Origin: Planktomarina temperata RCA23
GTDB lineage: Bacteria; Pseudomonadota; Alphaproteobacteria; Rhodobacterales; Rhodobacteraceae
Direction of reading: 5' to 3'
Length of the DNA stretch: 64,000 bases
Assembly: GCF_000738435.1 (NCBI RefSeq)
Contig: NZ_CP003984.1
Span: forward strand, 2,480,001-2,544,000
The notes under the pieces are model-generated. The model was not told where the DNA came from, did no database searches, and saw only the letters and a program-made list of their open reading frames with translations. A program made the translations under genes and the position numbers. Positions within the stretch are counted from its first letter, which is position 1; each line of letters begins with the position of its first letter. Of this stretch, positions 1 to 64,000 are shown one piece after another.

Positions 1-983
1 TCCTGAGCATCTTTCGGCGAAGATATTTTCGCCACGACACCGTCGATAGAAACTTTTCCACTGTTCGCGGGATCAATCCCGAAAAGGGCAAGGGCGACAT
101 CGGTGCGCCGCGCGCCAACAAGGCCGGAAAAACAAACGATTTCACCCTTCTCTACACTGAATGAGATATCTGAAAATACGCCATTCTTACTTAGCCCCTG
201 AACCGTCAGCATGTCTTCGCCGGTAGCCGTAGATGGCTTGCGGGCAAAGCGACCTTCCATATCGCGCCCGACCATTTCCGTGACCAGGCTTTCATTTGTC
301 ACGTCGTCAATCACTTTCGTCGAAATATGAGTACCGTCGCGCATTACTGTGACGCGATCGGCCAGTGCAAAAATTTCTTCGAGACGGTGGGAAATATAGA
401 GCACAGCGACACCTTGTGAACTCAAGGATCGCGCGATACTAAAAAGGCGTTGCACTTCATTATCCGAAAGCGACGCGCTTGGCTCATCCATAATGAGAAC
501 CCGCACATCAAGCGAAATCGCCCTTGCAATTTCAACTGTCTGCTGTTCGGCAAGTGTCAATGTGGAAGCCGGGCGACGCACATCGAGCGACACACCCAAT
601 TTGGCGATCACCGCTTCAGCCTCTTCATACATGTCGTTCCAGAGAATGAACTGTGAGCGACTATGGTGATTAATGAAGATGTTTTCGGCAACATCAAGGT
701 CTGGAAAAACCATAGGCTCTTGATAAATTGCCGTAATACCAATAACTTGCGCCTCCTGAGTGGTGCGTAAAATGCGGGCGCTACCGTCAACCCATATTTC
801 ACCAGAGCTTGGTTGATGAATACCTGTCATCGCCTTGATCAAGGTCGACTTTCCGGCACCGTTTTCACCAACAAGCGCATGAATTTCACCCGGAAACATT
901 TCAAATGACACATCACTCAGCGCAGCGGTTACTCCAAAATGTTTGCTGACATTCTTCATTTCCAGAATAGGCGCTACCATCAT
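1..983 (-). CDS. Sugar ABC transporter ATP-binding protein (RbsA/RhaT type), C-terminus beyond window
   Basis: Minus-strand reading frame open from an ATG at 983 (tandem ATGs at 983 and 980, GGAG just upstream) through the left edge of the window. It energises import of a monosaccharide at the inner membrane. Residues 39-46 are the Walker A motif GENGAGKS. A degenerate signature (LTLAEQQTVEIARA) and Walker B (VLIMDEPSASLS) follow, and a second nucleotide-binding domain begins before the edge (around GLSKNGVFSDISFSVEKG), as in the two-domain RbsA/XylG/RhaT proteins of about 500 residues. The gene is 72 bases downstream of a RhaS-like binding protein in the same direction, so the pair is one operon whose permeases should lie to the left. 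The substrate (rhamnose or another deoxysugar) is inferred from the neighbour. Confidence 0.88.
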   Translation of the reverse strand, partial: MMVAPILEMKNVSKHFGVTAALSDVSFEMFPGEIHALVGENGAGKSTLIKAMTGIHQPSSGEIWVDGSARILRTTQEAQVIGITAIYQEPMVFPDLDVAENIFINHHSRSQFILWNDMYEEAEAVIAKLGVSLDVRRPASTLTLAEQQTVEIARAISLDVRVLIMDEPSASLSDNEVQRLFSIARSLSSQGVAVLYISHRLEEIFALADRVTVMRDGTHISTKVIDDVTNESLVTEMVGRDMEGRFARKPSTATGEDMLTVQGLSKNGVFSDISFSVEKGEIVCFSGLVGARRTDVALALFGIDPANSGKVSIDGVVAKISSPKDAQ

Positions 984-1055
984 CTTTGCTCCGCCAATAT
1001 TGCGTTAAGACTAGCCCGCGCGAAGGCAGGCCAGTCACTTATTCGACACGCAAGC

Positions 1056-2093
1056 TTACTTCGCAGCAGCTTCGACGTTGTCTTTGTTATAAACTGTGAA
1101 TGGTCCCATTAGAACGCGTAATCCTGCGTCACGTGTTGGATCCTTCTCGATTGTATAGTCACCCATACGGCCTGCATTGAAGGTCTCACCAGCTTCGCCT
1201 TCGATCTGACCTGTGGCCAGCATGTAGCTGGTGTAGTAGGTCAGGTACCCAAGATCAACGAAGTCCCAGAGCGCGAATTCAGGCGCACAACCATTCATAG
1301 TGTAGGTAACCATTTCGGCTGGAACGCCAAGGCCAGAGACTTTGATTTGACCACAAAGATCCTCGTCCTGTATCGCTTTCGCGGACGCAACAATACCCAC
1401 AGAAGTAGGCGACATAATCAGACCCAGATTTGGGTACTTATCTGCCAACGCAAGTGCGCGGTTGTAGCTTACTTCGGATTGGTCATTACCGTAAACAATG
1501 TCGACATGTTTAAGGCCCGCATACTTAGGACCTTTCAACGCCTCTTCCATAGCCGCAATCCAAGCATTCTGGTTTGAAGCGTCTGGTGTTGCAGACAAGG
1601 TTGCAAACTCACCCTCACCGTCAAGAATGCTGTGGGCCATATCTGCCATAACCACGCCGATTTCACCAAAATCAACCTGTGCAATAAAAAGCGATTCCCC
1701 TTTCGCGGAAGGAATAGGCGAATCCCAAGTTACAACTTTGGTGCCAGCAGCTTGTGCAGCGACAGCTGATGGAACAATTTGCTCACCTGCGTTGTTGGAC
1801 AGCATAACTGCAGCCCTCTTTTGTGAGGCTGATGTTGTCATGATTTCGATTTGGCCTGCAACTGAGTTCTCAGGTGTTGGACCAGTATAAAGCAGATCAC
1901 CGGTATTACCGAGTTCTTCATGCGCTTCTTGCGCACCTTGATTTGCCTGATCAAAGGGCAAAATTCCAAGGAATTTTGGCAGAAGCACCATGTCGGCTTC
2001 TAAACCCTTTTGAGCAATGGCCGTTTCAGCCGATGCGATTGACCCTGCTAATGCAGCACACACAGCAAGCGTAGAGACTTTCCATACTTTCAT
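1056..2093 (-). CDS. RhaS-like sugar ABC transporter substrate-binding protein
   Basis: Periplasmic binding protein of 345 residues that delivers a sugar to the ABC transporter whose ATPase follows. I chose the ATG at 2093, because it has a strong GGGAGGAG site and gives a clean signal peptide ([20 protein letters not shown], cleavage after SASA). An upstream in-frame start at 2129 would bury the signal. The mature protein has the periplasmic-binding-protein type I layout: an early [11 protein letters not shown] segment, then [27 protein letters not shown], then [14 protein letters not shown] near the C-terminal lobe. The sequence reminds me of the rhamnose-binding RhaS subfamily, but ligand identity is not proven. 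It is divergent from the dehydratase gene starting at 2310, with an AT-rich 216-base spacer between them. Confidence 0.85.
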
Positions 2094-2309
2094 TTGTTTC
2101 TCCTCCCTGAGAAATATTCTGACAGGCATTGTCGATTTATTTCGCTCGACAAAATTGGCCTTACCACTTAACCACGTCGGTCAATATTCTGTCAATACTA
2201 AAATTTTTTTAAAAATTATTGTTTTCAATAATTTACAGCAAAAATAATTCTTGTAAAAAATTCATCTGGCGCTTTATAATTGGTCTGACCACTTTTGGAG
2301 AGATGGGAA
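2094..2309. promoter_or_regulatory. Divergent intergenic region between transporter and dehydratase operons
   Basis: AT-rich spacer of 216 bases between two divergent operons, so it must hold both promoters. Runs of A and T between about 2195 and 2265 contain overlapping inverted AT-rich stretches (around AAATTATTGTTTTCAATAATTT). I do not see the TGTTAACCTTAACA operator found further right, so this pair is probably under different control. No promoter boxes are assigned. Confidence 0.4.
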
Positions 2310-3446
2310 ATGTCTAGTATCAACGCCGTGATTCCCTATGTAATTCACCACCCAGAGCCCAATGACGGCGGGCGGATGCGGTGGACCTGTTTGCTTAAAA
2401 TCACTGACCAAGCAGGAAACGAAGGCTGGGGCGAAGCCGTAGCGATGTGGCCCGAAGCCTGCCATGCAATTTCAACCCTTATATCATCGGGATTACAAAA
2501 CATCGTACTCGGTCGCCGCGCATCAGAGGTGACGTCTCTGTGGCAAGATCTTCGCAATCATAGCTGGTGGTACGGGCGTGGTGGCCTTACATCGTTCGCG
2601 ATAGCAGCAATTGATACTGCAATTTGGGACCTTTGGGGACAACAGATCAACCGACCTGTCCATGCCTTGCTTGGCGGCATTATATCAGCCGGCTTGCCTT
2701 CCCAAGCGCCACTACATGTTAATCAAAGCTCTATTGAAGAACTCGTTGAATTTGTAGTCAGCTTGCAGAAACGCGGTTACCGATCTGCCAAATTAGGCTT
2801 TAACTCAAAGGGTTCTTTTCCACTTGGCCCAAATCCAACCGAAACCGTTCGCTCTACAATGGAGCTTCTCCGTGCGGCCACAGGGCCAAAATTTGGCCTC
2901 ATGGTTGATATCGGCAACGGCCTAAATTTATCAATAGAACAGGCTATTTCATTCTGTAAATCGCTTGAGCCCCTAAATCTGGGCTGGATCGACGAGCCGC
3001 TAGACCCTGACGATTGGCAAGGCTACCAGCGCCTGCGAGGATCAACACAGTTGCCAATCGGATACGGCGAACGTAACTACCGCGTCGAAGATTATGAGTG
3101 CACCATCGCGCGAGGTGACTGCGACGTACTTTCTATTGATGTGTCGCGGGCCGAAGGTATCACCGGATACCGAAAGGTTCTGGACCTTGCTGAGGCAGCC
3201 GGACTAAAAACCGGCCCCCACAGCTGGTCGACGGCTATATCCAGTGCTGCCAGCCTGCAAGTTGCAGCAACAAGTTCGACGAGTTGTTTTTTCGAAATGA
3301 AACCCCTTCAAAGCCCCGTGCAGCAGGGCCTAGCACTACCAGAACTGCTATTTGATACCAACGGCAACTTCACTCCTTCAGACGCTCCAGGTTTAGGTAT
3401 TCGAGTTAATCATGCAGTATTAAAAAATTTCACCGTGACACGTTGA
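2310..3446 (+). CDS. Mandelate racemase/muconate lactonizing enzyme family protein (sugar-acid dehydratase-like)
   Basis: Enolase-superfamily protein of 378 residues, expected to dehydrate an aldonic acid after metal-assisted proton abstraction. The start at 2310 is favoured over the ORF start at 2295 because GGAGAG at 2297-2302 is well spaced for it. The N-terminal capping domain ends near the AAIDTAIWDLWGQ helix. The barrel shows the three metal carboxylates in LMVDIGN, WIDEPLD and IGYGERN, and the histidine in GPHSW. The second-strand base motif reads AKLGFN rather than a clear KxK, so the base chemistry may be altered and the family is uncertain. It overlaps the region just before the isomerase at 3461 and is the first gene of the plus-strand run. 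Confidence 0.82.
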   Translation: MSSINAVIPYVIHHPEPNDGGRMRWTCLLKITDQAGNEGWGEAVAMWPEACHAISTLISSGLQNIVLGRRASEVTSLWQDLRNHSWWYGRGGLTSFAIAAIDTAIWDLWGQQINRPVHALLGGIISAGLPSQAPLHVNQSSIEELVEFVVSLQKRGYRSAKLGFNSKGSFPLGPNPTETVRSTMELLRAATGPKFGLMVDIGNGLNLSIEQAISFCKSLEPLNLGWIDEPLDPDDWQGYQRLRGSTQLPIGYGERNYRVEDYECTIARGDCDVLSIDVSRAEGITGYRKVLDLAEAAGLKTGPHSWSTAISSAASLQVAATSSTSCFFEMKPLQSPVQQGLALPELLFDTNGNFTPSDAPGLGIRVNHAVLKNFTVTR

Positions 3447-3460
3447 ACAGGAGACAGCGA

Positions 3461-4276
3461 ATGAAAATTTCATTGACATCATGGTCATTTCCCGCTTGTA
3501 CGCTCAAGGAAAGCTGGAGCATTGCAAATGCCTTAGGGATTTCACACATGGACCTAGGTCTGCTTCACGGCGCATCCTTGGACCGCGACCTAGTACTAAC
3601 TGATCCCCAATCCGCGGCCGCACAGGTCAAGGATATTGGAATTTCCGTGGCCAATCTTTATTGGCTCTTTGGTGACACTCCCCAGGACCGCCCCTTGACC
3701 GATTTGACTGCCCTTGATCAGAATACGGCTGACCTTTCACCCGTTCTAAAGTTTGCCGAGGAACTGAATATTCCCACCATGTTTTTATTGCCTGGCGTCA
3801 GCAAATCGGGGCAATCAGAAAGTGATCTGCTTGCCAATTCCGCTCAGGCGCTGCGCTCCATGGTTCCCATGGCCAATAGTCACGGTGTAAAATTAAGTGT
3901 CGAACCCCACGTTGGTGGATTACTTAAAAGCCCAAACACCTGCCTTGAATTTATTGATGCTGTACCAGGGTTGAAGCTTACGCTGGACTATGCGCATTTC
4001 GCATGCATGGGTTTTCCCCAAACTGAAATTGATCCGCTTGCCCGGCATGCAGCACACGTGCATATGCGCCAAGCGCGCCCTGGTGCACTTCAGGCAAAAT
4101 TGGCCGAGGGCACGTTGGATTTCGTCGCAATGGTAGAAACGCTTCGCTCTGTTGATTTCGAGGGTTTTCTATCAATCGAGTACGTCCACCAAAATTACAT
4201 GAACACGCTGTTCGACGACGTCCTCACCGAAACGATCCAAATGCGCAACTTACTGCAGGAATGTGGCGTGATTTGA
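3461..4276 (+). CDS. Sugar phosphate isomerase/epimerase family protein (TIM barrel)
   Basis: A 271-residue AP-endonuclease-2-type TIM barrel, the fold of xylose isomerase-like sugar epimerases. The ATG at 3461 follows AGGAGACAGCG, whereas the longer frame would begin at a TTG overlapping the previous stop. Metal-binding elements visible are FLLPG, the SVEPH strand (Glu/His), LTLDYAHF (Asp/His) and AHVHMRQ (His), with a final FLSIEYVH. A clearly related but broken copy lies at 18175-18744. The same signatures are shared there (LFGD..QDR, PG...SGQS, EPH.G...SPNT). The gene sits 14 bases after the dehydratase, so both act on one sugar pathway. The exact substrate cannot be read. Confidence 0.82.
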   Translation: MKISLTSWSFPACTLKESWSIANALGISHMDLGLLHGASLDRDLVLTDPQSAAAQVKDIGISVANLYWLFGDTPQDRPLTDLTALDQNTADLSPVLKFAEELNIPTMFLLPGVSKSGQSESDLLANSAQALRSMVPMANSHGVKLSVEPHVGGLLKSPNTCLEFIDAVPGLKLTLDYAHFACMGFPQTEIDPLARHAAHVHMRQARPGALQAKLAEGTLDFVAMVETLRSVDFEGFLSIEYVHQNYMNTLFDDVLTETIQMRNLLQECGVI

Positions 4277-4418
4277 TGCTGAATAAACCAAAAAGTTGAA
4301 AGTAGACACAATTGAACGACGGAAACCAAACCTGTAGTTAGATTAAACTGAACAGTACTGACGGACAAATGTTGGTTTTGTCGCCCGATACGGATATCAG
4401 CCCGCCAGAGATGAGGTA

Positions 4419-4691
4419 ATGATGGAAACCAGAAAAATTCAAGAAATATGTCTGTCACACGGAGTTAGTTTGGCGGCAGCAGCATTGCAATTTCCGTTGG
4501 CGCATCTTGCGGTTACCTCAGTGATCCCGGGTGGCGCGAAACCGGAGCAGGTTACACAAAATATTTCTTCGGCGCAGGCGCACATCCCGGCTAAACTCTG
4601 GCAGGATCTCATGCAAAGTGGACTGATAGAGACCGATGCGCCTGTACCTGATTTGCGATGGCAACCCGCCTCCAGATCACCATTAGTTTAG
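4419..4691 (+). pseudogene. Aldo/keto reductase C-terminal fragment (L-fucose/galactose dehydrogenase-like)
   Basis: About 90 codons match only the C-terminal end of aldo/keto reductases of the L-fucose or D-threo-aldose 1-dehydrogenase type. The helix HGVSLAAAALQFPL, the NADP-loop region VTSVIPGG and the closing LWQDLMQSGL are present. The family normally has around 320-340 residues, and the catalytic Asp/Tyr/Lys/His part is absent upstream, where stops occur in all frames. A start codon at 4419 exists by chance with no convincing ribosome site. I read it as the remnant of a sugar 1-dehydrogenase gene that once belonged to this run. Confidence 0.75.
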
Positions 4692-4853
4692 CACTCTTTC
4701 CCTCATACGTTGGAATAAGAATTTATTGCCGACCAAGACCCTTGCCAAAGTTGCCTTGCAAAAATTAGTTTTGTAATTTTTTTAACCAATATTGTTTGTC
4801 GCAGTCCAACCAGATCAACATTCTTGTTGGGCCACCAAAAAATGGAGAACATG

Positions 4854-5741
4854 ATGCCAAATTTCCCAATCATCGACACACATTTGCACATTTGGGATTT
4901 TGACCGACTGACCTACTCAGCGTTCCAAGGGCATCCGTTGTTTGGCAAATCCTATCAGATTGAAGATTATCAGCGGGATTGCGAAAATGTTGAGGTCGAG
5001 GCGATGGTATTTTTGGAGTGCTATGCCGATTTCACAACGACATCAGGGCAATATATGGAAGAGATCGATTTCGTCGAAGACTCCGCCAAACTTGATCCAA
5101 GGATCAAGGGCATCGTTCCCATGGCCCCATTGGAATGGGGCCCAAAGGTCGAGCCGATGCTTGCCGAGATGAAAGAGCTACACCCAGCTGTAAAAGGCAT
5201 TCGCAGGATTGTTGAGTTTGACGATGATCCACGAGCATTGACCCTGAGCGACAATTTTATCGAGGGTGTTAACCTCCTGGAAAAATTTGGCTTCCATTTT
5301 GAAATCAATGTGAATTTCACCCAGATGGATATCGTCCGGGAGTTTGTGAAACATATTCCAAACGTACCTATGATACTTGATCATTGTGGAAAACCCGGCA
5401 TCGTCGACGGCGCGATTGAACAATATCGAAGTGACATCCGGGAACTGGCGGAGCATCCCAACTTACTGATAAAAATGTCAGACCTTCCAGCGGCGGCAGA
5501 TCACGAAAACTGGAGCGAAGGTGATCTTCGTCCCTACATTGATGCCACGATTGAAACCTTTGGATTTGATCGCACTATCTATGCCAGCGACTACCCGGTT
5601 TGTTTACTGGCAGGAAGCGTAACCCGTGGCATAGAGGTACTGGACCGCGCATTGGCCGGATCTTCGGAAACTGAATTGCGTAAGCTCTACCGTGACAATG
5701 CCAACAAATTTTATCGTCTCGGTTTGCCGGTAAGCGTATAA
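4854..5741 (+). CDS. Amidohydrolase family protein, L-fuconolactonase/rhamnonolactonase-like (COG3618)
   Basis: Metal-dependent hydrolase of 295 residues related to the lactonases that open aldono-lactones. The start is chosen at 4854 because GGAG at 4844-4847 sits six bases before it; ATGs at 4842 and 4851 are in frame. Diagnostic elements are the N-terminal DTHLHIWD (HxH metal site), the MVFLECY strand, the MILDHCGKPG histidine and the late YASDYPVC aspartate, which are in the usual order for this family. The C-terminal helix ends DNANKFYRLGL, typical of the family. It follows the aldo/keto reductase fragment, consistent with dehydrogenase then lactonase. A second, more distant homologue lies at 10508-11404. 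Confidence 0.83.
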   Translation: MPNFPIIDTHLHIWDFDRLTYSAFQGHPLFGKSYQIEDYQRDCENVEVEAMVFLECYADFTTTSGQYMEEIDFVEDSAKLDPRIKGIVPMAPLEWGPKVEPMLAEMKELHPAVKGIRRIVEFDDDPRALTLSDNFIEGVNLLEKFGFHFEINVNFTQMDIVREFVKHIPNVPMILDHCGKPGIVDGAIEQYRSDIRELAEHPNLLIKMSDLPAAADHENWSEGDLRPYIDATIETFGFDRTIYASDYPVCLLAGSVTRGIEVLDRALAGSSETELRKLYRDNANKFYRLGLPVSV

Positions 5742-5774
5742 GCTCGATGGTAAACCATCGAAAAAAGTAAGCGA

Positions 5775-6494
5775 CGTTAAAGTATCGTCTGGCCTCGGAA
5801 ATGACCCTCGCGTGATTAACCCATCACGTATGATGCGGATTGCTGGGACTGTTAACTATCCGAGCCAAGCAAGGCAGCCAGGTGCTATATTTCTGAATTG
5901 GTTACCCTCAAGCGGGAGGCAATCTGATGTCGTTGCCGAATATCCAGCATTGGAACAACATATTCCCACCGCTGGAGCCATTATTTGCGACACGAAACGA
6001 TGCGCGGGAGCCTCTGAATAGAGATGTTGCCTCATAGGCGGCTATGAGTGGCCAAAATTGGCATGCTAATATGCTGAGGTTGGTTGGGAGCTGGATTGCC
6101 AAAGGCAACATAGACACTGAAATACGTATTCTTGCGGAAAAACATACTTTGCCCGACTACACTCTGGAGCAAACATGGCAAGACGTTCAGCCGATGATCG
6201 AAGGCGCGCGAAAAAGAATTATGATGCCCAAGCTAATAGCAACGCGCCTAAACAAAACTCTTCACCAAGAGACATTCTGACCCTAATCGCTGACGTTCAG
6301 CTTAAAGACCCAGAATACCTGATCGAAGATGTTATCAAGGAGGAATCTCTGATCGGCTTAATTGGCCCATCTGGATCAGGCAAAACTTTCGTGGCCATGG
6401 ATAACGCGCTGAGCTTGGCAACTGGGAAAGACTATCACAGATTCTCAGCGTCCAAAGGTTTGGTCACCATGTCAGCCGGGGAGGGCCATCTCTG
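5775..6494 (+). pseudogene. Broken phage/plasmid primase-helicase (RepB-like primase plus AAA ATPase)
   Basis: Three consecutive pieces in different frames reproduce the order of a phage or plasmid primase-helicase. The first, near 5812, reads NPSRMMRIAGTVNYPSQ, the conserved primase segment. The second, near 6060-6215, reads HANMLRLVGSWIAKGN then LPDYTLEQTWQDV. The third, 6270-6494, reads DPEYLIEDVIKEESLIGLIG followed by a Walker A GPSGSGKT and ends at SAGEGHL. Frameshifts separate the pieces, and a TGA created at 6493-6495 coincides exactly with the first bases of an IS6-family end, so an insertion truncated the ATPase. It is dead and marks a former prophage or plasmid. Confidence 0.8.
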
Positions 6495-6630
6495 AAGCTG
6501 TCAAACTAATGAGAACACGCATCAGATTGCTAGCACAGCCTAAATCTATGCGCTCGGTAATTGACGCCTCTCAGTAAGAGCGGCGGCGCGGTTTAGCTTG
6601 AAGTTGGTGCGTGAATAGAGATGGCGAGCC
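6494..6630. mobile_element. IS6-family left-end remnant (copy A, IS part)
   Basis: About 135 bases closely resemble 6876-7010, the left end of the intact IS6-family element. They start with the terminal repeat variant GAAGCTGTCAAACTAATGAG and run through the 3' end of the transposase gene up to the GCGTGAATAGAGATGGCG segment. The rest of the transposase is missing and the next bases are the structured repeat. It begins inside the helicase stop codon. It is probably the left third of a non-autonomous derivative (see 25631-26022 and 31776-32048). Confidence 0.78.
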
Positions 6631-6768
6631 CCCCAACAAAATTACCCCCAAATGACTTTACAAGGCTAATACTAAAGCCCCGTGGTCCGAGACGCGGGAG
6701 CCTAAAATGGGGGTCCCCGTTCCTAGGTCCTGCGCCTCAGCTGTAGGGATTAGGCGCAGTAACCCCTG
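6631..6768. repeat. Dispersed structured repeat, copy A
   Basis: Non-coding GC-rich segment found three times in the window (here, 25631-25774 and 31906-32048). The shared core is GTGGTCCGAGACGCGGG in the middle and GCAGTAACCCCTG at the end, preceded by a CTAATACTAAAG lead. This copy is the most diverged in the 3' arm of its predicted hairpin. It directly abuts the IS6-family left-end remnant, exactly as copy C does. I see no reading frame conserved between the copies. Confidence 0.75.
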
Positions 6769-6875
6769 ATTAACTCTGTTTTGATCTGATGTTTCATTGT
6801 GGGTAGCGTTGTGGGTAGAAATTTTATCTTATTATAAATATAAATTTAATCAGCTACTTAATTGGTATATGTGGC

Positions 6876-7692
6876 GGTGCTGTCAGACGAATGAGAACTC
6901 GCATCGGATTGCTGGCGCAGCTTTAATCTATGCGCTCAACAGTTGGCGCCACTCAGTAAGAGCGGCGGTTCGATTGAGTTTGAAATTGTCTCGTGAGTAG
7001 AAGTGGCGCTCCTGATTGAAATGGTTGTGGACTGAAGAGTGGACGGCAGCGAACTTTTGCAGACATCGCATCTGTCGAAAGCGGAGCATAGCGCGTTCTC
7101 GTCGTCGAAACGGCAAGTGGGAATTCTCAGCCCGATTATTTACCCAGCGACCCGTTTCCTGCCGATCCGCGTTGCCAACAACTTTCATTGCAGCGCCATA
7201 GGAACGTAGTTTGTCCGTCACAACTACTTCTGGCCCGCCGTAGCGCTTCATTGCTTTTCTGAGGAATTTCAATGCTGCCTTGCGGTCTCGGCGCTTGGTT
7301 ACATAACTTTCAAGCACCTCACCTTCGTGATCAACGGCCCGCCAGAGGTAATGCGTCTCTCCGTTGATCTTCACGAAGACTTCGTCCAGGTGCCACTGCC
7401 AGTTCGAATACGATCGCATCCTACTGACCCGGTTTCTTCGTATCTCAGCAGCAAACATCGGACCAAATCTATTCCACCAAAACCGAACTGTTTCGTGGCT
7501 GATCTCAATGCCTCGTTCGTGCAGAAGATCTTCAACATTACGGAGTGAGAGCGGAAAACGAACGTACAGCATCACAGCCAAGCGGATGATCTCAGGGCTC
7601 GTTTTAAAGTACCTGAATGGGGAGTGTTTTGTCATACGGAGAGGCTACGAAACCGCCCGCCCCGTCTCAAGTTGGTTTTATCTGACAGTACC
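6876..7692 (-). mobile_element. IS6-family insertion sequence, complete
   Basis: An 817-base element bounded by imperfect inverted repeats: GGTGCTGTCAGAC at the left and GGTACTGTCAGAT (complement) at the right. It carries one transposase on the minus strand filling nearly the whole element, as usual for IS6 members of roughly 800 bases. The flanking eight bases differ (TATGTGGC at the left, TAATTCGC at the right), so the expected target duplication is not seen; a later rearrangement at one flank would explain this. It lies between repeat copy A and the sugar island. Confidence 0.85.
6928..7635 (-). CDS. IS6-family transposase
   Basis: DDE transposase of 235 residues, intact and of usual length for the family. 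It catalyses replicative transposition forming cointegrates. The sequence begins MTKHSPFRYFKTSPEIIRLA, followed by a helix-turn-helix (SLRNVEDLLHERGIEISHETVRFW). The catalytic triad is visible as Asp in WHLDEVFVKI, Asp in VVTDKLRSYG and Glu in NRAENSHLPFRRRE. The start ATG at 7635 lies about 57 bases inside the right terminal repeat. This is the only potentially active transposase in the window and could mobilise the three non-autonomous relatives. Confidence 0.9.
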   Translation of the reverse strand: MTKHSPFRYFKTSPEIIRLAVMLYVRFPLSLRNVEDLLHERGIEISHETVRFWWNRFGPMFAAEIRRNRVSRMRSYSNWQWHLDEVFVKINGETHYLWRAVDHEGEVLESYVTKRRDRKAALKFLRKAMKRYGGPEVVVTDKLRSYGAAMKVVGNADRQETGRWVNNRAENSHLPFRRRERAMLRFRQMRCLQKFAAVHSSVHNHFNQERHFYSRDNFKLNRTAALTEWRQLLSA

Positions 7693-7742
7693 TAATTCGC
7701 TGATACGGAAACGAAATTTCCCTGCGCGACGGTCTGACCAGA

Positions 7743-8060
7743 TCAGTCCTGCATCCGCCAGACCATTGGCAGCAGGAATGGAAAGTTCGTCGCCTCGTCG
7801 ATTTCCACTTTCATAATCGGAGCCATGAATTTGTCCCAGCGACGGTTGGCTTCGCCTTCGTTCATCCGCTCAATTGCAAGTTCCAGATCATCAGTTTCAA
7901 AATAGCCGATCAGCGTAAGACCATGGCGGAAAATTGAATAATTGCGAACACCAGCATCTTTCACTTCTGCGACGAGTTCGGGCCAGATCTCATCATGGCG
8001 TTTCGTGTATTCGTCCTCATATCCGGGGCGAAGTTCCAAAATCCAAGCATATTGTGACAT
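7743..8060 (-). CDS. rhaM: L-rhamnose mutarotase
   Basis: A 105-residue protein of the RhaM (DUF718) family, which interconverts alpha and beta anomers of L-rhamnose in the cytoplasm. I place the start at 8060, preceded by AAGGAGCACGAT; the longer frame to 8123 runs into pseudogene sequence. Family traits are the N-terminal YAWILELRPGYEDEYTKRHD, the central NYSIFRHGLTLIGYFE and the C-terminal RRWDKFMAPIMKVE. The length equals the family norm of about 104. It is the last gene of the long minus-strand operon that starts near 17.7 kb. It is separated from the next upstream intact gene only by a broken L-lactate dehydrogenase. A second mutarotase tail is fused into the pseudogene at 18175. Confidence 0.88.
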   Translation of the reverse strand: MSQYAWILELRPGYEDEYTKRHDEIWPELVAEVKDAGVRNYSIFRHGLTLIGYFETDDLELAIERMNEGEANRRWDKFMAPIMKVEIDEATNFPFLLPMVWRMQD

Positions 8061-8400
8061 ATCGTGCTCCTTGGTTGCAAAAAAAGTAATTACACCGGAT
8101 GTTCTCACAGGTAAGTTGGTCAATTGATGCGCAGCCCATGAGTCTCATGTCACGCTCAAGTTCCTCACGCATCAAACCCAAAGCCCTACCAACACCGCGT
8201 TGTCCAGCGGCGGCCAACGGATATAAATTTTAATGCCCAACTCCAACAGCTTTTGCACCTAACGATAGTGCCTTTAGAACATGGGTTCCACGCTGTACGC
8301 CGCTACCCACAATCACGTCGATTTTGTCTCCAACCGAGGCAACAATTTCTGCGAATCACATGGGGAACGGGCAACATCCGGATAAATCATGTGTTGATTC
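8061..8400 (-). pseudogene. FMN-dependent alpha-hydroxy acid (L-lactate) dehydrogenase, C-terminal remnant
   Basis: Reading the minus strand from about 8370 downward gives the last part of an LldD-type flavoenzyme: EIVASVGDKIDVIVGSGVQR, then GTHVLKALSLGAKAVGVG. The glycine/arginine turn is then replaced by an in-frame TAA, followed by LYPLAAAGQRGVGRALGL and RDMRLMGCASIDQL. A second in-frame stop lies near 8358. The N-terminal two thirds are missing. The enzyme would have oxidised L-lactate, the expected product of the diketo-hydrolase deoxysugar route encoded next door, so the loss is informative. The reading frame fades out into the upstream region of rhaM. Confidence 0.8.
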
Positions 8401-8438
8401 GTGTCCAAAGGTGCGGTCATGGTGGTTCCTTTCAAATA

Positions 8439-9287
8439 TCATTCCGGGTCGGCTATAACGTCCTGGCGTTGCCTGCCCAAGCCTTCGATACCCAGTTCAA
8501 CCACATCACCGGGGCGCAGGTATTGCTGCGGTTTTTGCCCCATTCCAACGCCGGGAGGAGTACCGGTGGAAATAACGTCGCCGGGGTGAAGGCTCATGAA
8601 CTGGCTGAGGTAGGACACCACATGTGCCACGCCGTAGACCATGGTTTTGGTCGACCCATTTTGCATGGTCTTGCCGTTCACTGTCAGCCACATCGGCAGG
8701 TTCTGCGGATCGGAAATTTCGTCCTTTGTGACCAGCCACGGACCGATCTGGCCGTAATTGTCACAGGATTTGCCTTTGGTCCAATTGCCCGCTCTTTCCA
8801 GTTGAAAAGCGCGTTCAGACACATCGTTTGTCACGGCATAGCCCGCAACGTATTTCAGTGCATCAGATTCAGACACGTATTTCGCGCGCTTGCCGATCAC
8901 GACGGCCAGTTCCACTTCCCAATCGGTTTTTTCCGAACCACGCGGGATGATGATCGGGTCATTTGGACCACAGATTGCGCTGGTGGCTTTCATGAATATC
9001 ACTGGTTCCGGCGGCACATCCATACCGCTTTCTTCCGCGTGGTCTGCATAGTTCAGGCCGATGCAGATGAATTTGCCGGTTCCAGCAATGCAGGCGCCCA
9101 GCCGGGTGTCGGGGCCGACCAAAGGCAGGCTGTTCAAATCCGTCGACCGGATGGCTTTCAACCCGTTATCCGATAAGGTTTCGCCAGCAATATCGTTAAC
9201 TATGCCGGACAGATCACGAATGTTGCCATCGGTGTCGATAATGCCCGGTTTTTCAGCGCCAGTTTCGCCAAATCTAAGAAGCTTCAC
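8439..9287 (-). CDS. Fumarylacetoacetate hydrolase family protein, 2,4-diketo-3-deoxy-L-fuconate/rhamnonate hydrolase-like
   Basis: A 282-residue hydrolase expected to cleave a 2,4-diketo-3-deoxy acid into pyruvate and L-lactate. The start is the GTG at 9287, preceded by AAGGAAATCAAA, giving VKLLRFGETGAEKPGIID as in close homologues. The FAH fold is shown by FICIGLNYADHAEESGMD, the metal-binding EVELAVVIGKRAKYV, the VTNDVSERAFQ strand and the late STGTPPGVGMG loop. The length matches the ureidoglycolate lyase-like and diketo-acid hydrolase subfamily (about 281 residues). It lies downstream of lactonase, dehydrogenase and dehydratase genes of the same operon, which is the main argument for the substrate. 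Confidence 0.86.
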   Translation of the reverse strand: MKLLRFGETGAEKPGIIDTDGNIRDLSGIVNDIAGETLSDNGLKAIRSTDLNSLPLVGPDTRLGACIAGTGKFICIGLNYADHAEESGMDVPPEPVIFMKATSAICGPNDPIIIPRGSEKTDWEVELAVVIGKRAKYVSESDALKYVAGYAVTNDVSERAFQLERAGNWTKGKSCDNYGQIGPWLVTKDEISDPQNLPMWLTVNGKTMQNGSTKTMVYGVAHVVSYLSQFMSLHPGDVISTGTPPGVGMGQKPQQYLRPGDVVELGIEGLGRQRQDVIADPE

Positions 9288-9457
9288 TTTGATTTCCTTT
9301 ATGTATTGGCCCAACCGCGACAGCACGATGTGCGCCACCGGTAACAACTGTGTATTGGTTGTTGAAGTTGTGTTGAGTAGTAATCTGTATTTGCATGTTT
9401 AATTTCCCTTTGAAGTCGGCATAGGCAGGTGCCTGAAGCCATAATCGTGGTTGACCA

Positions 9458-10360
9458 TCATGCCCCTGTCGGAAGTGGTCCAAGCTGGGCGGCATACCGT
9501 GTGATACATTCGAGTCCGAAATCAGTAGGTTGAAGCCAGGGTTCTCGCGCAGATCCGATTTCGATCCCGAGGCGATAGGCGAGCAACGTCTTTCCATACG
9601 TCAGAAACTGCGGGATGCCCTGCATTACGAATGTAAGGACCGGCAGCAATTTTGCATAAAGCTCATCCGCATATTCATGCTCGCCAGCGATAAAAGCAGC
9701 ATGAATTGCCGCCGTTCGGTCAATCGTCTCGATTCCAGGGATCAGTCCTTGAGCTCCGGCCCGCAAATTATCCGTCAATTCCAGCCCGCAGCGACCATTG
9801 AAGACCATTGTCTTACCAGTGAGCGCTTTAGCGGACGGTTCAAGCGCCAACGCCGAGCATTCCAACTTTGCGATCGAAAAATTGGTGTAATTTTGCGCCA
9901 ACGAGATAAGGTTGTTGTCATTGAGACCATAGCCAAGGAATTCGGGCGCGTTCTGAATGCCCACCGGACAATCGAGCGCATTTATAACTTCAGAGAAGAA
10001 AGTAAGGAGTGCGGCTTCGCTGATCGTTTCAGACGGAGGTTGCAGGAGCAGCGCAGTAGCACCCAGATCAAGTGCTCGTCTAGCCGCTTTCAGCTGATTG
10101 TCGGGTGTTTCTCCACGGATAGTTACAATCATCGGTAATTGGTTGTTCAGACGTTTTGCAATCGTAGTTATCACGGCCGCGCACTCATCTTCATCCAATT
10201 TGGCTGCTTCTGTCCCGAGTCCCAGAACTGCAATGCCTTTCGCCCCAGCTGAGATGGCCGCGTCCACCTGAAGTGAGAACGGATCGAGCCGGAGTTCACC
10301 GTCAGAGCCAAAAAAGGAGTAAAGCATCGGATAAATTCCTGGATGCAATTGTTTTGTCAT
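9458..10360 (-). CDS. Dihydrodipicolinate synthase/N-acetylneuraminate lyase family aldolase
   Basis: A 300-residue class I aldolase-like TIM barrel. The N-terminal region reads GIYPMLYSFFGSDGELRLDP and then GAKGIAVLGLGTEAAKLDEDE, equivalent to the GTTGE loop of the family. The Schiff-base lysine is probably the one in IAKLEC, followed by VFNGRCGLEL. In this context it probably splits or dehydrates a 2-keto-3-deoxy sugar acid, an alternative to the dehydrogenase/hydrolase branch of the same operon. That role is inferred. The start ATG at 10360 has only a weak AGAAAG site. A 170-base spacer separates it from the hydrolase downstream. Confidence 0.82.
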   Translation of the reverse strand: MTKQLHPGIYPMLYSFFGSDGELRLDPFSLQVDAAISAGAKGIAVLGLGTEAAKLDEDECAAVITTIAKRLNNQLPMIVTIRGETPDNQLKAARRALDLGATALLLQPPSETISEAALLTFFSEVINALDCPVGIQNAPEFLGYGLNDNNLISLAQNYTNFSIAKLECSALALEPSAKALTGKTMVFNGRCGLELTDNLRAGAQGLIPGIETIDRTAAIHAAFIAGEHEYADELYAKLLPVLTFVMQGIPQFLTYGKTLLAYRLGIEIGSAREPWLQPTDFGLECITRYAAQLGPLPTGA

Positions 10361-10507
10361 TTGATTAGTCTTTCTCTTTTAGCGAACATGGTCGATTGCT
10401 GTCGCGTCTAGCTATGTATTTGTCGTTACCGGCAATGGTGAGACGCATCGCTAAGACTTTTCCCATTTAGGCATCTCAAACGACATGCCAATTGCACAAT
10501 CCTGTCG

Positions 10508-11404
10508 TTAGATTCGATAAACCCGCTCTGCGGTCTTCCTTAGCAGAAGCGCCTGTTCATTTTCGGAGAGCGGCGCTATAATTTCGGCAAATGCCTGCCA
10601 ATGCTGAACATAAGTCGCAAAGAGCTTGTCGACCGGGAAGTTGCTCGCAAGCATAGATCTTTCGGGGCCGAATGCTTCGAGAACCTCATAAATGTACGGG
10701 CGAAAGCTTTCGACGGTCCAGTTGTGATCAAACATGCCAAGACCGCTGATCTTTACGGTTATGTTAGGTTGGGCGGCCATTGTTCGCAGACCCTCCTTCC
10801 ATTCTTTCCAGCCATCAGGGGTTCGATCAACAAACATACCGGCATGGTTCAAAACGATACCTACGTCGGGGTTTTTGGCTGCAAGGGCAGCGCAGCCCGC
10901 CATTTGATGTGGGTATATTTGCAAATCAAATGACAGATCATGTGACCGCAGCAGATCGAAGTTTTCCATCCAAACCGGATTGGCCAGATGATCAGGCGCA
11001 CCGTAGGAATAATCAGCGATTTCGTGCAGGTTCAAAACCTGACGGATACCCCGTGTGTTGGCAAATCTTTTTTGATCAATTATCTGCGCTTCAGCATCAT
11101 CCGCGGCAAGATCCACGTTCACGACAAGCGCCTGGGGTTTGCCTTCGCCTGCTCCGTCGGCGAGCGATTGAAGAACTCGAGTCTCTTCCACGCGGTCTGT
11201 CGGAAAAGCTTCGACATGCACCGCTTTTTCAAGGACAACCTCTGCCCCACCCTCAGCCAGTAGTTCAGGCAGAAGATAGCTGCGGGCGATTTCAGCTGTA
11301 TTGCCAATAAAACTGTCTGACGGTTCCTCAAAATGCGGGTACAGGCCCGTAGACAGATCCCACAAGTGAATGTGTGCATCGACAACTCTAATGGGGTCGC
11401 TCAT
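10508..11404 (-). CDS. Amidohydrolase family lactonase (L-rhamnono/L-fucono-lactonase-like)
   Basis: A 298-residue COG3618-type metal hydrolase with start at 11404 after GAAGGAGTAGAAC. It should open the aldono-lactone produced by the sugar 1-dehydrogenase immediately upstream (11446-12228). Motifs are the N-terminal VVDAHIHLWD metal site, the VLEKAVHVEAF strand, GIVLNHAGMF with the second histidine, ITVKISGLGMF, and the late MLASNFPVDKLF aspartate-type site, here with Asn in place of the usual Ser/Thr before the FP turn. It differs enough from the 4854-5741 homologue to be a separate acquisition rather than a recent duplicate. Confidence 0.84.
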   Translation of the reverse strand: MSDPIRVVDAHIHLWDLSTGLYPHFEEPSDSFIGNTAEIARSYLLPELLAEGGAEVVLEKAVHVEAFPTDRVEETRVLQSLADGAGEGKPQALVVNVDLAADDAEAQIIDQKRFANTRGIRQVLNLHEIADYSYGAPDHLANPVWMENFDLLRSHDLSFDLQIYPHQMAGCAALAAKNPDVGIVLNHAGMFVDRTPDGWKEWKEGLRTMAAQPNITVKISGLGMFDHNWTVESFRPYIYEVLEAFGPERSMLASNFPVDKLFATYVQHWQAFAEIIAPLSENEQALLLRKTAERVYRI

Positions 11405-11445
11405 GTTCTACTCCTTCTGATTTCAAATAATCCGGTTCGGGTTGG

Positions 11446-12228
11446 CTATTCCAAATTTACGTACATGCCGCCGTCGACAAGAAGGCTTGCGCCAGTGACA
11501 TAGCGGGCCATATCCGAGGCCAAGAACACTGCAACTTGGCCAATATCGTCTGGCGTTCCGAACCGACCGAGTGGGATACGTTTCAAAGAATACTCAGCAA
11601 GTTCTGTACCGTCGAGAACGTCGCGTGTAAGGTCAGTCAGAATGGTTCCGGGCATGATGGAGTTGCAGCGAATATTGTGCTTACCAAGCGAGATTGACAC
11701 CGACTGCATCATCGAGTGAACCGCGGCCTTGGTTGGTGTATAATGACTTTGCAATTCGCCACCTACTAGCGCGCTAATTGACGAAGTAGCAATGATCGCG
11801 CCGCCGTGGCCCTGTTTCACCATCTGCCGCGCAGCAGCCTGAGAAACAATGAAACTACCTTCGTAATTTACAGCCGACACCCTTCGCATGACATCAATCG
11901 GAATATCCAAAAACGAGTGGAAAGGACAAATCCCAGCATTCGATGACAATACATCCACTTTGCCAAACTCCGCGACTGCGGCATCAACAATTTTCTGTCC
12001 GGTATCGGGGTCAGCAACATTACCCTCAACTGCAATCGCACGGCGCCCTGACGCTTCAATGTCGGCCAAAACGGCCTCAATTCCCTCCGTTTGACCAAGT
12101 TCGGCATCATTTTCGCTGAAATAATTGATGACCACATCAGCGCCTGCCTGCGCCATGGCGCGAGATATACCCGCGCCTATTCCGCGGGATCCCCCGGTTA
12201 CGATCACACATTTGTCTTTAAGAAGCAT
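11446..12228 (-). CDS. SDR-family L-rhamnose 1-dehydrogenase-like
   Basis: Short-chain dehydrogenase of 260 residues that oxidises the anomeric carbon of the sugar with NAD(P). The cofactor motif is VTGGSRGIGAG at about residues 10-20, followed by NNAG-equivalent SSNAGIC, the catalytic serine in SSISALVGG and the YxxxK motif YTPTKAAVH. The combination LLKDKCVIVTGG...YTPTKAAVHSMMQS recalls the characterised bacterial L-rhamnose 1-dehydrogenases, so this is my best assignment; a generic 3-oxoacyl reductase is the alternative. A GTG at 12231 and the ATG at 12228 are both possible starts; I take the ATG. It lies between the dehydratase and lactonase genes of the operon. Confidence 0.84.
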   Translation of the reverse strand: MLLKDKCVIVTGGSRGIGAGISRAMAQAGADVVINYFSENDAELGQTEGIEAVLADIEASGRRAIAVEGNVADPDTGQKIVDAAVAEFGKVDVLSSNAGICPFHSFLDIPIDVMRRVSAVNYEGSFIVSQAAARQMVKQGHGGAIIATSSISALVGGELQSHYTPTKAAVHSMMQSVSISLGKHNIRCNSIMPGTILTDLTRDVLDGTELAEYSLKRIPLGRFGTPDDIGQVAVFLASDMARYVTGASLLVDGGMYVNLE

Positions 12229-12392
12229 CACGCAGGTCCTTTTTTGATAGTGCTAGAACAATCTTGTAACCCGTCATATCCGTGAGACAGACCGTGTTGT
12301 CTTACTAAGCGAGAGTTTTCGGTTCATCTTATTCCTTGAGGGGTTGAGAGACGAAAACGAATACATGGCCAAATGGATCGAAAGAATCTGGG

Positions 12393-13559
12393 TCATCGGA
12401 TCGGAGTGAAGCCAGGCAGCGCAAGACTCACCCCAAGCCCTGGATCATCGCTGAGCGTGATCTCGCCGTTGAGAGGTATGGCTGCACCATCAAATAGGGG
12501 TGTTTCCTCATGCTCCTCATAAGCCGGAACCGGGAAGTATTCGACCATGCCGATGGTATTGTCACTTGCCGCCAGATGCAGTGTGGGGAGACCGTAGGCA
12601 TGTGGGTATACGGAGAGTCCGGCTGCTTGCGCGAGCGTGCACACGTGCTGGGCCTCGCTGAACCCGCCAACCCGGCCGATATCGAATTGGATGATATCGA
12701 GGGCTTCGGCCTCAATCAACTGAGCGAATCCATAACGAGTGGTCTCGTGTTCGCCGGCAGCGATCGGTACCGGTGATGCCCGCCTTAACGCGGCGTAGTC
12801 TCTGATCTGATCGGGCATCAGCGGCTCCTCCACCCACTTGAGGTTGAACGGACCGAGCGCGTGGCACATCTGCAGCGCGTACTCGAGGTCCCAACCCATG
12901 TAGGCATCTGCCATGATGTCGATATCGTCACCGACGGTTGAGCGAAGAAGCTCGACTATCTCGATGTTGCGGTTCATGCCCTCCCGTCCGTCTACCGGAC
13001 CGTGGAGAAACCGCATTTTCATGGCCTTAAATCCCCGGCTAACGTAGCCGGCTGCTTCGCGGGTGAACTCGTCCTCGTTAGTGAAGTGAAGCCCACTTGC
13101 ATAAATAGGGATCGAACCCCGGGTCCTGCCACCGAGGAGCTGATGCACCGGTTGGCCCAAATGTTTGCCGGCGAGATCCCACAGAGCAATATCGATGCCG
13201 CTGATCGCGTGCAACGCAGGACCCTTTCGCCCGTAGGGCATGGTGCTTCGATACATCTGGTCCCAGAGCATATTGCGGTTGAGCGGGTCGCTTCCGATCA
13301 AGAACCTGTTGAGATGCTGATCGATGATGGAGCTGCTGGTGCGGCAGTAATCCTCGCACCAACCCGTACCCACCAGACCGTCTTCGGTCTCGATCTCGAC
13401 CACACACATAGAGTCGTTTGGGAACCAGCTCGACAGCGGATGTCGATACTCGGGGTATCTCGCCATGGGGGTGACCAGCTTGAGCTCATCTTGCCTAGCG
13501 GCGAAGTCGCCCCAAAACGACGTGTCAACGGGGGTCACCTTCACTCTTGCGATCTTCAT
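12393..13559 (-). CDS. Enolase-superfamily sugar-acid dehydratase (L-rhamnonate dehydratase-like)
   Basis: A 388-residue mandelate racemase/muconate lactonizing family protein. It starts at 13559 after GAGGAGAATACA. Rhamnonate-dehydratase-like traits are the MPYGRKGPALHAISGIDIAL capping/barrel junction, FKAMKMRFLHGP on the base strand, metal ligands in IMADAYMGWD, WVEEPLMP and AAGEHETTRYG, and the histidine in VYPHAYG. It should convert an L-aldonate to the 2-keto-3-deoxy acid. It follows directly after the PotABCD-like transporter genes, so uptake and dehydration are coupled. A related paralogue is at 19526-20818, and the two share the YGRKG segment and the EEPLMP site. Confidence 0.86.
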   Translation of the reverse strand: MKIARVKVTPVDTSFWGDFAARQDELKLVTPMARYPEYRHPLSSWFPNDSMCVVEIETEDGLVGTGWCEDYCRTSSSIIDQHLNRFLIGSDPLNRNMLWDQMYRSTMPYGRKGPALHAISGIDIALWDLAGKHLGQPVHQLLGGRTRGSIPIYASGLHFTNEDEFTREAAGYVSRGFKAMKMRFLHGPVDGREGMNRNIEIVELLRSTVGDDIDIMADAYMGWDLEYALQMCHALGPFNLKWVEEPLMPDQIRDYAALRRASPVPIAAGEHETTRYGFAQLIEAEALDIIQFDIGRVGGFSEAQHVCTLAQAAGLSVYPHAYGLPTLHLAASDNTIGMVEYFPVPAYEEHEETPLFDGAAIPLNGEITLSDDPGLGVSLALPGFTPIR

Positions 13560-13586
13560 TGTATTCTCCTCAAGGTCGTTGAATTG

Positions 13587-14711
13587 TCAAAGGGCTTTGT
13601 CTTTTGAAACAATCGTTTCCGGCAATAACGCAGCGTCATCCGTAAGAAAGCTAAGGCGCAACGTCTGACCGGACCGCAGTACAGGCGTGTTACCAGAGCG
13701 AAACTCCTTGAATACCAAGTCTTGCTGGCCGTTGCACTTAATCGTGTAACGATGCACGTCACCGAAGAAGACTACCTCGGTAACCGTCGCATCAAATGAC
13801 ACATGTCCATTTCCCAGGGCAGCGTGTTCGGGCAGTCGAACAATTTTTTCCGGCCGCACCGAAAGCAGGGCATGACGGCGACCCGATTCGGGTGGTCGTG
13901 GATAGATGGTGTCAAGTCCATCAATCACCCATCCTCCTGCAGACTTCTCAAGCGGATTGGTGAGTGTCAGGAGATTCGTTTCGCCTATGAACTCCGCGGC
14001 AAAGCGCGATTTCGGATGATCATAGATCTGTTGAGGATGGCCGATCTGAACGATTTGGCCTTGGTCCATAATTGCGATTCGATCGGATAATGTTAGAGCC
14101 TCACCCTGATCGTGCGTTACATATATAACGGTGCAGCCAATCTGCTGCTGATAGTGTTTGATCTCGAGTTGCATGCGTTCCCTCAACTTGAGGTCCAACG
14201 CGCCCAAGGGTTCATCCATCAGGAGCACTTTTGGCTCGAAGACGATGGCACGTGCGAAGGCGACGCGCTGGCGTTGGCCGCCAGAAAGCTGGTTCGGCAT
14301 GCGCTCCAAAAACCCGCCAAGGCCAACGAGGTCAAGGGCGGCGGCAACCCGTTCCTGCGTGACCTGACTGTCAGCACCGCGCATCTTCAAAGGAAAGCCG
14401 ACATTCTGCTCCACATTCATGTGCGGGAACAAAGAGTAGCTTTGAAACACCATTCCGATGTTCCGCTTTTCAATGGGTGTCGCGGTCACGGGAACGCCTG
14501 CTATGGATATCTCGCCCGCGCTCGGGTTCAGGAAGCCCGCCAACATGTTCAGGGCAGTCGTCTTGCCGGAACCGCTTGGCCCAAGAAGCGTAAGGAACTC
14601 GCCGGCCCCAACGCTGAGTGTGAAATTCCCGAGCACCTCCACGTCACCGAAAGATTTACAGACCCCGCTGAATTCAACGACTGCGCCCCTGGACTCTTGA
14701 AGTTGTTTCAT
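13587..14711 (-). CDS. PotA-like ABC transporter ATP-binding protein
   Basis: A 374-residue ATPase of the spermidine/putrescine/iron (PotA/FbpC) class that drives the two permeases upstream. Walker A is GPSGSGKTT at about residues 44-52, signature LSGGQRQRVAFARA, Walker B VLLMDEPLGALD, switch histidine in VTHDQGEAL. A TOBE-type C-terminal domain follows (RHALLSVRPEKIV). Length is typical. It lies between the permease at 14786 and the dehydratase at 12393. Although the family is usually called polyamine transport, the surrounding enzymes point to a sugar acid or a related anion as cargo. Confidence 0.88.
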   Translation of the reverse strand: MKQLQESRGAVVEFSGVCKSFGDVEVLGNFTLSVGAGEFLTLLGPSGSGKTTALNMLAGFLNPSAGEISIAGVPVTATPIEKRNIGMVFQSYSLFPHMNVEQNVGFPLKMRGADSQVTQERVAAALDLVGLGGFLERMPNQLSGGQRQRVAFARAIVFEPKVLLMDEPLGALDLKLRERMQLEIKHYQQQIGCTVIYVTHDQGEALTLSDRIAIMDQGQIVQIGHPQQIYDHPKSRFAAEFIGETNLLTLTNPLEKSAGGWVIDGLDTIYPRPPESGRRHALLSVRPEKIVRLPEHAALGNGHVSFDATVTEVVFFGDVHRYTIKCNGQQDLVFKEFRSGNTPVLRSGQTLRLSFLTDDAALLPETIVSKDKAL

Positions 14712-14785
14712 GGTTGCAAATCCTTAACAAGAGCATCCGCTGGCATTCTGGCAATCTTGATACGTTCTGACTTCAGCATTGTGTC

Positions 14786-15571
14786 CTACTTCTGTTTTAA
14801 GCGTTGTGTCGCCCGCGTTTGGAGCAGAGTGCCGAGACCAATTCCGATCGTGGTTAGGGCAATCAGAATGGACGCGACGGCCGCGACGGTGGGATCGATC
14901 TCAAATCTGAGATCCTGCCAGATGCGCACGGGTAGAGTTTGCTGACCGCTCATAACGAACAAGGCGACAATCAGCTCGTCAAAGGAGATGAAAAAACTGA
15001 AGATTGCCGAGGCGAAGACCGCCGGTCTGATTGCAGGAAAGGTGACATACCAGAATGTACGTATTGGCCCGGCACCATGGATACGCGCCGCGCGTTCCAA
15101 CGTTGTGTCAAAATGCTCGAGAGTCGCGGAGACGATCAGCACCGAAAATGGCATCGCCAGAATGCTGTGCGCGAGAATCAAGCCGAAATTGCTCCCGATG
15201 AGATCAAGCTGCGCAAAGAGAAGGAAGAGAGCAAGAGCCACAATGATAGCGGGAACGACGATCGGCGAGATCATCAGGGCATAGACGATGCCCTTCCCGA
15301 AGAATCGCGTCCGAGTTAGGCCAAGTGCAGCCAAGGTGCCGAGAGTTGTGGCGATAAGAGAGGCAGGGACTCCGATTATGAAACTCAAGATGGTCGCGTC
15401 CAGAAAGTCGGAGTCCTCGAAGTAGTTACGGTACCAACGCAAGGATAGAGATTCCGGTGGAAATTGAAGAAAGCGAGAATCGACGAACGAGATCGGTATG
15501 ACGATCAACAGCGGTGTAAGCAGGTATAACGCCACGAACGCGAAGTATATGGAAAGCAGAATGCGGGACAT
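14786..15571 (-). CDS. PotC-like ABC transporter permease
   Basis: A 261-residue inner-membrane protein with about six hydrophobic segments. The first is near residues 8-30 (IYFAFVALYLLTPLLIVIPI). The EAA-loop typical of binding-protein-dependent permeases is LERAARIHGAGPIRTFWYVT, where the ATPase docks. The start at 15571 is three bases after the stop of the partner permease, so the two are translationally coupled. It works as a heterodimer with the 15575-16501 product in import driven by the ATPase at 13587. Confidence 0.87.
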   Translation of the reverse strand: MSRILLSIYFAFVALYLLTPLLIVIPISFVDSRFLQFPPESLSLRWYRNYFEDSDFLDATILSFIIGVPASLIATTLGTLAALGLTRTRFFGKGIVYALMISPIVVPAIIVALALFLLFAQLDLIGSNFGLILAHSILAMPFSVLIVSATLEHFDTTLERAARIHGAGPIRTFWYVTFPAIRPAVFASAIFSFFISFDELIVALFVMSGQQTLPVRIWQDLRFEIDPTVAAVASILIALTTIGIGLGTLLQTRATQRLKQK

Positions 15572-15574
15572 GGG

Positions 15575-16501
15575 TCAGACCGGCTCCTTCGAACGTCTCT
15601 TAGGAGCCCCTGGCGTCGCCGCATCGAGAATGAAACGTAGCATCAGCACTATCAAGACCGTAGATACTAAAAGAATTAGTCCGATAGCCGAAGCAAAACC
15701 CCAGTTTAGCAATTCTTCGATCTGAAAAACGATGAGGTTGCCGATCATTAAGTCCTTTCGTCCGCCAACCAGCGCAGGGGTGATGAAGAACCCCATGGAA
15801 AGGATGAAGATGATGATGGACCCGTTGCGCGCGCCAGACAGACTTAAGGGGAAGTACACGAAAAGGAAGGCGCGAAATGGGCTCGCCCCCAGGACGCGGG
15901 CTGCCTTGATCAGGCCGTTGTCGATCTCGACCATGACAGAATAACTGGTAAGAATCATGATTGGCAGCATGATCTGCACCATCGCGACATAGACCGCACC
16001 GGTCGTATAGAGCATGGGAATCGGCTCTGTTGTCACGCCGAGCGCGATCAGCAGTGAATTGATGAGGCCTTCGCGCCCAAGAACGGCCATCCAGGAATAA
16101 CTACGGACCAGGATGCTGACCCAAAGCGGTAGGAGGATAAGGAAAATCAGGAAGGGCCGGATTCGCGAGCGGACGGTCGCCAGAAAATAGGCCGCGGGAT
16201 AGCCAATAATGAAACAGAGGAGCGTCACGATGGCGGTTAGCTTGACCGTATTGAATAAGACACGAGGGTAGACCGGTCGAGAAAAGAACTTCTCGAAATG
16301 AGCCGTGGTGAAGTTGGGATCAAAAACACTCATCTTCATCAATTGGATAAGGGGATAAGCAAAGAAAATCAGCAGTAGCACTACCGCCGGCACCAACAAA
16401 ACGAATGACTGGTCCGCTGTGAGCCGCTTGACGAACGCTAAAAGAGCGTGCCCGCGTATGCGAAGGTTTCCCTTCAAAAAGTTTTGTCTTTCGCCCAACA
16501 C
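15575..16501 (-). CDS. PotB-like ABC transporter permease
   Basis: A permease of about 308 residues with hydrophobic segments at FVLLVPAVVLLLIFFAYPLI, LTAIVTLLCFIIGYPAAYFL and FLIFLILLPLWVSILVR, and an EAA-type loop (LIKAARVLGASPFRAF). The start is uncertain. The frame is open to 16561, but a GTG at 16501 preceded by GTGGAGAGAAG is better placed, and 16516 (GTG) is another option. It lies between the binding protein and PotC-like gene in the same operon. The C-terminus carries several positive residues (APKRRSKEPV). Confidence 0.84.
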   Translation of the reverse strand: MLGERQNFLKGNLRIRGHALLAFVKRLTADQSFVLLVPAVVLLLIFFAYPLIQLMKMSVFDPNFTTAHFEKFFSRPVYPRVLFNTVKLTAIVTLLCFIIGYPAAYFLATVRSRIRPFLIFLILLPLWVSILVRSYSWMAVLGREGLINSLLIALGVTTEPIPMLYTTGAVYVAMVQIMLPIMILTSYSVMVEIDNGLIKAARVLGASPFRAFLFVYFPLSLSGARNGSIIIFILSMGFFITPALVGGRKDLMIGNLIVFQIEELLNWGFASAIGLILLVSTVLIVLMLRFILDAATPGAPKRRSKEPV

Positions 16502-16675
16502 GGAACTTCTCTCCACAATGCAAACGGATTTAATATCGGGGTGCCCCGGTGAGGTACACACGTTAGGCCGCTAAGCTCACACGCTATTTACTGCCGCTAA
16601 AGTTCAACCATAACGGCTCTAGAGCGCCGATGCCCTTACATCCTTGGGTGTAAGGGCATCGGAGGTACTGCGAAA

Positions 16676-17743
16676 CTATTCCAGCAACCACTCAATCCAA
16701 CGTTCTTCCAGATTTTCCCGGTTTTGTCCCCAGAATGCCCAATCGGTCAAAAAGGACTTGGCCGCATTGTCGGGGTTTGTTGGCATGTTGGCGGCAACCT
16801 GAGGATCAAGATTTTCCATCAAACCGGCCACGAATCCGGGATAGGGAATGTCGTTGGCCCAATTGGCCACCCATTCAGGGTTGGCCCATGCGCTTAAATA
16901 GGTTTCCGCCGCATTCTTGTTATCGCAGCCGACCGGGATGCCGTAGTAACTGGAGTCGGTGTTCGAGTCCTGCCAAACCATGACCGCATCGACGCCTTCG
17001 TCCTGCATCACCTTGATACGACCGTTCCAAGCCACGCCCATGTAAGCTTCACCTTCTGCGATCAATTGAATGGGCTCTGCGCCCGCACTCCAAAACTTCA
17101 CCACATGCGGTTTGATCTCGTCGAGCTTTGCAAAGGCCCGGTCCACACCCTCGTCGGTGCCGAGTACGTTATAGATGTTCTCTTTGGCGACACCATCCGC
17201 CAAGAGCGCAAACTCGAGATTGGCCACAGGGGTATCGTGAAGGGTTCGCGGCCCAGGAAAGGCTTCCACGTTCCAGAGATCGGCCATGTTCTGCGGGCCC
17301 CCGTTTGGGAAGTGGTCCGCGCGATAGACCAGAATCTCGGAGAAGGTGACGAATAGGAAGCCTGTTTTCTGTTTGGCAAAATCCGGCATGACGTTGTCTG
17401 GATCGGCGACGCTATAGTCGATCTCCTGTAACAAGCCGTCGCGAGTTGCGATCAGAAATTCGGAACCACTGAGTTCGATGACATCGAAGTCACATCGCCC
17501 TGAGGCGACCATGGCCTTAAGCTTGGCCACGCTGGGATCCGTTTCCAACTTGACCTCGAGACCCGTCCGTTCACCGAGAGGCGTCAGAAAATTCTTGGTG
17601 ATGAGATCCCACGTAACGCCGCCGTAGCCGGCGACGCGGATCGGGTCAGCAGCGTTCGCGACTGTCGCGAACGCCCCCAATACAGTACTGGCGAATAGTC
17701 CAGCAACAGCTGATGTCAGTGTGCGTCGGTTTAGTTCAAACAT
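16676..17743 (-). CDS. PotD/PotF-like ABC transporter substrate-binding protein
   Basis: A 355-residue periplasmic binding protein of the spermidine/putrescine family with a signal peptide (residues 1-32: FELNRRTLTSAVAGLFAST, cleavage near ANA). The mature start is DPIRVAGYGGVTWDLITKNF and domain features include CDFDVIELSGSEFL and AYMGVAWNGRIK. It is the first gene of the long minus-strand operon that runs to rhaM. Two copies of the palindrome TGTTAACCTTAACA lie upstream at 17867 and 17911, so transcription probably begins there under the LacI-type regulator at 23924. Polyamine binding is possible, but sugar acid uptake fits the operon better. Confidence 0.86.
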   Translation of the reverse strand: MFELNRRTLTSAVAGLFASTVLGAFATVANAADPIRVAGYGGVTWDLITKNFLTPLGERTGLEVKLETDPSVAKLKAMVASGRCDFDVIELSGSEFLIATRDGLLQEIDYSVADPDNVMPDFAKQKTGFLFVTFSEILVYRADHFPNGGPQNMADLWNVEAFPGPRTLHDTPVANLEFALLADGVAKENIYNVLGTDEGVDRAFAKLDEIKPHVVKFWSAGAEPIQLIAEGEAYMGVAWNGRIKVMQDEGVDAVMVWQDSNTDSSYYGIPVGCDNKNAAETYLSAWANPEWVANWANDIPYPGFVAGLMENLDPQVAANMPTNPDNAAKSFLTDWAFWGQNRENLEERWIEWLLE

Positions 17744-17866
17744 GTTCCAATCTCCCTGTTACAAGCTCATCCATGAAACTAACGCTGATGAAAGCACCTT
17801 CGAAGCAGCCCATTTACTGCCCTTCTTAACGCGCTACCTTCGGCCCGTTTCAATGGGCTTTTCCTA

Positions 17867-17880
17867 TGTTAACCTTAACA
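17867..17880. promoter_or_regulatory. Palindromic operator copy 1 (LacI-type)
   Basis: Perfect match to TGTTAACCTTAACA, a 14-base near-palindrome, 124 bases upstream of the PotD-like gene. The same word recurs at 17911 and 23858. Clustering with a LacI-family gene makes it a probable operator for that protein. Confidence 0.7.
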
Positions 17881-17910
17881 GGATTATGCTGTCGTATCCT
17901 GTGAGTCAAG

Positions 17911-17924
17911 TGTTAACCTTAACA
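17911..17924. promoter_or_regulatory. Palindromic operator copy 2 (LacI-type)
   Basis: Second identical TGTTAACCTTAACA, 44 bases from copy 1 (about four helical turns). The word GTCGTATCCTG also occurs twice around it (near 17891 and 17930), so a short duplication may have produced the pair. Two operators at a fixed distance would suit cooperative binding. Confidence 0.7.
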
Positions 17925-18027
17925 TATTGTCGTATCCTGAGGATCAATCGCATTTTTTGTTTTACAGTCAGAACGAACCATCTGGTCGACTGCGACGATC
18001 ACTGTCGTCTCTGTTTGGGTGCGCGTA

Positions 18028-18174
18028 TTCATGGCCGACGAGGCGAATGCGAGTTTCTTCAAACTTCAGGGCAACCCGGAAGAAGTGGCCTATGCCGCAC
18101 TTTTTCTGGCGTCCGACGAAGCATCATTCGCTACCGGTGCCAGCTTGGTTGTGGATGGCGGTGCGACGGTTTGA
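18028..18174 (+). pseudogene. SDR-family dehydrogenase C-terminal fragment
   Basis: On the plus strand, about 45 codons reproduce the last part of a short-chain dehydrogenase: [20 protein letters not shown] followed by [14 protein letters not shown] and a stop at 18172-18174. The Rossmann half and catalytic residues are missing. It points opposite to its neighbours and is fused to unrelated upstream sequence, so I regard it as debris left by rearrangement beside the operator region. Confidence 0.75.
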
Positions 18175-18744
18175 GGTTTAACCTTCCATCCGCCAAATCA
18201 GCGGTAGCAAAAAACGGATATCCGGTTCTTTCGTCAATCCCGACCTTCATGATTGGCGTGATGTATCCCATCGCAACGAAATGCGAGTGGTCGAGAACAA
18301 TCTTCAGCGCCGGCACCATCGCGACCAGATCGCGGGTGGTGTTTGGCGAGATCAGAATGCTGCCGGTGTGGGGTTCGATCAGCACCTCAACACCGGCGGC
18401 CTACCCTGCTTCGACCACCGGCGTCAAAGTTTCGACAGAGGTGCTCAAGGCGTGCGACCGGCTTTGCCCGGAGTTGAACATGCCGGGCAGGATAAAAACC
18501 GAAGGCGCGCTCGCGGATTTGGCAAAGGCGCCGGCGGCTATCAGGTCGGTCAGGTTTTGCGGGTTCGATGGCCCGGCCAGGTTGCGATCCTGCAGGTCAT
18601 CTCCGAAAAGGTGAAAGAGGTTGGCCACGGGCAGTGGCAAGCCGGTGGCAATCTCGGCGCCATAGGTTTCAGGCTCGTTTAACACCCGCGCCTTGCCGAG
18701 GGCAGGTTCAAAGAAATAGCCCAAGTCGATACGCTGAGTTTCAT
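18175..18744 (-). pseudogene. Broken sugar isomerase/epimerase fused to a mutarotase tail
   Basis: Starting at 18744 (ATG preceded by CGGAGGTGACGGC) the frame reads MKLSVSTW. A frameshift is then needed to reach GYFFEPALGK and LPVANLFHLFGDDLQDRNL, which parallel the intact protein at 3461-4276. An amber TAG interrupts the sequence near 18401, and the frame then resumes with AAGVEVLIEPHTG and VLDHSHFVAMGY. Right after that, the sequence switches to TPIMKVGIDERTGYPF, which is the C-terminal signature of an L-rhamnose mutarotase (compare PIMKVEIDEATNFPF in rhaM). A deletion has therefore joined two genes. It lies 15 bases downstream of the SDR at 18760 and once formed the operon end. Confidence 0.8.
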
Positions 18745-18759
18745 GCCGTCACCTCCGAG

Positions 18760-19506
18760 TCAATATGTCGCCCTCCCGCCGGACAGATCAAACACACCGC
18801 CGGTGGTGAAACTGTTCTCGGACGAGGCTAGCCAGGCAATCATCGCCGCGGCCTCGTTCAGCTCCAGGAACCTTCCGCGCGGGATTTTCGACAGCATATA
18901 GTCGATATGTTCCTGGCTCATCTGGTCAAAAATGCGCGTGCGGGCCGCGGCGGGCGTGACGCAGTTCACGGCAATGTCGCAATCGGCCATTTCCTTGCCC
19001 AGTGATTTAGTCAGCCCGATCACACCTGCTTTGGACGAGGAATAGGCCGACGCATTCGGGTTGCCTTCCTTGCCTGCGACCGAGGCGATGTTGACGATCC
19101 GCCCATAATTTTGCTCCCTCATGTCGGCTGCGACCACCTTGTTGACGTGGAAGGCGCCAAGAAGATTCACGGCAACGATCTGGTGGAACTCCTCGACAGG
19201 ATAATCGGCGACAGGTGCGTTCGATCCGGCGATCCCGGCCGAGTTCACAGCGATATCGACCCGACCGAAAGCATCTTTGGTTTTTCGATAAGCTGCTTCG
19301 ACGCTTGACCAGTTGGCAATATCAGCCTTGACCGAAAGAGATCCGTCACCAAGTTCTTTTGCTGTCTTGCTGGCCAGCTCAAAGTCTGTATCCCATATGG
19401 CGACACGCGCACCGCCTTTGTTCAATTCTTCGGCGACGGCGTGACCGATACCCTGTGCACCGCCGGTTACAATGGCCGTTCTTCCGTCAAAATCGTATTT
19501 GTTCAT
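18760..19506 (-). CDS. SDR-family 2-keto-3-deoxy-L-rhamnonate/fuconate 4-dehydrogenase-like
   Basis: A 248-residue short-chain dehydrogenase starting at 19506 after GTGAGGAGAAGCAG. Cofactor motif VTGGAQGIGHA; D in IWDTDFELA at the second strand end suggests NAD preference; NSAGIAG; catalytic serine in IASVAGKEG; Y and K in YSSSKAGVIGLTKSLGKE. The C-terminus reads FTTGGVFDLSGGRATY, frequent in dehydrogenases acting on 2-keto-3-deoxy sugar acids. It sits immediately after the rhamnonate dehydratase-like gene, so oxidation of the dehydratase product at C4 is the natural role, feeding the FAH-family hydrolase at 8439. This is inferred from context; a sugar 1-dehydrogenase is the alternative. Confidence 0.83.
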   Translation of the reverse strand: MNKYDFDGRTAIVTGGAQGIGHAVAEELNKGGARVAIWDTDFELASKTAKELGDGSLSVKADIANWSSVEAAYRKTKDAFGRVDIAVNSAGIAGSNAPVADYPVEEFHQIVAVNLLGAFHVNKVVAADMREQNYGRIVNIASVAGKEGNPNASAYSSSKAGVIGLTKSLGKEMADCDIAVNCVTPAAARTRIFDQMSQEHIDYMLSKIPRGRFLELNEAAAMIAWLASSENSFTTGGVFDLSGGRATY

Positions 19507-19525
19507 CTGCTTCTCCTCACAATTA

Positions 19526-20818
19526 TTATTTTTTTGAACGGTCGAATGGCCGGATCAGGTTAAGCGCATCGTGATTGAGCTCCAATCCGAAGCCCGGTGT
19601 GTCCGGAAGCGAAATATACCCGCTCTCGGGTAAAGGTTCACTTTTGAACATCGTGCCAAAGTTGGGTTCGATCTTGTCGGCCATTTCGCTCATCATCATG
19701 AACTCGGCCAACGAGACACAATCCAGCGCCATGGCCATGTAGTACCCGTAGACGCCACAACCGTGGGGGATCACATCCACAGAACGGGCGCTGGCCTGAG
19801 CGGCAACGCGGATAAATTCGGTCGGGCCACCCATCCACATGACATCCGGTTGGATAAGTCCAACGCCGGCATCCATCAGTTGCTCATATCCAAATCTTGT
19901 GTATTCATGCTCGCCTGATGCCAGAACAGTGCCGCCCGCGCGGGTGTTCATCTTGGCAGCCAATCGCCTGTGACCTTCATAGTCGTCGGGCATCAATGGC
20001 TCTTCGATCCACTGGAAATTGTAAGGTGCCAGACGTCGCGACAGTTCGGCGGCGTAATCTGTCGTCATGGACATGTAGCAATCCAACATCAACGGAAAGT
20101 CCGGCCCCACCTTCTCGCGCCAATTGGCAAGAAAGGCGATGTTGTCACCCATGCCTTTGATGCCATGGCCCGGGCCATATGGGAGGGGAACTTTTGCGCC
20201 GTGAAAGCCGAGCGCCTTGGCATGATCTGGGCGCGCTGTTGTGGCATAGACTGGGACACGATCCTTTGTGCGCCCGCCCATCAGATCAAACACCGGAGCG
20301 CCAACCGTTCGCCCGTACAAATCCCAAAGTGCCAGGTCAATTGCGCTGATCGCATGGACGCCCAGTCCCTTACGACCATAGTGGATCGAAGCGCGCCACA
20401 TCTGTTCCCAGATCAGTGTCCGGTTCGCGGCGGTTTGACCTTCGACAAAAATCGACAAATGCTGTTCGATCAGATTGGCCGCTGCCGCGCCCCCTGTGCT
20501 GACGCCAATACCGATACGGCCGTCGTCATCTTCGATCTCAACGATGACAGACGGCACCGCTGAAACACCCCAGCTTTGCCGCGATCCGGCGTATTTGGGA
20601 TAGCCCGACATCGGATTGGCAATCGGCGGATGCGTCGTCTGGTGATCCCAGCTTCCGTCGCTTTCGGGGCAACCCGCGATCCAGTGCGTATCGGGCGTGT
20701 CGTGGACATCGCTGGCGCCATATTGATCGGGGTTGCTGACCAGGGCGCGCACCTCCCGGATCACCGGTTGCCCGGGCCGAGGGGTGACATCACCTGATTT
20801 CGGTGGATGAAAATACAT
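19526..20818 (-). CDS. L-rhamnonate dehydratase-like enolase-superfamily protein
   Basis: A 430-residue protein with the long N-terminal region characteristic of L-rhamnonate dehydratases (HWIAGCPESDGSWDHQTTHP, then NPMSGYPKYAGSR). The barrel contains HYGRKGLGVHAISAIDLALW, VPLPYGPGHG, metal sites LMLDCYMSMT, WIEEPLMP and ASGEHEYTRFG, and the catalytic histidine in VIPHGCGVYGYY. It removes water from L-rhamnonate to give 2-keto-3-deoxy-L-rhamnonate in the cytoplasm. It is located between the FrcBCA-like transporter and the SDR at 18760. Of the three enolase-superfamily genes here, this has the most convincing rhamnonate assignment. Confidence 0.87.
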   Translation of the reverse strand: MYFHPPKSGDVTPRPGQPVIREVRALVSNPDQYGASDVHDTPDTHWIAGCPESDGSWDHQTTHPPIANPMSGYPKYAGSRQSWGVSAVPSVIVEIEDDDGRIGIGVSTGGAAAANLIEQHLSIFVEGQTAANRTLIWEQMWRASIHYGRKGLGVHAISAIDLALWDLYGRTVGAPVFDLMGGRTKDRVPVYATTARPDHAKALGFHGAKVPLPYGPGHGIKGMGDNIAFLANWREKVGPDFPLMLDCYMSMTTDYAAELSRRLAPYNFQWIEEPLMPDDYEGHRRLAAKMNTRAGGTVLASGEHEYTRFGYEQLMDAGVGLIQPDVMWMGGPTEFIRVAAQASARSVDVIPHGCGVYGYYMAMALDCVSLAEFMMMSEMADKIEPNFGTMFKSEPLPESGYISLPDTPGFGLELNHDALNLIRPFDRSKK

Positions 20819-20860
20819 CTGTGAACCTTTGTTGCGCGCCTATATCATTGCCGGTGTTGG

Positions 20861-21817
20861 CTAACTGTCATCACTTCGTCCGCTGCGGATTTCATCGTAA
20901 AGAACCGCTGCCAACAGGATAAAGCCCTTGACCACCTGCTGCCAAAAGGTGGGGACCTGCGCCAAGGTCAATCCGTTGTTGATCATGAACAAAAGGATCA
21001 AACCAATCGCCGTTCCCAGGATTGTCCCACGCCCGCCTTTCAGGCTTGCACCGCCTAGAATGACCGCAGTGATCACGTCCAGTTCAAATCCCATGGCCGC
21101 GGCGGGCATGGCGGTGCCAGTACGGGCGGCCAGCATCAGACCGGCAAGTGCTGCAGTGGCCCCGCAGGTAATGTAGATCGCCAACTGCCACTTCTTTGTG
21201 GAGACGCCCGATAGGCGTGCCGCGCGTGGGTTCGAGCCAATGGCATAGACATAGCGACCGAACGTCGTGCGCGGCAAGATCAGCGCGAACACCAGATAGA
21301 TCACGATCAGGATGAGCACGATATAAGGGATACCTACCCATTTGCCGGTGCCCAGGCTTAGCCAGGTCTTGTTGGTGATGATGATCTCGCGACCATCCGA
21401 AATGACAAAGGCCAGCCCCCTGATGATGGCCATCGTCGCCAGCGTCGTGATCAGGGGATTGATCCGGAAATAGGCAATCAGCGTGCCATTGGCAGCGCCG
21501 ATGAAAATGCCCAGAAGGATCGCGGCGGAAAAGGCCGGGCCGACGCCCGAGCCGATGTTCAGAAGAGAGGCGGCCAGCATTCCGGCAGCGGCCATGGTCG
21601 AGCCGATGGAAAGATCAAACCCGCCCGCAATGATCACCACGGTTTCACCCGCAGCGGCAACGCCCACGATCACCAGCGCCTTTGCCACATTGATCAGGTT
21701 GTATACGGTCAGGAAATACGGCGATGCAAAACACAGCACGATAAAAACCACGAAAGTCGCCACAACCAGACCAGGGTTGATAGCCGAGGCTCCGCGGCCC
21801 CAGAGTTTGGAATTCAT
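20861..21817 (-). CDS. Ribose/fructose-type ABC transporter permease (RbsC-like)
   Basis: A 318-residue permease of the RbsC/FrcC family. The ATG at 21817 follows GGAGCAATC; the open frame extends to 21838. Many hydrophobic segments are visible, beginning GLVVATFVVFIVLCFASPYF and including VVIIAGGFDLSIGSTMAAAG, the conserved GGxDLSVG-type segment near residues 65-80, and a late TAVILGGASLKGGRGTILGT loop, both hallmarks of the family. Its ATPase partner ends 18 bases upstream. It imports a monosaccharide, probably the deoxysugar degraded by the genes around it. Confidence 0.88.
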   Translation of the reverse strand: MNSKLWGRGASAINPGLVVATFVVFIVLCFASPYFLTVYNLINVAKALVIVGVAAAGETVVIIAGGFDLSIGSTMAAAGMLAASLLNIGSGVGPAFSAAILLGIFIGAANGTLIAYFRINPLITTLATMAIIRGLAFVISDGREIIITNKTWLSLGTGKWVGIPYIVLILIVIYLVFALILPRTTFGRYVYAIGSNPRAARLSGVSTKKWQLAIYITCGATAALAGLMLAARTGTAMPAAAMGFELDVITAVILGGASLKGGRGTILGTAIGLILLFMINNGLTLAQVPTFWQQVVKGFILLAAVLYDEIRSGRSDDS

Positions 21818-21834
21818 GATTGCTCCAAGCTGTT

Positions 21835-22659
21835 TCATGCGCCTGCCTCTTCGGGAATTCTGTCGCCCGTCATCATCTCGGTCATTATCGCCATGGTTTG
21901 CGCGGGCGGGTGTTCGTTCGGCTTCATCTCGCCTGCGATCTTGCCGCCGCGCACCACCACGATCCGGTCGCAGATACTGAGGATGTCGGTGAAGCGGTGG
22001 CTGACCAGCAGGATCGATACGCCGCGCGATTTCAACTCCGAGATCATCTCCCAGAGTTTGCGGATTTTCTCGGCTGAGAGCGCCGCTGTCGGTTCGTCCA
22101 TCAGCAATGTCGACGGTTCGAATTGCAACGCACGGGCCACGGCAACCATCTGGCGCTCGCCGCCAGACAACATGCCGACCTCGCGTTCAACGTCGAAATC
22201 AAGTCCCATGTTAGCGATGTCCTCAGCGGCAGCGCGGGTCATGGCCTTGTTGTCCAACACACGGATCGGGCCATAGTTTTTCTTGATCTCGCGACCCAGA
22301 AAGATGTTTTGGGCCACGTTAAGATCCTCGCACAGGGCAAGGTCCTGATAGATCATCTCGATCCCGTTCTGGCGCGCATCAAGCGGGCTGTTGAACCGCA
22401 CCTCGCGCCCCCGGAACTTCATTGTGCCACCGGTTGCCGGATAGACGCCGGACAGGAGTTTCACCAGGGTCGACTTGCCTGCGCCGTTGTCGCCGATGAT
22501 GCCGACCGATTCAGCCTCGCCGATCTTCAGATCGACGCCGGAAAGCGCATCGACATTGCCAAACGACTTGGTGATGCCCGACAGCTCGATCAGCGGAGCA
22601 CGGGCGCTGTTGTCAGCGCCCGTGCTCTTGGTTTCGGAATTATTCCGGGTAGACATCAT
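21835..22659 (-). CDS. Sugar ABC transporter ATP-binding protein, single domain (FrcA-like)
   Basis: A 274-residue ATPase. The start is at 22659 (tandem ATGs at 22659 and 22656 after AGGAAGTATCA), overlapping the end of the binding-protein gene by about 20 bases, so the two are translationally coupled. Walker A GDNGAGKST, signature LSGGERQMVAVARA, Walker B TLLMDEPTAALS, switch histidine in LLVSHRFTDI. Having one nucleotide-binding domain rather than two is typical of the fructose-type FrcA subfamily. The C-terminal part reads KPNEHPPAQTMAIMTEMMTG. Confidence 0.88.
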   Translation of the reverse strand: MMSTRNNSETKSTGADNSARAPLIELSGITKSFGNVDALSGVDLKIGEAESVGIIGDNGAGKSTLVKLLSGVYPATGGTMKFRGREVRFNSPLDARQNGIEMIYQDLALCEDLNVAQNIFLGREIKKNYGPIRVLDNKAMTRAAAEDIANMGLDFDVEREVGMLSGGERQMVAVARALQFEPSTLLMDEPTAALSAEKIRKLWEMISELKSRGVSILLVSHRFTDILSICDRIVVVRGGKIAGEMKPNEHPPAQTMAIMTEMMTGDRIPEEAGA

Positions 22660-23752
22660 TGATACTTCCTGCATCAAGGAAGACATGCTCCAGGTGAACT
22701 TCCTGCGGCACGGCCTTGCCTTCCAGAATGTCCGCCGCGACTGACAAAGCCCAGTCGGGATACTTTTCGGGATAGTAGGCAACACAGCCAAGGAAATTAT
22801 TGTCCTCGACCGGTGTGCGTGTCGCGGCCACGCCAACATCGTCACAGCCGAGACCGATGGCCACGCCCTCGCGCCCGGCTTGTGCCAGCGCGTTCGACAT
22901 ACCAAAGGCACGCGGATCGTCAATGGCAGTCGCCAGAACAAATCCGGCACCGGGATGGCCCGTCAGCCAGTCTGTAGTCTTGGTCAGAGCCTGATCCGTG
23001 GTGCCAGCGTCAATCAGATCTTCATGAATCCGAGCCTCAGGAAGCGCACCGCAAACCGTCTGAACCCCATCGGCAAAGCCCGACAAACGTTGATTCGCGG
23101 CGTCACCATCGGCGGGGGCGATCCCAAGCAGAACCGAGACATCGTCGCAGCGTCCCAGAGCCTTGGCATGTTCAGCCGCCGCCTGACCGCCAATCAACCC
23201 GCTGACGTAATTGTTGGCACCCAGAAAAATCGCATTGGGGTGGAGAACGTCAAGGGACATGACGGGTATACCCGCCTCGTCAAAGATATTCATCACAGGC
23301 GCCGCCGCGCCGGAGTGCCAGTTCGATTCGATCACGACATCTGCACCCTGCAGCGCGATCAGTTCAGCGCAGGACACCGCCTTTTCAGCCTTGAAGTCGT
23401 TGTCGCAATACACAACCTCGAACCCGAGTTCGTCGGCCAGTTCGTAAAGCCGTTGATTGATTGCGTAGGAAAACGGGATCGCAGCCCAGCCTTCGGCGAA
23501 ACCTACCCTTGAACCTTCTGGCAGCGCGCGCAGGTTGAGCGCATAGGGCGCAGAGGCATCCCCTGATACCACCTCGAACGCGCTCGTTTCGGTGTTATAG
23601 GACCAAAGCGCGAGTTCTTCGGGCAAAAGCGCGCCTGGGGTTCCGCCTTGCCTGCTCGCTTCAAATTCAGCTGCCGATACGGCAGGGGCCAGAACCGTGC
23701 CGCAAAGCAGGACGCACAGCGGCGCCAATTTCAGCGATGTTAAGCTTACCAT
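22640..23752 (-). CDS. Sugar ABC transporter substrate-binding protein (periplasmic binding protein type I)
   Basis: A 370-residue secreted binding protein starting at 23752 after GGAGGAAAAAA. The signal peptide is VSLTSLKLAPLCVLLCGTVL with cleavage near VSAA. An unusual N-terminal extension (FEASRQGGTPGALLPEELAL...) precedes the sugar-binding core, which begins near VGFAEGWAAIPFSYAINQRLYEL. It contains AKALGRCDDVSVLLGIAPADG and CVAYYPEKYPDWALSVAADI. It heads the second minus-strand operon. An operator-like palindrome lies at 23858, 106 bases upstream. Confidence 0.86.
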   Translation of the reverse strand: MVSLTSLKLAPLCVLLCGTVLAPAVSAAEFEASRQGGTPGALLPEELALWSYNTETSAFEVVSGDASAPYALNLRALPEGSRVGFAEGWAAIPFSYAINQRLYELADELGFEVVYCDNDFKAEKAVSCAELIALQGADVVIESNWHSGAAAPVMNIFDEAGIPVMSLDVLHPNAIFLGANNYVSGLIGGQAAAEHAKALGRCDDVSVLLGIAPADGDAANQRLSGFADGVQTVCGALPEARIHEDLIDAGTTDQALTKTTDWLTGHPGAGFVLATAIDDPRAFGMSNALAQAGREGVAIGLGCDDVGVAATRTPVEDNNFLGCVAYYPEKYPDWALSVAADILEGKAVPQEVHLEHVFLDAGSINDVYPE

Positions 23753-23857
23753 TTTTTTCCTCCATGTTGCATTTCAATTATTGTCCGATTGCCATTTCTG
23801 GTTGTTCGTTTTTTTTCTTGACCAAAACCAAAGGGGTCTTGAAAATAACATCAAGTG

Positions 23858-23871
23858 TGTTAACCTTAACA
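23858..23871. promoter_or_regulatory. Palindromic operator copy 3 (LacI-type)
   Basis: Third exact TGTTAACCTTAACA, in the spacer between the divergent binding-protein gene (from 23752 leftwards) and the LacI-type regulator (from 23924 rightwards). In this position it could repress the transport operon and also autoregulate the regulator. The preceding TCAAGTG is shared with copy 2. Confidence 0.75.
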
Positions 23872-23923
23872 CCAATCGATCCAATGTCTAGCAGATTTTT
23901 TCAAGCGACCGAACGGAGCAGAT

Positions 23924-24961
23924 GTGGCGACCTACAAAAACGAGCTTTCCAACGCTGGGTCAAGCCTGACATGTGTCGCAGAACATGCCGGTGTTTCTGC
24001 GATGACGGTTTCGCGCGTCCTCAATCAACCGAACAAAGTTGCAGAGGCGACCAGGCAAAAAGTGGAGGCATCGCTAGACGCGCTCGGCTACGTCCCGAAC
24101 CTCGCTGCCAATACGCTCAGGCGCGAGCGCAGCGGTGTCATAGTCGCCATGGTGCCGACGGTTGAAAATTCGATCTTCAGCGACACCATTCAAGGCATCT
24201 CGGACATACTGGAAGCCGCGGGATATCAGCTGCTGCTCGGATGCACGTCATACGACCTGGAAAAGGAAGAAAAGCTGACACGCGCCTTTCTCGGACGAAG
24301 ACCCGACGGCATTATTCTGACTGGAGTTTCGCATACCGATACGACGCGGGCACTCCTTAAAAATGCGGGCGTCCCCATTGTCGAAATGTGGGATTTTTCC
24401 GATCAGTGCAGTGAAAACTGTGTTGGCTTTGACAACTATAAAGCGGGATATGAAATTGCGCGTTACATGCTGGAATGCGGCTACGAAAACATCGGCTTAG
24501 TTGCAACAACGCTTGAACACGAAGCACACGAATTCCGCGCCGCAAAGCGCAGCGCCGGTATTTATGCGGCCTTCAGGGACGCAAACCGTCCCGCGCCATT
24601 GAGACGAAATGTTAGTGACCCCCTGGCGATTGATGAGTGCGGCGCTACCGCAGCAGACTTCGTTGCGGCCAACCCAGAATTTGACGCAATAATCTGTTCA
24701 AGCGAGGTCCTGGGCGTCGGGGCGATCAAAGAATTGCATGGCCGCGGTTGGCAAATTCCGGAGAAGATCGGTGTCGCTGGTATCGGCGATGCCAATATTG
24801 CAGGCCTTGTTCATCCCGGGCTGACGACGATCAAAATACCGGGAAAAAGAATTGGCGAGCGATCTGCTGAAATCCTCGTGGAGCGCTTGCGAGGTTCGCA
24901 TGATCTTGCGATTCAGGAAGACATCGGATTCCAGCTGGTGGTGCGTGGCAGCACGAAGTGA
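23924..24961 (+). CDS. LacI-family transcriptional regulator
   Basis: A 345-residue repressor-type regulator starting at a GTG (23924) five bases after GGAG. The N-terminal helix-turn-helix is intact (LTCVAEHAGVSAMTVSRVLN, residues about 15-35) with the hinge-helix region TRQKVEASLDALGYVPNLAA. A periplasmic-binding-protein-like effector domain follows (VIVAMVPTVENSIFSDTIQG, GVAGIGDANIAGLVHPGLTT). It most likely binds the TGTTAACCTTAACA sites at 23858, 17867 and 17911, and so controls both minus-strand operons of the island, with a deoxysugar or its derivative as inducer. The recognition helix SAMTVSRVLN is of the kind that binds AT-rich palindromes with a central CpG, although here the centre is CC/CT. 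Confidence 0.88.
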   Translation: MATYKNELSNAGSSLTCVAEHAGVSAMTVSRVLNQPNKVAEATRQKVEASLDALGYVPNLAANTLRRERSGVIVAMVPTVENSIFSDTIQGISDILEAAGYQLLLGCTSYDLEKEEKLTRAFLGRRPDGIILTGVSHTDTTRALLKNAGVPIVEMWDFSDQCSENCVGFDNYKAGYEIARYMLECGYENIGLVATTLEHEAHEFRAAKRSAGIYAAFRDANRPAPLRRNVSDPLAIDECGATAADFVAANPEFDAIICSSEVLGVGAIKELHGRGWQIPEKIGVAGIGDANIAGLVHPGLTTIKIPGKRIGERSAEILVERLRGSHDLAIQEDIGFQLVVRGSTK

Positions 24962-25130
24962 CGCCTGATATTCCTGATCACCACCTTCGCTGCGGGGCGC
25001 ACCGTATTCCTGTGCCGAGGCGACTAATTTCAAAATTGCTAAGAGCTGTTCCTATCTGCTAGCCTCCATCTGCCTGGGTATTGTCGTAACCTTCGGCATC
25101 GCGATGCTCTTCAGAGATGGAGAGATCGTG

Positions 25131-25304
25131 ATGAGGATACTTTCGAAACGCCAACTCAAGGAGCTGGTTCTTTACTCGCCGCAACACGTTGCACGTCTGG
25201 AACAGGCCGGCCTGTTCAACAAGCGGGTACAGCTGGGCCTCAACAGAGTGGGATGGGTTGAGGACGAGATTTTGGACTGGCTACAACAACGGTTGGACCA
25301 ATGA
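25131..25304 (+). CDS. AlpA-family phage-type DNA-binding protein
   Basis: A small protein of 57 residues beginning at the ATG at 25131 (GGAGAGATCGTG upstream). Sequence RILSKRQLKELVLYSPQHVARLEQ, then LGLNRVGWVEDEILDWLQQR, is the MerR-like winged helix pattern of AlpA/prophage excisionase-type regulators. Such proteins control integrase or excision genes, but no integrase is next to it, so it is an orphan remnant of a lost element. A hairpin with an 8-base-pair GGTGGCCG/CGGCCACC stem follows 38 bases downstream and may terminate it. Confidence 0.8.
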   Translation: MRILSKRQLKELVLYSPQHVARLEQAGLFNKRVQLGLNRVGWVEDEILDWLQQRLDQ

Positions 25305-25341
25305 ACGGACGCCTGACCGACACTCCTCACGTAGGAGTATG

Positions 25342-25378
25342 GGTGGCCGGACGTGCACAGTTCGGCCACCTAGTTTTC
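25342..25378 (+). terminator. Possible terminator after the AlpA-like gene
   Basis: Perfect 8-base-pair stem GGTGGCCG (25342-25349) and CGGCCACC (25363-25370), loop of 13 bases, followed by TAGTTTTC. The T-run is short, so intrinsic termination is only probable. Confidence 0.5.
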
Positions 25379-25630
25379 ACCCGATCACACCTCAAACTTT
25401 CCCAGATATATACACCTGCGATTGATCATGACGCGACCACGTGGAATGGAAGTTGCTACCGATCTCACTGGATGCTTTTGCCGCGCTCGGGATCGTTGTT
25501 GTGCAAAAGCGCCCCTTTGCCTTTCCTCCGAACTGCCTTAAGCAGACATTGGGTCGCTCCAACTGAACGGCAAACAAGTCCGCATAGCAGCCGTTAGTGC
25601 TTGGATAGGGCAATGTCTGCTTCTTCAGTT
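25379..25630. other. Spacer without recognisable gene
   Basis: Frames are open on both strands for 70-100 codons, but none has a ribosome site, recognisable motif or neighbour support. I see no repeat shared with the rest of the window in this stretch. It probably belongs to the decayed element that contained the AlpA gene. Confidence 0.4.
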
Positions 25631-25774
25631 AATGGCAGTAAACAAAACCCCCGTCCAATGAAACTACAACGCTAATACTAAAGGCCCATGGTCCGAGACG
25701 CGGGGCACTGGGATTGGGGGCCCCGGTCCATGGTCCTGAGGCTTAAATGTAGGGATTAGGCACAGTAACCCCTG
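25631..25774. repeat. Dispersed structured repeat, copy B
   Basis: Copy of the repeat also seen at 6631 and 31906, with core GTCCGAGACGCGGGGC and end GCACAGTAACCCCTG. The arm AGGCCCATGG (25682-25691) can pair with CCATGGTCCT (25728-25737), one mismatch in ten. Copy C pairs the equivalent arms with different bases. Homology to copy C begins at AATGGCAGTAAACAAAAC. Confidence 0.75.
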
Positions 25775-25937
25775 CCGGTGATCCACGGACCGCGGCCCGA
25801 GCGAAACCGTCCAACGCCACCTGTGCACATGTAACAACCTTAAGTAGGCCGACGGTGGGTGGTGAATGGACCGTGGGCCCTGGTTCTTGATGCCCGGTCC
25901 TAGGCAAGGTAGTTTAAGAACCCCGGGCCAGGTTTCA
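25775..25937. repeat. GC-rich hairpin-rich passenger segment of copy B
   Basis: This segment follows the core in copy B only and joins it to the IS6-family right end. It contains a strong hairpin: GGCCCTGGTTCTT (25876-25888) with AAGAACCCCGGGCC (25916-25929), twelve pairs and a small internal loop. Another pair of related words, CCACGGACCGCGGCCC and GGACCGTGGGCCC, lies on either side. No reading frame is convincing. Copies A and C are truncated before this point. Confidence 0.6.
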
Positions 25938-26022
25938 TGTACCTGAATGGAGAGTGTTTTGTTATACGGCGAGGCTGCGAAACAGCCCGCTCCGTCTTAA
26001 GCTCGTTTTGTCTTACAGTGCC
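25938..26022. mobile_element. IS6-family right-end remnant (copy B)
   Basis: About 85 bases match the right end of the complete IS (7608-7692): TACCTGAATGGAGAGTGTTT through to the terminal repeat GGCACTGTAAGAC (complement) ending at 26022. It contains the 5' end of the transposase gene, with its start codon changed, and nothing of the rest. Because the left neighbours are the structured repeat, this is the right end of the same non-autonomous element whose left end is seen in copies A and C. Confidence 0.78.
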
Positions 26023-26162
26023 TTGAGGTAACACAAGCCGTCGGAAAGCCGTCAAAAATCAAAAAACCAAGAGACTGGATTTTCTTTTCATTCATAAATA
26101 TCATACTAAAAAGAGAACTGATCCGGAGATCTTGTGGTCACAGCATAATATTGAGATCTATA

Positions 26163-26816
26163 ATGAATATTGAAAAAATTACTCCAGACATGGTTGTAAA
26201 ACTCACACAGGATCCCCACCGAATCACCGGAATGCGTGAAAAAATTCTTGAGGTGGCCATTGGTCGCGAAGTGCGTGCGTTTCGGCTACGCCAAGAGGTG
26301 ACGGTCACTGAGCTCGCCAACCTAACTGGCCTATCGATTGGCATGCTTTCAAAGATTGAGAACGGCAACACTTCCCCGTCCCTCAAGACTTTACAGACCC
26401 TTGCCAATGCGCTGTCTGTGCCGCTCAGCGCGTTTTTACGCCGCTTTGAGGAGCACCGCGCAGCAGTATACACAAAGAATGGTGAAGGAGTTGAGACCGA
26501 GCGGGCCGGCACTCGGGCGGGCCATCAATATAATCTTCTGGGGCATATAGGCGCTAATACAAGCGGGGTAATCGTTGAGCCTTATTTGATTACCCTTTCA
26601 ACCATGGCGGATGTGTTCCCAACCTTCCAACATGGTGGGATTGAGACCATCTATATGCTGGAGGGGGAAGTCGATTACCGGCATGGAGATGAGGTCTACA
26701 CGCTTACCGCAGGGGACACATTATTTTTTGATGCTGACAGCCCACATGGACCAGAAAGGCTAGTACAACTGCCCGCCCGTTATCTCTCCATCATCAGTTA
26801 CCCACAAAATAGCTGA
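26163..26816 (+). CDS. XRE-family transcriptional regulator with cupin sensor domain
   Basis: A 217-residue regulator, ATG at 26163. The helix-turn-helix is at residues about 30-85 (VRAFRLRQEVTVTELANLTG, LSIGMLSKIENGNTSPSLKT), and a C-terminal cupin (HGGIETIYMLEGEVDYRHGD then DTLFFDADSPHGPERL) could bind a small molecule or metal. Proteins of this architecture often precede glxBCD/glnT or methylamine-utilisation genes, which lie 550 bases downstream in the same direction, so it probably regulates them. The gene starts about 140 bases after the right end of repeat copy B. Confidence 0.85.
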   Translation: MNIEKITPDMVVKLTQDPHRITGMREKILEVAIGREVRAFRLRQEVTVTELANLTGLSIGMLSKIENGNTSPSLKTLQTLANALSVPLSAFLRRFEEHRAAVYTKNGEGVETERAGTRAGHQYNLLGHIGANTSGVIVEPYLITLSTMADVFPTFQHGGIETIYMLEGEVDYRHGDEVYTLTAGDTLFFDADSPHGPERLVQLPARYLSIISYPQNS

Positions 26817-27366
26817 ATGCCGTAAAAACTTAGTCGAAAATCTTATCGCTGCAAAAACGGGGTAATGTGTTCGTCTGGCAACACCCCACAAGATCGGCAG
26901 GCCATCGTCAAATTGTGACAAGCAGTCTAGCATCATACAGCGATTTTCTATGAAACCTTTATAATTGGCCAATTCCTCAGGCAAATCGCGCACCACACGA
27001 CTCAATCTGTACCCCCATTTCATATGCTAAACAGCCCGCATGGATGGTGATCATAAGAGGGATTGTTACGCAATAATACAATTCTACAAGGCTGGTGTTG
27101 GTAACACCAGAACTGGATTTCAATGCAGCCATTTGTGCGGTGAGGTGTGCCAATTGTTGTTCCACGAATTTCCTCTTTGTATTTTTACGATGCGCCTTAC
27201 AACCAAAAGGATTCGACAATAGCTAGAACAAAAATAAATGAGTAAAATTTTGCTAATATTATTTACCTGAGGTGAAAATTTTTTTCCCATAGTTGATCCA
27301 TACAAATTTTGGTGCTAAACTTCGACTTATACCAGTTCGGGTCATTTATTGAGAAAGGAATGCCGC
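26817..27366. promoter_or_regulatory. Long intergenic region before the glxB/mgsA-like gene
   Basis: A 550-base stretch without a supported gene. A perfect 8-base-pair hairpin, CTGGTGTT-GGT-AACACCAG, lies at 27092-27110. The last 150 bases are very AT-rich and must hold the operon promoter; the direct neighbourhood of the GCCGCATG start carries AGGAATGCC. Minus-strand frames around 26980-27220 (one reading RKFVEQQLAHLTAQMAAL) are open but not recognisable. Confidence 0.4.
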
Positions 27367-28263
27367 ATGTGCGGGATAGTTGGTCTTTTCCTTAAAGACA
27401 AAACAATGGAAACTCAGCTTGGAGCCATGCTGTCAGATATGTTGATCACAATGACAGATCGTGGACCAGATAGTGCTGGAATAGCAATATATGGTGACAC
27501 CGCTGAAAACACATCCAAAATCACAGTCCAATCAGACACGCCGGATATGGATTTTAACTCTCTTAAAATCGATTTGGAAAAACAGGTCAAAGGCGATGTC
27601 AATCTGCGAGTTCAAAGCACCCACGCTGTGCTGGAATTGGCCTTAGATCAAGTGAACAGCGCCCGCCTAGCTCTTGAAGATTTACGCCCTAATTTGCGCG
27701 TAATGAGCATCGGTGAAAGTTTAGAAATTTACAAAGAAGTTGGCCTGCCAAAAAATGTGGCCGCGAGGTTTGAAATCAAAAGAATGTCCGGCAGCCACGG
27801 AATTGGCCATACGAGGATGGCCACCGAATCAGCGGTGACGACTATGGGCGCACACCCTTTCAATACCGGAAGCGATCAGTGCCTGGTCCATAACGGTTCT
27901 CTGTCAAATCACAATTCCCTACGCCGAAAACTGCGCCGCGATGGCGTGCACATTCAAACTGAAAACGATACCGAAGTCGGCGCAGCCTATCTAACGTGGA
28001 AAATGCAAAATGGCAGTAGCCTCGGCGAAGCCTTGGAGAGCAGTTTAAAAGATCTTGATGGTTTTTTTACCTTCGTGGTCGGCACAAAAGACGGATTTGG
28101 CGTTGTACGTGATCCCATTGCCTGCAAGCCCGCCGTGATGGCAGAAACCGAGCAATATGTAGCTTTTGGCAGCGAATATAGAGCCCTGGTCAACCTGCCA
28201 GGCATTGAGCAGGCTCGCGTTTGGGAGCCTGAACCCGCAACCGTTTATTTCTGGAAACATTAA
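27367..28263 (+). CDS. Class II glutamine amidotransferase, GlxB / N-methylglutamate synthase subunit A-like
   Basis: A 298-residue Ntn-type glutaminase domain. The start is fixed at 27367 because the N-terminal nucleophile must be Cys2 (MCGIVGLF). Further family residues are GPDSAG, HTRMATESAVTTMGAHPF, HNGSLSNH and the END motif in TENDTEVG. It would release ammonia from glutamine, or transfer the gamma-glutamyl group, for the two downstream subunits. Gene order here (amidotransferase, GXGXG domain, FMN domain, type III glutamine synthetase) corresponds to glxBCD-glnT and also to mgsABC-gmaS of methylamine users. Sequence alone does not decide between them. Confidence 0.85.
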   Translation: MCGIVGLFLKDKTMETQLGAMLSDMLITMTDRGPDSAGIAIYGDTAENTSKITVQSDTPDMDFNSLKIDLEKQVKGDVNLRVQSTHAVLELALDQVNSARLALEDLRPNLRVMSIGESLEIYKEVGLPKNVAARFEIKRMSGSHGIGHTRMATESAVTTMGAHPFNTGSDQCLVHNGSLSNHNSLRRKLRRDGVHIQTENDTEVGAAYLTWKMQNGSSLGEALESSLKDLDGFFTFVVGTKDGFGVVRDPIACKPAVMAETEQYVAFGSEYRALVNLPGIEQARVWEPEPATVYFWKH

Positions 28264-28264
28264 A

Positions 28265-28942
28265 ATGCAAACATATGACCTTGCAAACGGCAGCCTGCGT
28301 GAGCTCAACGCGACATTACATGCTCAAAATGAAACCACAAATCAAACCAGCTGGGAAATTACAAATCCGCGCGGTGCACATGCGATTGCATGCGGCCTAG
28401 ATTCGCCAATCGAAGTAGCTATACATGGCTCAACTGGTTATTATTCCGCAGGCATGAACCAACAGGCCACAGTGAACATCAAAGGCAGTGCCGGTCCCGG
28501 CGTCGCAGAAAATATGATGTCCGGCAAAGTTGTAATTGACGGGGACGCCAGCCAATACGCCGGCGCCACTGGTAATGGTGGACTTTTGGTTATCAAAGGC
28601 AACGCCTCTTCGCGCTGTGGGATTTCAATGAAGGGAATTAACATAGTCGTCCACGGCAATATTGGCCATATGTCCGCTTTTATGGCGCAATCAGGCAATT
28701 TAGTGGTCTGTGGCGATGCCGGCGACGCGTTGGGTGACAGCTGCTATGAGGCTAGCATCTTCGTACGCGGATCAGTCAAATCACTTGGGGCAGATTGCGA
28801 AGAAAAAGAAATGCGCCCAGAGCATATGGAAATTCTGCGTGAGCTTTTGCTACAAGGCGAATGCGATGCAAAGCCGGCGGAATTCAAGCGCTTCGGCTCT
28901 GCTCGAACCCTCTACAATTTCAACGTCGATAATGCCTATTAA
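28265..28942 (+). CDS. GXGXG-domain protein, GlxC / N-methylglutamate synthase subunit B-like
   Basis: A 225-residue protein of the kind that forms the right-handed beta-helix (alpha subunit C-terminal domain) of glutamate synthase. It starts one base after the previous stop. The repeated glycine turns are visible: AGPGVAENMMSGKVVIDGDA, GATGNGGLLVIKGNA, GHMSAFMAQSGNLVVCGDAG. It has no catalytic site of its own and should link the glutaminase subunit upstream to the FMN subunit downstream. Confidence 0.86.
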   Translation: MQTYDLANGSLRELNATLHAQNETTNQTSWEITNPRGAHAIACGLDSPIEVAIHGSTGYYSAGMNQQATVNIKGSAGPGVAENMMSGKVVIDGDASQYAGATGNGGLLVIKGNASSRCGISMKGINIVVHGNIGHMSAFMAQSGNLVVCGDAGDALGDSCYEASIFVRGSVKSLGADCEEKEMRPEHMEILRELLLQGECDAKPAEFKRFGSARTLYNFNVDNAY

Positions 28943-28953
28943 GGGATTAAGAA

Positions 28954-30294
28954 ATGAACAATAATGACAGCGGTATCCCGCGCACCACGCCCCGGCAATC
29001 AGCAACGTTCACACAAGATATCAATAGTGAAATTCGTCGTGCTGCGGCTACAGGAATATATGACATTCGCGGTGGTGGCGCAAAGCGCAAACTCCCAACA
29101 TTTGACGATCTTTTGTTTCTGGGGGCCTCAATCTCGCGGTATCCCTTGGAGGGATACCGTGAAAAATGCGACACTAATGTCACCATCGGTGGATTGAATG
29201 CGGCCAATCCCATCCATTTGGACATTCCCATCACAATCGCCGGCATGTCCTTTGGCGCGCTCTCCGGTCCAGCCAAAGAAGCGCTTGGACGCGGCGCGTC
29301 AGAAGCCGGCACGTCAACCACAACAGGCGATGGCGGCATGACGCCTGAAGAGCGCGGACATTCGTCCAAACTCGTTTATCAATATCTTCCCTCGCGCTAT
29401 GGAATGAACGCTAATGATTTACGCAAAGCAGATGCGATTGAGATCGTAGTTGGTCAAGGCGCAAAACCCGGCGGTGGTGGTATGCTCTTGGGTCAAAAGA
29501 TCAGCGACCGGGTGGCACAAATGCGCAACCTGCCCAAAGGTATTGACCAGCGCTCGGCTTGTCGGCACCCCGATTGGACCGGCCCGGATGATCTGGAAAT
29601 CAAGATCTTAGAGCTGCGCGAAATCACTGGTTGGAAAGTGCCAATCTATGTTAAAGTCGCTGGTGCCCGCCCCTATTACGACACTACTCTGGCCATCAAA
29701 GCTGGAGCAGATGCAATTGTCTTGGACGGCATGCAGGGCGGCACAGCGGCTACCCAAGATGTGTTCATCGAACATGTAGGCCAGCCAACCCTGGCCATCG
29801 TGCGCCCAGCCGTCAAAGCCCTACAAGACTTAGGCATGCACCGCAAAGTGCAACTGATCCTCTCGGGCGGTATTCGAACGGGGGCTGATGTGGCCAAAGC
29901 TATGGCGCTTGGGGCCGATGCAGTAGCCATTGGCACGGCCGCGTTGATTGCGCTTGGCGACAATGATCCAAAATGGGAAACAGATTACAACAAACTCGGC
30001 ACAACCGCCGGTGCTTATGATGACTGGCATGAAGGACAAGACCCCGCGGGCATCACAACGCAAGATCCAGAGCTAATGAAACGCTTTGATCCCATTGAAG
30101 GGGGCCGGCGCCTGCGTAATTATCTCAAGGTGATGACTTTGGAAGCGCAAACCATTGCACGGGCTTGCGGAAAAAACCACCTGCACAATTTGGAACCAGA
30201 GGACCTGGTGGCACTGACCTTGGAAGCGGCAGCAATGGCGCAGGTTCCATTGGCGGGCACGGATTGGTGGCCTGGAAAATCTGGATTATTTTGA
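28954..30294 (+). CDS. FMN-binding glutamate synthase family protein, GlxD / N-methylglutamate synthase subunit C-like
   Basis: A 446-residue enzyme with the central FMN TIM-barrel of glutamate synthase: AGMSFGALSGPAKEALGRGA, AKPGGGGMLLGQKISDRVAQ, GADAIVLDGMQGGTAATQDV and LSGGIRTGADVAKAMALGAD. It would complete synthesis of glutamate or N-methylglutamate from the amide donor and 2-oxoglutarate. It begins eleven bases after the GXGXG gene. The FAD-type dehydrogenase set usually found with methylamine use (mgdABCD) does not follow. Confidence 0.87.
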   Translation: MNNNDSGIPRTTPRQSATFTQDINSEIRRAAATGIYDIRGGGAKRKLPTFDDLLFLGASISRYPLEGYREKCDTNVTIGGLNAANPIHLDIPITIAGMSFGALSGPAKEALGRGASEAGTSTTTGDGGMTPEERGHSSKLVYQYLPSRYGMNANDLRKADAIEIVVGQGAKPGGGGMLLGQKISDRVAQMRNLPKGIDQRSACRHPDWTGPDDLEIKILELREITGWKVPIYVKVAGARPYYDTTLAIKAGADAIVLDGMQGGTAATQDVFIEHVGQPTLAIVRPAVKALQDLGMHRKVQLILSGGIRTGADVAKAMALGADAVAIGTAALIALGDNDPKWETDYNKLGTTAGAYDDWHEGQDPAGITTQDPELMKRFDPIEGGRRLRNYLKVMTLEAQTIARACGKNHLHNLEPEDLVALTLEAAAMAQVPLAGTDWWPGKSGLF

Positions 30295-30363
30295 ACCTCA
30301 GGGGCGCGGCGCATTACGGGCCGCACCCTATTTCATATCAAAGACCAATAGGGAAAAAAGACC

Positions 30364-31698
30364 ATGGCAACAGATCTGGCAAAGTTCGCTGAAGATAACA
30401 ACGTCAAATACTTCATGATTTCATTTACTGATCTTTTCGGTGGGCAACGGGCAAAACTGGTGCCAGCACGCGCCATTGGCGATATGCAAGAAGATGGCGC
30501 AGGATTTGCAGGATTTGCCACTTGGCTCGACCTCACCCCGGCCCATCCCGATATGCTGGCCATTCCCGATCCAGAAGCGGCTGTCATTCTGCCTTGGAAC
30601 AAAGAGATTGCTTGGGTTCCAGCCAATTGTGTCATGGAGGGCGAGGATGTAGCCCAAGCGCCACGCAATGTTCTGCGCCGCTTGATAGCACAGGCCGCCT
30701 CCAAAGGGATGCATGTGAAAACTGGGATCGAAGCAGAATTCTTTTTGCTCACCCCAGCAGGAGACAGAATTTCTGATCCCTATGATACTGCGGCGAAACC
30801 CTGCTACGATCAGCAAGCCTTTATGCGCCGCTTGGATGTGATCCGCGAAATCAGCGATTATATGCTTGAATTGGGCTGGGGAGCCTATCAAAACGACCAT
30901 GAGGACGCTAACGGTCAATGGGAGATGAACTGGGATTTTGACGATGCTTTGGCCACCGCAGACAAGCATAGTTTCTTTAAATTCATGACCAAGACCGTCG
31001 CAGAAAAACATGGTTATCGGGCAACGTTCATGCCCAAGCCTGTTGAGGGGCTGACAGGCAATGGTTGCCACGCCCATATTTCGGTTTGGGATGCCCCCGG
31101 CGCTGCAGCTAAAACAAATATCTTTGCTATGGAGGCAAACGACAGCAGCCAAACTGCCGAATTGGGGCTATCCGAAAAGGGCAAGCATTTCTTAGGTGGG
31201 ATCATGAAACATGCCTCCGCGCTAGCCGCTATTACTAATCCAACCGTTAACAGCTACAAACGGATCAACGCGCCACGCACAACATCTGGCGCAACTTGGG
31301 CACCCAATACGGTGACTTGGACGGGCAATAATCGTACCCATATGGTGCGCGTCCCCGGCCCTGGCCGTTTTGAGCTTCGCCTTCCAGATGGGGCAGTTAA
31401 TCCATATTTGCTGCAATCGGTCATTATTGCTGCTGGCCTGTCCGGCGTCCGAGCGCAGGCTGATCCTGGGAAACGCTATGATATTGATATGTATGCTGAG
31501 GGCCATAAAGTGCGCGGCGCGCCAAAGCTACCGCTCAATATGCTTGATGCCTTGCGTGAATATGACAAAGACAAAGGGCTCAAAGCGGCAATGGGTGAAG
31601 AGTTCTCAGCCGCCTACCTGAAAATGAAACAGTCTGAATGGAATGACTTCTGTAGCCACTTTAGCGATTGGGAAAAAGCTAACACCTTAGACATTTAA
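30364..31698 (+). CDS. Type III glutamine synthetase-like / gamma-glutamylmethylamide synthetase
   Basis: A 444-residue ATP-dependent ligase of the GlnT family that includes GmaS. The beta-grasp N-terminus (FMISFTDLFGGQRAKLVPAR) is followed by the catalytic domain: GIEAEFFLLTP metal-binding glutamates, NDHEDANGQWEMNWDFDDAL, GCHAHISVW and NNRTHMVRVPGPGRFELRLP near the ATP/arginine site. Closing segments are SGVRAQADPGKRYDIDMYAE. It is spaced 69 bases from the FMN gene and ends the operon. It makes gamma-glutamylmethylamide if the cluster is methylamine-related, or glutamine otherwise. Confidence 0.87.
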   Translation: MATDLAKFAEDNNVKYFMISFTDLFGGQRAKLVPARAIGDMQEDGAGFAGFATWLDLTPAHPDMLAIPDPEAAVILPWNKEIAWVPANCVMEGEDVAQAPRNVLRRLIAQAASKGMHVKTGIEAEFFLLTPAGDRISDPYDTAAKPCYDQQAFMRRLDVIREISDYMLELGWGAYQNDHEDANGQWEMNWDFDDALATADKHSFFKFMTKTVAEKHGYRATFMPKPVEGLTGNGCHAHISVWDAPGAAAKTNIFAMEANDSSQTAELGLSEKGKHFLGGIMKHASALAAITNPTVNSYKRINAPRTTSGATWAPNTVTWTGNNRTHMVRVPGPGRFELRLPDGAVNPYLLQSVIIAAGLSGVRAQADPGKRYDIDMYAEGHKVRGAPKLPLNMLDALREYDKDKGLKAAMGEEFSAAYLKMKQSEWNDFCSHFSDWEKANTLDI

Positions 31699-31775
31699 TT
31701 ATATGCCCAGGCACCCGATAATAACCGCGCCTTTAGGCAGGGATCCGGATACCCAACTATCTGTGCAAAGCAATA

Positions 31776-31905
31776 GGTGCTGTCAGACGAATGAGAACAC
31801 GCATCGGATTGCTGGTGCAGCCTGAATCTATGCGCTCAATAATTGGCACCACTCAGCGAGAACAGCAGCTCGGTTCAGCTTGAAACTAGTGCGTGAATAA
31901 AGATG
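31776..31905. mobile_element. IS6-family left-end remnant (copy C, IS part)
   Basis: The terminal repeat GGTGCTGTCAGACGAATGAG is almost identical to that of the complete IS at 6876. The following 3' transposase sequence continues for about 130 bases up to GCGTGAATAAAGATGCAG, and then the structured repeat begins. The arrangement is the same as in copy A. It is 78 bases downstream of the glutamine synthetase-like gene. Confidence 0.8.
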
Positions 31906-32048
31906 CAGTTACCAAACAAAACAATCCCCCAATGAATCCACTAACCGAACACTAAAGGCCCGTGGTCCGAGACGCGGGGCCTTATGATAGGGGGGGCTGG
32001 TCCGCGGGCCTGAGGCTTAGCTGGAGAAATTGGGCACAGTAACCCCTA
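31906..32048. repeat. Dispersed structured repeat, copy C
   Basis: Same core as copies A and B (GTCCGAGACGCGGGGCC, end GCACAGTAACCCCT). The arms AGGCCCGTGG (31956-31965) and CCGCGGGCCT (32002-32011) pair along all ten positions, with one G-U wobble. In copy B the corresponding positions use A-T pairs instead. The right half of the element, including the IS right end, is missing. Confidence 0.75.
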
Positions 32049-32259
32049 CTTTTCAGCGGTCAAATATCTGCACATCAGACGCTGCGACATAGTTACGGCA
32101 CTAAACAAGGCTTCAGTTCGAAATGATGTGTGAGTTGTGGCTTGCCTAGGCGCACCAAATAGCAACTTAGTCAGACTAACGATGAAACCTAAGTGAAACC
32201 TTTTTGGCACAAAGTCACTGATGATTACGCCAACATATCCGCTAAGTTATTGATTTAAG
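32049..32259. other. Spacer without recognisable gene
   Basis: Between repeat copy C and the tRNA-Thr fragment I see no supported reading frame, hairpin or repeat. It belongs to the accessory debris. Confidence 0.4.
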
Positions 32260-32312
32260 TGGTGCCCCCACACGGACTCGAACCGCGGACCTACTGATTA
32301 CAAATCAGTTGC
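32260..32312 (-). tRNA. 3' fragment of tRNA-Thr(UGU), probable attachment-site remnant
   Basis: The minus strand gives the anticodon arm ACTGA-TTTGTAA-TCAGT (anticodon UGU, Thr), variable region, T arm CGCGG-TTCGAGT-CCGTG and acceptor 3' strand ending in encoded CCA at 32260. The 5' side should supply GCCCCCA and a D arm, but the sequence there is only a degenerate echo (AGTTTTTATGGGCAACTG). It is not a functional tRNA gene. Such 3' fragments are typical of element ends integrated in tRNA genes; the partner tRNA-Thr is not in this window. Confidence 0.8.
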
Positions 32313-32408
32313 CCATAAAAACTCACACCACAGTTCAAATGGAATCGCATTTGCCAATAAGAGCAATCAAGCTATTTTTACGCATGATTAAATCAGTCTG
32401 AGATATAC

Positions 32409-33053
32409 ATGAAAGCCAATTTGAACTTCAATCGCCGCCAATGGCTCGCTGCTACTTTTGGATTTTTGGCCACCTCAATAGCCAGCCCCATACTCGCACA
32501 AACAAGAATTCGCCGCATCCGAACTCAATATATCGCAGCGCTTGGAGCCGAGGGCGCTACTTCAGGAACAGGCGCGGAAACGTGGGGTCTTTGGAAGGAA
32601 GATCCTGGTGCAATTGGCGTATGGCTTAGGCTCTATCAGACACTCCAAAAGGCGGGTAATTTGGCCCCTGCCGGCTGGAGGTTTGACATTGATGATTGGT
32701 GGCTGGATGAGAACGGCCTGATCATGAAGGCTCCAGAATTTCCAATCCCTGCTGGGCAGTATTTTGTTACAAATGGTGAGGAACACTTCTCTTTACTCAC
32801 CATCGAAGAGCCCGATGCAGAAGGGAAACAATCTTGGTCACTGTCAGACGATAAAACACTTGCGAATGTGACCCATGGGCCATGTAGATCAGCGCGGTAT
32901 ACGCCCGAGGGTGAAAGTGGCACATGTTCGCCAGAATTCGCAGACCGCTCTGCGTTCCCTTTAAAGCCAGGGGAATCACCTCCTTTAGTCAGCGGATGCA
33001 ATCGAAAAAATTATGCGGTTTTAATTGTGATTGGTGTACCTTCCACAAGTTAA
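32409..33053 (+). CDS. Hypothetical protein with Tat-type signal peptide
   Basis: A 214-residue protein I do not recognise. The N-terminus MKANLNFNRRQWLAATFGFL has a twin-arginine motif (RRQWLAATFG) followed by a hydrophobic segment and a cleavage-like SPILAQ, so export through the Tat system is likely. The mature part is acidic with several tryptophans (WGLWKEDPGAIGVWLRLY, FDIDDWWLDENG) and cysteines in HGPCRSAR, GTCSPEFA and VSGCNRKN. It resembles a small secreted or periplasmic binding or protective protein. It stands alone between the tRNA-Thr fragment and the phage-like cassette, and may be cargo. Confidence 0.7.
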   Translation: MKANLNFNRRQWLAATFGFLATSIASPILAQTRIRRIRTQYIAALGAEGATSGTGAETWGLWKEDPGAIGVWLRLYQTLQKAGNLAPAGWRFDIDDWWLDENGLIMKAPEFPIPAGQYFVTNGEEHFSLLTIEEPDAEGKQSWSLSDDKTLANVTHGPCRSARYTPEGESGTCSPEFADRSAFPLKPGESPPLVSGCNRKNYAVLIVIGVPSTS

Positions 33054-33220
33054 TTTTCTGATACAGCTTACTATTGTTCATTTTGCGATCGATCATAATT
33101 AAATCGCTTTGGATTGAACCTATTTAATGGTATTATTGAAGCGTGCAGTGTGCATGACGAGCTAATTTGGCTCGTGTATAGCTTCAAGAATGAAGCCCTA
33201 AATCAACGGAAGGAGTTGGC

Positions 33221-34510
33221 ATGTTGCTGACCACTTGTTCGTTGGGTCTTGGGGAGCTTCGTTCTTCAAACTCAACACCTCACAAACACTCTCAACGCCA
33301 AATTAAAAAGGCAAAGGACCTCTTTGCAAAACAAGGCATCGTTGTTCCTATTATTGTGGACGAACACCATCACATAATTGATGGGCATCTTCGGTTCATG
33401 GTGGCGCGGGAACTTGGCATCGAAAACCTCAACGCAGTTATTGTCTCTAAGGCATCAAGCGCCAAGATTATCGAACTGGAATTAGCCCTCAACCGCCTTG
33501 GAGAAGACAGCAACTGGGATGAGGCACGCTTAAGGGAAAAGCTAGAGCAGCTCTTAGAGTTCGATGTTGATTTGAGCTTCACAGGGTTTGAACAAGCTGA
33601 GATTGATAAAATACTTCACTTTGAAATTATTGATGAGGCCGAACAAGATTGGGGCGGCACAGACCCCGTAACAAGGCCGGGCGATATATGGCGCGTTGGC
33701 GACCACATCATTGCCTGCGTAGACGCATTATCACCAGAAGTGGCTTTAAGCGAACTGGATAACCCGCCTTTGGCCAAAGTCTGCGTAACAGACCCTCCAT
33801 ACAATGTGCCAACAAAAGGTCATATCAGAACCAGCCATGATCATCAGGAATTTGCCATGGCTGCTGGCGAGATGTCAGACGCAGAGTTCGAGGAGTTCCT
33901 AAACGCATTTCTAAGATCAGCTCTCAACCTTACAACAGACAAGGCCCTTTTCTATGTCTGTATGGACTGGCGCCATATCGACCTTTTGAACGCAGCCGCA
34001 AAGACACAACGACTGACGCCCCAGAACTTGTGTGTTTGGGCCAAGACAAATGCAGGGATGGGATCGTTTTATCGCTCACAGCATGAATTGGTTGCTGTCT
34101 ACAGCCGAGCTAAAACCTTCCAAAATAATATCAACCTCGGAGCAAGTGGCCGATACCGGACAAATGTTTGGCACTATGATGGCGTAACCAGCTTTGGCCC
34201 CACACGAACCGAAGATTTAATAGATCACCCTACCGTAAAACCCACCCAGCTGATTGCAGACATTATCTTAGATTGTACCTCGATCGGTGACTGGGTGTTG
34301 GATCCATTTTTAGGGAGCGGCACCAGCTGCCTCGCTGCAGAGCGGATTAATCGCCGCTGTCTTGGGCTGGAATTAGAACCCAAGTTTGTCGATGTCGCTC
34401 TCAAGCGGCTTAAAGAAAGATGCAGCTTAGACGCCGTTCATGTTCAGACGGGTAAAAGCTATGCTGACATTAGCAGTGAGCGCCTCACAAAGAGTGAGGG
34501 CGCAGCATGA
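33221..34510 (+). CDS. ParB-like domain plus DNA methyltransferase (N6-adenine/N4-cytosine type)
   Basis: A 429-residue two-domain protein. Residues about 1-130 form a ParB/Srx-like nuclease-fold domain (IIVDEHHHIIDGHLRFMVAR; GHLR is the family signature). Residues about 150-420 form a methyltransferase whose catalytic motif VCVTDPPYNVP precedes the SAM-binding motif LDPFLGSGTSCLAAERINRR, the beta-class order. It begins the cassette and overlaps the next gene by four bases. No restriction endonuclease gene accompanies it, so it is an orphan modification enzyme, as common in phages and mobile elements. The start is ambiguous (33221 is the ATG with an AGGAGTT site seven bases upstream). Confidence 0.88.
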   Translation: MLLTTCSLGLGELRSSNSTPHKHSQRQIKKAKDLFAKQGIVVPIIVDEHHHIIDGHLRFMVARELGIENLNAVIVSKASSAKIIELELALNRLGEDSNWDEARLREKLEQLLEFDVDLSFTGFEQAEIDKILHFEIIDEAEQDWGGTDPVTRPGDIWRVGDHIIACVDALSPEVALSELDNPPLAKVCVTDPPYNVPTKGHIRTSHDHQEFAMAAGEMSDAEFEEFLNAFLRSALNLTTDKALFYVCMDWRHIDLLNAAAKTQRLTPQNLCVWAKTNAGMGSFYRSQHELVAVYSRAKTFQNNINLGASGRYRTNVWHYDGVTSFGPTRTEDLIDHPTVKPTQLIADIILDCTSIGDWVLDPFLGSGTSCLAAERINRRCLGLELEPKFVDVALKRLKERCSLDAVHVQTGKSYADISSERLTKSEGAA

Positions 34511-34890
34511 CTTATGGGAACCCTCCAAAAAAACATCAGTTCATAAAGGGCCAGTCCGGCAATCCAAAAGGCCGCCCACGCAAAAAATTGCAAACCGGCA
34601 CCACTCTCGCCGATGACCTGAAGCGCGAGCTTAGTGAAGAAATTACGGTCAAGAAAAATGGAGAGACCAAGCGCGTTACCAAGCAAAGCGCTTTAATATC
34701 TTCAATAGCAACCTCGGCAATAAATGGCGGCAGTAGCCAGCAACGCCTCCTTGTCCAAATTCTAAGCATGTCTGGCATGGACAAAGACAACCCCATCGAC
34801 GCTAAAGAGCTCCAGAGACATGACGAAGCTCTCTTGTTGGAATTGCAGAAACTTGGTTTTAAAATTGATGAGGCTGATCATGACACATAA
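34507..34890 (+). CDS. DUF5681-domain protein
   Basis: A 127-residue protein starting in an ATGA overlap. Its N-terminus GNPPKKHQFIKGQSGNPKGR is the defining motif of DUF5681, a family regularly found just before phage terminase large subunits in alphaproteobacterial elements. The body is charged and helical (KRELSEEITVKKNGETKRVT). It may act as the DNA-recognition (small terminase-like) partner, but this is an inference from position; no function is established. Confidence 0.82.
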   Translation: MTYGNPPKKHQFIKGQSGNPKGRPRKKLQTGTTLADDLKRELSEEITVKKNGETKRVTKQSALISSIATSAINGGSSQQRLLVQILSMSGMDKDNPIDAKELQRHDEALLLELQKLGFKIDEADHDT

Positions 34891-36313
34891 CATAAGCCAG
34901 AGGACTTTAGACGCCCTTCTTCGGCGGTCGCCCAGCCTGTTCTTCACGCATCTGTTTCCAAAGATCGATACGGTTCGCGACTTTGAGTGCTCGTGGCACC
35001 TTCATGCCATAAGCCAGCATTTGCTTGAGATGTATCATGGCACATGTCTGCGCTTGATCGTTAACGCTCCGCCGCGCTCGTTAAAGACCTCTTTGGCAAA
35101 CACCTATTTTATACCTTGGCTGCTTGGACAGGATCCAACCACCAAAGTCATGGTTGTCACCTACGGCGATGACCTTTCTTCAACACTCGCAAAAGCCACG
35201 AAGAAAGTGTTTCTGCATCGTGAATATAAGAGAATCTTTCCACACACCGTTTTAGAAAATGACAATATGCAAGCCACTAGGTTGCGCACATCACAAGGTG
35301 GCCATGTTATCTTCACCTCCCTCCATGGAGTGATGACCGGCCTTGGTGCAGATTGGATTATCCTCGATGACCCCCTACAGGCGGCCCATATGCGATCTGA
35401 GACCCGCCAGGATGATGTCATCCAAGTGTTTAAGCAAAGTATCAGCACGCGCCTCAACACTCCAAAGGACGGTAAAATCCTTCTCGTACAGCAACGCATC
35501 AGCCCAAATGATTTGTGCGGCGCATTAACTGACGTGCCCGCACATCCTTGGAAGGTTTTATGTCTGCCAGCCCGCTTTGATGAGCCAGCCCAATTTTATT
35601 TAGGATTCTCTAAGTGGAAAGATGTCGCAGCAGGGGATCTTCTAACACCTGCGCGAATGCCAGAGGCTTTTCTCAATGAGAAAAAAGCTGAGATGGGCGA
35701 TGCAGCCTATTATGCGCAGTATTTACAAAAGCCTCTTCATGAGAGCGACTGTCCGATTGATTTTAAGAAAATTAAGCACATCAGTAGGGAGGAGTTTGAT
35801 GAAATCAGTCTTGCACCCACAATTTATCAAAGCTGGGATACGGCGCTCTCGGACAAACCATCCGCCGATTATTCTGCAGTAACAACTTGGGCAAAGTTTG
35901 AGGATGGCCGTTATGTATTGCTTGATGCAGCGCGCTACCGCGTCACGAGCGAAAAACTTCAGAGCATAATCGTGCAGAAAGCGTTGGCGCATTCCGCACG
36001 ATTTGTCTGCATTGAAAAGGCAAATCATGCGGCTGATCTTATTCGAATGGTCGCGCCTGAGATGCCGGATGGGTGCATTGTGAGATCCGTACCAACAGGT
36101 GGAACCTCTAAAATGCAGCGGCTGGAGGCACAGCTGCATAAGATCAACACTGGCAAAGTGTTCTTCTTAAGTGACGAGCCGAACCTTGAGCTTGTTAACA
36201 ATGAGCTGCGGCAATTCCCGAATGGACGCTATGATGACCTGGTCGATAGCTTCTCACAGGCGCTTGCTCAAATGGGGACTGGCAGCGGCGTACCAGTTTG
36301 GCACATTAGCTGA
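34880..36313 (+). CDS. Phage terminase large subunit
   Basis: A 477-residue DNA-packaging motor and nuclease. The ATG at 34880 lies within the preceding gene, which ends at 34890. The ATPase half has a Walker A-like NAPPRSLKTSLANT and Walker B DWIILDDPLQ; the adapter motif follows in LLVQQRISPNDL. The nuclease half contains the acidic residues in YQSWDTALSDKPSAD, LLDAARYRVTSE and GRYDDLVDSFSQAL. The protein appears complete. It is remarkable that no portal, protease or capsid gene follows; the next genes are DUF2924 and a recombinase. Confidence 0.87.
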   Translation: MTHNISQRTLDALLRRSPSLFFTHLFPKIDTVRDFECSWHLHAISQHLLEMYHGTCLRLIVNAPPRSLKTSLANTYFIPWLLGQDPTTKVMVVTYGDDLSSTLAKATKKVFLHREYKRIFPHTVLENDNMQATRLRTSQGGHVIFTSLHGVMTGLGADWIILDDPLQAAHMRSETRQDDVIQVFKQSISTRLNTPKDGKILLVQQRISPNDLCGALTDVPAHPWKVLCLPARFDEPAQFYLGFSKWKDVAAGDLLTPARMPEAFLNEKKAEMGDAAYYAQYLQKPLHESDCPIDFKKIKHISREEFDEISLAPTIYQSWDTALSDKPSADYSAVTTWAKFEDGRYVLLDAARYRVTSEKLQSIIVQKALAHSARFVCIEKANHAADLIRMVAPEMPDGCIVRSVPTGGTSKMQRLEAQLHKINTGKVFFLSDEPNLELVNNELRQFPNGRYDDLVDSFSQALAQMGTGSGVPVWHIS

Positions 36314-36427
36314 GATTGATAGATCTGAAACTTTGGACTGGACTACGCCCCAACCGTAAGCCTGTATGCTCCTAAGCTCGAATACCATCGGGCTTTGCTC
36401 AGTGACAATGATCACAAGGAGCAAAAT

Positions 36428-36823
36428 TTGGACCCCTCATTTGAAACTTTAAAAACCGCAAGCCGCGCTGATCTCATTGATGCATGGCGCAAGGCTATCG
36501 GCAGGCCGGCGCCAAAACACATTAGTCGATCACTTTTGATCACCGTTCTTTCTTTTGAGCAGCAGGCAAAACAGTATGGGAGGCCAAACCAAAGGTTCCG
36601 CCAAGCCTTAGAGCGCCAAGTTAGCGGCAAAGCCTCCAAGCCCAAGCTGCAATCAGGAACGCGGTTTGTACGCGAGCATCATGGCAAGACCCATGTTGTC
36701 GAAGTAGACGCGGCGGGGGCCTTTATCTGGCAGGGCAAATCCTTTGCATCCCTATCTCAGGTCGCCAAGCAGATATGCGGCTATCACTGCTCCGGACACA
36801 AGTTCTTCGGGGTGACAAAATGA
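36428..36823 (+). CDS. DUF2924-domain protein
   Basis: A 131-residue protein. I place the start at the TTG at 36428 because AAGGAGCAAAAT precedes it; the open frame begins at 36395. The sequence shows DUF2924 traits: LKTASRADLIDAWRKAIGRP, then RSLLITVLSFEQQAKQYGRP, then GTRFVREHHGKTHVVEVDAA. Members are paired with large serine recombinases in many alphaproteobacteria and may assist recombination, but the mechanism is unknown. It ends in an ATGA overlap with the recombinase gene. Confidence 0.84.
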   Translation: MDPSFETLKTASRADLIDAWRKAIGRPAPKHISRSLLITVLSFEQQAKQYGRPNQRFRQALERQVSGKASKPKLQSGTRFVREHHGKTHVVEVDAAGAFIWQGKSFASLSQVAKQICGYHCSGHKFFGVTK

Positions 36824-38436
36824 GTTCAGCCCCACGTCAAAAAATCCGTGCAGCCATCTATACGCGAAAATCTAGGGAAGAAGGTCTCGAGCAGGAGTTC
36901 AATTCTTTAGACGCCCAACATGAGGCCTGCGCGGCCTACATTACCAGCCAACGACATGAGGGCTGGAAACAATTAAAGGGCCGCTTCGATGACGGAGGGG
37001 TATCAGGAGGAACTATGGATCGCCCTGCACTCACGCGCCTTTTGGCGGATGTAGATCAAGGCCTGGTTGATATGATCGTTGTCTATAAGATCGACCGATT
37101 GACGCGCTCCTTGAGCGACTTTGCCAAATTAATTGACCGGCTGGAGGCGAAGGGCTGCTCTTTTGTGTCCGTGACACAATCTTTTAATACGTCGACATCC
37201 ATGGGGCGCCTAACACTGAATGTGCTTCTATCATTTGCTCAATTTGAGCGTGAAGTCACAGCCGATCGCATTCGCGATAAAATTGCGGCCTCAAAAAAGA
37301 AGGGTATGTGGATGGGCGGCCGGGTGCCCTGGGGATACGCCATTCATCCCGATCCAAAGGTTCAATCCTTAGAGATACATCTCGAGCACGCCAAAGATAT
37401 CCAACGGATATATGATCTATACGAGGAACTTGGATGCTTAGCGCAGGTTAAAAGCCAAATTGATAGCCTATGGCCAGAGCGCAATTATAGCCGTGGCCGT
37501 ATCTATAAAATCTTAACCAACCCAATCTATATTGGTAAGATCCGCCACAAGACCGACATCTATGAAGGCCTTCATTCCGCCATCATCGATGTGGCGCAAT
37601 TTAACCGGGTTCAAGAACAGCTCAAACTCAAATCAGCCATCAAACGTGGGACCCACCCTACGCGAGGATTGTCCGCCTGCTTGATCGGAAAAATCTACGA
37701 CGAGACTGGAGATCGCCTTACGCCCTCCAACACAAAACGTGTGGGCCGTATGCATCGATATTACTACTCCAATCGCCTGACGATCAAAGGCGCTGACCCA
37801 ACAGGCTGGCGCATCAAGGCAGAGACACTTGAGACGGCTTTATCCTCGATGGTAAAATCCAATCTTATGCAGGCCTGCCAAAATCCTGACATCAAAGATG
37901 GCCTCACAGCTCATGAGCTTACCCAATACATAAGTTGTATAGACACACTGAAGTCCCAAGCAGCATTGAAGCTCATCTCTCGCGTAGATTTAACCAAAGG
38001 CAATATAACGATCGCCATTAATCAAAAGGAGCTTGAGAAGCTTCTACAATGCTCTTCAAACCTAATAGAGGCAGAGCGATTAACATTTAACGAACCCATT
38101 ACATTCCAACGCAGGCAAAATGGTACAAAGCTTTTCTGGGCCCAATATGAAACAGGCCCGAGACTGCATCTCATCAAGGCCCTTCACGATGCTCACACCT
38201 GGCTCGACCTGTTAAAATCCGGCAAACAGATTACCGACATTACTCAAGCCACAGGACTTCTCGACGGGACTATTTGGAAGCGTGTTCGGCTCGCATGTCT
38301 GTCGCCAAAAGTTCAAAAGGCCATCCTTAACGGAACATTAAATCCAGAGTTCACCATTCGCTATTTGCAAAGCAAGCGTGTGCCTGCAACCTGGGTTGAA
38401 CAAGACAAGCTCTTAATCAGTAAAGTTCCCTGTTAA
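36820..38436 (+). CDS. Large serine recombinase (site-specific integrase)
   Basis: A 538-residue recombinase starting at the ATG at 36820. The resolvase catalytic domain contains the nucleophile in AAIYTRKSREE, the arginine-rich KIDRLTRSLSDF, FDDGGVSGGTMDRPALTRLL and LNVLLSFAQFERE. The recombinase domain follows (IYKILTNPIYIGKIRHKTDI). The usual cysteine zinc ribbon is replaced by DETGDRLTPSNT. The protein ends KVPC. The stop codon itself lies within the first of a set of TTCCCTGTTAAT repeats. It would integrate or excise the cassette at a short att site that this window cannot identify with certainty. Confidence 0.88.
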   Translation: MSSAPRQKIRAAIYTRKSREEGLEQEFNSLDAQHEACAAYITSQRHEGWKQLKGRFDDGGVSGGTMDRPALTRLLADVDQGLVDMIVVYKIDRLTRSLSDFAKLIDRLEAKGCSFVSVTQSFNTSTSMGRLTLNVLLSFAQFEREVTADRIRDKIAASKKKGMWMGGRVPWGYAIHPDPKVQSLEIHLEHAKDIQRIYDLYEELGCLAQVKSQIDSLWPERNYSRGRIYKILTNPIYIGKIRHKTDIYEGLHSAIIDVAQFNRVQEQLKLKSAIKRGTHPTRGLSACLIGKIYDETGDRLTPSNTKRVGRMHRYYYSNRLTIKGADPTGWRIKAETLETALSSMVKSNLMQACQNPDIKDGLTAHELTQYISCIDTLKSQAALKLISRVDLTKGNITIAINQKELEKLLQCSSNLIEAERLTFNEPITFQRRQNGTKLFWAQYETGPRLHLIKALHDAHTWLDLLKSGKQITDITQATGLLDGTIWKRVRLACLSPKVQKAILNGTLNPEFTIRYLQSKRVPATWVEQDKLLISKVPC

Positions 38437-38581
38437 TGCCTATTTAATTCCCTGTTAATTTTGCCCAGCGCGCTTCTAAACACCAATAATTTATGGCTAT
38501 TACAGCGTTTTTAGACATTTCCAAAACCCAAAAAAAGAAAATTCCCTGTTAATTTCCCTGTTAATTGCAAACAACAGGGAA
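38426..38581. repeat. Cluster of TTCCCTGTTAAT repeats at the recombinase end
   Basis: The 12-mer TTCCCTGTTAAT occurs four times in direct orientation: 38426, 38448, 38542 and 38554. An inverted partial copy (AACAGGGAA) lies at 38573-38581. The first copy covers the last codons and stop of the recombinase. Spacings are 22, 94 and 12 bases, so the sites lie on comparable helical faces for the first pair. This suggests a recombinase-binding or attachment region. No TTCCCTGTTAAT copy was seen near the left end of the cassette. Confidence 0.72.
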
Positions 38582-38737
38582 ACTCGTGCTGCCTAAATAT
38601 TGCCTCAGAGGAATAGGTTGAAACGGGGTAATTCTCGCGCGAGAGAAAATCCTCAGATCAAAAATCTGAAAATAACAGCCTGAAAAGACGGGTATAAAAA
38701 CCGGTTATATGAAGCTGTTGGATGTGAGATAAGTCAG

Positions 38738-38814
38738 TGGCGGACCGAGGAGGATTCGAACCCCCGACCCCCTGATTCGTAGTCAGGTACTCTATCCAGC
38801 TGAGCTATCGGTCC
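38738..38814 (-). tRNA. tRNA-Arg (anticodon ACG)
   Basis: Complete 77-base cloverleaf on the minus strand: acceptor GGACCGA/TCGGTCC, D arm GCTCAGCTGGATAGAGT, anticodon arm CCTGA-CTACGAA-TCAGG with anticodon ACG, T arm GGGGG-TTCGAAT-CCTCC, discriminator G and encoded CCA. Its 3' end faces the phage-like cassette, the usual orientation when an element integrates next to a tRNA gene. Confidence 0.95.
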
Positions 38815-38872
38815 ACTGATCGGGGAGATAGCGGGAGGTGGGCGCGGATGCAAGGGCAATATTTCGAAAACT

Positions 38873-40249
38873 TCAGTTGTTTGCTTTTGGCAACTCGATG
38901 GAAAATATACTGCCCTGCGCATCTGATTTTTCCAGGCTCAAACGTCCGCCGTGACCGCGGATCAACTCGGCACTAATGGCCAGGCCCAGACCAGAGCCAC
39001 CTTTGGTTGTGCCGCCTTGAAAGGCGGTAAACAGGTTATTTTTTGCCCGCTCGGGCAGACCCGGACCGTTGTCTTGCACTTTGATCCACCAATGCCCCTG
39101 CGCATCTGCAGCACTCAAATCAATTTGCCCTTGCCCTGGCGTGGCCTCCAAGGCCTGGCGGGCATTCCGGCACAGATTTGAAATCACCCGATAGAGTTGC
39201 TCAGGATCGGCCCGCAGTTGCAAATCTTCCGCCACAGTGCGTGTGAATGTGATTTTGCCCTCGCTGGCCAATTGCTCTGCCTCCACCACATCCTCAAACA
39301 GGCGCGACAGCTTCAACCATTCGAGCTGAGGGGCAGACTCCTCGGCGCGCCCGTAGGCCAGTGTCGTCTCACACAGGTGGATGGCCCGTGAAATCGATCG
39401 AACAAGTTTTGGTGCCAATCGTGCAACCGTGGGGTCTTCGCTCGCTTCGATGCGATCGGTAAACAATTGCGCCGAACTGAGGATGTTGCGCAGGTCATGG
39501 CTGATTTTTGCCACAGCGCCACCCAATTGCGCCAATCGCTCTTTTTGCTTCAAAGCACCTGTCAATTCAACTTGCATGGATTTCATCGCATCTTGGGCTT
39601 CGCGCAGCTCGCGGAGCCGAGCATTGGGGGCAATGATGCTGCGGGCATCTTCCGGCGCGTTGGCGTAGGACTGCATATGCGAAACCACTTGGCGCATCGG
39701 TAAGAGCAAGGCCTGCCGCACGGCCCAAAACAGCAGCACCGCTGTTAGGGCCGAAATCGCCGTTGACACCCAAAGCACTTGAATAGCATAGGCCACAAGC
39801 GCTTCATGCAGCCCGCGGGTGGACATGGTAATCTCAATCAAAAGCCCGGCCCGGCGTACCGGATCTCCCAGCACGCGAATGACGTGATCACTGGAATCGA
39901 ACAGGGCGGCCAAACCGTCAACCACCAAGTCATAAGCAGAGGGATGCCGCAAATCAAAAGAGGCGACGATCGGCGCGGGAATAGGTGAAGACAGCACCAG
40001 CTGGCGCACCTCATTGCGCCGCAACACCACGTTATAGATTTCAGCTGTTTCTAAGAGCTCCGCCTCCAGATCCGAAGAGATCCGATCTTCCGCCTCAAGC
40101 GCCAAGGATGCGATTTGGGCGCGCTCGAGGCTTGCACTCAAATAGTCTTGCCGAAAGCGCGCGACAGATGGCACCAGAATCAGAACTTCCGCCAGCACCA
40201 CAAACAGCACTGTAAGGATAAAGAACCGTCCTGAAAGCGTTTGAAACAT
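38873..40249 (-). CDS. Sensor histidine kinase
   Basis: A 458-residue membrane-bound kinase. Two transmembrane segments, residues about 8-28 (FILTVLFVVLAEVLILVPSV) and about 165-190 (IQVLWVSTAISALTAVLLFW), flank a periplasmic loop. The HAMP-like linker leads to the dimerisation histidine in AKISHDLRNILSSAQL; the N box is NLCRNARQA, the G boxes are DNGPGLP and GSGLGLAISAEL. No response regulator gene is adjacent, so its partner is elsewhere. The gene lies 20 bases downstream of the flavoprotein disulfide reductase gene at 40269, in the same direction. Confidence 0.86.
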   Translation of the reverse strand: MFQTLSGRFFILTVLFVVLAEVLILVPSVARFRQDYLSASLERAQIASLALEAEDRISSDLEAELLETAEIYNVVLRRNEVRQLVLSSPIPAPIVASFDLRHPSAYDLVVDGLAALFDSSDHVIRVLGDPVRRAGLLIEITMSTRGLHEALVAYAIQVLWVSTAISALTAVLLFWAVRQALLLPMRQVVSHMQSYANAPEDARSIIAPNARLRELREAQDAMKSMQVELTGALKQKERLAQLGGAVAKISHDLRNILSSAQLFTDRIEASEDPTVARLAPKLVRSISRAIHLCETTLAYGRAEESAPQLEWLKLSRLFEDVVEAEQLASEGKITFTRTVAEDLQLRADPEQLYRVISNLCRNARQALEATPGQGQIDLSAADAQGHWWIKVQDNGPGLPERAKNNLFTAFQGGTTKGGSGLGLAISAELIRGHGGRLSLEKSDAQGSIFSIELPKANN

Positions 40250-40268
40250 TCTATTGTGACCTGAGACT

Positions 40269-41684
40269 TTAAGGAATAAATCGCTGCACTAGGCCGACCA
40301 CGCGCCGAATGAACGGGCTTTCAAACAGCTTCGGCGAAAAATAGGCGCCGGCGACCCTTTTGTTGATCTCGCCCATGGTGGGATAAGGCAGGACCATAGC
40401 AGCGATTGCAGACATTTTGAGATTGTTGGCCAGAGCCATAGCCCAGATCCCAATCAGCTCTCCGGCTCCCGCGCCGACGATAGAGGCACCAACGGGCCTT
40501 CCTTTGACCACCATGACTTTGATCAATCCCGTGGTCTTGCCGGTGGCAATTGCCCGGTCGCTGCCGCCAAAATCAAATCGAGCAACCTCCAAACGCGCGC
40601 CATATTTTTCACGTGCATGCGCTTCGGTCAGCCCCACTTGCGCCAGCTCGGGATCAGTATAGGTCGCCCAAGGAATGTGATCACTCTTCGCCTTGGCCGG
40701 CAGACCAAAGAGCATGGAGCGGATTACAACCCCGGCATGATACCCCGCCACATGGGTGAATTGCAGAGCACCGGCCACATCGCCAATCGCATAGACCCGC
40801 CGGTTGCTGCTGCGCAGCCCCGCGTCCACCTTTATCCCACTTCGATCAAAGGCTATTCCAGCGGCTTCCAGATTGAGCCGCTCTATATTGACCTTGCGGC
40901 CCACGGCCATCAAAAGATGCGTCCCATGAAACTCACCGCGTGATGTGGACACGGTGACATCACCGCCCGTGCCTGACACGCTTTGCGCCAAGGCCCCCTC
41001 GACAATCTCAATGCCTTCATCGCGCAGCTTCAGCACGAGGATCGCCGCCAATTCGGGATCATCCTTGGCAAAGACCTGTTGCCCTTCTATCACCGTCACC
41101 TTTGATCCAAGGCGACGGTGCGCCTGCGCCATCTCCATGCCAATGGGACCGCCGCCAATAATCAAGAGATGATCTGGCCGCGCGCGCAAATCGAATATTG
41201 TTTCATTTGTATAATAGGGCACATCGCTCAGGCCAGGGATGGGCGGCACGAAGGGGCTGGAGCCGGTGGCGATTACGATTCTGCGCGCGGTGATCACCCG
41301 CTCTCCTGCTTGGACCTCTGTGGGGGAGATAAAACGGCCATAATCCTCAATCATCGTTACGCCCAGGCCGTCAAACCGTTCTACGCTGTCATGCGGCGCA
41401 ATCTGGTCAATGACCGAGGCCACAAAATCTTTGGCCTTCCCATAGCTGACCGTATTCTTGCCCGGCCCAACACCCATGGCGGCATTGCCTCCCTGCCCAT
41501 GCGCCACAGCGGCAGCGGCCAACAGGGCTTTTGACGGCACACAGCCATAATTGAGGCAATCACCGCCCATCTTATGGCCCTCCAGCAACACAACCCGCGC
41601 GCCCATCTGCACCGCACCCGCCGCAACAGACAGGCCACCCGATCCGCCGCCAATCACCAAAACATCTGTTTCTATCCGCTCCAT
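40269..41684 (-). CDS. FAD-dependent pyridine nucleotide-disulfide oxidoreductase (mercuric reductase/dihydrolipoamide dehydrogenase-like)
   Basis: A 471-residue flavoprotein. The start at 41684 follows AAAGGGA two bases after the TVP38 stop; a TTG at 41690 is less likely. FAD site GGGSGGLSVAAGA at residues about 15-27, redox-active disulfide CLNYGCVPSK, NAD site IGGGPIGMEMAQA, and a C-terminal dimerisation domain where the usual HPT motif reads VLPYPTMGE. The missing histidine before the PT argues against classical dihydrolipoamide dehydrogenase activity. It is translated together with the TVP38-like gene. Confidence 0.86.
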   Translation of the reverse strand: MERIETDVLVIGGGSGGLSVAAGAVQMGARVVLLEGHKMGGDCLNYGCVPSKALLAAAAVAHGQGGNAAMGVGPGKNTVSYGKAKDFVASVIDQIAPHDSVERFDGLGVTMIEDYGRFISPTEVQAGERVITARRIVIATGSSPFVPPIPGLSDVPYYTNETIFDLRARPDHLLIIGGGPIGMEMAQAHRRLGSKVTVIEGQQVFAKDDPELAAILVLKLRDEGIEIVEGALAQSVSGTGGDVTVSTSRGEFHGTHLLMAVGRKVNIERLNLEAAGIAFDRSGIKVDAGLRSSNRRVYAIGDVAGALQFTHVAGYHAGVVIRSMLFGLPAKAKSDHIPWATYTDPELAQVGLTEAHAREKYGARLEVARFDFGGSDRAIATGKTTGLIKVMVVKGRPVGASIVGAGAGELIGIWAMALANNLKMSAIAAMVLPYPTMGEINKRVAGAYFSPKLFESPFIRRVVGLVQRFIP

Positions 41685-41686
41685 GC

Positions 41687-42418
41687 TCAAATCCCTTTCT
41701 TGCCGCGCAAGACCTTAAGCACGATCGGCAAGGCCGAGAGCAGGCAAAGGCCCAAAATTGGCAAAATAATTTGCGGCTCCCACACGATGGAGAGATCCGG
41801 TGTCTGCCCGCGCTCAAAGATATCGCCCAGCCCCGCGCCAATAGAGGTGAACACCAAAGCCCCAGGAAAAATGCCCAAAAAAGTTGAAATAACAAAGCGT
41901 CGCAGCGGCACATCGAGAAAACTTGGTACCAGATTGGCCAAAAAGAATGGCACCCCCGGAATCAAACGGATGAGAAATAACATGGACCATTGGTTCTCAT
42001 CCACGCCGTCTTTAATCTTTTTAACCAAACCTTGAGAGTTTTCCAAAGTGGCGGCAAGCTTTGCGCCAAACCCCCAGCGCGCCGCCAAGAAAATAGCACT
42101 GGCTCCCAATGTTGCCCCTAACATATTGTACAAAACTCCTGGGAAGGTCGCGAATAAAAATCCACCCGTCAGGGACAGAATCAAACCTCCCGGCACGGAA
42201 AACGCCACAAACAACGTATAGACCAAAATGAAGACCAGAACCGCCGCTAGGTAATTGGCATCGCGAAATTCAATCAAAACAGCCCTATGCTCGCGCAGGC
42301 TGTCGAAGCTCAAATACCCTTGCAAAAAATAGGAGCCGGTTGCCACAAACACCAGCAACAAGATCGCGGCGCGATATTGCACCAAGATACGAAAAACGGA
42401 TGTGAAGAATGCCTGCAT
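41687..42418 (-). CDS. TVP38/TMEM64-family membrane protein
   Basis: A 243-residue inner-membrane protein of the DedA-like SNARE-associated superfamily. The ATG at 42418 follows AGGGAATTTGATA. About six hydrophobic segments, for example YLAAVLVFILVYTLFVAFSV and GGFLFATFPGVLYNMLGATL, surround the re-entrant loops containing GAALGASAIFLAAR-type sequence and IPGVPFFLANLVP. Its function may involve lipid scrambling or transport. It forms an operon with the downstream flavoprotein. Confidence 0.85.
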   Translation of the reverse strand: MQAFFTSVFRILVQYRAAILLLVFVATGSYFLQGYLSFDSLREHRAVLIEFRDANYLAAVLVFILVYTLFVAFSVPGGLILSLTGGFLFATFPGVLYNMLGATLGASAIFLAARWGFGAKLAATLENSQGLVKKIKDGVDENQWSMLFLIRLIPGVPFFLANLVPSFLDVPLRRFVISTFLGIFPGALVFTSIGAGLGDIFERGQTPDLSIVWEPQIILPILGLCLLSALPIVLKVLRGKKGI

Positions 42419-42653
42419 TATCAAATTCCCTATATATTTCCCGTACACATGCATGCCTAAACAGAGTTTTCCTACCCCACCTCACGCTTCATTGATGAGA
42501 ATCACAAAATTGTTTCAATGATTATAAACTTTCTGAAAGAAATTTGCCGAAAATAACGCATTGTCTGTTTGACTCGCCGACGATCAGGCCCTAAAGGCTG
42601 GGTCCTGAAATAAATGGCTTAGCAGTTGAGCTGATCCAACCGGAGACTTCGCG
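42419..42653. promoter_or_regulatory. Divergent region upstream of rpmH
   Basis: A 235-base spacer between the TVP38-like gene and rpmH, so both promoters lie here. The stretch around 42510-42560 is AT-rich; I do not identify boxes. The GGAGACTTCGCG site precedes rpmH. Confidence 0.4.
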
Positions 42654-42788
42654 ATGAAACGCACATTCCAACCATCGAACCTTGTTCGCAAACGCCGCCA
42701 CGGTTTCCGTGCACGCATGGCCACAAAAGCTGGCCGCAAAATTTTGAATGCACGCCGCGCCCGTGGCCGGAAATCATTGAGCGCATAA
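42654..42788 (+). CDS. rpmH: 50S ribosomal protein L34
   Basis: A 44-residue basic protein, [20 protein letters not shown] at the N-terminus and GRKSLSA at the end, exactly the L34 pattern and length. It sits in the large ribosomal subunit. CGGAGACTTCGCG precedes the start. It is co-transcribed with rnpA (14 bases apart), the near universal bacterial order. Confidence 0.97.
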
Positions 42789-42802
42789 GCGCCCTTCCAG
42801 TG

Positions 42803-43192
42803 ATGTCTGAGTTTAACAACAGTAAGTCCGGCGATCATGGGTCGTCGGACTTATTGGTGTTGGAGAGTTTGAAACAACGCAAAGACTTTTTGCGGCTGGC
42901 CCATGCGAAACGGGTCCATTCCACAAGCTTCGTACTTCAGGCCCGTGATCGAGGCGATGCGCAGGTGCTGCGTGTCGGCTTCACCTGCTCCAAAAAAGTC
43001 GGCAATGCGGTGGCGCGCAACCGTGCAAAACGCCGGCTGCGCGAAATCGCCCGTCTGATTTTGCCGCGGTTTGGTCAGGCCGGCCATGATTATGTGCTCA
43101 TTGGCCGGGCCAATGTCACCGCCACCACCAAATTCACCGCGCTGCAAGACGAGCTCCTAGCTGCCTTGCGAAAGTTGCAAGGCAAGCCATGA
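42803..43192 (+). CDS. rnpA: Ribonuclease P protein component
   Basis: A 129-residue basic protein that helps the RNase P RNA to process tRNA 5' ends. The RNR motif is present as GNAVARNRAKRRLREIARLI, after FTCSKKVGNA. The start is the ATG at 42803; a GTG at 42800 overlaps. It overlaps the next gene by four bases. Confidence 0.95.
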   Translation: MSEFNNSKSGDHGSSDLLVLESLKQRKDFLRLAHAKRVHSTSFVLQARDRGDAQVLRVGFTCSKKVGNAVARNRAKRRLREIARLILPRFGQAGHDYVLIGRANVTATTKFTALQDELLAALRKLQGKP

Positions 43193-43428
43193 CGATCTTT
43201 GCCCATATCCTCGCCCTGCCCGTGCGGTTTTACCGGCTATTTTTTAGCCCCTGGGTGGGATTTAATTGCCGGTATCAACCGACCTGCTCGGCCTATGCGC
43301 TTGAGGCGCTGGAAAAGCACGGCGCCTTCAAAGGCTCCACCTTGATCCTGCGGCGCTTGGGTCGATGTCACCCTTTTGGCGGCGATGGCTACGACCCGGT
43401 GCCCGGAAAACACCCCCCTAAATCGTGA
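43189..43428 (+). CDS. yidD: Membrane protein insertion efficiency factor YidD
   Basis: A 79-residue protein with the family sequence LPVRFYRLFFSPWVGFNCRY, QPTCSAYALEALEKHGAFKG and GRCHPFGGDGYDPVP. It assists YidC-dependent membrane insertion at the cytoplasmic face. It is joined by ATGA overlap to rnpA. In many relatives yidC follows directly; here 2.6 kb of other genes intervene. Confidence 0.95.
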   Translation: MTIFAHILALPVRFYRLFFSPWVGFNCRYQPTCSAYALEALEKHGAFKGSTLILRRLGRCHPFGGDGYDPVPGKHPPKS

Positions 43429-43748
43429 CCAAAAATCCACACGAGCGGGATATTTGGCCCAACCCTCTTGCCTGAGGGTGAGTGCCGTGCGACAAAGGCA
43501 CCACGCAACTCTTTGAAAGGGAGGAAAATAATGACAATTTTGAATTATATCTCTCGATGTGCGTATTGTGGCAATCAAGGCGCTGCGTCCTAACGCATCT
43601 GTCACCGGGCTTCTTTTGCCCTCTGCCCCGCCCAAACTTTAGGGCCCAACCCTCATAATTCCATCCCATTTACACGCCACCGGCCCTCGGCCGCGGCTGT
43701 CTATTTTACAACATTGAGCGTGGCTTCTGCCCGTTCAGGAGACATATC
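43429..43748. other. Spacer after yidD with a possible 20-codon leader ORF
   Basis: A 320-base stretch. At 43531-43593 an ORF of 20 codons (MTILNYISRCAYCGNQGAAS) has an excellent GGGAGGAAAATA ribosome site and two cysteines in CAYC. It may be a small expressed peptide or leader. The remaining bases contain no other supported feature. Confidence 0.5.
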
Positions 43749-43964
43749 ATGACACTTATTGAACGCGACCACCTCTTGGCCCATATTCAAGACTTGATCA
43801 GAGACCACGGAACTCTTCGGGTCTTGGGCCAAATCCTCAAACTCAAATTAATGCGGCGCAGAACCAAGCGGGCCATGCATTTGCCCGTGAACCCGCATAT
43901 GCGCCGCGACATCGGGTTGACCCCTGCGCATAAACCGCCTGATCCGTTCAAGTTTCTTTTGTAG
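43749..43964 (+). CDS. Small DUF1127-like protein
   Basis: A 71-residue basic protein with ATG at 43749 preceded by AGGAGACATATC. The C-terminal half [14 protein letters not shown] resembles the arginine-rich RDIGL motif of DUF1127/YjiS-like small proteins, which in some bacteria affect RNA turnover and phosphate uptake. It is only a resemblance. The N-terminus is helical ([20 protein letters not shown]). Confidence 0.65.
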
Positions 43965-44019
43965 CCTGACCGATCCAAGAGCAATTGCAACCCATCAGCG
44001 GCTTGGGCATAAGGTGCGC

Positions 44020-44874
44020 ATGTTAGATGACGATACAGAAATTCATCCGCTCTTTGAGGGGGCGCCAAAAACCACTGAGTTCAAAAAGCTCCGCAAGCGC
44101 CTGTTGCGCAACACCCGCGAAGCCATCGAACTTTATGGGATGATTGAGCCAGGCGCGCGCTGGCTGGTCTGCCTATCGGGCGGTAAAGACAGCTATACGC
44201 TCCTGGCGGTGCTCTATGAATTGAAATGGCGCGGCTTGCTGCCCGTTGACTTGATTGCCTGCAATCTCGACCAAGGTCAGCCGGGCTTTCCAGCAACCGT
44301 CTTGCCTGAGTTCCTTGAGCGCATGCAGGTGCCACATCGCATTGAATACCGCGACACCTATTCGGTTGTGATGGACAAAACACCGGCCGGGCGCACCTTT
44401 TGCGCGCTATGCTCCCGGTTGCGGCGCGCCAATCTGTATCGGATCGCCCGCGAGGAAGGCTGCTCCGCCGTGGTCTTGGGGCATCACCGCGATGATATTT
44501 TAGAGACATTTTTCATGAACCTGTTTCACGGCGGCCGTTTGGCGACGATGCCGCCCAAGCTGGTCAATGAAGATAAAGATCTGTTTTTGTATCGCCCCCT
44601 TGCGCATGTCGCTGAAAAAGATTGCGAGGCTTTTGCCAAAGCGATGAATTACCCGATCATTCCCTGTGATCTCTGCGGCAGCCAAGATGGGCTGCAGCGC
44701 CAACAGGTCAAGGCAATTTTGGATGGCTGGGAGGCTAATCATCCCGGGCGGCGCAATGTGCTGTTTCGCGCATTAACCAATGCCAGACCCTCTCATCTTC
44801 TTGACAGCAAGTTGTTTGATTTCCTTGGCCTGGCTCTCGATCCGCAGGGCGAGCGAAATCCGCCTGCTGATTAA
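44020..44874 (+). CDS. ttcA: tRNA 2-thiocytidine(32) synthetase
   Basis: A 284-residue enzyme that thiolates C32 in certain tRNAs. It shows the PP-loop [10 protein letters not shown] and the Fe-S cysteine pairs in [10 protein letters not shown] and PCDLCGSQ. I take the ATG at 44020 after AAGG; a GTG at 44014 is in frame. It is a common neighbour of the rpmH-yidC region in this group of bacteria. Confidence 0.93.
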
Positions 44875-44927
44875 GCCAATCCTTACTATTTGTCCGCTAA
44901 CTGTCCTGACGACAATGAGGACGACCC

Positions 44928-45959
44928 GTGATCGCTTGGCAAAATCAAACCGCAGCCAGATTGCACAATGGCCTATTATGGGCCCTTGGTGCACTCTGTG
45001 GCATCGCTTTAACAGCCACCTTGGCGCGCATCTTCGCGCCGGAGGCTTGGCTATGGGGCGCGATTCTATGTGCCGCGATGGCTGCGCGCCTCCTTCGGGG
45101 GGCAGCCGCCAAAACATCAACCATCACCCCGCCCGCCTCAAGCAAAAGCAATCTCGCCACCACGCAGGACCTCAAGTCCGCCTTCGATAATCGGGAGATT
45201 AGACCGCATTTTCAACCACAGGTCAGCCTCAGCGATGGGCGGATCACCGGCATGGAGGCTTTGGCACGCTGGCACCATCCAAGCCAGGGCATGGTTCCAC
45301 CGCTGGCATTTTTATCCTCCGTCGCTCAGGCTCAACTTTGGCATAAATTGACCGACACGATACTGCACGACTCCCTAAGCGCCATGCGCGATTTGGAAGA
45401 CGCTGGCATTTTCGTCCCGCAAGTCGGCGTCAATTTCGCACAATCGGATCTAGAGCATCCGCAGCTGGTCACCCGAATCCTATGGGCGCTGGACCAATTC
45501 GATCTGCAGCCAAACAGGCTCTCGGTAGAGGTACTTGAAAGTGTCGTAGTGCAGGACGCGCAATCGCCCGTGCGCCACGCGGTCAATTCTCTGGCCAAGC
45601 TTGGATGTCACATTGATCTGGATGATTTTGGCACCGCGCAAAATCCATTCGACTCCCTACGCCAATTGCATATTGACCGAATGAAAATTGATCGCTCCTT
45701 TGTTTTCAACATCGATAAGGATCCCAAAAAGCAAGATATGCTCGCAGCTGTCGTTCTAATGGCCCAACGCCTAAATCTTGACACCATAGCCGAGGGCATT
45801 GAAACCGATGCGGAGCGGCGCGTCGTGCAAAAACTTGGCTGCGGCCATGCGCAGGGTTACGGAATCGGCAGGCCGATGCCCCTTGATCAATTGCAAAATT
45901 GGGCTTTGCAATACCAACAAGCGCCCCACCCGCACACATCACCCGCAAAATTGGCATAA
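44928..45959 (+). CDS. EAL-domain cyclic-di-GMP phosphodiesterase with N-terminal membrane segment
   Basis: A 343-residue protein beginning at a GTG. Two short hydrophobic segments in residues about 18-60 (LLWALGALCGIALTATLARI, LWGAILCAAMAARLL) anchor it in the membrane. The EAL domain seems catalytically intact: GMEALARWHHPSQG, VNFAQSDLE, the DDFGT motif, MKIDRSFVF, AEGIETDAE and QGYGIGRPMPL. It would degrade cyclic di-GMP. There is no GGDEF domain. It lies between ttcA and yidC without operon-type spacing to yidC. Confidence 0.87.
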   Translation: MIAWQNQTAARLHNGLLWALGALCGIALTATLARIFAPEAWLWGAILCAAMAARLLRGAAAKTSTITPPASSKSNLATTQDLKSAFDNREIRPHFQPQVSLSDGRITGMEALARWHHPSQGMVPPLAFLSSVAQAQLWHKLTDTILHDSLSAMRDLEDAGIFVPQVGVNFAQSDLEHPQLVTRILWALDQFDLQPNRLSVEVLESVVVQDAQSPVRHAVNSLAKLGCHIDLDDFGTAQNPFDSLRQLHIDRMKIDRSFVFNIDKDPKKQDMLAAVVLMAQRLNLDTIAEGIETDAERRVVQKLGCGHAQGYGIGRPMPLDQLQNWALQYQQAPHPHTSPAKLA

Positions 45960-46066
45960 AGGGCGCGAAAAGCCCAGAAATCCCCGAATCTACTTGACCT
46001 TTTGCCCTGCCGACGGTTGAACCCCATGTAACCCGATATCGGGCAAATGACGCATGGTGGGCTCAA

Positions 46067-47851
46067 ATGGACGATCAAAATAAAAACCTTCTCTTGGCCA
46101 CAGGCCTCAGCTTTGCGGTGATGCTGGCCTGGTTCGCAATTGCGCCGCCGCAAACTGCGCCGCCGCCAGAGCAGGCCCAAACTGAAACCGCGCCCGTTGC
46201 CGCAACTGCCCCCGGCACAGCCGATGTCAATACAAATATCGCCTCTGGCAACGCACAGGCCGTTGCAGAGGCCAGCCGCATCACGATCAGCACGCCGCGC
46301 CTCGAAGGCTCTCTATCGCTTCTCGCAGGCCGGATTGATGATTTACGCCTCAAAGACTACACCGAAACCATAAAAGAAGGGTCTGAAATTGTGACGCTTC
46401 TGTCACCGGAAGGCTCCGACAACGCCTATTACGGCATTAACGGTTGGGCCGCCGCCTCTGGCGTTGATCCTGCCGACGTGCCGGGCCCCACCACGCTTTG
46501 GTCCACCAAATCCACCCAGCTGACCCCCACATCGCCCGTGACCCTGATCTGGGACAATGGCAAAGGCTTGGCCTTTCAGCGCGTGATATCGGTCGATGAG
46601 AATTTCATGTTCTCTGTCGAGCAAACCGTGCAAAACAACGGCTCGGCGGCCGTAGCGCTGGCCCCCTACGGTCAAATTGCCCGCCACGGCGAGCCGCCCA
46701 ACCTCAAAGGTTTTTTTATTCTGCACGAGGGCATGGTGCGCATGTCCGACGGCGAATTGAACGAAACCAAATATGACAATATGCCCGAATTCGATATCAA
46801 CCCCAAAGAACGCGCGCCGGCAGATGTCGTGCAAGTGGCCGAAGGCGGATGGATCGGCTTCACAGATCACTATTGGATGACCACAATCGTGCCGCAGGGC
46901 GCGTTCAAATCCGTGGCCAAATATGACATCAACAACGACGTCTATTTGACCGAAGCGGTACAGCCAACACAGACCATCGAAGCGGGCGCCTCAACCACCG
47001 TCACATCGCAGTTTTTCGCCGGCGCGAAAGAATGGGAAGTGATCCGCAGCTACCAAAGAGACAAGGGCGTGGATCGCTTCGTCGATAGCATCGACTGGGG
47101 TTGGTTCTACTTCTTGACCAAACCCATATTCTGGCTGCTGCATACAATGAACGGTTTCATCGGAAATATGGGCTGGTCAATCATCTGCTTGACCCTGGTG
47201 ATCAAAGCGTTGCTTTTGCCCCTGGCTTATAAATCCTATGTCTCTATGGCGCGTATGAAAGAGCTGCAGCCAGAGATGGAAAAGCTGAAAGAACGCGCTG
47301 GTGATGACCGGCAAAAAATGCAGCAAGGCATGATGGAGCTTTATAAGAAGAATAAGGTCAACCCTGCCGCCGGCTGCCTGCCCATCCTGCCGCAGATCCC
47401 AATTTTCTTTTCGCTCTATAAAGTGATCTTCGTGACGCTGGAGCTGCGGCACGCCAGCTGGTTCGGCCCATTTCAGGATCTCTCCGCACCAGATCCAACT
47501 TCGATCATGAATCTGTTTGGCCTCCTGCCTTGGGGCGCGCCAGAGCCTGGATCCATCGTGGCCTTGATCTTGATTGGCATCTTGCCGCTTCTTTTGGGCA
47601 TTTCCATGTGGATGCAGCAGAAACTCAATCCCGCGCCAACAGATCCAACACAGGCGATGATCTTCGCATGGATGCCTTGGGTGTTTATGTTCATGCTTGG
47701 CGGCTTCGCCTCGGGTCTCGTGGTCTACTGGATTGCCAACAACACGATCACCTTCATTCAGCAATATTCGATCATGCGCAGCCAAGGGGTCAAACCAGAC
47801 GTCTTTGGCAATATCACCAGCACCTTCAAGCGATCGAAAAAGAAGAGCTGA
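46067..47851 (+). CDS. yidC: Membrane protein insertase YidC
   Basis: A 594-residue insertase. The first transmembrane segment (residues about 7-27, NLLLATGLSFAVMLAWFAIA) is followed by a proline-rich linker and a periplasmic beta domain. The five-helix core includes NGFIGNMGWSIICLTLVIKA, CLPILPQIPIFFSLYKVIFV and a late WMPWVFMFMLGGFASGLVVY, ending in a basic tail (TFKRSKKKS). It cooperates with Sec and YidD in membrane protein assembly. The stop is one base before the next ATG. Confidence 0.95.
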   Translation: MDDQNKNLLLATGLSFAVMLAWFAIAPPQTAPPPEQAQTETAPVAATAPGTADVNTNIASGNAQAVAEASRITISTPRLEGSLSLLAGRIDDLRLKDYTETIKEGSEIVTLLSPEGSDNAYYGINGWAAASGVDPADVPGPTTLWSTKSTQLTPTSPVTLIWDNGKGLAFQRVISVDENFMFSVEQTVQNNGSAAVALAPYGQIARHGEPPNLKGFFILHEGMVRMSDGELNETKYDNMPEFDINPKERAPADVVQVAEGGWIGFTDHYWMTTIVPQGAFKSVAKYDINNDVYLTEAVQPTQTIEAGASTTVTSQFFAGAKEWEVIRSYQRDKGVDRFVDSIDWGWFYFLTKPIFWLLHTMNGFIGNMGWSIICLTLVIKALLLPLAYKSYVSMARMKELQPEMEKLKERAGDDRQKMQQGMMELYKKNKVNPAAGCLPILPQIPIFFSLYKVIFVTLELRHASWFGPFQDLSAPDPTSIMNLFGLLPWGAPEPGSIVALILIGILPLLLGISMWMQQKLNPAPTDPTQAMIFAWMPWVFMFMLGGFASGLVVYWIANNTITFIQQYSIMRSQGVKPDVFGNITSTFKRSKKKS

Positions 47852-47852
47852 T

Positions 47853-48602
47853 ATGCCGCGCGTTACGGATATATTCCGCCACCCGCTGAAATCTCATGGG
47901 CGTGAGGCCTTACAGCGGGTGACATTGTCTCAGGGGGCGGCCATGCCCTGGGATCGCCATTGGGCAGTGGCCCATGAGGCCTCCAAAGCCGATGGCCGCG
48001 AATGGGCCGCCTGCGCCAATTTTTCCCGCGTCTCAAAAGCGCCGCTCCTCATGGCCATCACCGCGCGGCTCAATGAGGCAGATGAAAGCCTCACACTCTC
48101 GCACCCCAATCGCAAAGACTTCACCTTTCAACCCGATGATGAACGGCAGCTGTCAGGGTTTCTGGCTTGGGTCAAACCTCTGATGCCTGCGGATCGCGCG
48201 CAATCCGCGCGCATTCTGCGCCTCCCCGAGCGAGGCTTTACAGATTCCGACTTTCCATCCATCAGCATCAACAGCCACGCCTCCTTGCGCGCTTTATCTG
48301 AGCATATAGGGCAGCCGCTGTCACAGCATAGATGGCGCGGCAACCTCTGGATTGACGGGCTGGATCCATGGGTAGAACACAGCTGGCTTGAACAAAAGTT
48401 TCGCATCGGCAGCGTGGTTTTTGAAGGCGTGGAGCCAATCGAGCGCTGCATGGCTACAACCGCCAATCCCGACACCGGCCTGCGCGATGCCGATACGCTC
48501 AGTGCTTTGAACGCCCTTTGCGGTCATCAAGACTTCGGCCTCTATGCCCGCGTGATTGAACCGGGCACACTCTCACTCGATGACACGTTGGAGCTGTTAT
48601 GA
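47853..48602 (+). CDS. MOSC-domain protein
   Basis: A 249-residue protein of the MOSC family, whose members bind molybdenum cofactor-like ligands or handle sulfur. The N-terminal beta-barrel begins VTDIFRHPLKSHGREALQRV, with the MPWDRHWAV core and a conserved cysteine in GVEPIERCMATTANPDTGLR near the C-terminus. Its position between yidC and the EngB gene is common in rhodobacteria. It overlaps the next gene by four bases. Confidence 0.85.
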   Translation: MPRVTDIFRHPLKSHGREALQRVTLSQGAAMPWDRHWAVAHEASKADGREWAACANFSRVSKAPLLMAITARLNEADESLTLSHPNRKDFTFQPDDERQLSGFLAWVKPLMPADRAQSARILRLPERGFTDSDFPSISINSHASLRALSEHIGQPLSQHRWRGNLWIDGLDPWVEHSWLEQKFRIGSVVFEGVEPIERCMATTANPDTGLRDADTLSALNALCGHQDFGLYARVIEPGTLSLDDTLELL

Positions 48603-49249
48603 TCCTACCTTTCCCGATCGCGGAACCTGAAAGCGACGCTGCCGCCGAATTGGGGCGCAAACTGTTTTCCGGTCCAGTCGACTTTCTCAAGGGTGTGGTT
48701 GCCATGGATGGCCTGCCCGATGCCGATCGCGTCGAGGTTTGCTTTGCCGGGCGTTCAAATGTCGGCAAGTCCAGCTTGATCAACGCGCTGACCAACCGCA
48801 AAGGCCTGGCCCGCGCGTCAAATACGCCTGGGCGCACCCAAGAGATTAATTTCTTCGAACTGGGCGAGGCGCGCTATTTGGTCGATCTGCCGGGCTATGG
48901 CTACGCCAATGCGCCGCTTGCCGTGGTTGAAAAGTGGCAACGCCTTTTGAAAAACTACCTTTCTGGCCGCCCAAATTTGCGCCGCGCCTTTGTATTGATC
49001 GACAGCCGCCACGGAATAAAACCGGTGGATGAGGAGATCATGCAGCTCATGAACAGATCCGCCCTGACCTTTCAGGTGGTCATGACCAAAGCCGATAAGA
49101 TCAAAGACCACGAACGAGACCGAGTATTGGAGCAAGTGCGCGGGAAATTGGCAAAGCACCCCGCCGCCTTTCCAGAGCTGATCCTGACAAGCTCAGAAAA
49201 AGGCGAGGGCATTGCCACATTGCGCGCGGTGATCTCCAGCTTAGAATAG
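48599..49249 (+). CDS. engB: Ribosome biogenesis GTP-binding protein YihA/YsxC (EngB)
   Basis: A 216-residue GTPase. G1 GRSNVGKSSLIN, G2 region NTPGRTQEINF, G3 DLPGYGYA, G4 TKAD and G5 TSSEKGEG are all visible. It acts in assembly of the large ribosomal subunit. Start in ATGA overlap with the MOSC gene. Confidence 0.94.
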   Translation: MILPFPIAEPESDAAAELGRKLFSGPVDFLKGVVAMDGLPDADRVEVCFAGRSNVGKSSLINALTNRKGLARASNTPGRTQEINFFELGEARYLVDLPGYGYANAPLAVVEKWQRLLKNYLSGRPNLRRAFVLIDSRHGIKPVDEEIMQLMNRSALTFQVVMTKADKIKDHERDRVLEQVRGKLAKHPAAFPELILTSSEKGEGIATLRAVISSLE

Positions 49250-49342
49250 CTGTCTGCCTGTAAAACACTCTTGGCACGACGGCTTGGAGCCACTACGCTT
49301 GCACAAGCCGCTTCAGACCAGATGCCACAGAAAGAACACCCC

Positions 49343-50209
49343 ATGAAAAGCGAATGGTTAACCACCGCCAGCACCTTGTCGAAAGCCTTGCCTTATCTGC
49401 AGCGCTATGACGGTGCGACAGTGGTGATAAAATTTGGCGGCCATGCCATGGGCAGCGATGCGGCCATGGAGTCCTTTGCGCGTGATGTTGTTTTGATGCA
49501 GCAGGTGGGTGTGAACCCGGTGATTGTGCACGGCGGCGGGCCGATGATCAACGACATGCTCAAGCGCCTTGATATTCAATCCGACTTCGTCGACGGAAAA
49601 CGCGTCACGGATGCGGCCACCATGGAAGTGGTTGAAATGGTCCTGTCAGGTCGTGTCAATAAGCGGATCGTGCAGGCCATCAACGCGCAGGGTGGGCGTG
49701 CGGTCGGCCTATCGGGCAAGGACGCCAGTTTGATGACCTGCGATGTTGCAGATCCGAAATTGGGCCTGGTTGGCAAACCGCGTGACATTGATCCAACCGT
49801 GCTGAATACGCTTTTTGAGGCGGATATGATTCCAGTCATTGCCCCACTCGGCTCAGGCGATGCTGGCGAGACGTTTAACATCAACGGCGACACAGTCGCT
49901 GGCGCCATTGCCGCAGCACTCAAGGCTGATCGGCTTTTGCTTCTGACCGATGTCTCAGGCGTGAAAAATGCGGAGGGCGAAATTCTTACAGAATTGTCGC
50001 CAGACACCATCAAACAGTTGACCGCCAGCGGTGTGATTGCCGGAGGCATGATTCCAAAAACAGAAACCGCGCTGGAAGCGATTGCGGGCGGTGTCCGGGC
50101 GGTGGTGATCATCGATGGCCGCGCGCCGAATGCCTGTCTTTTGGAATTGTTCACGGACCATGGGGCCGGATCTTTGATCCGATCGCCCGATGCTCCCATT
50201 GGATCATAG
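49343..50209 (+). CDS. argB: Acetylglutamate kinase
   Basis: A 288-residue amino acid kinase that phosphorylates N-acetylglutamate in arginine synthesis. The nucleotide-binding KFGGHAMGS, the [16 protein letters not shown] loop, the [20 protein letters not shown] segment and the [11 protein letters not shown] part are characteristic. The ATG at 49343 gives the usual N-terminus; an in-frame ATG at 49322 exists. It follows engB after a 93-base gap. Confidence 0.94.
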
Positions 50210-50223
50210 AGAAGAGCGCGCAG

Positions 50224-51015
50224 ATGTCCCAAGACGCCATAATGCGCCTCGCCATATTTCTTGGCCTATTTGCTATTTTAGCCGGCATTGAACATTTGGC
50301 CCCGCGCCGTCCTCGGCCGCAAAAAAACCGGCGCTGGATCACCAATTGGATCTTTGTTGTGGTCGACACGCTCACCCTGCGCGCCCTTGCGGTAATTCTT
50401 CCATTCGCCGCCGTTTCGGCGGCCGCAGATGCCAGCGCCCGGGGTTGGGGCCTCCTCAACCTTGTTGCCCTGCCCGGTTGGGTCGAGTTGGTACTGGTCA
50501 TCCTGGTTATGGATCTCGCGATCTGGCTGCAACATTTACTGAGCCATAAAATCCCGCTGCTCTGGCGCATTCACCGCGTGCATCACTCCGATATTGAATT
50601 TGATGTCACCACAGCGATCCGCTTTCACCCCGTGGAAATTGCCCTGTCGATGGGTTTCAAGATTGGCATTGTCTATCTGCTTGGCCCTGCGGCCTGGACT
50701 GTGGTCGTATTTGAAATTTTGCTCAATGGATCGGCCATGTTTAACCATGCCAACATCGCATTGCCAAAGAAATTGGATCGCGTCATTCGCAGTGTTTTGG
50801 TCACCCCTGACATGCACCGTATTCATCATTCGGTGCATCGCTTTGAGCACGACAGCAACTACGGATTTGCTCTATCTTGGTGGGACCGCCTATTTGGCAC
50901 CTATACCCAGAGCCCGCAAGACGGCCATAGTCAGATGAAAATCGGCCTACAATGGCAAGATTTACGCCCCACGCGTCTGATCTGGTCCTTGGCTCTGCCA
51001 TTCTTTCGCAAATGA
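50224..51015 (+). CDS. Fatty acid hydroxylase/sterol desaturase family protein
   Basis: A 263-residue membrane di-iron enzyme. Histidine clusters are HLLSH (near residue 105), HRVHHSD and the later HRIHHSVHRFEHD, in the standard order. Several hydrophobic segments surround them (VELVLVILVMDLAIWL, VYLLGPAAWTVVVFEIL). Probable substrate is a membrane lipid, such as a hopanoid or carotenoid, unresolved. It is 14 bases after argB and overlaps the next gene. Confidence 0.86.
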   Translation: MSQDAIMRLAIFLGLFAILAGIEHLAPRRPRPQKNRRWITNWIFVVVDTLTLRALAVILPFAAVSAAADASARGWGLLNLVALPGWVELVLVILVMDLAIWLQHLLSHKIPLLWRIHRVHHSDIEFDVTTAIRFHPVEIALSMGFKIGIVYLLGPAAWTVVVFEILLNGSAMFNHANIALPKKLDRVIRSVLVTPDMHRIHHSVHRFEHDSNYGFALSWWDRLFGTYTQSPQDGHSQMKIGLQWQDLRPTRLIWSLALPFFRK

Positions 51016-51632
51016 CATATGACGACCTCCTCCGCAGGCTGCAGGCGGAGCAGCTGACAATCTTCGGAAGCTTACGCGGTGCGCAGGGCACGATCCTATT
51101 GCTCGGGCCGCATGAGCCCGGGTTTTGGCCTGTGCTTTGTGACAGTCCCGAGTGGCAAGATGGTGCGGCAGATCCTGTGGACCGCTGGTCACGACGTATG
51201 ATCACAGGGTTGGCAGACAGGCTGGGAGCGCAGGTGCATTTTCCTTTTGGAGCGGAGCCGGCGCCGTTTCTGACTTGGGCTATGGCCAGTGATCGCGCCT
51301 GGGTCAGCCCCGTCGGCATGCTGGTGCAGGCCGAAGCCGGGCTTATGGTCTCCTATCGCGGCGCATTGGAATTTAATTGGCATATCGAAACGCCTGACGC
51401 CCCGCCCCGCCCCTGCACCGGATGCGCCAAGCCCTGCACCACCGCCTGCCCAGTGGGCGCGCTACAGGGCGCTCAATACGATGTTGAGGCCTGCAGATCC
51501 TATGTGCGGTCTGATCCAGCACAACGCTGCCTCACGCACGGCTGTCTGGCCCGGCGCGCTTGTCCGGTTAGTCAAACCTATGCGCGCAACGTGGAACAAT
51601 CGGCCTACCACATGCGGGAGTTTTTGAATTGA
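51012..51632 (+). CDS. Ferredoxin-like 4Fe-4S protein
   Basis: A 206-residue protein joined by ATGA overlap to the preceding gene. The N-terminal region (GTILLLGPHEPGFWPVL, WSRRMITGLADRLGAQVHFP) resembles the accessory part of epoxyqueuosine reductase-like proteins. Cysteines follow the pattern CTGCAKPCTTACPVGAL (CxxCxxxCxxxCP), with a second set in CRSYV and CLTHGCLARRACPV. It may be an electron carrier for the neighbouring di-iron enzyme, which is inferred from order. Confidence 0.82.
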   Translation: MTYDDLLRRLQAEQLTIFGSLRGAQGTILLLGPHEPGFWPVLCDSPEWQDGAADPVDRWSRRMITGLADRLGAQVHFPFGAEPAPFLTWAMASDRAWVSPVGMLVQAEAGLMVSYRGALEFNWHIETPDAPPRPCTGCAKPCTTACPVGALQGAQYDVEACRSYVRSDPAQRCLTHGCLARRACPVSQTYARNVEQSAYHMREFLN

Positions 51633-52126
51633 AGCTCATATTAATGCGCCATACCCATGCCGACTGGGCCCCCGGGCAGGACGATCACGCCCGCCCACTC
51701 AGCCCACGGGGGCAAGATGAGGCGCGCCGGCTGGGCAATTGGCTCAGAAAATCCGGTCATCTGCCAAGTCATGCACTGGTTTCAGATGCCAAGCGCACAG
51801 GCCAAAGTTTTGCAGCGCTGGCGCTGAGCTGCCCGGCTGATGCACTGGCGGAGCTGTATTTGGCAGAGCCTGCATCTTTACGCGCGGCTATCAATGCCCA
51901 GCGCAACACGGACTGCCTGTTGCTGCTGGCGCATAATCCCGGCATCGCCGAATTGGCCAGCGCCCTGGTTCAAACACCACCGGCACATGCCGCTTTTTAC
52001 ACATATCCACCCGGCGCAACGCTTGTGCTAAACTGCGATCCCCAAGGCGGTACCGCGCAGCTCATTGACTTCACGACGCCAGCAGATCTTGCGCCACAAA
52101 AAAGGGCCCCGAAGGGCCCGATTTAA
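51629..52126 (+). CDS. sixA: SixA-type phosphohistidine phosphatase (histidine phosphatase superfamily)
   Basis: A 165-residue phosphatase starting at the TTG at 51629 that overlaps the previous stop. The catalytic RHG-like motif reads LILMRHTHADW, with RPLSPRGQDEARRLGNWLRK and the C-terminal LLLLAHNPGIAELASALV. It could remove phosphate from histidine kinases or phosphotransfer proteins. Its last codons encode the stem of a hairpin that acts as terminator for the opposite operon. Confidence 0.82.
   Translation: MKLILMRHTHADWAPGQDDHARPLSPRGQDEARRLGNWLRKSGHLPSHALVSDAKRTGQSFAALALSCPADALAELYLAEPASLRAAINAQRNTDCLLLLAHNPGIAELASALVQTPPAHAAFYTYPPGATLVLNCDPQGGTAQLIDFTTPADLAPQKRAPKGPI
52098..52119 (-). 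terminator. Intrinsic terminator of the aap operon
   Basis: On the minus strand the hairpin GGGCCC-TTCG-GGGCCC (52104-52119) is followed by TTTTTT (52103-52098). It lies 31 bases beyond the aapP stop. It overlaps the last codons of the sixA-like gene on the other strand. Confidence 0.85.
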
Positions 52127-52149
52127 ACTCTGATAGGCCCACAAGACCG

Positions 52150-52914
52150 CTAGTGACCCAAAATTTGGCTCAAGAACAGTTTGGTGCGATCTGATTGGGG
52201 ATTGTTGAAGAACTCTTCTGGCTCGTTTTGTTCGACGATTTGCCCCGCATCCATGAAAATGACCCGATTGGCCACCTGACGTGCAAAACCCATTTCATGG
52301 GTCACACAGAGCATGGTCATACCGTCTTCAGCCAGTTCAATCATCGTGTCCAACACCTCTTTGATCATCTCAGGATCAAGCGCAGAGGTGGGTTCATCAA
52401 AGAGCATAATTCGAGGCTTCATACACAAGGAGCGCGCAATGGCCACCCGCTGTTGTTGACCGCCCGAAAGCTGGCCAGGATATTTGTCCGCTTGCTCCGG
52501 AATTTTAACTTTCTCGAGAAAGTGCATCGCCGTTTCTTCGGCTTCTTTCTTGGGTGTTTTACGCACCCAAATTGGGGCCAAAGTGCAATTTTCCAAGATG
52601 GTCAGATGTGGAAACAGATTGAAGTGCTGGAAGCACATGCCAACTTCGGAGCGCACCTTATCAATGTTCTTCACATCCGAGGATAACAATGTTCCATCAA
52701 CTGTGATGGATCCCTTTTGATGCTCTTCCAGAGCATTGATGCAACGAATGAGGGTGGATTTCCCGGAGCCGGACGGTCCGCAAATCACAATCCGCTCGCC
52801 ACGCTGCACATCAAGATTGATGTCGCGTAGCACGTGGAATGTGCCATACCATTTATTCATGTCCTTGATTGAGATTGCGATCTCATCAGAAACTTTCATT
52901 TGGGCTTCAGACAT
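52150..52914 (-). CDS. aapP: General L-amino acid ABC transporter ATP-binding protein
   Basis: A 254-residue ATPase. The ATG at 52914 gives [20 protein letters not shown]; the open frame to 53073 overlaps the previous gene. Walker [10 protein letters not shown], signature [17 protein letters not shown], Walker [16 protein letters not shown], switch [11 protein letters not shown]. It powers uptake of L-amino acids together with AapQ and AapM. Last gene of the operon. Confidence 0.93.
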
Positions 52915-52927
52915 TCTCAAAGCTCCC

Positions 52928-54220
52928 TTAGTGATGATCGGTTCGAAGCTGACGCTCCAACCATTGTGAATATTGTGAAATGCCGTAGCAGACGACGAAG
53001 AACAGCAAGATCGCGAAGAGATACAGCTCCCAATAAATCCCCGTCCAAGCCGTGGAGGAGGAAATAGGACCACGGATCATACCAACGAGATCAAACATTG
53101 AGATAACCGAGACCAAAGTCGTATCTTTAAACAGCCCAACCGCTACGTTTACTATACCCGGAATTGAGATCTTGAGCGCCTGCGGCAGGATGATTAACCG
53201 CATCGCCTGCGGGTAATCCAGCCCCAGACTGTCAGCGGCCTCATACTGCCCACGCGGCAAGGCCGCGAGGCCACCCCGGATCACCTCTGCGATATAGGCC
53301 GCAGAGAAGAGCGTGATCATGATAATCACCCTTAGGATCAAATCCAAATTGGTGCCGGGTGGGAAGAAATACGACAGGACGACATTGGCCACAAACAGCA
53401 GCGTGATCAGCGGCACACCGCGGATAAACTCGATAAAAACAACACAAATGCCCTTAATGATCGGCATATTCGACTGACGTCCCAAGGCCAAGACGATCCC
53501 TAGGGGAATGGACAGAGAGACGCAGACCGTGCCCAAGATAAGGTTAAGCATAAAGCCCCCCATATCCCGAGAAGCCACCGGCTCAAGTGCGATAAACCCA
53601 GACAGCGCTGCGGTCACAAAGCTGCCCAGGTAAAGCACCAGCGCCACGGCGACAACACCGGACAAAAGCCCTGTTGCAAAGCCAATCAGGCGCTCCGTTT
53701 TGACGAAGGCCATATAACCCGCAATGAGTGAGAGACCCACAATAACGGGGGTCAAAAGTGTTCCACCCCAGATCAACCAAAAAGCCAGAAAGGGGTAAAT
53801 CGCGGAAAAGATCAGCATCTTGCGTGGCAATTTTTGGAACAATACCGGGGCGATGCAGACCAAAAGCAACACAAAGGCCAGGGTCGGGCGCCAGTAGGCT
53901 TCGACCGGATATTGGAAGCCAAACAACATTTGGTTCCAGCGTTCCGTCAAAACCGACCAACACGCGCCACTGGTGCCTTGCAAGACTTCCCGGCATTCAC
54001 GCAGGCTGCTTGTGGTCCAGACCCCGTTCCACATCCAAGGAGTGGACGCGAGAATAATTTTGGCTACGAAATAGATGGACAGGATGGTCAGGATCGAATT
54101 GATCCAATTCGAGAACAGATTTTCGCGCACCCATTTGACCGCACCGGCCTGTTGAACAGGCGGCGGTGATGGCGGGATAGGCTCATGGCGTACAAAGCCG
54201 AGGTTCGGTGTATCGCTCAT
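52928..54220 (-). CDS. aapM: General L-amino acid ABC transporter permease AapM
   Basis: A 430-residue permease, longer than most amino-acid permeases because of an N-terminal extension with extra membrane segments, a trait of the Aap family. N-terminus [20 protein letters not shown]; the EAA-type loop reads [20 protein letters not shown]. It starts one base after the aapQ stop, preceded by AAGGAGCGTTGAG. Forms the channel with AapQ. Confidence 0.92.
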
Positions 54221-54221
54221 C

Positions 54222-55436
54222 TCAACGCTCCTTCAACTTCATAGCATTGTTATAGACGTTCATAATCGCCGAAATTGACAGGCTGATCACCAAATAGAAC
54301 AGCATCAGCACCAAAATACACTCAATCGCGCGGCCAGTTTGATTGAGGGTGATGCCGCCCAATGTGCCGGTGATATCCATATAACCGACCGCAATGGCCA
54401 GCGAACTGTTTTTGGTGATATTGAGATATTGCGAGATCAGCGGCGGTACGATGACACGCAGGGCTTGCGGCAAAATGATCAGTGACATGATCCGACCCGG
54501 GCGCATGCCCAAGGCCGCGGCCGCTTCCGTTTGGCCGTGGCTGATGGCTTGGATCCCTGCACGGACGTTTTCGGCAATAAACGCGCCTGTGTAGATGGCC
54601 AAGGCAAACCAAAGCGCGATCAAAGACAGGCGCAAATGCAAGCCGCCCTTAAAGTTAAAGCCCTTAAGTTCAGGAGATTCTAGCCCAATCGGACTGCCTA
54701 AAATGAAATAGACCAACACAGTCGGAATAATAAAAATACCAATGGATGGCAGGAGAGTCGGGATCAAGCGACCGGTGTTGAAAAGCAGGTTCCGCGCATA
54801 GCGCCGGAAAGCAAACACGCCGGCGATTGACAGGACAAAGGTGGCCACAACAAGCCAGCTCAGATCTCCCATAATCATCCGTGGAACGTAGACCCCGCGA
54901 TTTGTGAAGGCGATCATATCGAACCACATGGCGCTTGCCGCTGCGTCACCGCGAAACTCGCGAGGCTGCGGCAAGACATTCGACATGACAAGAAAGATAA
55001 TCAAAATCCAGATCAAAACCGGCACATTGCGGAAGGCTTCCACATATATGGCCATGAGTTTCGAGACGACCCAGTTATTTGAAAGGCGCAGCACCCCGGC
55101 GATGACGCCCAAAACGGTGGCGCTCACACAGGCCAAGAAGGCCACGATCAGCGTATTCACAGCCCCCACCATAGAGGCGCGGCCATGGCTCATCTGATTG
55201 TTATATTCGATGGGCATTTGATTGATGTCATAGCCCGCGGTCTCACCGAAGAATCTCCAGCTGATATTCAGACCTGCGTCGGCCAGGTTCGACAAAAGAT
55301 TGGAAACAAGATAGCCCATCGCGAAAATAAGCCCGATCAGCGCAATTACTTGAAATGTTGTTGATCGGTAGCGGGTATCATTTATCAACATCGACAAGCT
55401 GAACTTGCTTGCCTCTGTGTGTGTCGTTGATGACAT
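54222..55436 (-). CDS. aapQ: General L-amino acid ABC transporter permease AapQ
   Basis: A 404-residue permease with about eight hydrophobic segments beginning TFQVIALIGLIFAMGYLVSN. The ATPase-docking loop is TEAAAALGMRPGRIMSLIIL. It follows the binding-protein gene aapJ after a hairpin, and overlaps operationally with aapM (one-base gap). Both AapQ and AapM are typical of rhizobial and rhodobacterial systems. Confidence 0.92.
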   Translation of the reverse strand: MSSTTHTEASKFSLSMLINDTRYRSTTFQVIALIGLIFAMGYLVSNLLSNLADAGLNISWRFFGETAGYDINQMPIEYNNQMSHGRASMVGAVNTLIVAFLACVSATVLGVIAGVLRLSNNWVVSKLMAIYVEAFRNVPVLIWILIIFLVMSNVLPQPREFRGDAAASAMWFDMIAFTNRGVYVPRMIMGDLSWLVVATFVLSIAGVFAFRRYARNLLFNTGRLIPTLLPSIGIFIIPTVLVYFILGSPIGLESPELKGFNFKGGLHLRLSLIALWFALAIYTGAFIAENVRAGIQAISHGQTEAAAALGMRPGRIMSLIILPQALRVIVPPLISQYLNITKNSSLAIAVGYMDITGTLGGITLNQTGRAIECILVLMLFYLVISLSISAIMNVYNNAMKLKER

Positions 55437-55511
55437 AGAATTTTTCCCTGAGTTTCTGAATTTATTTTGAATTTTATATTTTCAGATTTGTCTTAGGCTT
55501 AGATAAGAAAA

Positions 55512-55533
55512 GGGCGCAGATTTCTCTGCGCCC
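55512..55533 (-). terminator. Hairpin between aapJ and aapQ (partial terminator/attenuator)
   Basis: Perfect 9-base-pair stem GGGCGCAGA/TCTGCGCCC with a four-base loop, followed on the minus strand by CTTTTC. It lies 14 bases downstream of the aapJ stop. Such a structure lets the binding protein be made in excess of the membrane subunits. Confidence 0.75.
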
Positions 55534-55547
55534 AATCCAAAATATTC

Positions 55548-56564
55548 TTAGCGGAATGGTGGTGAATAGATCAGACCGCCGTCTTTCCATTGTGCGTTCA
55601 AACCACGGGACAAGCCGATGTTTGTTGCTGTGCCGATGTTGCTTTCGAACACTTCACCGTAGTTGCCGCCGGACATGATGGCGCGTTTTGCCCATTCTGC
55701 GTCCAAACCGAGCATCTCGCCCAAAGTGCCTTCAGAGCCCAACAGACGGTTGATTTCTGGATTGTTTGTGCCCGCAGCCATCTCAGCGATGTTGTCTGAA
55801 GTCACACCCAGCTCTTCAGCTGTGATCAAAGCGTTCAAAGTCCAGCGCGCGATATCGCCCCAGTCGTTGTCGCCGTGACGTACCAATGGGCCAAGTGGCT
55901 CTTTGGAGATCACGTCAGGAAGAACAACATAGTCGTCTGGGCTTGGAAAGTTTGCACGTTGAGCGGCCAAAGCGGACCGGTCAGTTGTGTAAACGTCGCA
56001 TGAGCCTGCGAGGAACAATTGTGCAGCTTCAGAACCGGTTTCGATTGGCACTGGCTCGTAAGAGATGCCATTCGCACGGAAGAAGTCAGCCAAGTTCAGC
56101 TCTGTTGTTGTCCCAGTTTTGATACAAACAGTCGCGCCATCCAATTCAGCGGCTGAAGACACGCCCAAAGACGCTGGAACCATGAAGCCTTGACCGTCGT
56201 AGTAGTTTACGCCGACAAATTCGAACTTCAGGTCAACGTCACGAGACATTGTCCAAGTTGTGTTACGGGCGAGCAGATCGATTTCGCCAGATGCCAAAGC
56301 GGTGAAACGTGTTTTGCCGGTTGTTGGAACGAATTCAACAGCCATGTTGTCGCCCAAGACTGCAGCGGCAACAGCGCGGCAGACAGCAACGTCAAAACCC
56401 TGCCAAACGCCATTTGCATCGGGCTCAGCGAAACCAGGAACACCTGTGGTCACACCACAGTTCAGTTTGCCGCGTGCTTTAACATCATCGAGAGTGCCAG
56501 CAGACGCCAAGCCAGCCGCCAGGCCAGCTACGGTCAGTGCACCAAGAAATACGGTTTTTTTCAT
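55548..56564 (-). CDS. aapJ: General L-amino acid-binding periplasmic protein AapJ
   Basis: A 338-residue periplasmic binding protein. The ATG at 56564 after GATGAGGTAAAA begins a signal peptide (KKTVFLGALTVAGLAAGLAS, cleavage near SAG). The mature part starts TLDDVKARGKLNCGVTTGVP and contains FVPTTGKTRFTALASGEIDL with DLLARNTTWTMSRD, hallmarks of broad amino acid binding proteins. First gene of the operon; the upstream 200 bases to 56777 hold its promoter. Confidence 0.93.
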   Translation of the reverse strand: MKKTVFLGALTVAGLAAGLASAGTLDDVKARGKLNCGVTTGVPGFAEPDANGVWQGFDVAVCRAVAAAVLGDNMAVEFVPTTGKTRFTALASGEIDLLARNTTWTMSRDVDLKFEFVGVNYYDGQGFMVPASLGVSSAAELDGATVCIKTGTTTELNLADFFRANGISYEPVPIETGSEAAQLFLAGSCDVYTTDRSALAAQRANFPSPDDYVVLPDVISKEPLGPLVRHGDNDWGDIARWTLNALITAEELGVTSDNIAEMAAGTNNPEINRLLGSEGTLGEMLGLDAEWAKRAIMSGGNYGEVFESNIGTATNIGLSRGLNAQWKDGGLIYSPPFR

Positions 56565-56777
56565 TTTTACCTCATCCTGTTTTTCCACCCCCATAAGGGG
56601 CGGTCTAATCCAATTAAATTAATTGGCATGAATGCGAGAGTTGCCTCTGCAATGAAAAAGACAATGACAAATTTTATACCGACGGGTCAAGTGATCACCG
56701 CGAAAATCAATGCTTTTTGGTGAACATTTCGTTAAAATAAGACAGAATTATTTGTATACTTTTGCATACCGCGCCGC

Positions 56778-57482
56778 TCAGCTCATTTTGTAGAATCGAT
56801 GGGCGTGTATAAATGCCGATCGCTTTAAACTTGCCGTTTCGTCAGCTTCGTCATCCTGTCCCCATTGCTCGATCTGCCACAGTTCGTCGAGTCGCGAGCG
56901 TGTCCAAAGATCGTCGATGGCAAACGCCTCTGCCTGTGCCGCCAGTCCAATCACCAATGATCCAGACATGCTGACAAGATCGTGAAGGGCGGCCAATTGA
57001 AACGGGGACTGCGTCACAACCCATGCGGTTAGGTTGGCCACCGCATTCGCCGGTTGCGCCACATGCATCACGCCTTCCACGGTGCGCAAGGGCGCATCAA
57101 GATGCTCAGCCGCCCAAGCCAAAAGCGGATCCCAGGCCTCTTTTTGCCGGGCCACCAGTTCGTCAGGCGAGGGCGCGCGGTAACACAGTAAATCATCTTC
57201 GCCATAAGCCGCAATTAACTGCGCCACTTCAGCCTGTTGCGGCGTCACCTTATCCAAGGCTGCATTTGCCGACCGCGTGGTGGGCATCGTGCGCGGGTCA
57301 ATCTTCTCACCTTGCGCCTCCCACTCCGCCGCAATCGCCTCGGCCATGGCTTGACTGGGCACCGCCAGGGTTGCCTTGGCTGGCGTTTTGACCAGACGCT
57401 TATCTAGCAAGATCACATAGTCTTCTCCGCGCAGATCAACCGTCACATCGCTCCAAAATCGTTTTGCGGCCCAATCACTCAT
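56778..57482 (-). CDS. ATP12-family chaperone protein
   Basis: A 234-residue protein homologous to mitochondrial Atp12, which assists assembly of the F1-ATPase alpha subunit. Features are WAAKRFWSDVTVDLRGEDYV, LLDKRLVKTPAKATLAVPSQ, AEAIAAEWEAQGEKIDPRTM and DDLLCYRAPSPDELVARQ. Starts in an ATGA overlap with the HAD gene, so both belong to one operon with rluC and crcB. Confidence 0.88.
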   Translation of the reverse strand: MSDWAAKRFWSDVTVDLRGEDYVILLDKRLVKTPAKATLAVPSQAMAEAIAAEWEAQGEKIDPRTMPTTRSANAALDKVTPQQAEVAQLIAAYGEDDLLCYRAPSPDELVARQKEAWDPLLAWAAEHLDAPLRTVEGVMHVAQPANAVANLTAWVVTQSPFQLAALHDLVSMSGSLVIGLAAQAEAFAIDDLWTRSRLDELWQIEQWGQDDEADETASLKRSAFIHAHRFYKMS

Positions 57483-58147
57483 ATCTCACCCCATAGGTTT
57501 TGAACTTCCGGCACCAGCTGCCCATAGTGATCAACCATCCGGTCCGCCTGCCCCCGCAAGGCTTCCGCCGCATGATAGCCCCAGGTGACCCCAATCGTTT
57601 TTAGCCCAGCAGCCCGGCCCATTTGCATATCAAAAGTTGTATCACCGATCATCACCCCGCGCGCCGCGCCGCTTTCCGCCATGGCCTGCAAGACCATAGA
57701 AGGATGCGGCTTAGAGGGGTGATCATCCGCCACTTGCGTTGTGACAAAACGCCCGGCCAAATCAGGATTGGACAAAACATGGCTCAACCCGCGACGCGAC
57801 ATGCCTGTGGCGATGCCCAAGACGATATCATCCAGATCTTTTAGGATCTCCAAACACTCCAGAGCCCCAGGATAGAGCGGAGCGGCGGCAGCCGATTGGC
57901 GCAGGCTTGCAAAACTCTCTTTATAAGTTTCAACCAATAGCCCGCGCTCTTGCGCATCTGTTTCGGGGCAGAGCTGCGCAAAAGCTTCGGACAATGACAA
58001 CCCGACAATCGCTAATATCTCAGAGGCGGGCGGCAAGAGAAGACCGCGCGCCTTGAACGCAAATTCCATGGCTCCCAAGATATGGGACTGGCTGTCGATC
58101 AGCGTACCATCCACATCAAATAGAACCAAAGTCCGTGGTCGGCTCAT
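57479..58147 (-). CDS. HAD-family hydrolase (phosphoglycolate phosphatase-like)
   Basis: A 222-residue haloacid dehalogenase-type phosphatase. Nucleophile motif LFDVDGTLIDSQ, second motif IATGMSRRG, lysine in DDHPSKPHPSM, and MIGDTTFDMQMGRAAG as the metal motif. Substrate unknown; a repair or housekeeping phosphatase is likely. It overlaps both neighbours by four bases. Confidence 0.87.
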   Translation of the reverse strand: MSRPRTLVLFDVDGTLIDSQSHILGAMEFAFKARGLLLPPASEILAIVGLSLSEAFAQLCPETDAQERGLLVETYKESFASLRQSAAAAPLYPGALECLEILKDLDDIVLGIATGMSRRGLSHVLSNPDLAGRFVTTQVADDHPSKPHPSMVLQAMAESGAARGVMIGDTTFDMQMGRAAGLKTIGVTWGYHAAEALRGQADRMVDHYGQLVPEVQNLWGEI

Positions 58148-59184
58148 TCATCGCCCTCGAATGGATCAAGTTCCACATCGCGCGGATCCCATTGCATCTG
58201 ATCCCAGGTGCGCTGCATATGCTCTGGCAAGGGAGCGGTAAACGAGAGCATTGCGCGGGTCACCGGGTGCTCCAGCCGCAAATGCCTGGCGTGCAAATGC
58301 ATCTTCTTACTGATATCTCCGCCCAGTTGCGCACCCCAGCCATGCCCAAGGTTTTCTTGGCTTGAGCCGCCATATTTACCATCCCCGACAATGGGATGCC
58401 CCATTTCGGCCATATGCGCCCGCAGCTGGTGCGTCCGCCCGGTGACGGGTACCAATGCCACCCAAGCTGCCCGGCTGCCAAGCGGCGATAGAACCGCATA
58501 ATCCGTGGTGGCGCGCTTCGCTCCGGGGGTTGTTGCAACCTCATTGGGATGCAAACAATGCATTTTCTCGCCTTCCCCAAAGCTGCCATGGCCGCCGGCT
58601 TTGACCAACCCATATTTTACGGTGCCCATTTTCGGATGCGGCACGCCGGCGACAACGGCCCAATAAATCTTGCGCGTCTCGCGGTGGCGAAAAGCCTCAG
58701 CCAAAGTCGCTGCCATTTGCCGGCTGCGCCCTAGGATCAAAACCCCGGAGGTGTCCTTATCCAAACGATGCACGAGCCGTGGGTTTTCGTCATTGCCGAA
58801 CCGCAGCGCAGGGGTGAGGCCGTCCACATGGCGATGCTGCTTGCTGCCCCCCTGCACGGGCAGGCCCGGCGGTTTGTTCAACGCGATGATATGCTCATCG
58901 CGATACAGCACGCAGGATTGAATCATTTTGGCATCAGCATCAGAGATTTTCTTGTCGACAATGGCCGGCGCTGGCGTATCGGGCAAAGGCGGGATGCGTA
59001 CCACTTGCCCCACTTCGACCCGGGTATTGGACTTCACCCGTCCCCCGTCAACGCGGATGTCGCCCTTGCGACACATCTTTTCGATCTGGCCCTGCTGCAC
59101 CTGGGGAAAGAGGCGGCGGAACCAACGATCCAAGCGCTGATCACCGTCCCCCTCATTGACTTGTAAAAGCTGTACTCGGCTCAT
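58144..59184 (-). CDS. rluC: RluC/RluD-family 23S rRNA pseudouridine synthase
   Basis: A 346-residue enzyme. An S4 domain at the N-terminus (GDQRLDRWFRRLFPQVQQGQ) precedes the pseudouridine synthase domain with the catalytic aspartate in VHRLDKDTSGVLILGRS, and GRTHQLRAHMAEMGHPIVGD. I take the ATG at 59184, which overlaps the crcB stop; 59190 is also in frame. It modifies uridines of 23S rRNA. The exact specificity (RluC versus RluD) is not established. Confidence 0.9.
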   Translation of the reverse strand: MSRVQLLQVNEGDGDQRLDRWFRRLFPQVQQGQIEKMCRKGDIRVDGGRVKSNTRVEVGQVVRIPPLPDTPAPAIVDKKISDADAKMIQSCVLYRDEHIIALNKPPGLPVQGGSKQHRHVDGLTPALRFGNDENPRLVHRLDKDTSGVLILGRSRQMAATLAEAFRHRETRKIYWAVVAGVPHPKMGTVKYGLVKAGGHGSFGEGEKMHCLHPNEVATTPGAKRATTDYAVLSPLGSRAAWVALVPVTGRTHQLRAHMAEMGHPIVGDGKYGGSSQENLGHGWGAQLGGDISKKMHLHARHLRLEHPVTRAMLSFTAPLPEHMQRTWDQMQWDPRDVELDPFEGDE

Positions 59185-59558
59185 GCCCATATTCCTCGTG
59201 CAATCATCAGGCCCACTATCAGACCTCCTATCGAAAGGACCACCGATAGGGTGACATACCCCAGCGCTTGCCCCATGCTGCCGCGTTCAAACAAAGTCAC
59301 CGCCTCCAAGGAGAAGGCGGAGAAGGTCGTGAACCCGCCAAGCAGGCCCGTCATGACCAATGGCGTCAAATATGTCATACCGCGTTGCGCCGCATAGACC
59401 ACAAACATCCCCATAGCAAAAGAGCCCAAGATGTTGACCGTCATCACTGCCAGTGGAAAGCCCGGGCCCACAAGACGCAATATGCCCACCCCGGCCAAAA
59501 ACCGAAGCACCGCGCCAATCGCCCCACCAAGGGCCACCTGTAAAACTGTCGTAAGCAT
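59181..59558 (-). CDS. crcB: Fluoride efflux channel CrcB/Fluc
   Basis: A 125-residue membrane protein with four hydrophobic segments. The sequence LLGGFTTFSAFSLEAVTLFE contains the Phe-rich TTFS fluoride path motif, and GGAIGAVLRFLAGVGI the N-terminal part. It exports fluoride as a dual-topology dimer. No fluoride riboswitch was seen upstream. Confidence 0.93.
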   Translation of the reverse strand: MLTTVLQVALGGAIGAVLRFLAGVGILRLVGPGFPLAVMTVNILGSFAMGMFVVYAAQRGMTYLTPLVMTGLLGGFTTFSAFSLEAVTLFERGSMGQALGYVTLSVVLSIGGLIVGLMIARGIWA

Positions 59559-59589
59559 ATGGGTGCAATGTGCTCAGGCGGAGGGTTTG

Positions 59590-60903
59590 TCAACCTTTGC
59601 GGCGGTTGCGCAGCTTTTCGAAATAGGCCAGACGTTTGCGCAGCTCTCGTTCAAACCCCCGCTCCACCGGCGCATAATACTCCGGGCGCTCCATGCCCTC
59701 TGGGAAGTAATTTTGACCGGAAAACCCATCTTCCGCATCGTGATCATAGGCATATCCGTCGCCATAGCCTTGATCCTTCATCAAACCAGTCGCGGCATTT
59801 AGAATATGTTTGGGAGGCGGCTGCGAGCCGGTGTGCTTGGCCTCTCTCAGCGCGGCCTTATAGGCCACATAGGCCGCATTCGATTTTGGCGCCAACGCCA
59901 GATAGGTCACGGCCTGCGCCAAAGCCAACTCCCCCTCCGGGCTGCCTAATCTTTCGTAGGTTTGCCAAGATTGCAAACAGACGTCTTGCGCTTGTGGATC
60001 GGCCAAACCGATGTCTTCCACAGCCATGCGCGTCAAGCGCCGGGCCAAGTAGCGCGGATCTTCACCCCCCTGCACCATCCGCGCAAACCAATAGAGCGCC
60101 GCATCCGGGTCCGAACCGCGGATGGACTTATGCAAGGCCGAAATCAAATTGTAATGGCTGTCACCAGATTTGTCATAGACGGCTGCGCGGCGCATCAGAC
60201 GTGTGGACAGGGTGCTCTGGTCTATGGGGCTCTGCAGGTCCCAAGCCAAAATTTGCTCAATTAAATTGAGAAGGCTGCGCCCATCACCATCGGCCATCTC
60301 CAAAACTGCGCGGCGCGCGCCTGCCTCCAGCGGCAACACACGCCCCGCCTCCGTCTCGGCCCGCTGTGCCAGAAGCTCCAACTCATCGACTGAGAGGCGC
60401 TCTAACACCAGAACTTGCGCCCGCGACAGAACAGCAGCATTTAATTCAAAGGAGGGGTTTTCAGTGGTGGCTCCCACCAGAACCAGCGTACCATCCTCCA
60501 TCAGTGGAAGGAAACTGTCTTGTTGGGCCTTGTTGAAACGATGAATTTCATCAACAAAGAGTAACGTTCCCTGGCCATTGTCACGCCGGTTTTGCGCCGC
60601 TTGAAAGACTTTGCGCAACTCCGGCACACCGCTGAAAATTGCGCTGATCTGCACAAATTTCAGATCTGTCTCCTCAGCCAAGAGCCGCGCGATGGTGGTT
60701 TTGCCCACGCCCGGTGGTCCCCAAAAGATAATTGAGCCGAGTGCATTGGCCTTGAGCATCACAGTCAAAGGAGCTTCTGGCCCCAAAATCTGCCTTTGAC
60801 CAATCACATCGGCCAAAAGCCTCGGACGCAACCTGTCCGCCAAAGGGCGCGGCGCATCTGAGGCGGGCAGCTCTTCGCCCGGCGTATCGAATAAATCCAT
60901 CAT
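59590..60903 (-). CDS. rarA: Replication-associated recombination protein A (RarA/MgsA)
   Basis: A 437-residue AAA+ ATPase related to clamp-loader subunits, acting at stalled replication forks. Walker [18 protein letters not shown], Walker [17 protein letters not shown], sensor [12 protein letters not shown], and the C-terminal MgsA domain ([20 protein letters not shown], then [20 protein letters not shown]). Tandem ATGs at 60903 and 60900. Confidence 0.93.
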
Positions 60904-60969
60904 GCCACCACCCTAAGCGAGGGGCAGGCAAAGGGAAATATCCAACCGACCTGTCGAGCCGAGCATAGA

Positions 60970-61581
60970 TTAAATTAAATCATAAGAGGCAGCGCGTTGA
61001 ATGGCTTCTGCGGTGGTGCGCGCACGGAGGTGCTGACGGGCTGCGGTGATCCGCGCCTTCAATGCGCTTTGCGAAATTTGCAAAGCATCCGCAGCATCTG
61101 CATAGCGATATCCTTTGGCAATCAAGCGCAGCGCCTCCACCTGCGCGGGCGTAAGTGGCCTGGGCGGCATCAACCGCCGATGCAAATCTGTGATGAGCAC
61201 CTCAGCCTGCGCCAGTTCTTCATCGGTCAATTCGCGATCCGGTCTGGCCACACGGCCAATGGTGCGCGCATCAAGCGGGCCGGTTGACACAGTCGCGCCA
61301 TAGACCAAACCATGCGCCCTGGCCTGCCCCAAAATATCAAAAGGATCGGGCAATGTGATTGCACTCCAGCGCAAACATCCGACCTCAGATAAGCCCCAGG
61401 CCACCACCGGATCACGCAACGCATAGGCCTGCGCCGTATAATGTGCGACCCAGCTGGCGGGGTAGTCGAGCAATCGGTGCAGCGGTGTCGTGTCTTTGAT
61501 GTGCAGCCCGATGTGATAGCCAGCCGGTGCCAAACGCTTCAATTCAACGCATTCACGCTCAAAAGAATAATCCCAAACCAT
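60970..61581 (-). CDS. LuxR-family regulator with autoinducer-binding domain (no luxI nearby)
   Basis: A 203-residue regulator. The N-terminal domain keeps the acyl-homoserine-lactone pocket residues in ASWVAHYTAQAYALRDPVVA and the CLRWSAI tryptophan. The C-terminal helix-turn-helix is LTPAQVEALRLIAKGYRYAD, then ADALQISQSALKARITAARQ. No synthase gene lies in this window, so it acts as a solo or with a distant synthase. The promoter is upstream of 61581, before the rpl operon terminator. Confidence 0.84.
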   Translation of the reverse strand: MVWDYSFERECVELKRLAPAGYHIGLHIKDTTPLHRLLDYPASWVAHYTAQAYALRDPVVAWGLSEVGCLRWSAITLPDPFDILGQARAHGLVYGATVSTGPLDARTIGRVARPDRELTDEELAQAEVLITDLHRRLMPPRPLTPAQVEALRLIAKGYRYADAADALQISQSALKARITAARQHLRARTTAEAIQRAASYDLI

Positions 61582-61752
61582 AAACGCAAGGCCCTAAATA
61601 CTGCGATCTGCCCCCTGCGGCTTGTGCCGAGAACATGCCACAGGCGATAAGCCAAAATGCTCAAAAAATCGTAAAACTCTGCCTGCAAGCCTAATACCTG
61701 CTGCGCGCACTGTCACGCGCCGCAAACCCAAGCAAAAGTATAGGGGAGGAAC

Positions 61753-61782
61753 AAAAAAGACCCCCGCGCCGGGCGGAGGTCT
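61753..61782 (-). terminator. Intrinsic terminator after rplQ
   Basis: Minus-strand hairpin AGACC.CCGC/GCGG.GGTCT (61758-61782) with one mismatch, followed by TTTTTT complementary to 61753-61758. It lies about 28 bases past the rplQ stop and ends the rpsM-rpsK-rpoA-rplQ operon. Confidence 0.85.
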
Positions 61783-61809
61783 CAAAATCATGTCGATGGT
61801 GAAGTGCGC

Positions 61810-62220
61810 TTATTCGTCAGCGGCTTCCAAGCGGGCTTTGTCAGCCGCGCCTTTTGCATCTACGTCGCGATCAACAAACTCGATAATCGCCATGGGCGCC
61901 ATGTCGCCATAACGAAAACCCGCTTTCAAAACGCGTACATAGCCGCCTTGGCGCTCTGCATAGCGCGGGCCGAGCACGTCAAACAATTTTGTGACATACA
62001 TATGCTGTTTCAGGCGGCTCATCGCTTGACGGCGCGCATGCTCATCACCGCGTTTGCCCAAAGTGACAAGCTTCTCGATGATGGATTTCAATTCTTTGGC
62101 TTTTGGCAAAGTCGTTTTGATCTGCTCATGTTCGATCAAAGACCCAGCCATATTCGCAAACATCGCTTTGCGGTGTTCGTGAGTTCTATTCAGGCGGCGG
62201 TAACCACGGGCGTGACGCAT
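61810..62220 (-). CDS. rplQ: 50S ribosomal protein L17
   Basis: A 136-residue ribosomal protein. [20 protein letters not shown] is the universal L17 start, and [20 protein letters not shown] follows. The C-terminal tail ([14 protein letters not shown]) is family-specific. Last gene of its operon. Confidence 0.97.
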
Positions 62221-62335
62221 TTTATTTCTCCGTTTACATTTTGCTTTGTCTGGGGGCTCATGCGAGTGAACCCCTCCCTATTGGGGCGGTATTGCCCAGT
62301 CGTATGGAAGGCGGAGACAAGCCCCGCCTGCCGGT

Positions 62336-63352
62336 TTAGAAGTTATCTTCGAGCTTCTTGGCCAGATCTTCGATATTATCGGGTGGCCAATCCTCGACAT
62401 CCATGCCGAGATGCAGCCCCATACCAGACAGAACCTCTTTGATCTCGTTCAAAGATTTCCGGCCAAAGTTTGGCGTGCGCAGCATTTCTGCTTCGGTTTT
62501 TTGGATCAAATCGCCAATATAAACGATATTGTCGTTTTTCAGGCAGTTTGCAGAGCGTACAGAAAGCTCCAACTCGTCCACTTTCTTCAAAAGCAGCGGG
62601 TTGAATTCCAAACCGTCATCTTCCGATGCCGCATTGGCGCTTTCTGGTTCGTCGAAATTCACAAAGATCGACAGCTGATCTTGCAAAATCCGTGCAGCAT
62701 AGGCCAAAGCGTCATCTGGCGTCAAAGAGCCGTCAGTTTCCACTTTCAAAGTCAGCTTGTCGTAATCCAAAACCTGACCTTCACGGGTCGGTTGAACATC
62801 ATAGCTCACTTTTTTCACAGGTGAATAGATCGCATCGATTGGAATCAAACCGATCGGCGCATCTTCGGGACGGTTTTTATCCGCGGCCACGTAACCTTTG
62901 CCCGTGTTCACAGTCAGTTCCATGAACAGATCCGCACCTTCGTCGAGGTGACACAGGATATGCTCTTTGTTCAAAACTTCAATGCCAGCAGACTCAACGA
63001 TGTTGCCAGCCGTTACGACACCAGGGCCTTTGGCTTGAACAGTCAAACGCTTAGTGCCTTCCACTTCCATGCGGATCGCAACACCTTTGAGGTTCAAGAC
63101 AATGTCCGTGACATCTTCACGAACACCGGCAACGCTGGAAAATTCATGCAATACGTTGTCAATTTGCACGCTGGCAATTGCAGCGCCCTGCAAAGACGAC
63201 ATCAGAACGCGGCGCAAGGCGTTGCCCAATGTAAGACCAAAGCCCCGCTCAAGGGGTTCGGCGATCAATGTCGCTTGACGGCTCGGATCATTGCCCGGCT
63301 TCACTTCAAGCTGCATTGGCTTAATCAATTCGGCCCAATTCTTGTGGATCAT
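62336..63352 (-). CDS. rpoA: DNA-directed RNA polymerase subunit alpha
   Basis: A 338-residue protein. The ATG at 63352 (GGAGGACCGC upstream) yields [20 protein letters not shown]; the frame continues to 63490 without a site. The N-terminal assembly domain includes [20 protein letters not shown]; the C-terminal DNA-binding domain has [20 protein letters not shown] and [20 protein letters not shown]. It scaffolds the polymerase core. Confidence 0.97.
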
Positions 63353-63459
63353 GCGGTCCTCCATTCTTGTCTTTGCTCCATGTCCCAAAACCAAAGACGC
63401 TCGAGGGAAAAAACGTCCAAAGGGCACGCGAAAATCCGCGCGCCCTTCGGTCAAAATAC

Positions 63460-63849
63460 TTATACGCGGCGGCGCTTTGGTGGGCGGCAACCGTTGTGAG
63501 CCATAGGCGTCACGTCACGAATAGATGTGATGTTCAAACCCAATGCTGCCAAAGCGCGCAGAGCGCTCTCGCGACCTGAGCCTGGACCTTGGACTTCGAC
63601 TTCCAGAGTTTTCACGCCATGATCCTGAGCTTTTTTACCAGCATCTTCAGCTGCCATTTGCGCAGCATAGGGCGTAGATTTCCGCGAGCCTTTAAAGCCA
63701 CAGCTGCCCGAAGACGACCATGAAATCGCATTGCCCTGTACGTCAGAGATCAAAATCTTTGTGTTGTTGAACGAGCTGTTCACATGCGCCACACCGGCTG
63801 CAATGTTTTTCCGCTCTTTGCGCTTAGGCGCTCTTTTATCACGTGCCAT
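63460..63849 (-). CDS. rpsK: 30S ribosomal protein S11
   Basis: A 129-residue ribosomal protein. The sequence [40 protein letters not shown] and [18 protein letters not shown] is diagnostic. It lies between rpsM (ten-base gap) and rpoA in the standard operon. Confidence 0.97.
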
Positions 63850-63859
63850 TTATCTGCCC

Positions 63860-64000
63860 TTACTTCTTCTTGCCAGCGATTGCTTTCGCTGGGCCTTTGC
63901 GCGTCCGCGCATTGGTGTGTGTCCGCTGACCGCGCACAGGCAAATTACGGCGATGCCGCAGGCCGCGATAGCAACCTTGGTCCATCAAACGCTTAATGTT
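63860..64000 (-). CDS. rpsM: 30S ribosomal protein S13, C-terminal part (cut by window edge)
   Basis: The last 46 codons of rpsM are visible: [40 protein letters not shown] and AGKKK with TAA at 63862-63860. The N-terminal part lies outside to the right. First visible gene of the ribosomal operon. Confidence 0.95.

Follow-up and report, generated by a model that had tools for sequence, protein, structure and literature searches.

The locus described here raises the question of why genes for a phage DNA-packaging motor should be kept beside those of a recombinase, at the edge of a tRNA gene, in the absence of genes for a phage shell. The window analysed is a 64,000-nucleotide stretch of the Planktomarina temperata RCA23 genome (NZ_CP003984.1, positions 2,480,001-2,544,000), and positions at the locus refer to this window. 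A preliminary description, made from the sequence alone, had proposed five intact plus-strand genes encoding a ParB-methyltransferase, a DUF5681 protein, a terminase, a DUF2924 protein and a serine recombinase, and this gene set was confirmed by open reading frames and by Pfam and PHROGs matches (Table 1). All five proteins match phage families, and none of them matched a portal, capsid or tail family in Pfam or PHROGs, as the description had stated. The match of the terminase to Pfam Terminase_6C (3.9e-4 only) fell below the family cut-off. The overlaps of 4, 11 and 4 bases given for three of the junctions are obtained with starts at 34880 for the terminase and 36820 for the recombinase, but not from the first ATGs, which give 4, 71 and 49 bases; the later starts are plausible because the recombinase ORF of a divergent Planktomarina genome (G199) starts at the matching methionine. 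The junction between terminase and DUF2924 genes is an 81-base gap. The cassette does adjoin the 3′ side of a tRNA-Arg gene, which lies on the minus strand with its 3′ end toward the cassette.

Table 1. Features of the locus (window positions).
Feature	Position	Strand	Remarks
Counterpart of the sequence downstream of the tRNA-Thr(TGT) gene in G210	31787-32259	.	match to G210 tRNA-Thr locus
tRNA-Thr(TGT) 3′ half, 53 bp	32260-32312	-	left edge of duplicated unit in both own copies
Element proper (~6.4 kb, inferred ends)	32313-38737	.	most of the stretch common to both own copies and G199
214-aa ORF	32409-33053	+	N-terminus presumably twin-arginine-like; present in both own copies and the G199 insert
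ParB-fused N6/N4 DNA methyltransferase	33221-34510	+	429 aa; N6_N4_Mtase 1e-30 (Pfam), ParB-like phrog_620 7.5e-28
DUF5681 protein	34507-34890	+	PF18932 4.1e-21
Terminase large subunit (ATPase motor and nuclease)	34820-36313	+	497 aa from first ATG; likely start 34880; phrog_38 1.7e-76
Conserved 52-bp leader	36354-36405	+	directly ahead of and into DUF2924; common to other DUF2924 loci
DUF2924 protein	36395-36823	+	Pfam 4.2e-28
Large serine recombinase	36775-38436	+	likely start 36820; Resolvase 1.4e-38, Recombinase 1e-8
Conserved 53-bp stretch	38530-38582	.	3′ of recombinase gene
tRNA-Arg (ACG)	38738-38814	-	3′ end is the attachment side

The cassette belongs to a larger unit, of which the same genome holds a second full copy (94% identity over 6.5 kb). 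The right edge of homology between the two copies is a 19-bp sequence, TCAGTGGCGGACCGAGGAG, at the 3′ end of the tRNA-Arg gene. At the left edge, the tRNA-Thr fragment is 100% identical to G000:C1:428856-428908, within an intact tRNA-Thr gene (ARAGORN, L095 6834-6909), and the sequence running outward from it (window 32312-31787) matches the tRNA-Thr locus of G210 (L123 7454-7978) at 85% over 526 bp, and that of G209 (L124) at 74%. A dispersed repeat of ~270 bp lies at about 31776-32047, inside this G210-like flank. The two ends of the window unit thus belong to different tRNA genes, tRNA-Thr on the left and tRNA-Arg on the right, and one simple integration would not give such ends. In G199, the unit is an insert of ~6.5 kb in the same tRNA-Arg gene, bounded by an imperfect 27-bp repeat (21/27) of the tRNA-Arg 3′ end, the two copies of which begin at a distance of 6468 bp, and comparison with G210, which has the G199 flank uninterrupted, revealed the empty site. 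The repeats of the tRNA 3′ end and the empty site in a relative are those of an integrative element at a tRNA gene, and together with the second copy they support the mobility suggested by the preliminary description. These data indicate that the unit uses a tRNA gene 3′ end as its insertion site. Decay was observed in other relatives: G207 retains only the recombinase end at the same tRNA gene, and G209 has a right-end piece of ~135 bp elsewhere.

Besides the five genes, the unit contains a 214-aa ORF with no Pfam match, which is likely cargo; its relatives occur as separate copies in G198, G199, G208, G211, G213 and G214. Two short stretches of the unit also recur. The leader of the DUF2924 gene is 83% identical at G000:C1:1178277-1178328 and 2621995-2622046, 78% in G210:C1 and 79% in G201:C107, and the stretch 3′ of the recombinase gene is 91% identical at G000:C1:1176110-1176162, beside a lone DUF2924-recombinase pair (matched gene part 71%), and 87% in G208:C11. 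GATC sites number 5.9 per kb in the element and 7.4 in the window, and GANTC sites 0.6 and 1.4, respectively.

The dN/dS values were 0.06-0.28 between the element's two own copies and 0.05-0.10 against G199 (four genes where computable), with 0.08 for a host histidine kinase. For the methyltransferase they were 0.094 between own copies (c1/c2) and 0.087 for c1/G199, and for the 214-aa ORF 0.057 and 0.046, respectively; the recombinases of the two own copies are 97% identical. These values indicate that the element is kept intact by purifying selection. Furthermore, the terminase residues PPRxxK, DD, D340, E399, D473 and D476 are invariant in 23 members; we take them to be the Walker A, Walker B and nuclease acidic residues of a phage large terminase, and no sign of the inactive residues that would speak against a packaging role was found in the motor, previously described as apparently intact.

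Two kinds of evidence bear on whether the lack of a shell is peculiar to this copy. A search of 385 genomes of the class located 55 terminase places, 2 of them in the own genome, and 40 of the 53 others were opened. The methyltransferase was present in 25 of these 40 neighbourhoods, all 25 with DUF5681 and 15 of them also with DUF2924 and the recombinase; DUF2924 was absent from 8 and the recombinase from 10, within the stretch seen and the cut-offs used, some contigs ending there. A portal-like gene was found in none of the 25 loci with methyltransferase, DUF5681 and terminase, and in 11 of the 15 other terminase loci. The two groups were split by methyltransferase or DUF5681, so the absence of these genes from the 15 is by definition. 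Of the 11 positive loci, 8 had supplied genes to the portal queries and so match trivially, which leaves L358, L359 and L368 as independent matches. Among 35 further loci, chosen by similarity and with a visible terminase (4 of them ending at it), 28 had all five genes and none had a portal-like gene. No portal or head family was seen among 25 of 106 families listed for 75 ORFs downstream of the terminase. In addition, the viral contig L137 has the same five genes in the same order and strand, beside an apparent acyl-CoA synthetase end. The unit therefore recurs outside its own genome without a shell, rather than always within full prophages, and it does so over many alphaproteobacterial families. 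A profile search of genome contigs with the terminase alignment, whose patterns are narrow, returned only two close relatives.

The second kind of evidence comes from a terminase tree in which 57 shell-less terminases lie on one side of a branch and 20 others on the opposite side (89/67; 91% of 200 bootstrap trees). In this tree the long-branch row L380_P was left out and L364, on a contig that stops shortly before the terminase gene, was relabelled; in the earlier tree, before those changes, the shell-less label needed 3 changes. The shell-less group includes L346, which has DUF2924 and the recombinase without the methyltransferase. The shell-less terminases thus cluster apart from the portal-linked ones with modest support, and the recurring units are probably one lineage.

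Some related loci do lie near phage genes. The viral contigs L143 and L146, both cut off inside DUF5681 and outside the 35 loci since no terminase is visible, have a capsid gene and a pyocin R2-like protein gene, respectively, a few genes past the recombinase. Among viral contigs fetched with the methyltransferase, 12 of 80 had a portal-like gene, all with weaker matches (12/67, and 0/13 for strong matches). A single DUF5681 query against a phage collection returned 3 records, of which the strong one (4e-18), an unverified 5.4-kb human-faecal 'Bacteriophage sp.' scaffold, has all five genes. ParB-terminase (ParB-Tls) phage loci, such as those of Streptococcus phage Javan181 and of Paracoccus prophages, share with the cassette a ParB-type methyltransferase gene immediately upstream of the terminase genes. 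Javan181 encodes a methyltransferase (match over our residues 8-399) followed by small and large terminase subunits, with the portal five genes on, whereas no portal-like gene was found here and the trio is followed by the DUF2924-recombinase pair, defence or host genes. In Paracoccus prophages, ParB-terminase loci have been described and a methyltransferase beside the terminase is reported as common (PMC6536676). Together with the 12 portal-bearing contigs, this means that the pairing of methyltransferase and terminase genes is not confined to loci lacking a shell, and L143, L146 and the phages of similar gene order argue against any strict rule that the genes never occur with a shell.

Matches to proteins of known structure were in line with the assignments of the methyltransferase (DpnA 5hek, 2e-14; CcrM 6pbd, 1.7e-13) and the recombinase (TP901-1 integrase 3bvp, 1.6e-22). 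DUF5681 gave no fold match in the PDB, leaving its identification as a small terminase by fold without support; its position is the slot of the small subunit in Javan181 (methyltransferase, TerS, TerL). The DUF2924 model reached pLDDT 90-95 in blocks 91-140, and its highest Foldseek probabilities were for MPND 7ydw (0.97, E 0.11) and CcrM 6pbd (0.90, E 0.62), SH2 and other entries ranking between the two. From these weakly scored matches the C-terminal part of DUF2924 is predicted to be a RAMA-like DNA-binding domain. RAMA is stated to match DUF2924 in part (PMC11342252), and in one study 6mA left MPND binding unchanged (PMC9963953).

The gene content of the unit can be compared with that of known elements. 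SaPI-type PICIs and P4-like satellites have a tyrosine integrase and a replication primase; the unit has a serine recombinase and no primase among its Pfam and PHROGs matches. Integrative mobilizable elements bring their own integrase and DNA-processing start and borrow the transfer channel, using relaxase and conjugation; here the likeness is one of analogy only, with terminase and capsid in place of relaxase and conjugation. The window cassette lacks the portal and capsid genes that accompany the terminase in a complete prophage. Accounts of phage satellites distinguish SaPI-type PICI, capsid-forming PICI, P4, PLE, PICMI and VEIME (PMC10690885, PMC10803314), with which the unit shares its small size, its integrative nature and the lack of a complete set of virion genes. 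Capsid-forming PICIs are described as encoding capsid, protease, portal, connectors and both terminase subunits (PMC10690885), and among the five proteins the terminase was found, but not portal or capsid. Unlike the satellites, the cassette has a large terminase with no capsid or portal and no recognised replication or capsid-redirecting gene; satellites reportedly rely on replicases of their own (PMC10690885), and the lack of a recognised replication gene in the element counts against a reading in which it borrows capsids. A large serine recombinase is reported for PLE 1 (PMC6002521). The DUF2924-recombinase pair was found without the other three families in 52 of 182 loci (a few contigs counted twice), and a recombinase directly downstream of a DUF2924 gene is described in the Wolbachia phage WO region (PMC10299305), to which arrangement the cassette adds the shell-less packaging trio. 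No description of the five-gene set was found in titles and abstracts of open-access papers.

Our preferred reading, to which we give somewhat less than an even chance, is that the cassette forms the backbone of an integrative element equipped with the DNA-packaging half of a phage but no shell, and that the element borrows capsids, which suggests a type of mobile DNA travelling in particles made by others. The serine recombinase would excise and insert the element, and DUF5681, in the small-terminase slot, would mark a packaging start on or beside it. The terminase would then pump DNA of the element, and perhaps of its surroundings, into capsids that a passing helper phage makes. The packaged DNA may be marked by the ParB-fused methyltransferase, a role put forward for the ParB-terminase loci of phages, and DUF2924, putatively RAMA-like and usually beside the recombinase, may steer recombination, possibly by reading the methyltransferase mark. 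Such an element would stand to transduction as mobilizable elements do to conjugation, with its own start site and motor and a borrowed channel. The own genome, searched with PF04860 (Phage_portal) alone, gave no match, and hence lacks a resident helper of this type.

A defence or phage-interference module is a rather unlikely alternative, in which the methyltransferase would protect its own DNA, DUF2924 would read the mark, the recombinase would give mobility, and DUF5681 and the terminase would attack unmarked DNA as a translocating nuclease or poison phage packaging. A methyltransferase, a DNA-reading domain and a motor-nuclease do follow the logic of a restriction system, and PADLOC calls the methyltransferase type II (5.4e-58), but the terminase, DUF5681, DUF2924 and recombinase had no PADLOC match at 0.001, and a phage packaging locus has the same order of methyltransferase, small-subunit slot and large terminase. 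Defence genes are present in the surroundings (92 of 98 flanking ORFs scanned, 49 of them with PADLOC): among the matches listed, 49 flanking ORFs of 14 loci included ZorC, type I restriction, GmrSD, capP, RmrA and HEC-06, and 43 flanking ORFs of 7 other loci included Vsr, a C5 methylase and a caspase-like peptidase. These are plain occurrences, and the genes may be cargo only. We consider it unlikely that the terminase and DUF5681 are a domesticated DNA-processing unit serving recombination, repair or copying of the element without capsids; no helper is known, no replication gene was recognised and the recombinase pair is often alongside (15/25), but the motor and nuclease residues are retained, and we know of no precedent for a domesticated capsid-free terminase unit. 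A deletion remnant of an ordinary prophage is highly improbable, for although the five proteins match phage families, the unit has decayed in G207 and G209, structural genes lie near a cassette in L143 and L146, and phages have a similar methyltransferase-terminase order, portal-like genes are missing from all 25 trio loci, the terminases cluster, selection is purifying and the ends in G199 are clean; a private deletion was set aside on the survey, the tree and the dN/dS values, with L143, L146 and the phage loci urging caution.

In a somewhat less probable form, the capsid-borrowing reading would extend to a widespread lineage of 'transduction-mobilizable' elements. Each would bring DUF5681 and terminase as its packaging start and motor, the ParB-methyltransferase as writer of methylation and the RAMA-like DUF2924 as a DNA-reading partner of its serine recombinase, and would borrow capsids; these might ferry neighbouring defence genes among alphaproteobacteria, and their excision could be gated by their own DNA mark. 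The cassette offers a testable case of a serine recombinase steered by a reader of DNA marks. Were self-packaging true, it would represent a form of phage parasitism in which the parasite contributes the motor for packaging but no shell, and it could partly explain the movement of defence genes in abundant marine bacteria. Even if the cassette served defence, the persistence of an active terminase lineage across many bacterial families in the absence of capsids would be unexpected.

All five genes of the cassette (ParB-methyltransferase, DUF5681, terminase large subunit, DUF2924 and serine recombinase) were found intact by ORF calls and family matches in the window, which corresponds to positions 2,480,001-2,544,000 of a single-contig genome of 3,288,122 bases, and the gene overlaps proposed in the preliminary description hold with later start codons, which are the likely ones. 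The neighbouring tRNA-Arg does face the cassette with its 3' end, as had been described, the gene itself being on the minus strand. A second occurrence of the cassette, 94% identical over 6.5 kb, was located 83.5 kb upstream, and the repeated unit includes a sixth ORF. The left edge of both copies is a 53-bp piece, the 3' half of a tRNA-Thr, and the right edge is the 3' end of a tRNA-Arg. Past this end, the window copy continues into the intact tRNA-Arg and the second copy, directly after a junction consisting of the 19-bp tRNA-Arg end, into a putative tyrosine integrase and replication genes named by eye.

In the related genome G199, the whole unit, including the sixth ORF, is inserted in the same tRNA-Arg. 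The left flank of this insert is the one that lies undisturbed beside the tRNA-Arg in G210. Next to this flank comes an imperfect copy of the tRNA 3' end, matching at 21 of 27 bases, and the intact tRNA end lies 6468 bp further on. As judged from the sequences, G199 has the layout of an integrated element and G210 the empty site. The left side of the window copy, unlike that of G199, consists of tRNA-Thr and a flank found at the tRNA-Thr gene in G210; our guess is that the tRNA-Thr/tRNA-Arg ends arose by a later rearrangement between the two sites. Decayed traces were observed in G207, where a recombinase end persists at the tRNA-Arg, and in G209 (about 135 bp at another location). A repeat of roughly 270 bp is dispersed over many sites of the own and related genomes, at several of them adjoining an IS-like transposase ORF. 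The tyrosine-integrase-like ORF of locus L010 is similar to those of L095 and L085, and a very large ORF is present in L095 (1091 aa) and L010 (1077 aa) and partly repeated in L011.

Positions of the sixth ORF, the compared copies and other features
Feature	Sequence	Positions	Position in G000:C1 (own genome)
Sixth ORF	window	32409-33053	
Compared span, window copy	window	32409-38436	
Compared span, second copy	L009	4871-10900	
P4-type-looking tyrosine integrase, then primase-/helicase-like ORFs (by eye)	L009	11362-16414	about 2435361-2440413
Dispersed repeat	window	31776-32047	
Dispersed repeat	window	about 6497-7008	
Dispersed repeat	window	about 25640-25774	
Tyrosine-integrase-like ORF (by eye), beside tRNA-Thr, own genome	L095	6971-8125	
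Tyrosine-integrase-like ORF (by eye), adjoining tRNA-Arg in G209	L085	9639-10784	
Tyrosine-integrase-like ORF (by eye)	L010	103-1269	
Lone DUF2924-recombinase pair	L010	8258-10317	about 1176257-1178316, minus
Truncated DUF2924	L011	8008-8367	

The dN/dS values (Nei-Gojobori) between the own copies were 0.06 for the sixth ORF, 0.09 for the methyltransferase, 0.26 for DUF5681, 0.28 for the terminase, 0.15 for DUF2924 and 0.17 for the recombinase. Between the window copy and G199, DUF5681 and the recombinase are saturated; the other four genes gave 0.05-0.10 and the nearby host histidine kinase 0.08, values that are rough because these distances are near saturation. Identity to G199 was 72% for the cassette and 70% for its neighbours, which fits an old insertion. 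Between the own copies, synonymous distance stands at 0.26-0.29 on the left side and drops to 0.08 in the recombinase, as if the right part had been renewed by gene conversion or recombination.

Families matched in 92 ORFs around 21 loci included host enzymes, transposition genes and several defence genes, along with the capsid and pyocin R2-like genes of viral contigs L143 and L146, respectively; DUF3489 was matched in 2 of 49 flanking ORFs. The enrichment in defence genes is an impression, since the count included no control neighbourhoods. A use of the cassette in defence appears rather unlikely, and some other domesticated use we consider unlikely. On two Sphingobium plasmids, the three genes for methyltransferase, DUF5681 and terminase lie next to metabolic genes; on the second plasmid the terminase gene is fragmented.

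The five families were found together in 28 of 182 loci with profiles built from proteins of this analysis, a count that is no rate because similarity searches with terminase, recombinase or methyltransferase had pre-selected these loci. A fairer survey of 385 alphaproteobacterial genomes, starting from the terminase alone (cut-off 1e-30), gave matches in 45 genomes (own included) at 55 places, and neighbourhoods were opened for 40 of the 53 places outside the own genome. Methyltransferase was present in 25 of these loci (22 genomes), always with DUF5681, in 17 cases with DUF2924 and in 15 with DUF2924 and recombinase. None of these 25 loci showed a portal-like gene, which was found in 11 of the other 15, loci that by definition lack methyltransferase and DUF5681 and of which one (L346) has DUF2924 and recombinase. 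In a PHROG scan of genes 3' of the terminase, 28 ORFs from 14 loci lacking methyltransferase yielded portals and head proteases, and 75 ORFs from the shell-less set yielded neither a portal nor a head family within the 25 of 106 families listed. That the cassette is a prophage remnant is very improbable. Two of the families listed for the shell-less set have no known function and recur there, PHROG 10315 in 7 and PHROG 31231 in 6 of the 75 ORFs.

The lone DUF2924-recombinase pair of L010 lacks packaging genes; its recombinase is 61% identical to that of the cassette, its 52-bp leader and the 53-bp stretch downstream are those found in the cassette, and the truncated DUF2924 of L011 shares this leader. 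Viral contigs L150, L163, L164, L169 and L178 each contain two tandem recombinases, mostly each with its own DUF2924, as if elements were stacked at one site.

In a first tree, built from 56 terminases of shell-less loci, 14 of loci without methyltransferase and 8 from phages, the shell-less label required three changes. After one very long branch was dropped and L364, whose contig ends at a critical place, was relabelled, a single branch separated 57 rows from 20 (support 89/67; 91% of 200 bootstrap trees). A single origin of the shell-less terminases is therefore likely, though not proven, from this tree.

The methyltransferase adjoins the terminase in true phages too, as in Streptococcus phage Javan181, and PMC6536676 describes 36 ParB-methyltransferases upstream of terminase genes in Paracoccus prophages. 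A portal-like gene was present in 12 of 80 viral contigs retrieved with the methyltransferase, all 12 among the 67 with matches below 250 bits and none among the 13 above. A few genes past the recombinase, L143 encodes a major capsid protein (7.8e-29 against the PDB) and L146 a pyocin R2 protein relative (6.9e-24); because both contigs end inside DUF5681, each may possibly be a full prophage carrying the module or an element next to a prophage.

The five-gene set had no description in the open-access titles and abstracts searched. The cassette resembles the satellite kinds compared in outline and fits none, having a large terminase but no capsid, portal or recognised replication gene. Its order matches that of methyltransferase, small terminase and large terminase in Javan181, where the portal lies five genes on, and DUF5681, whose predicted fold gave no match against the PDB, occupies the small-terminase slot. 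PMC6536676 suggests that the ParB part of the loci in Paracoccus guides modification during packaging. DUF2924 models, weakly scored, as a RAMA-like domain, in agreement with a remark in PMC11342252; the reading of 6mA by RAMA is disputed (PMC9963953). On account of this gene order, ParB role, DUF5681 slot and RAMA-like DUF2924, we tentatively favour, with some doubt, an integrative element that would start and drive its own packaging into borrowed capsids.
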